From the NCBI RefSeq assembly GCF_001601825.1, contig NZ_LUJK01000028.1, forward strand, positions 1-42,293: a DNA stretch of 42,293 bases. Direction: 5' to 3'. This document shows, in pieces, positions 1 through 42,293 of this stretch. The notes under the pieces are model-generated. The model saw nothing but the letters and a program-made list of their open reading frames with translations. It ran no database searches and was not told the origin of the DNA. Source of the DNA: Limnobacter sp. CACIAM 66H1 (GTDB taxonomy: Bacteria > Pseudomonadota > Gammaproteobacteria > Burkholderiales > Burkholderiaceae_B). The translations under genes were made by a program, and so were the position numbers. Numbering within the stretch: position 1 is the stretch's first letter; each line of letters starts with the position of its first letter.

Positions 1-690
1 CAAGGCGCACCCCGACGCGGGTTGTAACACAAACGAGCCAGCATCTGCCTCGCCACTCACCAAGGCAAGCCCCTCACCTTGAATCGCCAGAAATTGTTGG
101 GTAACCAGTTGCCTAAACCGAAATGAGTTCTGTCGTGACGCAGGAATGATTTCCCACACCGTCAAGAATCCAGGCTCAGCCTGTGCAAAGGGTGTTGAAT
201 CGCTGCTTGATACAGCACTTTGCTGATCGATGGCCTCACCCAAAGACTCTCCAGCCTGACGCACGCCATCACTGACCGGCTTCAAAGGCTCAATCACTTC
301 CGCGAGATCACCAAGACCAGACAAAAAATCGGTGCCGGTTCGGAGAAACTGGATTAGTTGCGCTTGGTTAAAAGGGTTTGAATTGGAAAGCCCGAGAAAA
401 CCTGCATCGCTATCCAACAACAAGTATTGCCCCAAGCGACTGGGCTTGAAAAAAAAGGGCGAAGGTGCATTGCCGAGGCTATAGCTGCCAGAACCGACCT
501 CCAGAAAGCGTCCATCGGCGGTAGCAACTGAAAAGCATTGATTGGCAATGTTGAATTGATCGAGCCTCGAGTCAGTTTGCCCGGGTTGAACTCGTGTTCC
601 AGCCACCGAGGCGTTGTCATCGCCACCGACGCAACCCACCAAGGAGAAAAGCAAACAAAGCCATACCAAACAAGAGGCTGTTCGTCCCAT
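1..690 (-). CDS. Secreted lipoprotein, 3' end cut by the window edge (unrecognised family)
   Basis: An open frame starts with ATG at 690 and runs without a stop to base 1, so at least 230 residues are present and the C-terminus lies outside the window. A GGAG ribosome site precedes the ATG. The N-terminus is a lipoprotein signal: a short basic start, a hydrophobic stretch and the lipobox LVGC, with the lipidated Cys near residue 20, followed by a Gly/Asp-rich linker. The mature part contains aromatic- and Gly-rich segments (FFFKPSRLGQYLLLDS) that suggest a beta-rich domain, then a Ser/Asp-rich linker. I do not recognise the family; the visible part may be an N-terminal domain of a larger envelope enzyme. 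An overlapping frame at 354-764 is a shadow. Existence and lipoprotein nature are fairly sure; function is unknown. Confidence 0.75.
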   Translation of the reverse strand, partial: MGRTASCLVWLCLLFSLVGCVGGDDNASVAGTRVQPGQTDSRLDQFNIANQCFSVATADGRFLEVGSGSYSLGNAPSPFFFKPSRLGQYLLLDSDAGFLGLSNSNPFNQAQLIQFLRTGTDFLSGLGDLAEVIEPLKPVSDGVRQAGESLGEAIDQQSAVSSSDSTPFAQAEPGFLTVWEIIPASRQNSFRFRQLVTQQFLAIQGEGLALVSGEADAGSFVLQPASGCAL

Positions 691-802
691 CTCTGTCTCC
701 ACTTTCTATGTGTTTCAGAAAGTGTAGAACAGGTGTGAATTTGCCAATGTCGACTACCTGACACAAACTCACGATGTTGACACTGACCGTGTCACTTATC
801 GC

Positions 803-991
803 TCAGGTCGGGTCTTCAGAAAGAATTCCGGAGGTGACTGCGTTGCGCAAAAACTGTTTTTCGTAATGTCGATTGCGTCGAGCTTTTTTGGCTTTTGCGC
901 GCTTGTCGTAACGTTTGTCAACGACCAACTCATCCAGGTTTGACAATTGTTCCGGGCTTACGACCTGTTTCATCGAATTTCGCTTCGTCAT
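803..991 (-). CDS. Small basic protein, unknown function
   Basis: This 62-residue frame is strongly basic in its middle, with a Lys/Arg/Ala-rich run (KRAKAKKARRNRHYEKQF), and has an acidic, Ser/Glu-rich N-terminal third. There is no signal peptide or membrane segment. The composition suggests a nucleic-acid or ribosome-associated protein, but no named family can be assigned. The ribosome site before ATG 991 is weak (AGG about 12 bases upstream); a second Met at residue 7 is an alternative start. The gene lies alone between the lipoprotein gene and the tRNA operon terminator. The regular basic helix-like pattern argues that it is real. Confidence 0.55.
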   Translation of the reverse strand: MTKRNSMKQVVSPEQLSNLDELVVDKRYDKRAKAKKARRNRHYEKQFLRNAVTSGILSEDPT

Positions 992-1033
992 GATGACTGC
1001 CTGTACTGCAAACTACACGAAACAAAATCATAA

Positions 1034-1072
1034 ATGAAAAAGGACCTAGCGGATCACTCACGCTAAGTCCTT
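1034..1072 (-). terminator. Rho-independent terminator of the tRNA operon
   Basis: The arms at 1040-1051 and 1061-1072 form a 12-bp stem with one G-U pair and a 9-base loop. On the minus strand the stem is followed by a T-rich tail (TTTTTCATTTATG). It sits just after the 3' end of tRNA-His. Confidence 0.85.
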
Positions 1073-1080
1073 GTTTTATT

Positions 1081-1157
1081 TGGGGCGATGTATGGGGCTC
1101 GAACCCACGACCCATGGAATCACAATCCATTGCTCTACCAACTGAGCTAACACCGCC
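1081..1157 (-). tRNA. tRNA-His (GTG)
   Basis: A 77-base cloverleaf with a 7-bp acceptor stem (GCGGTGT with ACATCGC), the extra 5' G(-1) opposite C73 that is diagnostic of histidine tRNA, anticodon loop TTGTGAT (anticodon GTG), a TTCGAGC T-loop and an encoded CCA. It is the last gene of the Pro-Arg-His operon. Confidence 0.97.
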
Positions 1158-1180
1158 ACCGTAAACCGGTACTAAATTCT

Positions 1181-1257
1181 TGGCCTGCCCGGAGGGGTTC
1201 GAACCCCCGACCCTCGGCTTAGAAGGCCGATGCTCTATCCAACTGAGCTACGGGCAG
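1181..1257 (-). tRNA. tRNA-Arg (TCT)
   Basis: A 77-base cloverleaf with a perfect acceptor stem (CTGCCCG with CGGGCAG), discriminator G73, encoded CCA and anticodon loop CTTCTAA, giving anticodon TCT, which reads AGA and AGG. It is the middle gene of the Pro-Arg-His operon. Confidence 0.97.
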
Positions 1258-1334
1258 AATTTGCATTGTAACTCGCACACGCGAATGGGTAGAAAGCACC
1301 CACTGGACAAGGATAGAACATCCTTTAAATTCGG

Positions 1335-1411
<77 letters not shown>

Positions 1412-1424
1412 ACAAAGAAGCGGA

Positions 1425-1453
1425 ATTTTATGTTGATTTCAGGGTTTCGTCAA
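1425..1453 (-). promoter_or_regulatory. Sigma-70 promoter of the tRNA operon
   Basis: On the minus strand, TTGACG (1453-1448) and TAAAAT (1430-1425) are separated by exactly 17 bases. Transcription would start near 1418, just upstream of the mature 5' end of tRNA-Pro at 1411. The -35 element overlaps the last codons of the upstream metalloprotease gene. Confidence 0.8.
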
Positions 1454-2347
1454 GGCTTTACACAGTAGCACATCAAATTGGCCGCTGCGTTGAAGCGGCT
1501 CGGGCCATTTGCCCTCTGGAACACCAAGTCTGCGCGATTCCTGCACCCCCAGCTCGCCTGCTCGCTCCAACCATGTTTTAACCATACGAAACTCAAAAGG
1601 TGACCCGTAACGGATCACGGGGCTACCATCTGTGTAAACAAACTGGCGATGATCCTCCGAAAATGCCTCGCGATGGTGAGCCTTGCTTTGTCGCTGTGCA
1701 AGTTGATCAAAAAAGCCGTTGGCGTTGTAAGCCATGCCAGTTAATTGTTCACAAGACGATGGTGATGGAGGTACTGCAAACTGAGTCTGGCGAGAAAACG
1801 GCTTTTCCAACCACCTTGCCATGCCTTCAGTAAACCATTTTGTCTTGAAAGGTGAGTAGCCATACTGATACAGGTGAAATAGCTCGTGCGCTGGGGTGGT
1901 GCTGAAGCGCGGATCGACCTGCGAACCAATCTTTATTTTTAGTGTGAGCGCCGTGGAGGACTGGCCTTCATACCAATTGGGTTTGGTAGGTTCATCAAAG
2001 GCAAGGCCTGTGCCCTGGTCGAAGTGTTGAATATGCACTTCGATTCCATCGCTCTGGCTATATCTTGGATGTTTCAGAGGCGCAATCAACTCAAGCTGGG
2101 TTTGATAAAACCAATCTGCCGCTTTGAGCTGAATCAGAATGTCGTCCACTCGATCGGGAACCCCATTACCATTCTGATCCTCTGCAGGAACGGCATGTTT
2201 GCCTTCGGTGGTGTAAAAAACCCTGAATACACCTTCCGACGCCGTGTGTGTGTATAGTGCTTTTGGGTGAGGCTTGGCCCATGCATCGTTTGCAAGGATT
2301 AAAACAACAGTCAATACAAACAAGTATGTAAGCCATTCCAGCTTCAT
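1439..2347 (-). CDS. Secreted HExxH zinc metalloprotease
   Basis: A probable exported protease of 302 residues. The start at 2347 gives a classical signal peptide (Met-Lys, hydrophobic core, AWA cleavage site near residue 24); a longer in-frame extension to 2503 would bury that signal and is rejected. Residues 53-70 hold a VPAEDQNGNGVPDRVDD segment, an Asp/Asn loop of the calcium-binding kind seen ahead of zincin domains in MXAN_6640-like putative proteases. The zinc motif HELFH is at residues 154-158, with a likely third ligand Glu174 in WFTEG, a gluzincin layout. No ribosome site is obvious. It is divergent from the methyltransferase gene. The protease assignment is confident; the subfamily and substrate are inference. 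Confidence 0.8.
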   Translation of the reverse strand: MKLEWLTYLFVLTVVLILANDAWAKPHPKALYTHTASEGVFRVFYTTEGKHAVPAEDQNGNGVPDRVDDILIQLKAADWFYQTQLELIAPLKHPRYSQSDGIEVHIQHFDQGTGLAFDEPTKPNWYEGQSSTALTLKIKIGSQVDPRFSTTPAHELFHLYQYGYSPFKTKWFTEGMARWLEKPFSRQTQFAVPPSPSSCEQLTGMAYNANGFFDQLAQRQSKAHHREAFSEDHRQFVYTDGSPVIRYGSPFEFRMVKTWLERAGELGVQESRRLGVPEGKWPEPLQRSGQFDVLLCKALTKP

Positions 2348-2428
2348 TACACTGAAAAACCGGCTCAGCAAATATCGACCTTCACCTTTGATTTGCATGA
2401 TTTTTATCAAAACCTGACTAAAAACATT

Positions 2429-3301
2429 ATGTTCCTGGACTTCATTGAAATTGGCACTTCCGACTTCAACACCCTGATTCAGGCGGCAGGCCCCGATACG
2501 CACGGTCTGTCCATTGACCCAATATCACTTTACCTTGATCGACTGCCGAATCGCCCAGGTTGCAAAAAAATCAATGCGGCCATTTCCAATTTTGAAGGCA
2601 CCGTGGAGGTTTACTTTATCCCCCCTCAAGTGATTGCAAAGCACCGTCTACCCAATTGGCTCAGGGGTTGCAATTCCATTGGTGCACCTCACCCAACAGT
2701 CTCCAAACAGCTTGAGAAAATGGACATCGACCCCGAATTGGTCCTGGTTCGTCAGCCAGTACCTTGTCACCGACTCCAAACAGTACTGCACCAACACGAC
2801 GTGCAGGGAGTATTTATGCTGAAAGTAGACACTGAGGGGCATGACGCGGTGATATTGAACGACTTTTTCGACGACGCCACACCTCAACAATGGCCCCATC
2901 AAATTGTTTTTGAATCCAACAAATTATCAGACAGCGAAACCATTCATCGACTGATCGCAAAGCTGATTTTGATGGGTTACGACATTGTGTCTTGCGAAAC
3001 CGGTGGCGGCGCCAGCGATACACATCTCAGGTTGAACCTCAACCGCTTGAAGGGCGAGCGCACCACTATCCAAACCGCGAAAGGATACTACCTGGAGGGT
3101 TACCCGAAAAACTACTCCCCGCTCAACTTACCCCACGAGAATAATCTGGATTCAGCACTTGAATACGCACACCAACAGCAAGCAGCTGGCGTCACCTTTC
3201 AATATGGTCGGTACGAGGTTAGGCAAGGGCGCTACTTGCACCACTCTGTCAAAGACCTGAAGGTGCAAAGCTGGATGAGACTTCCCGAAACCTCACCATA
3301 G
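2429..3301 (+). CDS. FkbM-like SAM-dependent methyltransferase
   Basis: A probable small-molecule or glycan methyltransferase of about 290 residues. The first residues form a Rossmann motif-I-like strand (FIEIGTSDFNTL), and the segment LKVDTEGHDAVIL near residue 145 is the acidic motif typical of FkbM-family enzymes. The ATG at 2429 places the SAM-binding strand at the N-terminus; a TTG at 2393 in the same frame would add 12 residues, and neither start has a clear ribosome site. There is no signal peptide. The gene is alone on the plus strand, divergent from the metalloprotease and convergent with glmM (9 bases between ends). The substrate is unknown; the nearby glycosyltransferase makes a sugar acceptor conceivable, but that is only context. 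Confidence 0.75.
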   Translation: MFLDFIEIGTSDFNTLIQAAGPDTHGLSIDPISLYLDRLPNRPGCKKINAAISNFEGTVEVYFIPPQVIAKHRLPNWLRGCNSIGAPHPTVSKQLEKMDIDPELVLVRQPVPCHRLQTVLHQHDVQGVFMLKVDTEGHDAVILNDFFDDATPQQWPHQIVFESNKLSDSETIHRLIAKLILMGYDIVSCETGGGASDTHLRLNLNRLKGERTTIQTAKGYYLEGYPKNYSPLNLPHENNLDSALEYAHQQQAAGVTFQYGRYEVRQGRYLHHSVKDLKVQSWMRLPETSP

Positions 3302-3310
3302 CTGCGGCAC

Positions 3311-4654
3311 TCAGGCCTTGGGCAAGGCCGCAAGAATAGAATCGACCAATCGATTGGCCGTGGATTTGTCTGCTGTCTCCACCATGACGCGCAACACTGG
3401 TTCGGTGCCGGAAGGGCGAATCAACAACCGACCATTGCTGCCCAACTCCGCCTTCACAGCCTCGCACACGCCCTGCACTTTCACATCGTTGGCCCAGTCG
3501 TAACCCACGGGCAAGCGAGCGTTTTTAAGTACCTGTGGCAGCATGGCCACTGGCTTTAAAATATCGGCCAAAGGCATACCCAAATTTCGCACCGCACGCA
3601 GCACTTGCAGGGCACTCACAATACCGTCACCCGTGGAATGTCGGTCAAGAACCAGCAAGTGGCCTGAACTTTCGCCACCCAACTGCCAGCCGTTGGCCTG
3701 CAGTTTTTCAAACACATAGCGGTCCCCCACCTTGGCGCGCTCAAAGCCTACATTCAGTTGCTTCAAGGCCAGCTCAAGCCCCAGGTTACTCATCAAGGTG
3801 CCTACCACACCATCCACCCTGCCCTGCATGTGCAAGCGCTCGGCAACCAGTGCAAACAACAACTCGTCACCGTTGTAAATTCGACCACTGCCGTCCACGC
3901 ATATCAACCGGTCCGCATCGCCATCCAATGCGAAACCATAATCAGCCTTGTGTTCAAACACAGCCCTGGCGACAAAATCAGGGTAAGTGGCACCCACACC
4001 GCGGTTGATGTTCAAACCATCGGGCTGATCAGCCAACACCACCACATCAGCACCCAGTTCGCGGAAAACCGCAGGGGCAATTTGGTAGGCAGCGCCATTG
4101 GCACAATCCACCACAATTTTTAGCCCGCGCAGGTGTTTGTCTCGGGGAAAAGTGCCCTTACAAAATTCAATATAGCGGCCTGCCGCGTCATTCAGGCGTT
4201 TGGCCTTACCCAACTCTTCAGATGATTTACAAGGCGCATTCAATGCCAGTTGCGCTTCAATTTCCATCTCCCAGGCATCGGGCAATTTGGTGCCCTCGCC
4301 TGAGAAAAACTTGATGCCATTGTCCTGATAAGGGTTGTGAGAGGCACTAATCACCACGCCTGCCGACATGTTCAAAGCACGTGCCAAATAGGCCACACCT
4401 GCGGTGGGCATAGGCCCTACCATCACCACATCCACACCCACCGACGTAAAGCCCGCCTCCAGACAGCTTTCCAGCAAATAGCCACTCACGCGGGTGTCTT
4501 TGCCTATCAGTACCCGCGGACGTCTTCCATCACCTTCATGTTTGGCCAGCACCGTGCCCGCAGCTTGCCCCAAACGCAACACGAAGTCAGGAACCATGGG
4601 GTTTTGCCCCACTGTGCCGCGAATGCCATCAGTACCGAAATATTGTCTGCTCAT
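3311..4654 (-). CDS. glmM: Phosphoglucosamine mutase
   Basis: Converts glucosamine-6-phosphate to glucosamine-1-phosphate in the cytoplasm, the step before UDP-GlcNAc for peptidoglycan and LPS. The 447-residue length is normal for the family. Visible landmarks are the N-terminal FGTDGIRG, the phosphoserine loop SASHNP with the catalytic Ser at residue 105, the magnesium loop DGDADR near residue 245, and the C-terminal phosphate-binding [11 protein letters not shown]. It is the last gene of the rlmE-ftsH-folP-glmM group, 27 bases after the glycosyltransferase stop and convergent with the methyltransferase gene. Confidence 0.97.
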
Positions 4655-4681
4655 GAAATATCTGCAATAGGTAAATAGTGT

Positions 4682-5674
4682 TTATTGGTTTGATTTTACG
4701 GGAACTGTAGTGCGCCCAAGGTAATCAATCTCGCTTAATTTACAAAAGCTTTCAAGGTGCGCCGGGTTGTCTATCCCATACACCCCCAAATCAGCGCCTG
4801 GCGTGAACAAGGCATGGGTACGCTCGTTGGACCGTTGTTGCAACCAACCAAAAGCTGTGTGGCGCTTGGCCTCCATGTCGGGGTGCCAATGCTGCCCCTC
4901 AACCACTTTGCCCACCTCTTTGTACAAGTGATACAGCGGAATCAAATTGTGCCGAGGGTGAAACACCTGATAGCCCTTGGCATGCGCGCGCAAGGAAAGG
5001 CTTTGCTCTTCTCCCCGAAAATACAGATAGGGGTCGTACGGCACCTGCTGGGTAAAATCGCCGGAGGTGAATAAAAAACACGCCCCCACATGAAAACCCG
5101 GCAAGTGGGTCGTGTCAGGCTGCTCAGCCCGCTTTCGCACCACCCGGAACTGCAACACAGCGCGCTCGGCGGTCAACAGACTGCCAGGGTCGCGTTCAAT
5201 GAAAAATATCTCGTCAGATTTTGCAGGCTCATCCGCCACCGCCCTGCCTTGCGCATCAAATCGGAAACCTGGCGGGTAGGTGCTAACCAACGGCTTGGGG
5301 TGAATGGCTTGAAGCCGCAGCAGTTGTTGAATCAACAACTCATCCCAACCTTGATCAAACAAAGTGTGAGAATCAATTTGCAGCAAATAATCCTGGTCGT
5401 TATACAGCGAAAACGCGATGGCACGCGCCCAACTAACCCCGCGGGAATCCACGGGTGACAAGCCCACATAATTGATATTTTTGCGCACAGGAAACTGCGT
5501 CAACCACTCAGGGTTTAAGTGCTCGGATTGGTCGACCAAACCGACATGAATTCGCTGCGGATGGGCCGCCTTGGCAAACAATTGATGAATGGTCAAATAA
5601 AGGTGCGGTTCGCAATACGCAGCCACACTGACGAAAATCGTGGGCAGTTTGGGCACTCTATCCGCCTGCATCAT
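4682..5674 (-). CDS. GlcNAc-type glycosyltransferase (GT60-like, PF11397 family)
   Basis: A probable cytoplasmic GT-A fold glycosyltransferase of 330 residues. It opens with the IFVSVAAYCEP strand typical of the Glycosyltransferase (GlcNAc) family and carries the family core SRGVSWARAIA, then LLQIDSHTLF (the DxH metal/nucleotide site), STYPPGF and a late FRGEEQSLSLRAH segment. Its ATG overlaps the folP stop by four bases (ATGA), so translation is probably coupled to folP. Known members in eukaryotes add GlcNAc to hydroxyproline; bacterial members are mostly uncharacterised, so donor and acceptor are open. It sits between folP and glmM, which usually adjoin, and its neighbour makes the UDP-GlcNAc precursor. 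Confidence 0.8.
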   Translation of the reverse strand: MMQADRVPKLPTIFVSVAAYCEPHLYLTIHQLFAKAAHPQRIHVGLVDQSEHLNPEWLTQFPVRKNINYVGLSPVDSRGVSWARAIAFSLYNDQDYLLQIDSHTLFDQGWDELLIQQLLRLQAIHPKPLVSTYPPGFRFDAQGRAVADEPAKSDEIFFIERDPGSLLTAERAVLQFRVVRKRAEQPDTTHLPGFHVGACFLFTSGDFTQQVPYDPYLYFRGEEQSLSLRAHAKGYQVFHPRHNLIPLYHLYKEVGKVVEGQHWHPDMEAKRHTAFGWLQQRSNERTHALFTPGADLGVYGIDNPAHLESFCKLSEIDYLGRTTVPVKSNQ

Positions 5675-6507
5675 TGACTCAAAGCGAAGGCCACTTTCAA
5701 GGCCTCCACAGTTTCACGCACATCGTGCACGCGCAGCACGGCTGCCCCGTGTTGCGCCGCGTAGGTTGCCGCAGCCACCGAGCCGGCCGTGCGCAAAGCC
5801 GGATCGGTTTGTCCAGTCAGCTCCGCAATCATTCGCTTGCGCGACACACCGACCAACACCCCAGCCCCCAAAGTAGAAAACAAGGGCGTTGCCCTCAGCA
5901 AATCAATATTGTGCTGCAGTGTTTTGCCAAAACCAAAGCCAGGGTCCACCAGAATCCGGTTTGCCTGCACACCCAACTGCCCAAGCGCCAGCATGCGTTG
6001 GTTCAGAAATGCCTCAACATCGTTGACCACATGGTTGTACTGGGGCGAATTTTGCATGGTGCGCGGCTCACCTTGCATGTGCATCACTACCGCACCTGCA
6101 TTCGATTGTGCAAGCACAGCTTCAGCGCCTGCATCCCTAAAACCATTCACGTCATTAAGAATGTCCACACCCAAATGCACCGCACACGCCATCACGTCGG
6201 TTTTCATGGTGTCGATCGACAAAGGCACATTCCAGTTCATCAACTCTTTCAGAACGTCTGCGACGCGTGCCCATTCCTCATCAGCATCAACACCCTGAGC
6301 ACCTGGCCGGGTAGACTCCCCACCAATGTCCAGAATGTGTGCCCCCTGCTCCACCAGCTTGCGGGCATGCTCAATGGCAAGCCGGGTTGAGTTGTGCTTG
6401 CCTCCGTCCGAAAATGAATCAGGCGTGACATTCACGATACCCATAATCAAAGGCTTGCCGTGCGTGTAGGTAAGCTCGAAACGACCTGCTTTCCAAGTGC
6501 GAACCAT
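5671..6507 (-). CDS. folP: Dihydropteroate synthase
   Basis: Condenses p-aminobenzoate with dihydropterin pyrophosphate in folate synthesis; it is the sulfonamide target. The 278-residue protein carries both family signatures: GIVNVTPDSFSDGG (about residues 23-36) and GGESTRPGA (about 62-70). It also has the pterin-pocket DVNGFRD, DPGFGFGK and VGVSRKR segments. The ATG at 6507 follows an AAGG ribosome site. A possible minus-strand -10 (TAAAAT, 6541-6536) lies 29 bases upstream with no convincing -35. The gene is separated from ftsH by the repeat-filled region, so it may be transcribed on its own. Confidence 0.97.
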   Translation of the reverse strand: MVRTWKAGRFELTYTHGKPLIMGIVNVTPDSFSDGGKHNSTRLAIEHARKLVEQGAHILDIGGESTRPGAQGVDADEEWARVADVLKELMNWNVPLSIDTMKTDVMACAVHLGVDILNDVNGFRDAGAEAVLAQSNAGAVVMHMQGEPRTMQNSPQYNHVVNDVEAFLNQRMLALGQLGVQANRILVDPGFGFGKTLQHNIDLLRATPLFSTLGAGVLVGVSRKRMIAELTGQTDPALRTAGSVAAATYAAQHGAAVLRVHDVRETVEALKVAFALSQ

Positions 6508-6630
6508 GTGCTGCCTTGTGAGTTGCTGTGCTGGTATTTTACGGCATAGCAGCAGCTTAGTTCGCCTGCTGTGCTCACAGCTTATCCGTTAGCCTAGCCC
6601 GCTCAGGTGCGCACCCGTTTGTCCAAGCTT
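6508..6630. other. Non-coding stretch between folP and the structured element
   Basis: No gene is seen. It holds a palindrome, GCTGTG-CT-CACAGC, near 6569-6582, and a direct repeat: the motif GCTCAGGTGC at 6601 recurs at 6631, where the shared structured element begins. Any folP promoter must lie here or in the element. Between the element and ftsH (7020-7185) there is a degenerate tandem repeat and the ftsH terminator, but no gene. Confidence 0.6.
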
Positions 6631-7019
6631 GCTCAGGTGCATACCCTCTCTCGCCAGAAAACCTGAATACCCCCTTGTTATTGATTAACCGCCCCAAGCG
6701 CACCCGCTAAACAGCGGGCGGGCTGCGCTTTCGGCTTTGCCGAACGGACGGTTAATTCAACACCAAGGGCAGGTTTTCTTGATCGGCGCTGCGAGGATAT
6801 CGCCCCTGAGCGCACTGGCAACGGAGTTAGCGTACTGGCTTACTGGCCCTACTAGCGCGGGCGCTGTGCCGCCTTGCCGGCTTTGCAAGGCTTCCCGGCG
6901 GCTTCGTAGCGCGGGGCGGTTCCGCTAGGAACCGATGCGAAGACGCTTAAGCGTTTCGCATGCCCCAAGCCAGAAGCATCAAGCCGGATCAGAAGCATTG
7001 CTTAGGCAAGGTGGCACAG
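6631..7019 (+). repeat. Copy A of a dispersed structured element (candidate ncRNA)
   Basis: About 390 bases, homologous to 34607-34980 in inverted orientation. Nested pairings are visible. P1 pairs 6656-6665 with 6770-6779 (10 bp). P2 pairs 6684-6691 with 6749-6756, enclosing hairpins CCCGC/GCGGG and TTCGGC/GCCGAA. P3 pairs 6864-6878 with 7005-7019 (15 bp, one G-U). Inside P3, GGGGC (6913-6917) pairs with GCCCC (6962-6966) and encloses two hairpins: GGTTCC/GGAACC (6918-6933) and a long one with a single bulged base (6935-6961). Stem positions in P2 and in 6918-6933 covary with copy B. The strand is chosen because imperfect pairs are G-U only in this orientation. No convincing protein is encoded. 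It could be an RNA gene or a MITE/REP-like DNA element. Confidence 0.75.
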
Positions 7020-7109
7020 TACCCAAGTCTCGACCACACCAACGCCGCGCCACAATCAAAAGACTTGCTTAAGGCTTGGTGACGTAGCACCCAAGCCTCG
7101 CCATAACCC
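6998..7109 (+). repeat. Degenerate tandem repeat, unit about 45 bases, period 67
   Basis: The segment from 6998 (TTGCTTAGGCAAGGTG, then ACCCAAGTCTCG) recurs from 7065 (TTGCTTAAGGCTTGGTG, then ACCCAAGCCTCG). The first copy contains the 3' arm of stem P3. The second forms its own small hairpin, GGCTTGG with CCAAGCC (7073-7097). The duplication is absent from the second copy of the element. Confidence 0.6.
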
Positions 7110-7124
7110 AACTCCGAAGCAAGC

Positions 7125-7160
7125 AACAAAAAAGCCGTTGGTCGCGAAACCAACGGCTTT
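7125..7160 (-). terminator. Rho-independent terminator of ftsH
   Basis: A 12-bp perfect stem (7131-7142 with 7149-7160) and a 6-base loop, followed on the minus strand by a run of six T. It starts 25 bases after the ftsH stop and would separate ftsH from folP. Confidence 0.92.
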
Positions 7161-7185
7161 CAGGTTATAACAAATCCAGCAGGGT

Positions 7186-9108
7186 TTACTCTGCTTTCAC
7201 ACTCATCGCAGCAGGTGCAGGCTGAGGCGAAGGAGCAACCTTCTCGCCACCGCCACCACTGGAACTAGGGCTGCCACCCGTGGGAGGTGTGCTACCACCC
7301 GTTGAAGGTGGGCGTGGATCTTTTCCTTCCATGATGTCGTTGATTTGGTCCGCATCAATGGTTTCCCATTCCAGCAAGGCCTTGGCCATGGTGTGAACCT
7401 TGTCACGGTTCTGATCCAGAATATCCCAAGCCACCTTGTACTGCGAATCGATGATCTTGCGGATTTCCGCATCCACCATCTGCATGGTCTGCTCGCTCAT
7501 GTGCGTGGTCTTGGTCACTGAGCGGCCGAGGAACACCTCGCCTTCGTTCTCGGCATACACCATGGGGCCAAGAGCCTCGGTCATGCCGTAACGGGTCACC
7601 ATGTCACGGGCAATGGCTGTTGCACGTTCAAAGTCATTCGATGCACCAGTGGTCATCTGGTTCATGAAAATTTCTTCAGCAATGCGGCCACCAAACAGCA
7701 CGGCAATGGTACACAACATGCGTTCCTTGTCCATGCTGTAACGGTCACCTTCCGGCAACTGCATGGTCACGCCCAAAGCACGACCACGAGGAATAATCGT
7801 CACCTTGTGCACCGGGTCGGTTTTGGTCATCAATTTGGCGACCACAGCGTGGCCCGATTCGTGGTAAGCCGTGTTGCGGCGTTCCTCTTCGGGCATCACC
7901 ATGCTACGGCGCTCAGCACCCATGATGATCTTGTCTTTGGCTTTTTCAAAGTCGTTCATTTCAACCACACGGCCATTTCGACGTGCGGCAAACAAAGCAG
8001 CTTCGTTCACCAGGTTGGCCAAATCTGCGCCCGAGAAACCGGGGCAACCACGGGCCAGTACAGATGCGTCCACGTCTGGCGACATAGGGATTTTGCGCAT
8101 GTGCACTTTCAGAATCTGTTCACGGCCACGAATGTCAGGCAGGCTGACCACCACCTGTCGGTCGAAACGACCAGGACGCAACAAGGCCGGATCGAGTACA
8201 TCGGGACGGTTAGTCGCCGCAATCACAATGATGGCCTGGTCTGTCGAAAAACCATCCATTTCCACCAGCATCTGGTTCAGGGTTTGCTCGCGCTCGTCAT
8301 TTCCGCCGCCCAAACCAGCGCCACGCTGACGACCCACCGCATCAATTTCGTCGATAAAAATAATGCAAGGCGCCTGCTTCTTGGCCTGTTCAAACATGTC
8401 ACGAACACGCGCTGCACCCACACCGACAAACATTTCGACGAAGTCGGAGCCAGAGATTGCAAAGAACGGAACCTTGGCTTCGCCAGCAATGGCTTTGGCC
8501 AGCAGGGTTTTACCAGTGCCTGGCGACCCTACCATCAATACACCACGGGGAATACGGCCACCCAGCTTTTGGAACTTGGAAGGATCTTTCAGGAAATCAA
8601 CCATTTCCTGTACGTCTTCCTTGGCCTCGTCACAGCCAGCCACGTCCGCAAAGGTCACTGGGTTTGTGTTCTCATCCAGCAACTTGGCACGGCTTTTACC
8701 GAAACTGAACGCACCACCTTTGCCTCCACCCTGCATTTGACGCATGAAGAAAATCCACACGCCGATCAGGAGAATCATGGGGAACCAGCTCACGAACAGG
8801 CTCATCAGCAAGGATGGCTCTTCTTCAGGCTTGGCACGTACTTGCACGCCGTATTTCAGCAGATCACCCACCATCCAGATATCGCCAGGCGAATACACCA
8901 CCCGCTCACGGTCATCAGTGGTGAGAGCGCGCACAGTGCGGCCCTCGACGATCACGCTCTTGATGCGTCCATTCTGCGCATCCTGCATGAACTCGGAATA
9001 GGTCATTTCGTTGGAGCGCGTTTGCTGCCCTTCAAACTGTTTGAACACAGTAAAGAGCACCAGCGCCACAACCAACCAGACTGCTGCTTTGGAAAACGAA
9101 TTATTCAA
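7186..9108 (-). CDS. ftsH: ATP-dependent zinc metalloprotease FtsH
   Basis: Membrane-anchored AAA+ protease that degrades unneeded or damaged proteins, such as sigma-32 and LpxC in E. coli. Two N-terminal membrane segments (about residues 8-25 and 103-125) flank a periplasmic loop. The AAA domain has Walker A GSPGTGKT (near 195), Walker B IIFIDEID, and the second region of homology around [16 protein letters not shown]. The protease domain has the zinc motif HESGH near 418. The C-terminus ends in a Gly/Pro/Ser-rich tail. The start is probably TTG at 9108, giving MNNSFSK, with AGGAG eight bases upstream; the in-frame GTG at 9114 leaves only two bases of spacing. A heat-shock-like promoter lies just upstream. 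Confidence 0.97.
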
Positions 9109-9146
9109 TGCCACTTCTCCTCGAGGACTCTGCCACCACCCTAGGG

Positions 9147-9174
9147 AAATGGGGACAGGATGTCCATTTTAAAC
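9147..9174 (-). promoter_or_regulatory. Sigma-32 (heat-shock) type promoter for ftsH
   Basis: On the minus strand, CCCCATTT (9154-9147) matches the sigma-32 -10 consensus exactly. GTTTAAA (9174-9168), a 5 of 7 match to CTTGAAA, lies 13 bases upstream, the usual spacing. Transcription would start about 30 bases before the ftsH start. This is consistent with heat-shock control of ftsH in E. coli; for this organism it is inference. Confidence 0.6.
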
Positions 9175-9258
9175 CCAAGCGAATGAAATACGCCATCACA
9201 CTATTTCATGGTGTGGATTAACAATCGCAATCACCTGGATCATGATGCTGCAAAATAC

Positions 9259-9894
9259 CTATTTAAGACCCTTGCAAAGCAAAAAGGTTTCACGAGAACG
9301 ATCGCGAGAAGCCTTGGGTTTGCGCGGCGATACGCTTTTAAATACCTGCTTCATCTGGTGCACGATGTTGCTGTAAGACGACCCGTGAAAAATCTTCACA
9401 ATCAATGCCCCGTTGGGCTTTAGATGGTTCACCGCAAAATCAATGGCCAGCTCGCACACATGTTCAATTCGGGCTGAGTCAGCCGCAGCAACGCCGGACA
9501 GGTTAGGCGCCATGTCAGACACCACCAAGTCCAGTTTCTCTCCGCCCAAGCGCTGATTCAGGTCTTCAAGCACCGCTTCGTCGCGAAAATCCCCCTGAAT
9601 GAACTCAACACCCGCAATTGGTTCCATTGGAAGCAGATCCAGTGCGATAATACGGCCATTGATGACACCGCCGGGCCCGACCAAGGCTTCCCGAAGCACC
9701 TGCGACCAACTTCCTGGCGCACTGCCCAGATCGACGACTTTGATGCCTGGCTTCAACAACCCTTCCGGCTCTGCGATTTCCTTCAATTTGAAGGCTGCAC
9801 GGGCTCGATAACCCGCATTCGTGGCCATTTTCACGTAAGGGTCGTTGATGTGGTCATGCAACCAGTTTTTATTGAGTTTCTTCTTTTTAGCCAC
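9259..9894 (-). CDS. rlmE: 23S rRNA (uridine-2552) 2'-O-methyltransferase
   Basis: Methylates U2552 in the A-loop of 23S rRNA late in 50S assembly (RlmE/FtsJ, RrmJ). The 211-residue length is normal. A basic N-terminus is followed by the SAM motif [13 protein letters not shown], the catalytic Asp in VVSDMAPN, and the catalytic Lys in LIVKIFHG; the conserved YRARAAFKL supplies the first Lys of the K-D-K-E tetrad. The start codon is GTG at 9894. It is divergent from yhbY with only 28 bases between starts, so the promoters must overlap the opposite genes. It lies upstream of ftsH on the same strand, as in many proteobacteria. Confidence 0.95.
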
Positions 9895-9922
9895 CGATTA
9901 CCCAACCGAGTGAAAAATTAAT

Positions 9923-10294
9923 ATGACGGACACCACTGCTGTAACCCTGACACCCGCCGAGAAAAAGGCACTTAAAGCACAGGCCCATGCGTTGGATCCG
10001 GTGGTTCTGATTGGCGACAAGGGCTTAACACCCAATGTAGTCAAAGAAATCGACATGAACCTGAACGCGCACGGCCTGATCAAGGTCCGCGTGGCTGGTG
10101 ACGACCGGGAAGCCCGACTTGAGTATGCACAAACCATTTGCGATGAAACTGGTGCTGCACTGGTTCAACATATTGGCAAATTGCTGGTACTGTTCCGCCC
10201 CAAAGCGGAGGATTCAGAAAAGGCAAAAGCCAAAAGTCGCCCCAAGCCGAAAGGTCCACGCCAAACCAAACGTCAGTTTGTATCCAAAGACTAA
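9923..10294 (+). CDS. yhbY: YhbY-type CRM-domain RNA-binding protein
   Basis: A small ribosome-assembly factor linked to the pre-50S particle. The CRM domain covers roughly residues 8-100, with the recognisable LTPAEKKALKAQAH start, the LIGDKGLT loop (GxxG-type) and a C-terminal IGKLLVLFRP strand. The tail (residues 100-123) is a Lys/Arg/Pro-rich extension that would add RNA affinity. It is divergent from rlmE, another factor for the large subunit, and convergent with the DUF4149 gene, with one base between stops. Confidence 0.93.
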   Translation: MTDTTAVTLTPAEKKALKAQAHALDPVVLIGDKGLTPNVVKEIDMNLNAHGLIKVRVAGDDREARLEYAQTICDETGAALVQHIGKLLVLFRPKAEDSEKAKAKSRPKPKGPRQTKRQFVSKD

Positions 10295-10295
10295 A

Positions 10296-10787
10296 TCAAG
10301 CCTTTGAGGCCAAGGCCGGCTTACTGTCTTTTGTGACACCAAACCGGCTCAGGCCCCACACCAGCGCCCCAATCATTTTGACGGAATACAACACGCTTGA
10401 AATGGCATGCATGTTACCGAACTGGCTCCGCATTGCGGCCAGCTCGTCGCCTTGCAAACCAGCCATGGCTGCGCGCAGGGTATTCATGTAGGGCTGAAGC
10501 CACGCCAACTCAACCACGCTGACCGCCAAAATTACTGCCATCAGTATGTTGATACGCAGCCCAGCCCGCAATTCTCCGGCCAAATTCGACAGCACCAACA
10601 GCGCAGCGCTACTGACCAGAGAATACAAGGCCAGCATGTAAAACAAACGGCCAGCCACCAAACCCGCTTCGGGGCGCGGCAACCATTTGAACAAGCCCGG
10701 TGCAACCAGAATAGCCATGAACCACAAAGCCCCGAGCCAAATCGCCCAGAACGCCAGTTCCGCACTCCGAAAACCGCGCCAAGTCAT
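10296..10787 (-). CDS. DUF4149 integral membrane protein
   Basis: A 163-residue inner-membrane protein with about four hydrophobic segments (near residues 10-32, 47-67, 79-97 and 128-148). The pattern and its position directly after greA match the DUF4149 family, whose function is unknown. The gene starts 28 bases after the greA stop and is probably the last gene of the carA-carB-greA transcript. Its stop is one base from that of convergent yhbY. Confidence 0.85.
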   Translation of the reverse strand: MTWRGFRSAELAFWAIWLGALWFMAILVAPGLFKWLPRPEAGLVAGRLFYMLALYSLVSSAALLVLSNLAGELRAGLRINILMAVILAVSVVELAWLQPYMNTLRAAMAGLQGDELAAMRSQFGNMHAISSVLYSVKMIGALVWGLSRFGVTKDSKPALASKA

Positions 10788-10815
10788 TGTGATTGCACCC
10801 CTTTTACAAAAACCA

Positions 10816-11292
10816 TCAGATGTATTTTACTTCCAGTACCTCGTATTCACGCAAACCGCCTGGCGCTTGAACATGAGCTACATCACCTTCGTACTTGCCA
10901 ATCAGGGCACGTGCAATCGGGCTGGAAATCGAAATCAGACCAGCTTTGATATCAGCCTCGTCATCACCCACGATTTGATATTCCACACTGGCACCGGCTT
11001 CAATGTCTTCCAGTTTCACCGTGGCCCCAAACACCACACGGCCTTCCGCATCCACATTCGTGGGGTCAATAATCTGGGCGTTGCTCAGTTTGCCTTCAAT
11101 TTCCTTGATCCGCCCTTCGATAAAACCCTGCTTTTCTTTTGCGGCGTCATATTCCGCATTCTCGGACAAATCGCCCTGTGCACGCGCCTCAGAAATGGCA
11201 TTGATCACTGCGGGGCGATCAATGGTTTTCAAGCGATGCAATTCCTGTTTCAGCTTTTCAGCACCCTTAACGGTCAATGGGATAGTGGCCAT
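10816..11292 (-). CDS. greA: Transcription elongation factor GreA
   Basis: Binds the RNA polymerase secondary channel and stimulates cleavage of backtracked RNA. The start at 11292 gives the standard 158-residue protein beginning [15 protein letters not shown]; an upstream in-frame ATG at 11334 lies inside the intercistronic hairpin and is not used in the family. The N-terminal coiled coil carries the acidic tip [13 protein letters not shown] (about residues 40-52), and the C-terminal FKBP-like domain ends in [10 protein letters not shown]. It follows carB by 81 bases that contain a strong hairpin. Confidence 0.97.
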
Positions 11293-11317
11293 AAATTCAG
11301 TTGTTCCTGCAAATGGA

Positions 11318-11354
11318 AAGCCGCCTGATAGCAAACATTGCTATGAGACGGCTT
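11318..11354 (-). terminator. Strong hairpin between carB and greA
   Basis: Nine base pairs (11318-11326 with 11346-11354, one of them G-U), a one-base mismatch, six more pairs (11328-11333 with 11339-11344) and a 5-base loop. On the minus strand only TTTCC follows, so termination is probably partial. It could uncouple greA expression from carB or act as a processing site. Confidence 0.65.
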
Positions 11355-11373
11355 AAAGGTTCAGACAGGCAGA

Positions 11374-14300
11374 TTAAGCAGAGAGTTCCGCATGCAGGCT
11401 TTGAACGCTGTAAACGTCCATTGCGCCGAGGTGTTTCATCCCCTCGACTGAAGCCAGTGCACCTGCCATGGTTGTAAAGATCGTAACACGAGAACTCAAT
11501 GAAGTGGTTCGAATGTATCGGCTGTCGTTAATCGCGCTTCGGCGCTCCTCAACCGTATTTACCACCAACTGCACTTCACCGTTTTTCAGCATATCGACAA
11601 TGTTCGGGCGACCTTCAAGCACCTTGTTCACCACGGTGCATTCAATACCGCCTTCTGCGATGGCTGCAGCCGTACCGCGTGTTGCGATGATCTTGAAACC
11701 CAGATCAACCAGACCTTTGGCCAGCTTCACAGTGTGCTTCTTGTCTTCGGTTTTCACGCTGATGAAGGCAGTGCCCCCCTCAGGCAACTTGACTGATGCA
11801 GCCAGCTGCGACTTCACAAACGCCTCACCGAAAGTGCGGCCAACGCCCATGACTTCGCCCGTGGACTTCATTTCTGGGCCCAAAATAGTGTCAACCCCGG
11901 GGAATTTCACAAAGGGAAACACGGCTTCCTTGACCGAGAAATATTTCGGTACAGGGATTTCAGTCACGCCTTGAGCCGCGAAGGTTTGACCAGCCATGCA
12001 GCGTGCAGCAATCTTGGCCAACTGCTTGCCTGTGGCCTTGGATACATACGGCACTGTGCGAGATGCGCGGGGATTCACTTCCAGCACATACACGGTGTCG
12101 TTTTGAATCGCGAACTGAACGTTCATCAAACCAATCACATTCAGGGCTTTGGCCATGAGTTCGGACTGACGTTTCAATTCATTGACCATGTCGGCCGACA
12201 GGCTATACGGGGGCAAGCAGCAAGCAGAGTCGCCACTGTGCACACCCGCTTGTTCAATGTGCTCCATCACACCACCGATCATCACGGTTTGACCATCACA
12301 CAGGGCATCTACGTCCACTTCAATCGCGTCGTTCAGGAAGCGGTCCAGCAGCACAGGGCTGTCGTTGCTCACCTTCACGGCTTCGCGCATGTAGCGCTCG
12401 AGGTCTTTCTGCTCATGCACAATTTCCATGGCGCGACCACCCAGCACGTAGCTTGGGCGCACCACCAATGGATAACCAATTTCCTGGGCATGGGCTATCG
12501 CTTCGGCTTCAGTGCGCGCAGTGCGGTTCGGCGGCTGACGCAGGTTCAGCTTGGTCAGCAGCTTTTGGAAACGCTCCCGGTCTTCAGCGATGTCAATGCT
12601 TTCAGGGCTGGTGCCGATGATGGGCACACCGTTGGCTTCCAGTGATTTCGCCAGTTTCAGCGGGGTTTGACCACCGTACTGAACAATCACACCAACCGGC
12701 TTTTCAATGGCAACAATTTCAAGCACGTCTTCAAGTGTCAATGGCTCAAAGTACAGGCGATCGGAGGTGTCGTAATCGGTAGACACGGTTTCAGGGTTGC
12801 AGTTGACCATGATGGTTTCAAAGCCATCTTCGCGCAGTGCCATGGCGGCATGCACGCAGCAGTAATCAAACTCAATACCCTGACCGATTCGGTTCGGACC
12901 ACCGCCCAGCACCATGATCTTTTTCTTGTCAGTGGGCGCAGCCTCACATTCCTCCTCATAGGTGGAATACATGTAAGCGGTGCCTGTCTTGAATTCGGCT
13001 GCACAAGTGTCTACGCGCTTGTACACGGGACGTACATTGTGCTGGTGACGCAGCTTGCGGATTTCAGCTTCCGACACATCCAGCAAATACGCCAGGCGAC
13101 GATCGGAGAAGCCCTTGCGCTTGAGCAAACGCAGCACAGGCTCGGAAAGATCCGCCAGCGTTTTGGTTTCCAGCTCAAGTTCTGTGTCAACGATGTCTTG
13201 AATTTGAACCAGGAACCAACGATCAATTTTGGTCAACTGATGTACTTCTTCCAGGCTAAAGCCTTGGGCAAAGGCATCACCTACATAAAAAATTCGCTCT
13301 GGGCCAGGCTCGCCCAATTCGCGTTCGATCACTTCACGATCGGTTGTTTTCTGGTTCAAACCATCCACGCCAACTTCGAGACCGCGCAGGGCTTTCTGGA
13401 AGCTTTCCTGGAAGGTGCGGCCCATGGCCATCACCTCACCCACACTCTTCATCTGTGTGGTCAGGCGATCGTCGGCGGTGGGGAATTTTTCGAATGCAAA
13501 CCGCGGAATCTTGGTGACCACGTAGTCGATGGAAGGCTCGAACGACGCAGGGGTCAAGCCACCAGTGATGTCGTTTTTCAATTCATCGAGGGTGTAACCC
13601 ACAGACAGCTTGGCCGCCACCTTGGCAATCGGGAAGCCGGTTGCCTTGGACGCAAGGGCAGACGAACGTGACACACGCGGATTCATTTCGATCACGATCA
13701 TGCGGCCATTGGCCGGGTTGATCGAGAACTGAACGTTAGAACCACCGGTATCCACGCCAATTTCGCGCAGAATGGCAATGGAAGCATTGCGCATCAACTG
13801 GTATTCGCGGTCGGTCAGGGTTTGTGCAGGCGCCACGGTAATGCTGTCGCCGGTATGCACGCCCATGGGGTCGAGGTTTTCGATTGAACACACGATAATG
13901 CAGTTGTCGGCGCTGTCACGCACCACTTCCATTTCGTATTCTTTCCAGCCGATCAGGCTTTCTTCAATCAGCAATTCATTCGTGGGGGACGCCTCCAGAC
14001 CGCGGCGGCAAATGGTTTCGAACTCTTCGGCGTTGTAGGCAATTCCGCCACCGGTTCCACCCAGGGTAAAGCTGGGGCGAATAATGACCGGGAAGCCGTT
14101 GCTGCCTACTTCTTTGGCAATTTTCGCCTGCACTTCCAGTGCTTCTTCCATGGAGTGCGCTACACCGCTCTTCGCAGAATCCAACCCGATGCTGGTCATG
14201 GCGTTCTTGAACTTCAAGCGGTCTTCAGCTTTCTCAATCGCTTCTTCTTTCGCGCCAATCAATTCGACATTGTACTTGGCCAGCACGCCATGCTTGGCCA

Positions 14301-14604
14301 AATCAAGCGCACAGTTCAGCGCAGTTTGACCACCCATGGTGGGCAGCACGGCATCAGGACGCTCTTTCTCGATGATTCGTTCAACAACCTGCCAGGTGAT
14401 GGGTTCGATGTAGGTCACATCAGCCATTTCCGGGTCGGTCATGATGGTGGCAGGGTTGCTGTTGACCAGCACCACTTTGTAGCCTTCCTCGCGAAGTGCT
14501 TTACAGGCTTGGGCACCTGAGTAGTCAAATTCGCAGGCCTGACCAATCACAATGGGGCCAGCGCCGATGATCAGGATTGTTTTTAGATCGTTACGCTTTG
14601 GCAT
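11374..14604 (-). CDS. carB: Carbamoyl-phosphate synthase large subunit
   Basis: Makes carbamoyl phosphate from bicarbonate, ammonia delivered by CarA and two ATP, for pyrimidine and arginine synthesis. The 1076 residues are full length. Two homologous ATP-grasp halves are visible: the N-terminal carboxyphosphate half starts [17 protein letters not shown], and the C-terminal carbamoyl-phosphate half starts [17 protein letters not shown] near residue 565. Each half has a metal-binding EMNPR/EVNPR segment. The last 130 residues are the MGS-like allosteric domain. It lies 59 bases after carA and must be co-transcribed with it. Confidence 0.98.
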
Positions 14605-14663
14605 AACTTCCCTTTAATTTTAAAAATTTCAATACGGTTCAGACAGGTTTGCACAAAAGCGGA

Positions 14664-15839
14664 TTAGGCTTTGGCTGCCTTGATGTCTGAAATAAAACGG
14701 TCGAACAGTTCTGCCAAATCGTGCGGACCTGGACTGGCTTCAGGGTGTCCCTGGAAGCAGAAGGCTGCACGGTCGGTGCGCTCTAGACCCTGAATGGACC
14801 CATCGAACAACGACACGTGGGTTACACGCAAATTGGCGGGCAATGAATCGGCGTCCACCGCAAAGCCATGGTTTTGGCTGGTAATGGCCACACGCTTGGT
14901 TTTCAAGTCTTGCACAGGGTGGTTAGCCCCGTGGTGACCGAACTTCATCTTCATGGTTTTGGCACCACTGGCCAAGGCCATCAGCTGGTGACCCAAGCAA
15001 ATGCCAAAGACGGGCAGTTTGGTGTTGTCCAAAATATGCTTGATGGCAGAAATTGCATAGTCGCAGGGCTCGGGATCACCAGGGCCGTTGCTCAAGAACA
15101 CGCCATCGGGGTTCAAGGCCAACACTTTCTCCACCGGAGTTTGTGCGGGCACCACTGTGACTCGACAACCACGCTGAGCCAGCATGCGCAAAATGTTGCG
15201 CTTGGCACCATAGTCGAATGCCACCACGTGGTGAGGGCGCTCGCCAGTCTGAAAATGTGGTTCTTCGGACGCAACACCCAAAGCCCATTCGCCTTCAACC
15301 CACTCATGTGCTTCCTTGCAGGAGACCACCTTGGCCAAGTCCATGCCAGCCAAGCCTGGAAAGCCTTTGGCCAGTTCGATGGCGCGCTCGGCGCTAAAGG
15401 TTTCGCCACTGCCTTCAGTCAGCAGGCAGCCATTCTGGGCGCCCTTCTCACGAAGAATACGCGTCAACTTTCGGGTGTCGATACCGGCAATGCCTGGCAC
15501 GCCGTGCTTTTTCAGGTAATCCGCCAAAGGCATTGTTGAACGGAAGTTGGACACCAGTTCAGGCAGGTCTTTAATGACCAGGCCAGACAGATGCAACCCG
15601 GCGGATTCTTCGTCCTGAGGGTTGGTACCGACGTTGCCGATGTGAGGATAAGTGAGGGTGACAATTTGGCGGCAGTAGGATGGGTCGGTGGCGATTTCTT
15701 GATAACCCGTGAGCGATGTATTGAACACCACTTCACCCACTTGCGTGGTAGGGGCGCCAAAAGAAATGCCCTCGAATACTGTGCCGTCTGCGAGCGCGAG
15801 CAAGGCGCGCGGGTGGGCGCTTGCGACTAATTTCGACAA
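14664..15839 (-). CDS. carA: Carbamoyl-phosphate synthase small (glutaminase) subunit
   Basis: Hydrolyses glutamine and passes ammonia to CarB. The N-terminal half is the CPSase small-chain domain ([24 protein letters not shown]). The C-terminal half is a class I glutamine amidotransferase with the nucleophile in [10 protein letters not shown] and the His/Glu pair in [13 protein letters not shown]. The start is most likely TTG at 15839, with GGAG six bases upstream, giving 391 residues; an in-frame ATG at 15878 would add 13 residues but lacks a ribosome site at the right distance. Confidence 0.97.
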
Positions 15840-15927
15840 GGGAAACTCCAATAGATGCGACAAAACACCCGGGGACAAATAACACCCGCGCAGGCTTTTT
15901 GCCTAAGAATCATTCAGCTAGCCGAGA

Positions 15928-15933
15928 ATTATA
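15928..15933 (-). promoter_or_regulatory. Possible -10 box for carAB
   Basis: TATAAT on the minus strand, about 90 bases before the carA start, with no convincing -35 at 17 bases. The implied leader contains a small hairpin, AGGC-AAAAA-GCCT, near 15897-15909. Weak evidence. Confidence 0.35.
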
Positions 15934-15951
15934 CCCGTAACGGCCGGGTTC

Positions 15952-15971
15952 GGCCACACCGAAGTGTGGCC
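15952..15971 (-). terminator. Stable UUCG hairpin after the BASS transporter gene
   Basis: GGCCACAC and GTGTGGCC pair perfectly around the exceptionally stable C(UUCG)G tetraloop, read on the minus strand. It lies 30 bases after the transporter stop. No T-run follows, so it is either a weak terminator or an mRNA 3'-end stabiliser. Confidence 0.55.
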
Positions 15972-16001
15972 TTGGGTGAACTTTGGCGCACTTTAAGAAA
16001 T

Positions 16002-16871
16002 TTACGCGCTTGATTGGCTTGAGATACGACGACCATACCAGCACAGCAAAGCAACTGTGACATACATCAACAAACCATAAACAACAACCGGAACAGCAAT
16101 TTCGGCATTGCCCAACAAAGACAGAGCAATGGTTAAACCCAAAGTTGAGTTTTTGACACACATCTCAATCGACACAGTCAAACTGTCCTGAGCGTTCAAA
16201 CCGCTGAGTTTGCCACCCAGCAAACCCAAAGCAATTGCGGCCAAGTTCAGGGCAACCACCGGCATCCAGGCCTGCGCAAACCAGGCAGGCATGTTCTCGG
16301 ATTCGCTCACACCGATCAACACAATGATGGCAACCAGCACAAACACTGCGAACTTGTTGATGGCAGGCTCGAACTTCTTGGACAACTCCGGCTTCTTGGC
16401 GCGAATGAACATGCCAATACACACCGGAATGATCACGATCACCATCATGGTAATGAGGGTTTGCAGAAAAGGCAGTTGCAACTCGGTATTGGCCCCCACA
16501 AACATGGGAAGTGCGTACGACATGTAAAAGGGTATGGTGAGCACAGTGAGCAGGCTGGCAATCACAGTCAGCGTGATCGACAATGCAAGGTTGGCCTTGG
16601 CCATGTAAGTCAGCACGTTAGAGGTAGTACCGCCAGGCATGACCGCAGACAACACCAGGCCTGCCGCCATTACCCCACCGCCAAAAAGACCACCAATGGC
16701 AAAGCCCAGCATGGGCACACCAACCAGTTGCAGCACCGTTCCCACGATGACGCCTTTGGGCTGCTCTTTGATACGTCGAAAATCTTCCACGGTCAGGCTT
16801 AAACCCATACCGATCATGATGATAAATAGGGAAACCGGTAAACCGATCGTGATGTAGGTGTTGCCGAGCAT
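16002..16871 (-). CDS. Bile acid:sodium symporter (BASS) family transporter
   Basis: A 289-residue inner-membrane protein with about nine hydrophobic segments. The segments AVMPGGTTSNVLTYMAKAN (about 77-95) and MCVKNSTLGLTIA (about 240-252) correspond to the two discontinuous crossover regions of the BASS/SBF fold, which bind sodium and substrate. Bacterial members carry organic acids or amphipathic anions; the substrate here cannot be read from sequence. A GGAG ribosome site precedes the ATG. The LysR gene lies 78 bases upstream on the same strand, so the two may be co-transcribed. Confidence 0.85.
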   Translation of the reverse strand: MLGNTYITIGLPVSLFIIMIGMGLSLTVEDFRRIKEQPKGVIVGTVLQLVGVPMLGFAIGGLFGGGVMAAGLVLSAVMPGGTTSNVLTYMAKANLALSITLTVIASLLTVLTIPFYMSYALPMFVGANTELQLPFLQTLITMMVIVIIPVCIGMFIRAKKPELSKKFEPAINKFAVFVLVAIIVLIGVSESENMPAWFAQAWMPVVALNLAAIALGLLGGKLSGLNAQDSLTVSIEMCVKNSTLGLTIALSLLGNAEIAVPVVVYGLLMYVTVALLCWYGRRISSQSSA

Positions 16872-16949
16872 TGTGTCTCCGTAGGGTATTTTTTGTTGTT
16901 CAGCTAATGTAGCCCAAGCCAGAAAGTTTCGCTGTCAGCAAATTGACGT

Positions 16950-17897
16950 TTAATCTGCCTTTTTGAATTCTGTACGAACTATTTGCTCCAGAAAGTCGGC
17001 AACCACCCTGGTTTTCAATGACAACTGGCTGCTTAGGCCCGGTGGAAACACCAGATACATGGGCAAACCACCGGTGGCCGGATTGTCGCAATACCAATCT
17101 GAAAGAATTTCGACAAGTTCGCCGCGTGCCAACGCCCCATGCAGCATCCAGTCTGCACTTCGACCCAAACCCAAACCCGCCTGAATGGCTCGCACCACCA
17201 TCATGGGGCTGGAACAGGTGAGCCATGACATGACCCGGTGCTTTTGGCTGGGTTGCGCACCATTTTTCGGCCAGAATTCCCATTCCTTTTGATCTCCCCG
17301 TTGAGAAAATGCAATGCACTGATGGTGAACCAGGTCAGCCGGCGTTTGCGGTACACCATGCTTTTCCAGATACGCAGGCGCGGCATACAACTTTCGCCAG
17401 ATGGTCGCCACCTTGCGGGCCCGCAAGGTGGAGTCTTGCAGCACGCCCACTCGCAAAGCAATGTCAAAGCCTTCCTCCACGATCATGGCGTTTCGATTGG
17501 ACAAATCGACCTGCAATTGCACATCGGGATATTTAGCGTGAAATTCGGGCAATCGGGGTGCCAGTATTTTTTCACCCACGATCACCGGAAGGCTGATACG
17601 AACGGTTCCGTGGGGTTGCCCGCTTTGCAGCTGCGTAATCGCATCGCGGGCCTCTTGCTGGCTTTCCAGCATGCGCTGGGCGTGAATTTTATAAATTTCG
17701 CCCGCCTCAGTAATTTTGACCTGCCGCGTGGTGCGGTTCAAAAGACGAATATTCAAGTGTGCCTCCAACTGGGAAATGGCCCGGCTGATACTGGACGGGT
17801 TTTCTCCCTTCAACTTGGCCGCAGCCGCAAAGCTGCCGGTGTTGACGACCATCAGGAAGGTTTCGGCCGCTTGAAGTTCATTAAAATTATTGCTCAT
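16950..17897 (-). CDS. LysR-family transcriptional regulator
   Basis: A 315-residue LysR-type regulator. The N-terminal winged helix-turn-helix covers about residues 8-66 (FAAAAKLKGENPSSISRAIS is the recognition region), followed by the linker helix and a substrate-binding domain from about residue 90. It lies upstream of the BASS transporter on the same strand and is divergent from a small membrane-protein gene; regulators of this type usually control divergent or adjacent genes. The 90-base gap to the divergent gene would hold its operator, but no single T-N11-A box stands out. The effector is unknown. Confidence 0.92.
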   Translation of the reverse strand: MSNNFNELQAAETFLMVVNTGSFAAAAKLKGENPSSISRAISQLEAHLNIRLLNRTTRQVKITEAGEIYKIHAQRMLESQQEARDAITQLQSGQPHGTVRISLPVIVGEKILAPRLPEFHAKYPDVQLQVDLSNRNAMIVEEGFDIALRVGVLQDSTLRARKVATIWRKLYAAPAYLEKHGVPQTPADLVHHQCIAFSQRGDQKEWEFWPKNGAQPSQKHRVMSWLTCSSPMMVVRAIQAGLGLGRSADWMLHGALARGELVEILSDWYCDNPATGGLPMYLVFPPGLSSQLSLKTRVVADFLEQIVRTEFKKAD

Positions 17898-17987
17898 GGT
17901 GCAATGGTGTAATTCGATACCGGTAGTTTATTTGCACAATGTACATCAATACCATGACTTCACACCATCTCAAAAGGAGTGTGAATC

Positions 17988-18236
17988 ATGAATGAATGGC
18001 CCGAAAACCTCACTGGCCTGGACCTGAACTGGAACCTGTTTGAAACCGCAAACAAGGCACTCAGGACAACATTAATTTTGCTCATTATTTTGGCTGGCAT
18101 TGGCCTGGCTCAAGCGACCGAGTTACCCACCGTGCTGGTGACCGAAACCACTGAATGGCTAGACTTCTCAGGCTGGTTTTCCGATGGCGCCGTTGGCGGA
18201 TTTGACGCTGCAGGTGCCGGCATTGGAGGTTGGTAA
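17988..18236 (+). CDS. Small single-span membrane protein, unrecognised
   Basis: An 82-residue frame with a strong ribosome site (AAGGAG, eight bases before the ATG), which argues that it is expressed. Residues 1-24 are hydrophilic. Residues 25-43 (LRTTLILLIILAGIGLAQA) form one membrane helix or an uncleaved signal with an AQA site. The exported part is acidic and ends in a Gly/Ala-rich tail with a terminal Trp (GAGIGGW). I know no family like it. It is divergent from the LysR gene, so it may be a LysR target, and its stop lies two bases from that of the convergent DUF2784 gene. Confidence 0.6.
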   Translation: MNEWPENLTGLDLNWNLFETANKALRTTLILLIILAGIGLAQATELPTVLVTETTEWLDFSGWFSDGAVGGFDAAGAGIGGW

Positions 18237-18238
18237 TG

Positions 18239-18628
18239 CTACTTGAACTGTTGTGGCGGCCAGCGCCACCAAGCTGCCACAACAACGAGGGCAAACAGGG
18301 TGTAGGCCAAGGCAAACACCCAGCCCGGCGCCTCATAGAACATGACCCCATGAACCCAGTGTTGAATGAAGCTGCCTTGATAAACACCCTGCCCCGCCTG
18401 AAGGCGCAACCAGTTTTCAAGCGTGGTGAGCGGGCATTCAATGCCCAGCCAGCTTTCAAAAACAACCACTGAGATTGCGAGAAGGTGCAAGACCCTGAAC
18501 CACCAGTGGTTTACCCAAGGCCAACGTAACAGGTTGCCAAACACAATCAGCAGCAAACCTCCCACCACAAACAGCACAATCGCAAAGTGGATCAAGAGTA
18601 CGAAGTCGGCAACATGTGAATAGTTCAT
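18239..18628 (-). CDS. DUF2784 membrane protein
   Basis: A 129-residue inner-membrane protein with four hydrophobic segments (about residues 5-30, 42-60, 88-97 and 100-119). The conserved IHFAIVLFVVGG start and the CPLTTLENWLR segment between helices two and three identify the DUF2784 family, whose function is unknown. No clear ribosome site precedes the ATG. It is convergent with the small membrane-protein gene and downstream of the acyl-CoA dehydrogenase terminator. Confidence 0.85.
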   Translation of the reverse strand: MNYSHVADFVLLIHFAIVLFVVGGLLLIVFGNLLRWPWVNHWWFRVLHLLAISVVVFESWLGIECPLTTLENWLRLQAGQGVYQGSFIQHWVHGVMFYEAPGWVFALAYTLFALVVVAAWWRWPPQQFK

Positions 18629-18640
18629 GCTGGCAGCATA

Positions 18641-18671
18641 AACAAAAAGCCCCTCGATGTGAGGGGCTTTT
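18641..18671 (-). terminator. Rho-independent terminator of the etf/acyl-CoA dehydrogenase operon
   Basis: An 11-bp perfect stem (18645-18655 with 18661-18671) with a 5-base loop and a T-rich tail (TTTTTGTTTAT) on the minus strand, 25 bases after the dehydrogenase stop. Confidence 0.9.
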
Positions 18672-18695
18672 GAGTGGTTGAACTACTTGGGCTAT

Positions 18696-20501
18696 TTAGA
18701 AATTGGCAACGGCCATTTCTGTGATGCCTTGGTAACCATTCACAATGCTGTCGCGCAAACCAGGCACGGTGTTCAACACGTGATCGGCAAAGAAACGGGA
18801 AGTCAGAATCTTGTCGCTGTAGAAACTGTCTGTTTCGCCAGCCTTGATCTTGGCTTCCGCGGCCAACAGCGCGCGCGCCATTTGCCAACCAGCCACTGTG
18901 GTACCTGCCAGCTTCAGGTAAGGTACCGAACCAGCGAACACAGCATTCGGATTGCTCTTCATGTTGTCAACTACAAATTGCGCTGCATCGAGGAAGGAAG
19001 CGCGAGCCGCATCCAGACGAGCTGCCACTGCTTTGGCGTGCGCAGAACCGGATTCATTGAGCTGAACCACAGTGCGTGCAATTTCAGCACACAACGCTTT
19101 GACCATGGCACCACCGTCGCGCGATGTTTTGCGACCCACCAGGTCGTTGGCTTGAATCGCTGTTGTGCCCTCGTAAATGGTCAGGATTTTTGCATCGCGG
19201 TAATACTGCGCTGCGCCTGTTTCTTCAATGAAACCCATGCCGCCATGCACCTGTACACCCGTGGATGTCACATCGATGCTCATTTCTGTGGACCAGCCTT
19301 TGACCAGCGGCACCATGAATTCATACACAGCCATGTTCTGTTTGCGCGTGGCCTCATCAGGGTGGAAATGCGCGGCATCATAAGCAGCGCCTGCAACACA
19401 AGCCATGGCGCGTGCGGCTTCAACTTGAGAGCGCATACTCATCAACATGCGCTTCACATCGGGGTGGTTAATAATGGCCACGGCTTCGTTGGAAGAACCA
19501 TCGACTGGACGGGATTGCACACGGTCGTTCGCATACTGCACGGCTTTTTGATAGGCACGCTCGGCCAAACCGATGCCCTGAACACCCACCTGAAAACGGG
19601 CGGCGTTCATCATCACGAACATATATTGCAAGCCCTTGTTTTCTTCACCAACCAAATAACCGATTGCGCCCTGGCCTACTTCACCTTTGTTGTCGCCATA
19701 CAGCAGCACCGCAGTTGGAGAGGCCTTGATGCCCAGCTTGTGTTCGATGGATGCGCAGTACACATCGTTGCGCTTGCCCAGGCTTCCATCTTCATTCACC
19801 AGGAACTTGGGCACGACAAACAGGCTGATACCCTTCACGCCTTCAGGCGCATCGGGGGTGCGGGCCAGCACCAGGTGCACGATGTTCTTGGCCATGTCGT
19901 GTTCACCGTAGGTGATGTAAATTTTCTGGCCAGAAATGCGGTAAGTGCCGTCGCCTTGCGGCACGGCCTTGGAACGCACCAGCGCCAGGTCTGAACCAGC
20001 CTGTGGCTCGGTCAGGTTCATGGTGCCGGTCCATTCGCCGGAAATCATTTTGGGAATGTAAGTTTCTTTCAGTTGCTGGCTACCTGCTACCAACAACGCC
20101 TCAATGGCACCATCGGTCAGCAGTGGGCACAGCGCAAAGCTGAGGTTGGAGCCGTTGACCATTTCCATGCAGGGGGTTGCCACCACTTTGGGCAAACCTT
20201 GACCACCGAACTCGGTGGGGTGCTGAAGGCCTTGCCAGCCTTGCTCGCCGAAGGCTTTGAATGCCTCCTTGAAGCCTTTGGCTGTGGTTACAACGCCGTC
20301 CTTCCAGTTGGCGGCCTCTACGTCGCCCGACCAGTTCAGAGGGGCTACCACTTCGCTGGTGAACTTCGCATTTTCATTCAGAACCGCATCCACGGTTTCC
20401 TCGGTTGCATCCTCACAACCTGGCAACTGGGATACCTGATCCAAGCCGGCCAATTCTTTCAAGACAAACATCATGTCTTTGACTGGGGCGTTGTAACTCA
20501 T
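18696..20501 (-). CDS. Acyl-CoA dehydrogenase (DmdC-like, long form)
   Basis: A flavin enzyme that forms a trans-2,3 double bond in acyl-CoA and passes electrons to ETF. At 601 residues it is longer than classical members (about 380) and has the extra N- and C-terminal segments of the group that includes 3-methylmercaptopropionyl-CoA dehydrogenase DmdC. Core motifs are MNLTEPQAGSDL (flavin/substrate), VHGGMGFIEE and the catalytic-Glu segment IYEGTTAIQANDL near residue 430. It is the third gene after etfB and etfA, with a 36-base gap, and ends at a strong terminator. The substrate (fatty acyl-CoA or methylmercaptopropionyl-CoA) cannot be decided from sequence. Confidence 0.93.
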   Translation of the reverse strand: MSYNAPVKDMMFVLKELAGLDQVSQLPGCEDATEETVDAVLNENAKFTSEVVAPLNWSGDVEAANWKDGVVTTAKGFKEAFKAFGEQGWQGLQHPTEFGGQGLPKVVATPCMEMVNGSNLSFALCPLLTDGAIEALLVAGSQQLKETYIPKMISGEWTGTMNLTEPQAGSDLALVRSKAVPQGDGTYRISGQKIYITYGEHDMAKNIVHLVLARTPDAPEGVKGISLFVVPKFLVNEDGSLGKRNDVYCASIEHKLGIKASPTAVLLYGDNKGEVGQGAIGYLVGEENKGLQYMFVMMNAARFQVGVQGIGLAERAYQKAVQYANDRVQSRPVDGSSNEAVAIINHPDVKRMLMSMRSQVEAARAMACVAGAAYDAAHFHPDEATRKQNMAVYEFMVPLVKGWSTEMSIDVTSTGVQVHGGMGFIEETGAAQYYRDAKILTIYEGTTAIQANDLVGRKTSRDGGAMVKALCAEIARTVVQLNESGSAHAKAVAARLDAARASFLDAAQFVVDNMKSNPNAVFAGSVPYLKLAGTTVAGWQMARALLAAEAKIKAGETDSFYSDKILTSRFFADHVLNTVPGLRDSIVNGYQGITEMAVANF

Positions 20502-20537
20502 TGTCGTCTCCTGATACAGCTTTGCGTTTTATGTCGT

Positions 20538-21467
20538 TTACAGTTTTTCGGTCAGTTGGGGCACCACATCAAACAAATCACCCACCAAGCCATAATCAGC
20601 CACACCGAAAATCGGTGCTTCAGGGTCTTTGTTCACGGCCACAATCACCTTGCTGTCTTTCATGCCAGCCAAGTGCTGAATGGCGCCAGAAATACCGAAG
20701 GCCATGTACAACTGGGGCGCCACGATTTTGCCGGTTTGGCCAACCTGCCAGTCGTTGGGTGCGTAACCTGCATCCACCGCAGCACGTGAAGCGCCGATTG
20801 CTGCATTCAACTTGTCGGCCAACGGATTCAGGATGCTGAAATTCTCGGCTGAACCCACACCACGACCACCGGAAATAATGGTGCCTGCTGCGGTCAGTTC
20901 CGGACGGTCGCTCTTGGCCACTTCGCGGCTGACAAATGTGGATTTGCCAGAATCTGCAGTAGCGCTCAGATTTTCAATGGCAGCAGAACCGCCTTCGGCC
21001 GCGACTGGGTCAAATGCGGTGGTGCGCACAGTGATTACTTTGGTCGCGTCAGAAGACTGAACCGTGGCGATCACGTTGCCCGCATAAATCGGGCGTGTGA
21101 AGGTGTCCGCACTTTCAACACTGATGATGTCGGAAATTTGTGCAACGTCCAGCTTGGCCGCCACTCGTGGCAATACGTTTTTGCCCACGCTGGTTGCAGG
21201 TGCCAAAATGTGGCCATAGCTGCCAGCGATTGCAAGAATTTGCGCGCCTAAGTTTTCTGCCAACTGGTCGCCCAGCGCGTCCGAATCAGCGACCAACACC
21301 TTGGCCACGCCCGCAGCCTTGGCGGCCTGTTCAGCGGCAGCGCCACAACCCTTGCCGGAAACCAGCACATGGATGTCGCCACCAATTTTCTTGGCCGCAG
21401 CAATGGTGTTCAATGTGGCGGGCTTGATACTTTGATTGTCGTGTTCTGCAATGACGAGTACTGACAT
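20538..21467 (-). CDS. etfA: Electron transfer flavoprotein alpha subunit
   Basis: Binds FAD and, with EtfB, carries electrons from acyl-CoA dehydrogenases to the quinone pool through ETF:ubiquinone oxidoreductase. The 309 residues are normal length. The C-terminal FAD domain shows SGGRGVGS (about 205-212), the GQTGKIVAPQLYMAFGISGA segment (about 248-267) and the VAVNKDPEAPIF strand. It starts 25 bases after the etfB stop and precedes the dehydrogenase. Confidence 0.97.
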   Translation of the reverse strand: MSVLVIAEHDNQSIKPATLNTIAAAKKIGGDIHVLVSGKGCGAAAEQAAKAAGVAKVLVADSDALGDQLAENLGAQILAIAGSYGHILAPATSVGKNVLPRVAAKLDVAQISDIISVESADTFTRPIYAGNVIATVQSSDATKVITVRTTAFDPVAAEGGSAAIENLSATADSGKSTFVSREVAKSDRPELTAAGTIISGGRGVGSAENFSILNPLADKLNAAIGASRAAVDAGYAPNDWQVGQTGKIVAPQLYMAFGISGAIQHLAGMKDSKVIVAVNKDPEAPIFGVADYGLVGDLFDVVPQLTEKL

Positions 21468-21492
21468 GATTTGTGCTCCTTTTGTCCCTGAT

Positions 21493-22242
21493 TTAGATCA
21501 CTTTGGCTTCGTTCTTCAACTTGTCGATCAACGTCGCCACATCGGGCACGGTGATACCGGCTGAACGCACGGGTGGATCACTTACTTTCAGGGTTTTGAT
21601 GCGAGGATCAACATTCACGCCCAGGTCAGCGGGCTTGATGGTGTCGATCTGTTTTTTCTTGGCCTTCATGATGTTGGGCAAAGTCACATAACGTGGCTCA
21701 TTCAGGCGCAGGTCTGTGGTCACCACAGCGGGCAGACTCAGGCTGACTGTTTCCAGACCACCATCAACCTCACGGGTCACATTGACCTTGCCACCTTCAA
21801 CAACGACCTTGGAAGCGAATGTGCCCTGTGGCATATCGCCCAAAGCAGCCAACATCTGACCAGTCTGGTTGCAATCGTCGTCGATGGCCTGCTTGCCCAT
21901 AATGACCAGGTCAATGCCTTCTTTCTCAACAATCGCTTTCAGGATTTTGGCGACAGCCAAGGGTTGCAGCTCAACATCGGTTTCAACCAAAATACCGCGA
22001 TCAGCACCAATGGCGGCTGCTGTACGCAGGGTTTCAACACATTGGGCAACGCCACAGCTGACAGCAATCACTTCAGTGGCCACGCCAGCTTCTTTCAGGC
22101 GGGTGGCTTCTTCAACAGCGATTTCGTCGAAGGGGTTCATCGACATCTTCACGTTGGCAATATCTACGCCAGAGCCGTCGCTTTTGCAGCGCACTTTTAC
22201 GTTGTAATCGACCACACGTTTAACGGGTACCAGGATCTTCAT
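21493..22242 (-). CDS. etfB: Electron transfer flavoprotein beta subunit
   Basis: Partner of EtfA; binds AMP and docks the dehydrogenase. The start at 22242 gives the standard [14 protein letters not shown] beginning and 249 residues, with an AGGG ribosome site; an ATG at 22251 in frame is too close to that site. The recognition-loop signature [21 protein letters not shown] is visible near residues 183-203. It is the first gene of the etfB-etfA-acyl-CoA dehydrogenase operon. Confidence 0.97.
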
Positions 22243-22283
22243 GCAAGCCATCCCTTTCTGAAATTGGAGAATATGTAATTTGG

Positions 22284-22323
22284 ATTATACGAAGCGTTTT
22301 CAGAAAAAACGCACGATCGTTCG
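22284..22323 (-). promoter_or_regulatory. etfB promoter region with a palindromic operator candidate
   Basis: A minus-strand TATAAT (22289-22284) lies 42 bases before the etfB start, without a good -35. Upstream lies the inverted repeat GCGTTTT/AAAACGC (22294-22312), overlapped at its edge by a near-perfect 14-base palindrome at 22310-22323 whose core is ACGATCGT (22313-22320). The size and symmetry fit a TetR-type repressor site, as often found before fatty-acid oxidation genes; the regulator is not in this window. Confidence 0.45.
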
Positions 22324-22366
22324 ATTTTTCATAGAGTCTACACTCTAAGGGGGGGGTTTGTCGAGA

Positions 22367-23056
22367 TTATTGGTAGCGTGCGCAGATCGCTTTCATGGCT
22401 GAAAAACAGCATTCGTCGATTTCATCCCGACTTCGAATGGTGCAATCCAGATCAATGACCCGCCCCGTTGAGAGGCTGTACACCAGACCACCTACGGCCA
22501 CCGGCTCGCCCCGGCCCCACGCGGCATTCACTGAGGGGCTCAACGCAGCCAACCGCACTTGCTGAATTACATTCAGCTCGCACAATTTGTCCACATTTCG
22601 GTTGGCCTCCTCAAGCGACGAGGGGTTGAACATCAGGTGGTCATGCGCCAACTCCCTGACACCCTCCAGCCAATCTCCGGGCGAACCACCCTCATGCAAA
22701 CCCAAGGCAATACGAACGCCACCACAGTTGTGATGCCCGAACACCAGCAGGTGCTTCACCTTCAAGCTCTCGATAGAGAATTGAATGGCAGTTTGCAAAC
22801 TCAAATCATTCAAACCCGCCTGATTGGCCACGTTCTTGTACACAAACAATTCACCCAGATTGCTTTGCAGCAAAGTATTGGGGTCTGCCCGGCTATCGCA
22901 ACAGCTGATCACGGTAAAAGCCGGGCTTTGCCCTGCAGAAAGTCGCTTGAAATAGTCCGGATCTTGCGCGGTGATTTGCCCCGCCCACTCGGCATTTCGC
23001 GCCAACATTTCACTCAATCGATTTTCGGAATACGGCGCGGGGGTTGAAAAAATCAC
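22367..23056 (-). CDS. Beta-class carbonic anhydrase
   Basis: Interconverts CO2 and bicarbonate in the cytoplasm. The zinc site is complete: Cys52, Asp54 and Arg56 in CCDSR, then His108 and Cys111 in GHHNCGG. The start is probably GTG at 23056, which overlaps the stop of the upstream deacetylase gene by four bases (GTGA) and has GAGG about nine bases upstream; this gives 229 residues. A longer frame to 23149 has a Cys/Gly-rich extension lying wholly inside the neighbour and is rejected. Bicarbonate is also a substrate of CarAB in this window, but that link is only suggestive. Confidence 0.93.
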   Translation of the reverse strand: MIFSTPAPYSENRLSEMLARNAEWAGQITAQDPDYFKRLSAGQSPAFTVISCCDSRADPNTLLQSNLGELFVYKNVANQAGLNDLSLQTAIQFSIESLKVKHLLVFGHHNCGGVRIALGLHEGGSPGDWLEGVRELAHDHLMFNPSSLEEANRNVDKLCELNVIQQVRLAALSPSVNAAWGRGEPVAVGGLVYSLSTGRVIDLDCTIRSRDEIDECCFSAMKAICARYQ

Positions 23057-23973
23057 GATGCAAGCGCCTCCACATGGGCATAGACAGAATCGGCCAAAGC
23101 CTCCAGTTCGTAACCCCCTTCCAGCGTACTGACCAGTTTGCCATCGCAATATTCTTCAGCCACTCGTTTCAAGAACTGCGTGATCCAGCCATAGTCCTCA
23201 GTGCTCAAAGTCATGTCAGCCAACGGGTCGCTCTCATGGGCGTCAAACCCAGCTGAAACCAACACCAACTGTGGCTTGAAGCGATCAATTGCATCCACCC
23301 AGTGGGTTTGAATGGCGTGTTTGATTTCCTCGCGACCACCGCCGGGTTGAACTGGACAGTTAATCATGTTGCTGGCCACCCCAAGTCCACCGCTGAAAGG
23401 ATACAAAGGAGATTGAAAAGTACTGCACATCAGCACCTTGGGGTTGTTGGCAAATGCATGCTCGGTGCCGTTGCCGTGGTGTACATCAAAGTCCACGATC
23501 AATACCCGCTCAAGCCGATAGGCATCAATCGCATGCTGCGCGGCAATGGCCACGTTGTTGAATACGCAAAAGCCCATGGCGCGATCCACACAAGCATGGT
23601 GACCGGGCGGGCGAACTGCGCAAAAGGCATTGTTCACAGCATGGGCCATCACCAAATCGACCGCGTGCACGCAGGCCCCGGCAGCGCGACGTGCCGCATC
23701 CAGCGAGAATTCTGACAGCGTGGTGTCGCCATCAATGTCGATGTTGCGCTTCAAGGGGAAGCGGGCCTTGATGCTTTCTACGTAGGCGGGAGTATGCACT
23801 GCTGTCACAGCCGACCAAGGCACCTCGGGCGCCTCGCAATGCACCAGGCGTGGCCACAAATCCGATGCTTGCAACCTTTCTCGAATTACCCGCAAACGAG
23901 CCATGCTCTCGGGATGACCCAGACCCGGGTTGTGCAAGGCGCAATCATTGTGGGAAATATAGGCTGTGGTCAT
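23053..23973 (-). CDS. Histone-deacetylase-family (class II-like) deacetylase
   Basis: A 306-residue arginase/deacetylase-fold enzyme that removes acetyl or related acyl groups from lysine, polyamines or small amides. Catalytic and metal residues are visible: RPPGHHA (the His-His charge-relay pair), VDFDVHHGNGTE (zinc Asp and His), and SAGFDAHESDPL (the second zinc Asp). The ending TLEGGYELEALADSV is also typical. It is translationally coupled to the carbonic anhydrase gene by a GTGA overlap. Bacterial homologues are often annotated as acetoin utilisation or acetylpolyamine amidohydrolase; the substrate here is not known. Confidence 0.92.
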   Translation of the reverse strand: MTTAYISHNDCALHNPGLGHPESMARLRVIRERLQASDLWPRLVHCEAPEVPWSAVTAVHTPAYVESIKARFPLKRNIDIDGDTTLSEFSLDAARRAAGACVHAVDLVMAHAVNNAFCAVRPPGHHACVDRAMGFCVFNNVAIAAQHAIDAYRLERVLIVDFDVHHGNGTEHAFANNPKVLMCSTFQSPLYPFSGGLGVASNMINCPVQPGGGREEIKHAIQTHWVDAIDRFKPQLVLVSAGFDAHESDPLADMTLSTEDYGWITQFLKRVAEEYCDGKLVSTLEGGYELEALADSVYAHVEALAS

Positions 23974-24088
23974 GGCTTAGGCCTGAACAGCAAGTAAATG
24001 CTGGGTTATAGTGAAGGACAGACCTGCCACGACAAGCAAACATGCGCCGGGTCGACCGTTACTTCTTTTGACTTCGCCTCTACCGGAC

Positions 24089-25144
24089 ATGCTGACTCCT
24101 TTTGTGACTGCTCAACGAATCTTAACAAGCTTTGCCTCCATTCTAATCAGCACAGCCCTGTGCACTCAAGCCGTGCAAGCCCAAGATGCACAGAAGGTCA
24201 ACTTCGCCGAGCACAAAAATGCCGCGGCCTTGGCAGAGCGCCTGCAAGCCAAAGAAGGAATACCTGCAACAACGACGCTGGAACTGTTGAAACAGGCTGA
24301 GCTGTTACCACAAGTGGTCAAGGCAGTAAAACCACCCAAAACCAAGAGTGTTCGTAACTGGGATACTTACCGAAGCCGTTTTGTAGAACCCTACCGCATT
24401 CGCAATGGTGTGGAATTTTGGGATGCCAACCTGGGCACCTTGAAAGAAGCCGAGGCCAAATACGGTATTCCGCAAGAAGTCATCGTGGCCATTATTGGCG
24501 TGGAAACCATTTACGGACAACACATCGGCAATTACCGGGTGCTTGACTCCCTGGCGACACTGGCTTTTGCCTACCCCGAGGGTCAACGTGACCGCTCGGA
24601 GTTTTTTTTAAGCGAACTCGAGGCATTCATCGCCCTGTGCAACAAAACCCACCTGGACGCGCTTGAGGTCAAAGGTTCGTATGCTGGCGCAATTGGCTTG
24701 GGTCAGTTCATGCCAAGTTCATGGACCGCTTTCGCAGTGGACGGTGACGGCGATGGCATCGTGGATTTGTTCCACAGCCGCCGCGATGCAATTTTCAGCG
24801 TGGCCAATTTTCTGAAAGTGCATGGTTGGGAAAGCGGGAAAGCCACCCGGGTACTGGTGGATATTGAACATGCCGACAATTTGCAAGAACTGCTGGCACC
24901 GGACATTGTGCCCACCTTTACGCCAGCGGTGATGCAACAAAAAGGCGTGAAATTAAATGGTGAAACATTGCCCGAGGAAAAACTGGCACTGATTGAACTG
25001 GTGCGAGGTGAAGCCGAGCCTGCATTCGTGGCAGGCGGGCAAAACTTCTACGTGGTGACCCGTTACAACCGCAGTTCTTTCTATGCCAACGCCGTGCTTG
25101 AACTCAGCGAAGCATTGAAACTGAGAAGGGACATGCTGAATTGA
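24089..25144 (+). CDS. mltB: Membrane-bound lytic murein transglycosylase B family protein
   Basis: Cleaves the glycan strands of peptidoglycan, leaving 1,6-anhydroMurNAc ends, in the periplasm. The catalytic Glu is in IIGVETIYGQHIGNYRVLD, and further family segments are GSYAGAIGLGQFMPSSW and DGDGDGIVDLF. The ATG at 24089 begins a signal peptide ending TQAVQA; a longer frame from 24011 would bury it. No lipobox Cys is evident at the cleavage site, so the protein may be soluble in the periplasm rather than a lipoprotein. No ribosome site is clear. It is divergent from the deacetylase gene and convergent with cysM, with 8 bases between ends. Confidence 0.9.
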   Translation: MLTPFVTAQRILTSFASILISTALCTQAVQAQDAQKVNFAEHKNAAALAERLQAKEGIPATTTLELLKQAELLPQVVKAVKPPKTKSVRNWDTYRSRFVEPYRIRNGVEFWDANLGTLKEAEAKYGIPQEVIVAIIGVETIYGQHIGNYRVLDSLATLAFAYPEGQRDRSEFFLSELEAFIALCNKTHLDALEVKGSYAGAIGLGQFMPSSWTAFAVDGDGDGIVDLFHSRRDAIFSVANFLKVHGWESGKATRVLVDIEHADNLQELLAPDIVPTFTPAVMQQKGVKLNGETLPEEKLALIELVRGEAEPAFVAGGQNFYVVTRYNRSSFYANAVLELSEALKLRRDMLN

Positions 25145-25152
25145 GTGCTTTG

Positions 25153-26055
25153 TCAGGCAGGAAACACCCCTGTGGACAGGTAACGATCACCACGGTCGCA
25201 TACGATAAAAACAATGGTTGCGTTTTCAACTTCTTCCGCAATTTTCAGGGCAATATGCGCCGCACCAGCTGCTGAAATGCCACAGAAGATACCTTCTTCG
25301 GCTGCCATTTTTCGTGCCATTTCCTCAGCTTCAAGCTGGGTGACTTGAACCACACGGTCTACACCGGCAGGTTTGTAAATTTTTGGCAGGTATTCTTGCG
25401 GCCATTTGCGAATGCCAGGAATTTGCGAGCCTTCACTGGGCTCGGCTCCTATAATTTGTACGTTCGGATTTTGGCCCTTCAGGTAACGGGACACGCCCAT
25501 GATCGAGCCTGTAGTGCCCATGGCGCTCACGAAGTGAGTGACTTTTCCTGCAGTATCACGCCAAATTTCAGGGCCAGTGGTTTCAAAGTGGGCCAGCGGA
25601 TTGTCCTCGTTGGCGAACTGGTCAAGAATCACGCCCTTGCCCTGATCACGCATTTGCTCGGCCAGGTCTCGTGCGTACTCCATGCCCCCTTTCTGCGGGG
25701 TCAAAATGATTTCGGCGCCAAAGGCACGCATGGTTTGCCGACGTTCAATGCTCAGGTGCTCAGGCATGATCAGCACCATGCGGTAACCGCGAATGGCGGC
25801 CGCCATGGCCAAGGCAATGCCAGTGTTGCCCGAAGTGGCCTCAATCAGCGTATCGCCCGGTTTGATGGTTCCGCGCGCTTCAGCACGCTTGATCATGGAG
25901 ATCGCGGGGCGATCCTTGACAGAACCAGCCGGGTTATTGCCCTCTAATTTACCGAGAATCACGTTGCCACGATCGGCGTTGGCCTTGCCAGGCAAGCGTT
26001 GCAACTGCACCAGAGGGGTGTTGCCAATGGTGTCTTCAATGGTGAGGTATTTCAC
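25153..26055 (-). CDS. cysM: Cysteine synthase B
   Basis: A PLP enzyme that makes cysteine (or S-sulfocysteine from thiosulfate) from O-acetylserine. The 300 residues are the short CysM length. The PLP lysine is Lys47 in AGSVKDRPA, followed by the substrate loop EATSGNTGIALA and the phosphate-binding GTTGS loop (SAMGTTGSIMGVS). It starts with GTG at 26055 directly beside an 8-bp hairpin and without a good ribosome site, which may limit its translation. It follows the symporter gene by 41 bases on the same strand. Confidence 0.95.
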   Translation of the reverse strand: MKYLTIEDTIGNTPLVQLQRLPGKANADRGNVILGKLEGNNPAGSVKDRPAISMIKRAEARGTIKPGDTLIEATSGNTGIALAMAAAIRGYRMVLIMPEHLSIERRQTMRAFGAEIILTPQKGGMEYARDLAEQMRDQGKGVILDQFANEDNPLAHFETTGPEIWRDTAGKVTHFVSAMGTTGSIMGVSRYLKGQNPNVQIIGAEPSEGSQIPGIRKWPQEYLPKIYKPAGVDRVVQVTQLEAEEMARKMAAEEGIFCGISAAGAAHIALKIAEEVENATIVFIVCDRGDRYLSTGVFPA

Positions 26056-26088
26056 AGCCGGATCACTTTCAACAAAGGTAATCCGGCT
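26056..26088 (-). other. Hairpin between the symporter gene and cysM
   Basis: AGCCGGAT (26056-26063) and ATCCGGCT (26081-26088) pair perfectly around a 17-base loop. The stem abuts the GTG start of cysM and lies 8 bases after the symporter stop. There is no T-run. It may be a weak terminator or a structure that affects ribosome access to cysM. Confidence 0.5.
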
Positions 26089-26096
26089 ATTTTAGC

Positions 26097-27542
26097 TTAA
26101 TGTGGGTGCACAACACCGTCACGCAGCGCTGGCCTGTGTTCGATCAATTGTGGCAACAGTGAAGCAATGATCATCGTGAACAAACCCAACACCATGCCCA
26201 ACAGCTGGGGCGGCCAAATTTCACTGGGGAAGAAGTTTTTGGCGATCAACCAACTGCTCACACCCACCACAATCGATGCCACTGCACCCTGCGAGGTAGC
26301 CTTTGACCAGTACAGACCAAACACCAATGGCACAAATGCAGCAGCCAGGGTAATTTCATAGGCGCTTTCCACCATCTCGAAAATTGAGGATTCACTGTTA
26401 ATGGCGAACGCCACGACGATGATGGTGAACACGAAAACCGAAATACGCATGGTCAGCAACAGCGCTTTGTCATCCATTTTGGGGTAGATGTTCTTGACAA
26501 TATTTTCTGCGAACGACACGGAGGGTGCCAGCAAAGTCGCGCTGGACGTACTCATGATCGCAGAGATCAGAGCACCGAAAAATACGATTTGAGCAAAGAC
26601 AGGCGTGTGCATCAACACCAGGTTGGGCAACACCATTTGGGAATCCTCGGACACCATGGCTTCAAATGTGGCGGGGTCGATCATGATCGCACCGTAGGCC
26701 AAAAACACCGGAATAAATGCGAAGAAGAAGTACATGGAGCCACCCAGTACAGCACCCCGCACCGCAGTTTTCTCGTCTTTGGCGGAGCTGATGCGCTGGA
26801 AAATATCCTGCTGGGGAATGGAGCCAAAAGCCATGGTCAGGAATGCGCCGACGAACGGCACCCACAGCACATAACTGAACTCTTCGGGGAAGAACTGCAA
26901 TTTGCCCGCGGCCTCAGCATGATCAACCACGGTACCCACACCACCGGCCAAATCGGCGACGATCCACATGATGTAAACCAAGCCAGCCGCAATGACCACC
27001 ATCTGGATGAAGTCGAGGATCGCCACTGACAACATGCCACCGAAGAGCGTGTAGATCAGCACCACACTGGCGCCAATCACCATGCCCCATTCTTGGGAAA
27101 CCGCACCATCGGTGAGCACGTTGAAGATCAAACCCAGTGCACTGATTTGCGCTGCAACCCAACCCAGATAGGACACCACGATGCACGCACTGCAGAAAAT
27201 CTCGACTGCCCGGTTGTATCGCACACGGTAATAGTCGCCCAAGGTGAGCAAATTCAAGCGATAAATTTTGGGGGCAATGAACAGACCTGCCAGAATCAGG
27301 CACATGGATGCACCAAACGGGTCCGCCACGATGCCACCCAGGCCCTCTTCCACAAACGTCGAGGAAATGCCCAGCACGGTTTCCGAGCCAAACCAGGTGG
27401 CAAACACCGTGGCGGTTACAATCGGCAGGGAAAGATGTCGGCCAGCCACGGCATAATCCGCCGCGCTACTTACATTTCGGGCCACATAAAGGCCAATGAG
27501 TACAGAAACCAGCAAATACGCTACTACGGAGGCAAGCAACAT
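26097..27542 (-). CDS. Sodium:solute symporter (SSS family)
   Basis: A 481-residue inner-membrane transporter with about 13 hydrophobic segments, the SSS (LeuT-fold) layout. Family landmarks are the N-terminal AVAGRHLSLPIVTATVFATW, the FGGMLSVAILDFIQMVVI segment and the STSSATLLAPSVSFAENI segment near residue 330, which includes the Ser/Thr of the second sodium site. Substrates in the family include proline, pantothenate, acetate and sugars; none can be assigned here. It lies between ubiB (61 bases upstream) and cysM on the same strand. Confidence 0.9.
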   Translation of the reverse strand: MLLASVVAYLLVSVLIGLYVARNVSSAADYAVAGRHLSLPIVTATVFATWFGSETVLGISSTFVEEGLGGIVADPFGASMCLILAGLFIAPKIYRLNLLTLGDYYRVRYNRAVEIFCSACIVVSYLGWVAAQISALGLIFNVLTDGAVSQEWGMVIGASVVLIYTLFGGMLSVAILDFIQMVVIAAGLVYIMWIVADLAGGVGTVVDHAEAAGKLQFFPEEFSYVLWVPFVGAFLTMAFGSIPQQDIFQRISSAKDEKTAVRGAVLGGSMYFFFAFIPVFLAYGAIMIDPATFEAMVSEDSQMVLPNLVLMHTPVFAQIVFFGALISAIMSTSSATLLAPSVSFAENIVKNIYPKMDDKALLLTMRISVFVFTIIVVAFAINSESSIFEMVESAYEITLAAAFVPLVFGLYWSKATSQGAVASIVVGVSSWLIAKNFFPSEIWPPQLLGMVLGLFTMIIASLLPQLIEHRPALRDGVVHPH

Positions 27543-27603
27543 CTTGAAAACCCACCAGAAATAAAAAATGATTTCGGATTATAGGCAAGAAACATGCGCA
27601 CTG

Positions 27604-29199
27604 CTAGAACAGACCTTTTGGACCGGAATAGCCGATTAAAAATGGCCAAAGCAAATCGAGCGCGACCACTCCGAAAAGCACAGCCAACATCAATACCATC
27701 CAGAACAATGCCCGGTTCAAACGCTTTTGCTGCTTCACCAATTGTTCGATTTGATCGTCAACCCGCCCATTCGAATGCGTCAGGGTTTGGTGCAACAAAC
27801 GCGGCAAGGCAGGCAGAATTTGTGACCACTGCGCAGCTTCCCATTGCAGGCTGGACTGAAAACCTTTCAAACCGATTTGCTGGTGCATCCAGTTCTCGAG
27901 GTACGGCTTTGCGGTCTTCCAAAGATCCAGATCAGGATCAAGCTGGCGACCAAGCCCTTCCACATTCAGCAGGGTCTTTTGCAACAACACCAATTGAGGC
28001 TGAATTTCGACATTAAAACGACGCGAGGTTTGAAACAGACGCATCAAGGCCTGCCCCAAGGAGATTTCTTTCAGGGGTTTGCCGAAGAAAGGTTCAATAC
28101 AGGCTCGAATCGCCGACTCAAGTTCGTCGATTCGGGTGCCCTTGGGCACCCAACCGGATTGCACGTGTAACTCGGCCACACGTTTGTAGTCCTGCCGGAA
28201 AAACGCAAGGAAGTTTTGGGCCAGGTATTGCTTATCCACATCGCTGAGCGTACCGACAATACCGAAATCAAGCGCGATGTAACGACCGAAATCCTCAGGT
28301 TGATCCCCCACATAAATGTTACCGGGGTGCATGTCTGCATGGAAAAAACCATCGCGAAACACCTGGGTGAAGAAAATTTCAACCCCCTCGCGGGACAGTT
28401 TTTTCAAATCAATGTTGTTCTCGCGCAGCCGCTCGATTTGCGAAATTGGAATGCCGTGCATTCGCTCCATGGTGATCACGGTGCTACAGCAATAGTCCCA
28501 ATACATCTCAGGCACGCGAAGCAGGTGCCCGCTACCCGAGGTGGACGAGAAATTACGGCGCAACTGCGAGGCATTGGCCGCTTCGCGCATTAAATCCAGT
28601 TCATCGTGCAAGTATTTGTTGAACTCGGCCACCACTTCCCGAGGCTTGAGGCGTTTGCCATCGGATGAAATTTTTTCAACCCATCGGGCCGCGGTTTTCA
28701 TCAAGGCCAGGTCTTTGTCAATCACCTCGATCATACCGGGGCGCAGCACTTTCACCGCGACCTTTTTACCCTCATGCGCACCCGCCCTGATCACAGCAAA
28801 GTGAACCTGGGCGATCGAGGCACTGGCCACCGGGATATTCTGGAAATCCAGAAACATGTCGTCAATTTGACGCCCCAAGCTGGCTTCAATCAATTCACGG
28901 GCTTTCTCGGAGGAAAACGCAGGTACCTGATCCTGCAATTTGGCCAACTCGTCGGCCACGTCCTCGGGCAACAGATCGCGCCGGGTTGATAGCAGTTGGC
29001 CAAACTTCACAAACAACGGGCCCAAGTCTTCCAGTGCACGCCGCATGCGTTCGCCACGCGGAGCCTGCACATGAGAGCGGGAAGAAATCAAGGTGAGAAA
29101 CCACTTTGCAAAGCCGTTATTGATTGAATCGGCTGCAATCAGAAACAGGCCATACTTTCGGGCCACCAAAGCGATGCGTGCCAGACGGCGAAACTTCAT
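27604..29199 (-). CDS. ubiB: Ubiquinone biosynthesis kinase-like protein UbiB
   Basis: An ABC1/ADCK-family atypical kinase/ATPase needed for ubiquinone synthesis. The 531 residues include the family KxGQ motif ([15 protein letters not shown], about 65-79), the alanine-rich nucleotide loop [11 protein letters not shown], the catalytic-loop region [10 protein letters not shown] with its metal site ALDFGIVG, and two C-terminal membrane segments (about 492-522) that anchor it to the inner membrane. Its ATG overlaps the ubiJ stop by four bases, so the pair is translationally coupled. Confidence 0.96.
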
Positions 29200-29924
29200 T
29201 TGGGTGCACCCGGTGTTTGATCAGGCCTGAGAGGGTCGAGTTTCGCCAAACGCTTTTCGAGACGAGCCAACTCGTCACGAAGTTGATTGACTTCATCACG
29301 AAACGCATCAAACTCGGATGCCGTGGGCGCCATGGCTTTTTCATGCACCACATACTCTCGCAAGTTGCTTTTGAAACGCTGCACCACATCACGTGCATTG
29401 GTGCCCAAAGCAGACAGGGTATTCATGACCCAAACGGCCTGTGCATCGCCTACTACCCTCGCCAGGTCACGCTCAGGATCCCAGCTCAAGTCGTTAATGA
29501 CAGTGGACACGGTTTGAGCAAAATCCATGTCGCCTTCAATGGCGGCTTTTCTCGACATGCTGTTTGGATTGCTGACCGAACCAATCAAATCAGCCCATTG
29601 CATGGAAATGGAGGTGTCAGCCGGTGCCAACACACCGTTGATTGGCAAACTGGCCTGAAAGTATCCCTGGTCACTCACACGCAACCGGAGCTGCATGGGC
29701 GAAATGCCAAGCACCAGCACCTTTCCCGCCTCTTTTTGCAATTTGGTCTTGCTGCTACGCTGCTGATCCAGCAAATGGTTCAGCACCAGACACACCATCT
29801 GAGTCACCGTGTTTGACATCAAACTCAAGGGCGCTGAGAACAATTGACCCGCTGCACCTTTGGATGAACCAGAGGAAAGCAGTTTGGAGGCAAATTGAAA
29901 GAACAAGACGGGGGGACTGGCCAA
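29196..29924 (-). CDS. ubiJ: UbiJ-like accessory protein (SCP2 domain)
   Basis: A scaffold and lipid-binding factor of the aerobic ubiquinone biosynthesis complex. At 242 residues it is somewhat longer than E. coli UbiJ. An SCP2-like domain covers about residues 45-150, and the C-terminus has a heptad coiled coil ([20 protein letters not shown]). Position immediately before ubiB with a four-base overlap supports the name. The start is probably TTG at 29924, with GGAAG at suitable distance; the family-like segment begins near residue 36, so a shorter form is possible. Confidence 0.85.
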
Positions 29925-30002
29925 GACACACTTCCAAACAATAAAAATTTGTTTGAGTGTAACCCAGCCGGGCAGGCCAAGCCCGGCGGGTCAGTTCAAA
30001 AA

Positions 30003-31016
30003 TTACAGATTGTGAATACCAGACAGCACCCAGCCACCGCCGGACACGGGGCGGGACATGATCCACAGCTCATTGATTTCCTGAGCAGCAGCGTCCTGCT
30101 CTTCCCGCAACATACCGGTGAACGCAACTGTCGCAATTTGCTCGTCCACATCCGTTTCAAAGCCAATCAACTGGGCATCCAGGGTAACCACGTCGGTTCG
30201 GTTGACCGCGTTGCCACGGGCTTCGATTTCAGCCTGAAGATGATCGACCACCTCGTCGCTGCAGTATTCGCGCAGACCTGCCACATCGCCTTTGTCAAAA
30301 ACGCCTTGCATGGTCACAAAAAATTTCTTGGCACTGTTCACAAAATTCACTTCATCGAACCCGGCTGGCAGGTCTTTCACAGGTGTAGCCGCCGGCATCG
30401 GTGCATCAAAAGCAGACGCGTTGCCAAACTGGCCGAAACCTTGATCGTTGCGTGGTGCCCCCATGCCAGGGACAGGATCGTTGACTGGATTCGAAGGCGC
30501 ACTATAACGCGGTGTTTGTGGCGCCTCGCGATAACTGTTGTTGGGTGAACCTGCTGCGCCCGGCGCACTGTAGGCTGGACGCTGCTTTGTAGCCTGCTGG
30601 CCACGCAACATACGCACCAGGAACATCACCGCAAAAACCGCCAAACCAATCATCAGCAGGGTGCCGAGGAACTCAGCCATACCTGCGCCGAAACCCAGGT
30701 AACCAAACAAGGCTGCCAAGCCCAACCCTGCCGCCAGGCCACCCAAGGGGCCCAAAAAGCGGTTACGCGGCGCGGCCGCACCAGCGGTACCCGCGGTTGC
30801 GGGACTGGTCGCCTGCTGCTTGCTGGGGGCGGTGGAAGTGGTGCCAGACGGTGCAGTGGATGGTGATTTCTGGAATTGTGATGGCGCCGAACGACCGAAA
30901 CTGCCGCCGCCACCCAGGCGCTTGGCTTCAGCGTCAGTGGGCAGGGAGCCCAGACTCAAAAAAGCTGCAACCACAGCCAACACAGACAACCTAGTGGACC
31001 AAACACGGGTTTTCAC
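30003..31016 (-). CDS. Tim44-like domain membrane protein
   Basis: A 337-residue protein of the bacterial Tim44-like family. The start is GTG at 31016, preceded by GGAGG at eight bases, and gives a signal peptide (about residues 1-31, ending AEA). Next come a Gly/Ser/Pro/Gln/Thr-rich low-complexity linker, two hydrophobic segments (about 93-113 and 119-136), a second disordered linker, and a C-terminal Tim44 domain (about 200-337) with VNSAKKFFVTMQGVFDKGD. Mitochondrial Tim44 tethers import motors; bacterial members are poorly understood. It lies within a quinone-synthesis cluster, between ubiE (52 bases) and ubiJ (78 bases). A longer reading to 31049 would need a TTG with no ribosome site. 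Confidence 0.9.
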   Translation of the reverse strand: MKTRVWSTRLSVLAVVAAFLSLGSLPTDAEAKRLGGGGSFGRSAPSQFQKSPSTAPSGTTSTAPSKQQATSPATAGTAGAAAPRNRFLGPLGGLAAGLGLAALFGYLGFGAGMAEFLGTLLMIGLAVFAVMFLVRMLRGQQATKQRPAYSAPGAAGSPNNSYREAPQTPRYSAPSNPVNDPVPGMGAPRNDQGFGQFGNASAFDAPMPAATPVKDLPAGFDEVNFVNSAKKFFVTMQGVFDKGDVAGLREYCSDEVVDHLQAEIEARGNAVNRTDVVTLDAQLIGFETDVDEQIATVAFTGMLREEQDAAAQEINELWIMSRPVSGGGWVLSGIHNL

Positions 31017-31068
31017 AGCAAAAGCCTCCAAGATATTAATTTTTCGCAAGGTAGCTCAATAGACAAGC

Positions 31069-31809
31069 TCAGGCGAATTTGGTTCCTTGATGCAACGCGA
31101 CGACACCCGCCGTAAAGTTGGTGTACTTCACCTGATCGAACCCACTTTCCAGCATGATGCTTTTCAGGGTTTCCTGATCCGGGTGCATGCGAATGCTCTC
31201 CGCCAGGTACTGGTAACTGGCACTGTCTTGCGCCACAACCTGACCAATTTTGGGCAATACCTGGAAAGAATACAAATCATAAGCCGGGGCCAGCAAGGGA
31301 TTCACCTTCGAAAATTCAAGGACCAATACCTTCCCACCCGGCTTGATCACGCGACGCATTTCGCTCAGGGCCACCTCTTTGTGGGTCATGTTGCGCAAAC
31401 CGAAAGCCACGGTAACCACATCAAAGTAATTGTCGGGAAATGGGAGCTTTTCAGCGTCGCAAAGGGCCATTTTCGGCAAATATCCGTGATCAATCATGCG
31501 ATTGCGACCCACACGCAACATGCTTTCATTGATGTCGGTCAGCCATACTTCGCCGCTTGGGCCCACTTTGTCCAGAAAAGCCTTGCTGAGATCACCGGTA
31601 CCGCCCGCAATATCAAGCACTTTCATACCGGGGCGAACACCTGCTGCACGCACGGTGCTGGCCTTCCACAAGCGATGCATACCCCCCGACATGAGGTCGT
31701 TCATGATGTCGTACTTGGCCGCCACGGAGTCAAATACCTCGGCTACTTTCTTGGCTTTCTGGTCTTCCGGAACCTTTTCGAAGCCGAAATCGGTGATTTT
31801 TTCGTTCAT
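31069..31809 (-). CDS. ubiE: Demethylmenaquinone/2-methoxy-6-polyprenyl-benzoquinol C-methyltransferase
   Basis: A SAM-dependent C-methyltransferase acting in ubiquinone (and, where present, menaquinone) synthesis. The 246 residues are normal. The family signature [17 protein letters not shown] (about 34-50), SAM motif [11 protein letters not shown] and the [16 protein letters not shown] strand are all present. It follows the DUF971 gene by 18 bases and heads the ubi cluster. Confidence 0.97.
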
Positions 31810-31827
31810 ATTGATGTGTGGCGTTGA

Positions 31828-32253
31828 TTAATGGCTTGCGCAGGCGCCGCCCTTCTTTTGTTCAAATGGGATGTTTTCAGGCGCATTGGGTTCGCGGCTA
31901 GCGCCGGCAGCCTTCATGCGTTCCAGGTAGTCTTCCCACAAACCTTCCTGGTTCTCGCCCATCCACAACAAGTATTGCCAGCTAAACAAGCCTGAATCAT
32001 GACCATCCGAGAAAAAGGGTTTGATGGCATACATGCCCACCGGCTCCAGGTTATTGATCGTCACTTCTTTTTTACCCACCTGCAGGGTTTCCTGTCCGGG
32101 GCCGTGGCCACGGACTTCAGCGGACGGTGAGTACACGCGCAAGAGCTCGAATGGCAGGTTAAAACAGGCGCCAGTGTCGAATTCAATCTCGAGCACCTTG
32201 GATTTTTGATGTACCACAATGCGTGTGGGGGTGGGGATATTGGTGGTTTCCAT
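31828..32253 (-). CDS. DUF971 (gamma-butyrobetaine hydroxylase N-terminal-like) protein
   Basis: A 141-residue cytoplasmic protein. The core about residues 10-100 (VLEIEFDTG, FNLPFELLRVYSPSAEVRGHG, VGMYAIKPFFSDGHDSGLFSW) is the DUF971 domain also found at the N-terminus of gamma-butyrobetaine hydroxylases. The C-terminus carries an acidic/basic tail ending GGACASH, with a possible metal-binding Cys/His end. It stands directly upstream of ubiE, an arrangement common in Burkholderiales; a role in quinone synthesis or iron-sulfur handling is inference. It is divergent from phoB. Confidence 0.9.
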   Translation of the reverse strand: METTNIPTPTRIVVHQKSKVLEIEFDTGACFNLPFELLRVYSPSAEVRGHGPGQETLQVGKKEVTINNLEPVGMYAIKPFFSDGHDSGLFSWQYLLWMGENQEGLWEDYLERMKAAGASREPNAPENIPFEQKKGGACASH

Positions 32254-32345
32254 GCTGCTTAGGGTCTTTGGAATGCGTAATCCTCAAGTGTATCTCATCA
32301 AGACCAACAGCGGTTTACACCACGGCACGGGATTAATTTGATGAC

Positions 32346-32390
32346 GATTCATTCAAGTGTCATATTACTGTCATGGAAATCCACTACTTT
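32346..32390 (+). promoter_or_regulatory. PHO box and -10 of phoB
   Basis: Two 7-base repeats, GTGTCAT (32357-32363) and CTGTCAT (32368-32374), are separated by four bases, which is the PhoB-binding PHO box. A third, weaker unit, GATTCAT, lies 11 bases upstream (32346-32352). TACTTT (32385-32390) lies 10 bases downstream, as expected when the box replaces a -35. This predicts phosphate-starvation autoregulation of phoBR. Confidence 0.85.
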
Positions 32391-32437
32391 AGGTGGCATT
32401 GCAGACCACAAATATGCCAGAGAAGAGGAAGAACGAG

Positions 32438-33145
32438 ATGTCCAGCACCATCCTAGTTGTCGAAGATGAACCCGCAATTGCAGAATTGATTGCCGTCAAT
32501 TTGAGCTTTGCAGGTCACAAAGTGCTGCGGGCCGCCGATGCGGACCAGGCCAAAACCCTGATCACCGCAGAATTGCCTGACCTGGTGCTGCTGGACTGGA
32601 TGCTGCCTGGTAAAACCGGCATTCAATTTGCGCACGAACTGCGCGGCCACGAGCGTACGCGCCATGTACCAGTAATCATGCTGACCGCGCGTACGGAAGA
32701 ACAAGACAAGGTAGATGGCCTGGAAGCGGGCGCAGACGATTACATCACCAAGCCCTTCTCGCCCAAGGAATTGCTGGCACGAATCAAAGCGGTGCTGCGT
32801 CGCCGTGCGCCGCAGCTGACCGACGATATTGTGGAAGTTCATGGCCTGAAACTGGACCCTGTGACACACCGCATCATGGGGCATGACAAGATTATTGACA
32901 TGGGCCCCACTGAATTCCGTCTGCTGCACTTCTTCATGACCCACCCGGAACGCGTACACAGCCGAACCCAGTTGCTGGATCAGGTGTGGGGCGACCATGT
33001 TTTTGTTGAAGAACGTACCGTGGATGTGCACATTCGACGGCTGCGCCAAGCCTTGACTATTTCGGGCCACGATCGCCTGATTGAGACTGTTCGCGGTGCT
33101 GGCTACCGATTTACTGCAACGCAAAACGAAGGTGCACTAAACTAA
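32438..33145 (+). CDS. phoB: Phosphate regulon response regulator PhoB
   Basis: A DNA-binding response regulator of 235 residues. The receiver domain has the acidic pocket VEDEP, phospho-acceptor Asp53 in LLDWMLPG, and the conserved Thr and Lys (MLTART, TKPFSPKE). The C-terminal OmpR-type winged helix ends with the recognition region VDVHIRRLRQAL and GAGYRF. The ATG at 32438 is preceded by AGGA; an upstream in-frame ATG at 32393 adds 15 residues that are not part of the receiver fold. It is 40 bases from phoR and has a PHO box. Confidence 0.96.
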   Translation: MSSTILVVEDEPAIAELIAVNLSFAGHKVLRAADADQAKTLITAELPDLVLLDWMLPGKTGIQFAHELRGHERTRHVPVIMLTARTEEQDKVDGLEAGADDYITKPFSPKELLARIKAVLRRRAPQLTDDIVEVHGLKLDPVTHRIMGHDKIIDMGPTEFRLLHFFMTHPERVHSRTQLLDQVWGDHVFVEERTVDVHIRRLRQALTISGHDRLIETVRGAGYRFTATQNEGALN

Positions 33146-33185
33146 GGGCTCCCCTGGAAGGGATATTCCCCTAGAATACGCACCT

Positions 33186-34532
33186 ATGGCGTTCATCTTT
33201 TTTCGATTGATACTGTTGGCCATGGTGCTGGGTGCAGCCGCCATCGTGGGCCAAATGGTTGCTGGCCACCAAGGCGCAGTGGCGGGGTCTATTCTGGCCT
33301 CGCTGGTGGTGTATGCACTGCATGTGCGCTCGGGGCTGCGGATCATTGCGTGGCTGGATGATTTCAAGGTCGAGAATGTGCCTGATGTCTCAGGCTGGTG
33401 GGATGACCTGGCCGCAAAACTGTTTCGCTATTTGCGTTTACACCAGCGCCAACAACAAGCGCTGACCAATGCCCTGGTTTCATTTCGCACCGCTGCGCAA
33501 GCCCTGCCCGACGGCGTTGTCACGCTTGATTCGGAAGGCCACATTTCCTGGTGCAACGACACAGCCCAGGACCACCTGGGCTTGAAACTGGGCAGTGACA
33601 TCGGGCAACCATTGATTAACCTGGTTCGCAATCCGAACTTCTCCAAGTACATTCGCAGCCGCTCTTGGGAACAGCCCTTGATCATGACTGCGCCACGCAG
33701 CCGCAGCAAGGTTTTGTCGGTGCAATTGGTCAGCTATGGTGACCAGCAAATGCTGGTGCTTTCCCGAGATGTCACGCAGGTGGAAAAGCTTGAACGCATG
33801 CGCCGCGACTTCATTGCCAATGTGTCGCATGAACTGAAAACCCCGCTGACGGTGTTAAGCGGTTTTCTGGAAACCTTCCGCGACCTTCCGTTGAGCAAGG
33901 AACAGCAAACCGAGTACCTGAATTTGATGTACACCCAGGCCAACCGCATGCAAAACCTGGTAGAAGACTTGCTGGCCTTGTCAGCGCTGGAGTCTTCGCC
34001 CAATGCAGGCGAAGGTGGCGAGCCAGTTGACTTGAGCGGAATTGCTCAAAAAACAGGCGATGAAGCACAGCAGCTCTCAGCAGGCAAACACCATATTTCT
34101 GTAGATGTGGAAAAAGGTCTCATTGGTTTTGGCAACTCGGCCGAAATTTTCAGTGCTTTCTCGAACATTGTGACCAATGCAGTGCGCTACACGCCCGAGA
34201 AAGGAAATATAACGATCACGCTGCGACGCGCAGAAAACGAAATTGGCAAAGCCTGTGCTGCTTTTATGGTACGCGACACCGGTATTGGCATTTCAGCAGA
34301 GCATATTCCGCGATTGACCGAGCGGTTTTACCGTGTAGACCGCAGCCGTTCCCGTGAAAGCGGTGGTACGGGATTGGGCCTTGCCATTGTGAAACATGTG
34401 GTGCAACGCCACGATGGTGAACTGGACATTCAAAGCAGGCCGAATGCAGGCAGTACCTTCACCATTCTGATGCCGCTGGCGAAGGCTGGCGCGGCTTCCA
34501 AGCCTGCGCTTGCTGAAGCGACGGTTATTTGA
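33186..34532 (+). CDS. phoR: Phosphate regulon sensor kinase PhoR
   Basis: Inner-membrane histidine kinase of 448 residues that phosphorylates PhoB under low phosphate. Two adjacent N-terminal membrane helices (about 5-24 and 28-47) with almost no periplasmic loop are typical of PhoR. A linker and PAS domain (about 92-200) follow. The dimerisation domain has phospho-acceptor His215 in NVSHELKTPL. The ATPase domain has the N box (FSNIVTNAVRYTP), G1 (VRDTGIGIS) and G2 (GGTGLGLAIV) boxes. It signals together with the Pst transporter and PhoU, which are not in this window. Confidence 0.96.
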   Translation: MAFIFFRLILLAMVLGAAAIVGQMVAGHQGAVAGSILASLVVYALHVRSGLRIIAWLDDFKVENVPDVSGWWDDLAAKLFRYLRLHQRQQQALTNALVSFRTAAQALPDGVVTLDSEGHISWCNDTAQDHLGLKLGSDIGQPLINLVRNPNFSKYIRSRSWEQPLIMTAPRSRSKVLSVQLVSYGDQQMLVLSRDVTQVEKLERMRRDFIANVSHELKTPLTVLSGFLETFRDLPLSKEQQTEYLNLMYTQANRMQNLVEDLLALSALESSPNAGEGGEPVDLSGIAQKTGDEAQQLSAGKHHISVDVEKGLIGFGNSAEIFSAFSNIVTNAVRYTPEKGNITITLRRAENEIGKACAAFMVRDTGIGISAEHIPRLTERFYRVDRSRSRESGGTGLGLAIVKHVVQRHDGELDIQSRPNAGSTFTILMPLAKAGAASKPALAEATVI

Positions 34533-34606
34533 CTACCGAGATGCGCGACTGAACCTTGGGTGAGCTGCGTTCGATTTTAATTTCGGCGTGGTGCTCGACT
34601 TGGATG

Positions 34607-34980
34607 CTGTGCCACCTTGCCTAAGCAATGCTTCTTGATCCGGCTTAATGCTTCTGGCTTGGGGCATGCGAAACGCATAGGCGTATTCGCATCGACTCCT
34701 TGCGGAGTCGCCCCGCGCTTCGAAGCCGCCGGGAAGCATCGCAAAGTCGGCAAGGCGGCACAGCACCCAAATCTCGCCATCGCTCATCGCTCAGCGAACT
34801 CAGGTCGCAATGCCCTCGCTGCGCCGATCAAGAAAACCTGCCCGTTTGAATTCACCCGCCACGTTCGGCCAACAGCCGACACCGAGACTCGGCCCGCTTT
34901 TTTGCCGAGCGAGGTGAGTCAGGGTGAATCTCAAAAAGGGAAATACAGGTTTTCTGGCGCGAGAGGGTATTCACCTGAGC
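34607..34980 (-). repeat. Copy B of the dispersed structured element (candidate ncRNA)
   Basis: The inverted homologue of 6631-7019. By hand alignment the P3 half differs from copy A at about 13 positions plus one indel over some 157 bases, and the P1 arms are identical. P2 arms are at 34850-34857 and 34922-34929, and P3 arms at 34607-34621 and 34749-34763. P3 extends here to about 25 bp, with its irregular pairs all G-U when read on the minus strand. The small hairpin reads GACTCC/GGAGTC (34694-34709) where copy A has GGTTCC/GGAACC, so two pairs changed on both sides. It begins 26 bases after the HIT gene stop and fills the gap to phoR. The rest of 34533-35006 holds no gene; small open frames there are not conserved in frame with copy A. 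Confidence 0.75.
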
Positions 34981-35006
34981 GAGCGAAGCAAAGGAAAAGC
35001 AGCAAC

Positions 35007-35486
35007 TTAGCCCGGAAAAGCGGCCAGCAATTCAGCCCGCAAGTCCAGCATCCATTTTGGTTTCGAATCGAGCACCCACTGCTGGCGGGGCGACAAGGAA
35101 ACACCGGGTTTGGCAGTAGCCCACACGGGTGCCGGAAAATGTTTGTCGTCAGTAAAACGGGGAATGACGTGCCAGTGCAAATGTGGCACCACATTGCCAA
35201 GCGTTGCAATATTTGCCTTGTCGGCTTTGAAAACACGAAGTACGAACTGCTCGAGCAACACTACAGCGTCCATGCATAGCATGCGGTCTTCTCGGCTTAA
35301 ATCAGAAAACTCACGCACATGGTCATTCCACACCAGACGAAGAAAGCCGGGGTAGTCCGCATCGACAGCCTCGATAACACGGAATTTGCTGCAATTGAAA
35401 ACCCAATCACCACCCGGTGTGGCACACAGGGGGCAATTGGGATTCGGCGACACTTGATCAGACAAGGATGCGCTCGATACCGCCAT
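35007..35486 (-). CDS. HIT-family nucleotide hydrolase/transferase
   Basis: A 159-residue histidine-triad protein. The catalytic motif [10 protein letters not shown] (His102, 104, 106) is complete, and CPLC (about residues 18-21) may bind zinc. The [14 protein letters not shown] segment is typical of proteobacterial HIT proteins, which cleave phosphoramidates or dinucleotides. The ATG at 35486 lies 29 bases inside the 3' end of the oxidoreductase gene; a GTG at 35453 just after that stop is an alternative. The overlap implies co-transcription with the upstream oxidoreductase. The physiological substrate is unknown. Confidence 0.9.
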
Positions 35487-38400
35487 CGTTGGCTTCTTTC
35501 ACGTAGTTCTGCAACCAGTCTTGACCCAGCACATTCTTGGCAATTTCAACCACAATGTAATCGGCATCCACATTGGCATCGTCGCTGTAACGGCTTAAGC
35601 CTTGCAGGCAAGAAGGGCAACTGGTCAGAATTTTGACATCCGCCTGAGGCGCTTTTTCTCGCAACTTGTCAGCCCCCTTGCGCATTTCCTCTTCCTTGCG
35701 GAATCGAACCTGCGTGGCCACATCGGGGCGCGACACGCCGAAGGTACCGGATTCACCACAGCAACGGTCATTTTTCGTGATGTTCTGCCCCTGCAACTCG
35801 CTGTTGATCAAGGTGTTCACCACCTTCAGCGGGTCATAGGTCTTCATGGGTGTGTGGCAAGGGTCGTGGTACATGTATTGCGTACCCGTCACGTTGTCCA
35901 GCTTCACGCCTTTTTCCATCAGGAATTCATGAATGTCGATGATGCGGCAGCCTGGGAAAATTTTCTCGAATTCATAACCCTGCAACTGGTCGTAGCACGT
36001 GCCACAGCTGACCACCACGGTTTTGATGTCGAGGTAGTTCAGTGTGTTGGCCACGCGGTGGAACAGCACACGGTTGTCGGTAATCATTTTCTCGGCTTTG
36101 TCGTACTGCCCAGCCCCGCGCTGCGGGTAGCCGCAACACAGGTAGCCAGGTGGCAACACGGTTTGCACGCCCACATTCCACAACATGGCTTGCGTAGCCA
36201 ATCCAACCTGGCTATACAGTCGCTCAGAGCCGCAACCAGGGAAGTAGAACACCGCTTCGGTGTCAGCCTGTGTGGTTTTCGGGTTTCGAATAACCGGTAC
36301 GTAATCGCTGTTTTCAATATCAAGAAGCGCGCGCGCAGTCTTCTTGGGCAAACCACCGGGCATGGGCTTGTTGATGAAGTGAATCACCTGCTCACGAATT
36401 GGGGCCTTGCCCACGGTGGCAGGCGGCTTGGCAGTTTGCTTGTTCAACATGCCCAGCGATTTGGCCACTTTGTAGGCGCCGCGTTGCAGCTTGTAACCAA
36501 TACCGGTCATGCCCACACGCATGGCCTTGATGGTGGCCGGGTCTTTCGCATTCAGGAAAGTCATGGCCAAGGCTGTGCCCGGGTTAAAACTTTTCTTGTC
36601 CATCTTGCGCAACAAGGCGCGCATGTTCATGGACACATCGCCAAAGTCAATGTCGACCGGGCAAGGGGTCAAGCACTTGTGGCACACGGTGCAGTGGTCA
36701 GCCACATCTTCAAATTCTTCCCAATGCTTGATGGACACACCACGGCGGGTTTGTTCTTCGTACAGGAAAGCCTCAACCAACAAGGAAGTGGCGAGGATTT
36801 TATTGCGTGGACTGTACAGCAAGTTGGCGCGCGGCACATGCGTAGAACACACGGGCTTGCACTTGCCGCAACGCAGGCAATCTTTCACTGAGGTGGCAAT
36901 GGAGCCAATGTCGCTTTGGCTCATGATCAGGCTTTCATGGCCCATCAGGTTGAAGCTGGGCGTGTAAGCATTGGTCAGGTCGCCGCCTGGCAACAATTTG
37001 CCCTTGTTGAATCGACCTTCCGGGTCGATGCGCTGCTTGTAGTCCTGGAAAGGCTGCAACTCTTCCTTGGTCAGGTATTGGTATTTGGTAATACCAATGC
37101 CGTGCTCGCCGGAAATAACACCATCGAGATTGCGGGCAATCTGCATGATTCGATCCACAGTGTGTTCCGCTTCATGCAGCATTTCATAGTCGTCGGAATT
37201 CACCGGAATGTTGGTGTGTACATTGCCATCGCCAGCATGCATGTGCAGTGCCACGAACAGGCGGCCACGCAACACTTGCTTGTGAATGGCTTTGCATTCT
37301 TCCATCACAGGCACAAACACACCGCCTTCGAAAATGCGGTTCAAGTTGTGGCGCAACTCGGTTTTCCAGCTGACGCGAATGGTGCGGTCTTGCAGCACAT
37401 CAAATACAGTGGCTTCGGGCTGCTCAGCCAAGCGCTTTTCAAGCGCCGCATCCAAGTGCCCCAGGCCAATCGTTTTCATCACCGGGTAGGCTTGTGCCAA
37501 AGGCATGTTCATATTGGCCAGCAACCAGCTCCAGCGCTCGTGTACCGATTCAAGCAATTCAACAGCGCGACCCACACGATCACCCACGAGGTCTTCAACG
37601 GACAACTTGGTAGAATCGACTTCATCGGTTTTGCCCAAAGTCAGCGGCTTTTCGAAGAACGAGCGCAACTCAGCCACCAGCTTCAGCTTGTTGCGAATTG
37701 ACAATTCAATGTTGATGCGCTCAATTTCGTCGGTGTACTCACCCATGCGCGGCAAGGGAATGACCACGTCCTCATTGATTTTGAAGGCATTGGTGTGGCG
37801 CGCAATGGCAGCGGTGCGTGCACGGTCCAGCCAGAACTTCTTGCGGGCTTCCGGGCTAACTGCTACAAAGCCTTCACCGGCGCGACCGTTAGACAGCCGA
37901 ACCACTTCAGATGCAGCCTGGGCCACTGCATTTTCATCATCTCCCACGATGTCGCCAAACAACACCATTTTCGGGAAGGCACCACGCTTGGATTTCGGGC
38001 TGTACTTCACTGCGCGCAAGTAACGCTCGTCCAGATGCTCAAGGCCCGCCAAAATGGCGCCCATGGCTTTTCCCTCGCCATCGAGGTAATTCTTGATTTC
38101 AACAATTGAGGGCACTGCATCGCGGGCTTGACCGTAAAACTCCAGACACACCGTGCGGGTGTGCTTGGGCATGCGATGCAAAATCCATTTGGCCGACGTA
38201 ATAAGCCCGTCGCAACCTTCTTTCTGGATACCAGGCAGGCCTGCCAGAAATTTGTCGGTGACATCCTTGCCCAAACCCACCTTGCGGAAACGCGCGCCTT
38301 CGACTTTCAGGCGTTCAGTTTTCAGAATTTTGGCATTCGGCGCCTGGCGACCATCGGACCACACCAGGTCGAACTCGGCATAGGGTGCGTCGTGAATTTT

Positions 38401-39438
38401 GCCCAGATTGTGGTTCACGCGGGTCACTTCAAGCCAGTCACCCTGCGGGTCGACCATTCTCCACCAGGCCAGGTTGTCCAGCGCAGTACCCCACAGCACT
38501 GCTTTTTTACCGCCCGCATTCATGGCGATATTGCCGCCAATACAACTGGCCTCAGCCGACGTAGGGTCTACTGCAAACACACGGCCTGCATGTTCTGCCG
38601 CCTCGGACACACGCTTGGTAACCACGCCTGCGCCAGAAAACACGGTGGCGTACTCTTCGCTCAAGCCCGGCAGCACTTCCATTTTCACCTGGCCGAGTTC
38701 TTCCAGCTTTTCGGTGTTGATGATGGCTGACATGGCCGTGAGTGGCACTGCACCACCGGTGTAACCCGTGCCGCCCCCACGTGGAATGATGGTGAGCCCC
38801 AAATCGATACAGGCTTTCACCAAACCGGGAATTTCAGATTCCCGATCGGGGGTGAGCACCACGAAGGGGTATTCAACGCGCCAGTCGGTTGCATCGGTTA
38901 CATGTGAAACACGGGACAAACCATCGTATTTGATGTTGTCTTTCGCGGTGTGCTCACCCAGTGCTTTGCGGGCATGACCTCGCAGAATTGCCATGGCTTC
39001 CAGCTCACGCTGAAACTCGAACACGGCTTTTTCAGCCACTGTCAACAATTCTCGAACCTTGGCACTGCGATCCTCAGAGTCGGTCTCCACAGCAGCTTCT
39101 TTGACCTCAACCCGGCGGGCATCAATTTCACTCAATCGATGAAACAAGGCCTCGATCAGCGCAGTCAGGCGCTTGGGGTTGTCCAGCAAGTCGTCTTGCA
39201 AATACGGATTGCGACGAACCACCCAGATATCGCCCAACACTTCGAACAACATGCGGGCTGACCGACCGGTTTTTCGCTCCTGGCGCAGCTCTTGAAGAAT
39301 GTTCCAAGCCGACTCACCCAGCAGGCGGATCACGATTTCACGGTCCGAAAACGAGGTGTAGTTGTATGGAATTTCCCTCAGGCGCGCGGTTTCGCCGGCT
39401 GAGGGTTTCAATGTGTTTAATTCGACGGGTGCGTTCAT
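35458..39438 (-). CDS. DUF3683-type FAD-linked, iron-sulfur, CCG-domain oxidoreductase
   Basis: A 1326-residue multidomain flavoprotein. The N-terminal 110 residues match the DUF3683 extension. An FAD-binding (PCMH/GlcD-type) domain follows, with the pyrophosphate loop [16 protein letters not shown] near residues 222-237 and the C-terminal [14 protein letters not shown] segment. Two 4Fe-4S clusters are given by [11 protein letters not shown] (near 855) and [12 protein letters not shown] (near 915). The last 250 residues carry two cysteine-rich CCG motifs (PGCGSERL...CCGYP and [11 protein letters not shown]). This fuses what are separate subunits in glycolate or lactate oxidases. It probably oxidises a 2-hydroxyacid and passes electrons to quinone; the substrate is unknown. 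The gene starts 130 bases downstream of argS. Confidence 0.92.
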
Positions 39439-39522
39439 GCAAAACCTTTAGACTGCTTAGCCTTTCATGGTACCAAAAACACGGCACTTGCGCCTAGAGT
39501 GGCGCCTCCTCAATTCTTGCCC

Positions 39523-39547
39523 AAAACCCTTATACCGCAAGGGTTTT
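39523..39547 (-). terminator. Hairpin terminator after argS
   Basis: AAAACCCTT (39523-39531) and AAGGGTTTT (39539-39547) pair around a 7-base loop, 22 bases after the argS stop. The stem is followed by only a short T-run on the minus strand, so termination may be partial; the oxidoreductase gene follows. Confidence 0.65.
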
Positions 39548-39568
39548 GACTTATTTCACACCAAACTT

Positions 39569-41308
39569 TTACATGCGCTTCGGCGCAGAAACACCCAACA
39601 CCGCCAAGCCATTGGCCAATACCGTGGCCACAGCCACCAGCAAGGCCACACGGGCGGTTTTAAGGGCTGTATCGTCAATACGGACGCGCTCGGCATTGTA
39701 AAAAGTATGGAAAGCACCGGCCAGTTCACGCAGGTAAAACGCGATGTGGTGTGGCGCCAACTCCTCAGCTGCCTTGGACAAAATGTCCGGGTAAGAAACC
39801 AACGTTCTGAGCAAAGCCAGCTCTGAAGGCGCGCCCAACAGGCTCAAATCTGCATTGTTCAAACCTGCCAGGTCGATTTCTGCCTGATCCAGAATGGAGT
39901 GAATCCGGGCATGGGCATACTGAACGTAATACACCGGGTTTTCATCGGACTGGGCCAAGGCCAAATCCACATCGAACACAAATTCGGTGTCTGCCTTGCG
40001 GCTGACCAGGAAGAAGCGCACGGCATCACGGCCTTTGGTCAAGGCTTCGGGCTGGCTCAGCATGGGCTGGCTTTCATCGACGCCACCTGACCAGCAAATC
40101 AGGTCGCGCACAGTCACGTAACTACCCGCGCGCTTGGAAATTTTGACTTCCTGTCCGCCTTTCATCACCGTGACCATTTTGTGCAGAACGTAATCGGGGT
40201 AACCCTGCGGAATGCCCACATTGCAGGCCTGCAAACCCGCCCGTACACGCGCTATGGTGCCATGATGGTCGGTGCCCTGAATGTTGATGACCTTGCCAAA
40301 GCCGCGCTTGAATTTCTGGATGTGATAGGCCACATCGGGCACGAAGTAGGTGTAACCACCTTCAGATTTGCGCATGACCCGGTCTTTGTCATCGCCGTAA
40401 TCGGTTGAGCGCAGCCACAACGCCCCGCCTTCCTCAAAAGTTTTACCCGACGCAACCATGAGGGCAACGGCCTCCTCGACCTTGCCTTCGGTGTACAGGG
40501 AGCTTTCCAGGTAAAACTGATCGAAGTTGACGCCAAAAGCCTTCAAATCCAGATCTTGCTCAGCGCGCAGGTATGCCACCGCAAAGGCTCGGATGGATTC
40601 AATATCATCCGCGTTACCACTGCCTTTCACGGGTTCGCCATCGGCCGCCTTCACTTCTTTGCCAGCCAGAAAGTCGGCTGCGATGTCGGCGATGTAATCG
40701 CCGTTGTAGGCACTTTCAGGCCATGCAGTATCACCTGGCTTAAGCCCTTTGGCGCGGGCCTGCACGGAGGTGGCCAAAGTTTGAATTTGCACACCAGCGT
40801 CGTTGTAGTAAAACTCTTTGTGAACTGCCCAGCCCTGGGTTTGCATGACAGCAGCCATGGCATCGCCCAGCGCAGCTTGCCGACCATGCCCCACATGCAA
40901 GGGCCCCGTGGGGTTGGCTGACACGAACTCGATCAAGACAGTTTCGCCCGAATGGGCTTGAGACTTTCCAAACTCAGCGCCCTGCTCCAGCACTTGGGCC
41001 ACGACCGCAACACGGGCCGTTTGGCTTAAACGAATGTTGATAAAGCCTGGGCCCGCAATTTCAATGGCGTCGACCAAATTCGCGCAGTCGGCATTGGCTT
41101 TGACATGTTCGGCGAGCAGCTGGGCCAGCTCACGGGGGTTACGCTTGGCGGGCTTGGCCAATTGCATGGCCAGGTTACAGGCCACATCGCCATGGCTGGC
41201 GTCTTTGGGTTTTTCGAGCGTAACCACCCCCTCAAAAGGCTGGTTCAGGGCAGCAGCAGCGGCCGCTTCAAATGCGGCGATCAGCGTATTTCGTTGTTGG
41301 GCAAGCAT
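39569..41308 (-). CDS. argS: Arginyl-tRNA synthetase
   Basis: Class I synthetase that charges tRNA-Arg, including the tRNA-Arg(TCT) encoded near the start of this window. The 579 residues are normal. The N-terminal Arg-S additional domain is followed by the HIGH-type motif in [13 protein letters not shown] (HVGH at 138-141), the [14 protein letters not shown] segment in the KMSKS position, and the C-terminal DALR anticodon-binding domain, ending in [15 protein letters not shown] possible -10 (TACAAT, 41349-41344) lies 36 bases upstream without a clear -35. Confidence 0.97.
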
Positions 41309-41403
41309 GGGGACGGTTCAGGCAGATTTGAGCTAAGCCCCTGATTGTACCAAGTATTCCCGCCGGGAACCTGGAATGGCTTAACACTGGCAGGGGCTGA
41401 GTG

Positions 41404-41692
41404 CTATTTCTTTTTGGCCACCCAGGCAAAATGCCTTTGAAGGGCCTCATCGGCCAGCAGTGTCTCAGCGCTGGAAAATTGCTTGGCCAATTTCATTTCA
41501 TCATACAAATCATGGATGCCATCGTGGCAAAGCCTGCAAATATTGACGCCTTGATTCAAGGTTTCCTTGTCAAAATTTTTTCGATAAAAAGCACGTCGAT
41601 GTAATTTTTTTAGGAATGAGGTGATGAAAGGTCAGCGCAGTAACGCGCCCACAACACAAACACTGACCGCTTTTTAGCCGGGAAGAAGGCAT
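41404..41692 (-). pseudogene. HNH-type zinc-binding protein gene broken by a +1 frameshift in a run of seven A
   Basis: Two adjoining frames give one coherent protein if a single A is removed from the A7 run (T7 at 41605-41611 on the plus strand). The first frame starts with ATG at 41692 and encodes CLCCG (Cys11 and Cys14) and TFHHLIPKK. The second continues LHRRAFYRKNF and then carries CRLCHDGIHDLYDEM and a C-terminal HFAWVAKKK. The repaired product would be 95 residues with the CxxC, His-His, CxxCH layout of small HNH-nuclease-like proteins. Unrepaired, translation stops about 11 codons after the A run. It begins 18 bases after the PaiB-like gene, so the two probably share a transcript. A sequencing error, a true pseudogene and transcriptional slippage all remain possible. 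Confidence 0.75.
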
Positions 41693-41710
41693 TGCGTGTA
41701 CCCAACTCGC

Positions 41711-42293
41711 CTAAAGGTTTTTCTTCACCAAATCACGCATCAGAAGGGCTTTTTCGGTGCCTTCCTGTTCCAGCCCCTCGACCACGGTCGCCCTGTTTTT
41801 GGGCGGCTGGTTCTGGCTGACTTTCCATTTACCAACCATGCTCTCGATTTGAACTTCAAAACCCACAATCGCCTGCTTGATTTGATCCAGAAATTCGGCA
41901 GGTGCATCGTTGACAGACCAAGGCTGATCTCGCGTGCCTTCCTGCTGCGCAGTCAAATCTTCCAGTTGCTGATGTAGCCATGCTGCATCATCCACAACCC
42001 GCATTTGACCTTTGACATGCACCACCGCGTAATTCCAGGTGGGCACCACCTTTTCTGTTTCCTGCTTGGTGGCATACCAGGAGGGAGTGATGTAATGCTC
42101 TGCGCCTTGAAATACCAGCAAAGTTTGTGATGACACCGCCAAATCAGCCAAGATTGGATTGGCCCTTGCCACATGACCACGTAACACCATTGTTCCATCA
42201 ATGTTTTCCACAACTACCATGGGTATGTGATTGGCGTTCAGCCCCGAAGTTGACATCGTAATGACAGTGGCCAAGGGGTGAGCCTTGATCAAA
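41711..42293 (-). CDS. PaiB-like FMN-binding protein, 5' end cut by the window edge
   Basis: A frame of about 193 residues runs out of the window without a reliable start; family members usually begin some 15-20 residues further upstream. It matches the FMN-binding, split-barrel PaiB family: an IKAHPLATVIT strand, HIPMVV, LRGHVARANP, the GAEHYITPSWY segment and the PTWNYAVVHVKG core are all present. B. subtilis PaiB is a negative regulator of protease and sporulation genes and acts with the acetyltransferase PaiA; many proteobacterial homologues have no known target. The gene stops 18 bases before the frameshifted HNH gene. Confidence 0.92.
   Translation of the reverse strand, partial: LIKAHPLATVITMSTSGLNANHIPMVVVENIDGTMVLRGHVARANPILADLAVSSQTLLVFQGAEHYITPSWYATKQETEKVVPTWNYAVVHVKGQMRVVDDAAWLHQQLEDLTAQQEGTRDQPWSVNDAPAEFLDQIKQAIVGFEVQIESMVGKWKVSQNQPPKNRATVVEGLEQEGTEKALLMRDLVKKNL

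Follow-up and report, generated by a model that had tools for sequence, protein, structure and literature searches.

The window analysed here, the whole of a 42,293-nucleotide stretch of DNA from Limnobacter sp. CACIAM 66H1 (contig NZ_LUJK01000028.1), holds two similar elements in inverse orientation, copy A at 6631-7019 on the plus strand and copy B at 34607-34980 on the minus strand, and a check of the letters confirmed that both are real and lie where a previous, sequence-only reading had placed them. Copy A is flanked on the left by a folP-like gene (minus strand, 5671-6507) and on the right by an ftsH-like one (minus strand, 7186-9114); the neighbours of copy B are a histidine-kinase-like gene (plus strand, 33186-34532) and a HIT-like one (minus strand, 35007-35486); all four names are our own reading of open reading frames, which were called mechanically at a minimum of 100-120 codons. 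Elsewhere in the window, three clustered tRNA genes (His, Arg, Pro) occupy 1081-1411 on the minus strand. The base changes described between the copies were likewise borne out: stem P1 (AGAAAACCTG with CAGGTTTTCT) is identical in both, P2 reads ATTAACCG/CGGTTAAT in copy A versus ATTCACCC/GGGTGAAT in copy B and a further hairpin has the changed form GACTCC/GGAGTC in copy B. What did not hold is the notion of one element of 375-390 bases, for although A and B are indeed similar, each is made up of two modules, here called P and Q, which also occur apart.

In copy A, module P runs from CGCCAGAAAACCTG to CAGGTTTTCTTGA (6652-6782; pattern match, L001 1553-1683) and is assigned to the minus strand: it is written here on the plus strand, but members of the P family are more stable when folded as the reverse complement. 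Read on the plus strand, the 5' arm of P1 (6656-6665) faces its 3' arm at 6770-6779, a stem which covaries between copies, and within it the 5' arm of P2 (6684-6691) faces its partner at 6749-6756. The left outer arm of P consists of two tandem half-arms, GCTCAGGTGCGCACCC and GCTCAGGTGCATACCC (6606-6651, plus), and at the same folP-ftsH site in genome G015 we count by eye about 11 tandem 25-nt versions of this arm. Upstream of P at L144, L025, L030 and L292, one arm of its outer stem is likewise seen by eye to be repeated in tandem, and outside G015 the units are longer, with spacers that vary. Module Q of copy A (6852-7028, plus) is matched by covariance model R1 at 171.4 bits; its core (6913-6966, plus), recognised by pattern, fold and covariation, is a junction closed by GGGGC/GCCCC and bearing two hairpins. 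Further on, 7062-7102 (plus) resembles the preceding arm closely enough, by eye, to pass for a second tandem copy of the Q 3' outer arm, as it does at the same site in G005 and G006, and a terminator-like hairpin with a T-run, apparently that of the ftsH-like gene (7127-7161, minus; by eye, same hairpin in relatives), adjoins the element. In copy B, module Q lies at 34598-34775 (minus; R1, 160.3 bits) and module P at 34818-34964, where model R2 matches the minus strand (140.6 bits) and where, going by the preference of the family, the plus strand should fold better.

Both elements fold far more stably than chance would have it: the predicted RNA folds of 6630-7030 and 34600-34985 reach z = -9.49 and z = -9.36, each against 100 dinucleotide shuffles of which none was equally stable. 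When the genome of CACIAM 66H1 itself was searched with 6600-7030 of the window, 33 matches came up at E<=0.01, most of them covering the query in part. The modules P (121-140 nt) and Q (model matches of about 174-188 nt) are separable; in the first 134 loci collected, 34 of 52 pattern-found P, a set that includes a few spurious matches, are followed on their right, at no more than 300 nt, by a same-strand Q; no opposite-strand Q lies within 1 kb of any of the 52.

The models that followed the modules through the genus were built from 21 sequences (R1, for Q) and 23 sequences (R2, for P); alignment A4 holds 21 of 24 Q (L046, L131 and L132 were left out) and has 34 columns that are invariant across them. 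Instead of the two copies claimed at first there are tens per genome, and the numbers that follow are lower bounds because at most 150 candidates were scored in each genome. R1 gives at least 172 matches to Q (E<=1e-4) in 12 of the 16 genus genomes, with at least 16 in G000, 13 in G001, 3 in G003, 19 in G004, 13 in G005, 11 in G006, 14 in G009, 6 in G010, 10 in G011, 27 in G012, 10 in G014 and 30 in G015. R2, which picks up P together with a diverged partner found in inverted orientation (P', see below), yields at least 542 matches in 13 of the 16, again as minimum counts: 38 in G000, 51 in G001, 17 (weak) in G002, 4 in G003, 59 in G004, 33 in G005, 46 in G006, 20 in G009, 21 in G010, 42 in G011, 91 in G012, 31 in G014 and 89 in G015. 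Neither model matches G007 (85% complete), G008 (65% complete) or G013. G002 lacks any match to the Q model, and those of its P-like matches that were listed score 35-61 bits; possibly these represent a lineage of their own within the P family.

Beyond the genus the trail ends. Of 250 genomes sampled from the same family, 16 are Limnobacter, and in the other 234 neither R1 nor R2 has a match at the stricter filters used there. A 29-base Q pattern matched 75 stretches in a collection of named genomes, every one of them bearing the title of a Limnobacter or of a Burkholderiales/Gammaproteobacteria bin; viral contigs gave no match to it. Origin from a phage or plasmid was set aside after blastn of 6600-7030 gave no match in 50,697 phage and 72,556 plasmid records, although the phage, plasmid and viral queries were confined to this part of the window or the Q pattern, with P' and the third module described below outside them. 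Nor is a known RNA family at hand: Rfam 15 at gathering thresholds returns just the three tRNAs of the window, and seven repeat loci compared at E<=1 give a single hit, to sR32 (E=0.3, 19.2 bits, threshold 40), in keeping with the original statement that the copies could not be placed in a familiar family. In such literature on Limnobacter repeats, noncoding RNA and related repeats as our search brought up, we found no description of P or Q.

The stems of both modules are conserved through compensatory changes. Among 83 distinct Q, 95.8% of stem cells are paired, compared with 86.6% in shuffles and 30-41% with the partner slid, and 344 cells are changed on both sides versus 104 in shuffles, none of 500 shuffles reaching this or the pairing value; for P and P' together (105 distinct) the paired fraction is 97.1%, compared with 86.0% in shuffles and 35-58% slid, and 215 cells rather than 42 are changed on both sides, figures to be read with the qualification that both alignments were fitted to the structure, so that the pairing values favour it, and that the shuffles ignore the relatedness of copies. 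RNAalifold run on MAFFT alignments finds both-sided changes at 23 of 42 pairs in 15 Q and at 7 of 39 in 11 P. The closing stem P1 comes in four matched versions (GAAAACCTG, GAAAGCCTG, GAAAATCTG and GAAAGTCTG, each with its complement) and at its two pattern-free positions complementarity holds in 59 of the 60 oriented copies, the remaining one having G.U. A pattern for the main hairpin of Q, in which a single base of varying identity stays unpaired, is matched by 92 of 95 Q; the pattern itself demands a base at that place. The search of related genomes with a covariance model, recommended by the sequence-only reading, did bring to light further copies with covarying stems.

Mismatches in the stems were counted only if flanked by Watson-Crick pairs, with scoring equal for both strands. 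When each orthologous site is represented once (n=36), Q stems have G.T 61 times versus A.C 14 times and G.A 25 times versus C.T twice; the Q of the own genome (n=15) behave alike (G.T 21 versus A.C 4, G.A 10 versus C.T 1). This asymmetry is absent in the P outer arms (n=23; G.T 10 versus A.C 13, G.A 6 versus C.T 5). Folding energies give a strand to both modules. For Q, the strand on which it was originally read is the more stable one in 90 of 105 cases, or 35 of 42 with one copy per site; for P, 46 of 53 cases (8 of 9 sequence clusters) favour the reverse strand, and so do 54 of 62 main P and 35 of 42 inverted partners P' from a larger set, with the strand of the model as reference. In random windows from these loci the strands differ little, by 1.6 kcal/mol on average, and the written one comes out ahead in 132 of 300 (p=0.01). 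The two modules of one pair, then, prefer opposite strands. DNA energy parameters reproduce the preference obtained with RNA parameters, so the energies do not separate RNA from single-stranded DNA and a decision between the two on this basis was dropped. A bias towards single-stranded DNA of the lagging strand was also considered, and the Q strands in G015 do not favour it (judged by eye, with the origin assumed at coordinate 1).

These findings bear on what P-Q may be. If it were one large structured non-coding RNA gene - as the sequence-only reading had it in the first of its two suggestions - a single transcript would span both modules and act in trans or as a riboregulator. The very stable fold over the whole stretch would suit such a gene, as would the strong covariation and the 34 invariant columns, but with P and Q folding better on opposite strands no single transcript folds both at best; the modules are moreover found apart and in tens of copies per genome, and the linker between them is by eye not conserved across species at the folP-ftsH site. 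To our minds, a gene of this kind is therefore unlikely. Even less probable, we think, is a palindrome of double-stranded DNA, be it a cruciform or a site for protein binding, in which template switching keeps the arms matched in the absence of single-strand selection. It would account for long outer stems that differ from site to site, for single arms that are tandemly duplicated and for P outer arms devoid of mismatch asymmetry, yet it is at odds with the asymmetric mismatches in Q, with the opposite strand preferences of P/P' and Q and with the unpaired base in the main Q hairpin, which arm correction is expected to have erased (no independent test, as the pattern requires that base). We infer that selection acts on the single strand in its folded form; a point against this is that template switching could in part maintain the perfect outer stems. 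Of the second suggestion made initially, a mobile palindromic element with a selected fold, the evidence supports the multiple copies, the palindromy and the selected fold, the latter in view of compensatory changes and strand-specific Q mismatches, but not the mobility, which the three sites compared below, old by their looks, do not bear out.

How the modules are combined is best seen in G015, a genome in a single contig. To the right of its 49 strong P (at least 84 bits, a limit chosen after the list had been inspected) lies an inverted P' in 26 cases and a Q in 21, including Q at L261 and L210 and weak inverted P' at L310 (40.7 bits) and L307 (26.7 bits); of the two remaining strong P, one is followed by a second P and one (L309) has no partner. 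Nothing lies to the left of a strong P within 400 nt in this genome. Pairing made use of lists with 25 of the 30 Q in G015 and 12 of the 13 in G005. When 40 P regions were fetched from three genomes - the best-scoring listed P with no listed Q and thus not a random sample - 35 had an inverted, diverged P' 71-248 nt to the right, 13 of these partners scoring below 40 bits; among the other five, L261 has a Q, L264 an inverted P' 1231 nt off, and L276, L290 and L292 none. In a first pass, the 25 strong P of G005 divide into 6 with P', 3 with Q, 1 with a second P and 15 with no partner in the genome search, and many of these P resemble a third type, which in the own genome is partnered by a hairpin with stem GAAAACTTG/CAAGTTTTC. 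This third right-hand module takes the position of P' at L025, L027, L029 and L030 (G000) and at L291 (G014) and is weakly detected by R2 (27-31 bits) as an inverted match; L026 has a P with no visible partner. The left-reading strand is the one on which P folds, the right-reading strand that of Q and of inverted P', so that pairs have a single, divergent orientation of their folds in common. Taken together, what we are looking at is very probably a genus-specific repeat of paired large branched hairpins, with P on the left and either Q or an inverted, diverged P' on the right.

The pairs prefer the 3' ends of genes, convergent gaps above all. Among the 79 of 95 Q with a called gene on each side (orthologous copies kept in), 37 lie between convergent genes, 31 have genes that run against Q, 9 genes that run with it and 2 are in divergent gaps, and the gene on the 3' side of Q points at it in 68 of the 79. 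For P-P' pairs, 35 of the 40 fetched regions entered the count, with 19 convergent, 14 co-directional and 2 divergent gaps, so that pairs and Q together are found in divergent gaps 4 times in 114. The background, 177 gaps of at least 40 nt and free of motifs from 75 named loci, comprises 34 convergent, 107 co-directional and 36 divergent ones, and against it the convergent excess has Fisher p = 5.5e-5 (P-P') and p = 9.5e-6 (Q), both uncorrected for relatedness.

Site by site, species differ in the modules they hold. At the folP-ftsH site, 11 of the 14 genomes shown have the element, which was not seen in G002, G003 and G013; the interior of P is of one type in G000, G001, G005, G006 and G011 and of another in G004, G010, G012, G014 and G015, and in G009 P is mostly lost. 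A second site, with 14 loci, has P and Q in G001, G004, G006, G010 and G014, Q and no intact P in G000, G005, G009 and G015, and no element in the stretch shown for G002, G003, G011 and G013 (the G012 stretch is too short to reach it). At a third site there is, depending on the species, a P-like module alone, one with Q, a fused one or no element. Different module types thus occupy one chromosomal site in different species, and it follows from the three comparisons that modules differ in place and that parts are lost by deletion. The three sites thus look old. A shared two-way terminator ending a P-Q RNA was discarded as a general rule, given that by eye the hairpin present at ftsH has no counterpart between gene and Q at the second site.

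Three pairs in G015 stand out by spacings of 1170, 1231 and 1512 nt, as against 103-248 nt in the others, and each of these long gaps contains two small genes that run in the direction from P to its partner. They encode an NlpC/P60 protein (Pfam E=4e-16) next to an open reading frame with no convincing match (L264, 2650-3880), a C92 papain-like protein (E=1e-7) next to an unmatched frame (L299, 1190-2690), and a frame that looks interrupted, the piece of it that was searched belonging to no family, next to a DUF3828 protein (E=7e-13; L049, reverse complement of 1656-2850); all NCBIfam matches of these genes stay under their cut-offs. Pairs free of genes are found at the orthologous sites in G000, G001 and G014 (first site), in G012 and G004 (second) and in G001 and G004 (third); at the second of the three, G010 and G011 have P with no Q, and species also differ in the right-hand module of the first.

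Could P and its partner be the two ends of a conventional non-autonomous transposon (MITE), left behind by a transposase of the DDE or another type? Unlike inverted ends around a variable middle, the two small genes between them at three G015 sites and the exchange of modules may be taken to say so. On the other hand, P with its partner is already present at orthologous sites in gene-free form, from which it seems more likely that the genes entered pre-existing pairs; in addition, neither a target duplication nor a cognate transposase was identified, and 6600-7030 has no match in the phage and plasmid records, so that we hold this origin to be quite unlikely. The gene pairs may by analogy be effector and immunity genes. 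From here one might go further and propose a new, two-ended class of mosaic repeat defined by structure, in which unlike branched hairpins on opposite strands are exchanged in place and offer a platform where small gene pairs, a cell-wall hydrolase-like gene with a small partner gene, would be inserted between the hairpins by a putative enzyme. We regard this as doubtful. If the gene-carrying cases were to generalise, hairpin pairs would also be docking sites for small gene pairs.

Several known repeat systems invite comparison. BOX elements of Streptococcus pneumoniae are modular mosaics that fold stably and in which parts are amplified in tandem; by this description they differ from the Limnobacter repeats in their unrelated host and in having no known inverse pair of branched hairpins. 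In integrons, attC sites matter as folded single strands and gene cassettes lie beside structured sites; compared on that description, Limnobacter differs in that just three pairs carry genes, each time between two modules. ERIC/IRU sequences are palindromic, intergenic and about 130 nt long and form a single hairpin, which, along with their other hosts, sets them apart from the repeats described here. According to the excerpted text of one survey, Yersinia ERIC act as RNA hairpins, and 40 bacterial genomes hold many families of structured repeats, with Bordetella and Neisseria named as its beta-proteobacteria (PMC2267715).

Closest in kind are REP sequences. They are described as palindromic units of 20-50 nt with a GTAG tag, arranged as inverse pairs with a variable linker and recognised by a transposase on one single strand (PMC8266576), as two super-families with GTAG or CGTC tags, the CGTC type having no dedicated transposase (PMC3733652), and as frequent between convergent genes (PMC1525189). 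The Limnobacter repeats share with REP, BIME and REPIN of E. coli, Pseudomonas and others that they are palindromic, intergenic and present in many copies, with tandem copies and inverse pairs; their layout is that of a BIME (REP plus inverted REP) with much larger units, and like REP the pairs are found at gene 3' ends and often between convergent genes. They depart from the 20-50 nt units in the size and branching of P and Q, and from GTAG-type REP with its RAYT (TnpA-REP, Y1) in that 15 of the 16 Limnobacter genomes have no Y1 transposase. A GTAG or CGTC tag was not seen when the consensus of alignments A4 and A6 was inspected by eye. Membership in REP/BIME was accordingly rejected, three of five tested features (unit size, tag, transposase) being different, and RAYT-driven REP was ruled out with PF01797, the signature of Y1 transposases and the only enzyme family sought, present in 1 of the 16 genus genomes (G012) and absent from the own one.

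Palindromic repeats in bacteria are mostly short, and what they do is a matter of dispute, since it is hard to tell structure, strand and mobility apart. With large modules, hundreds of covarying copies, fixed left-right pairing, opposite strand preference, shared sites and visible exchange, such questions become testable in one small genus. The reading we prefer, with moderate confidence, is that of a BIME-like mosaic repeat of paired hairpins whose single-stranded fold is selected and which probably acts at RNA 3' ends. The last part is more tentative when taken by itself. A read-through transcript from either direction would meet one module in its stable orientation before the neighbouring gene, and this hairpin might set or protect the 3' end of the RNA or help Rho to stop the transcript, so that a pair may work as a two-way 3'-end structure or as a brake between converging transcripts. 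Ordinary terminators differ, however, in that here the stable module is the one distal to the gene whose read-through would end, which counts against a role at 3' ends. Weighing against the preferred reading, too, are the P outer arms with their symmetric mismatches, the P for which no partner was seen in G005 and in three of the fetched regions, the low scores of 13 of the 35 partners, the presence of a Y1 transposase in just 1 of 16 genomes and the agreement of RNA and DNA energies on the strand. No promoter or target-site duplication was identified for the modules. As to how the family spread and exchanged its modules, folded single-stranded DNA handled by a putative enzyme is proposed tentatively on account of the likeness to BIMEs, and we would give this route about as much credit as the role at RNA 3' ends.

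Genome G012 encodes two Y1 (IS200-like) transposases, L058 and L059, and also has the most P/P' matches, at least 91.
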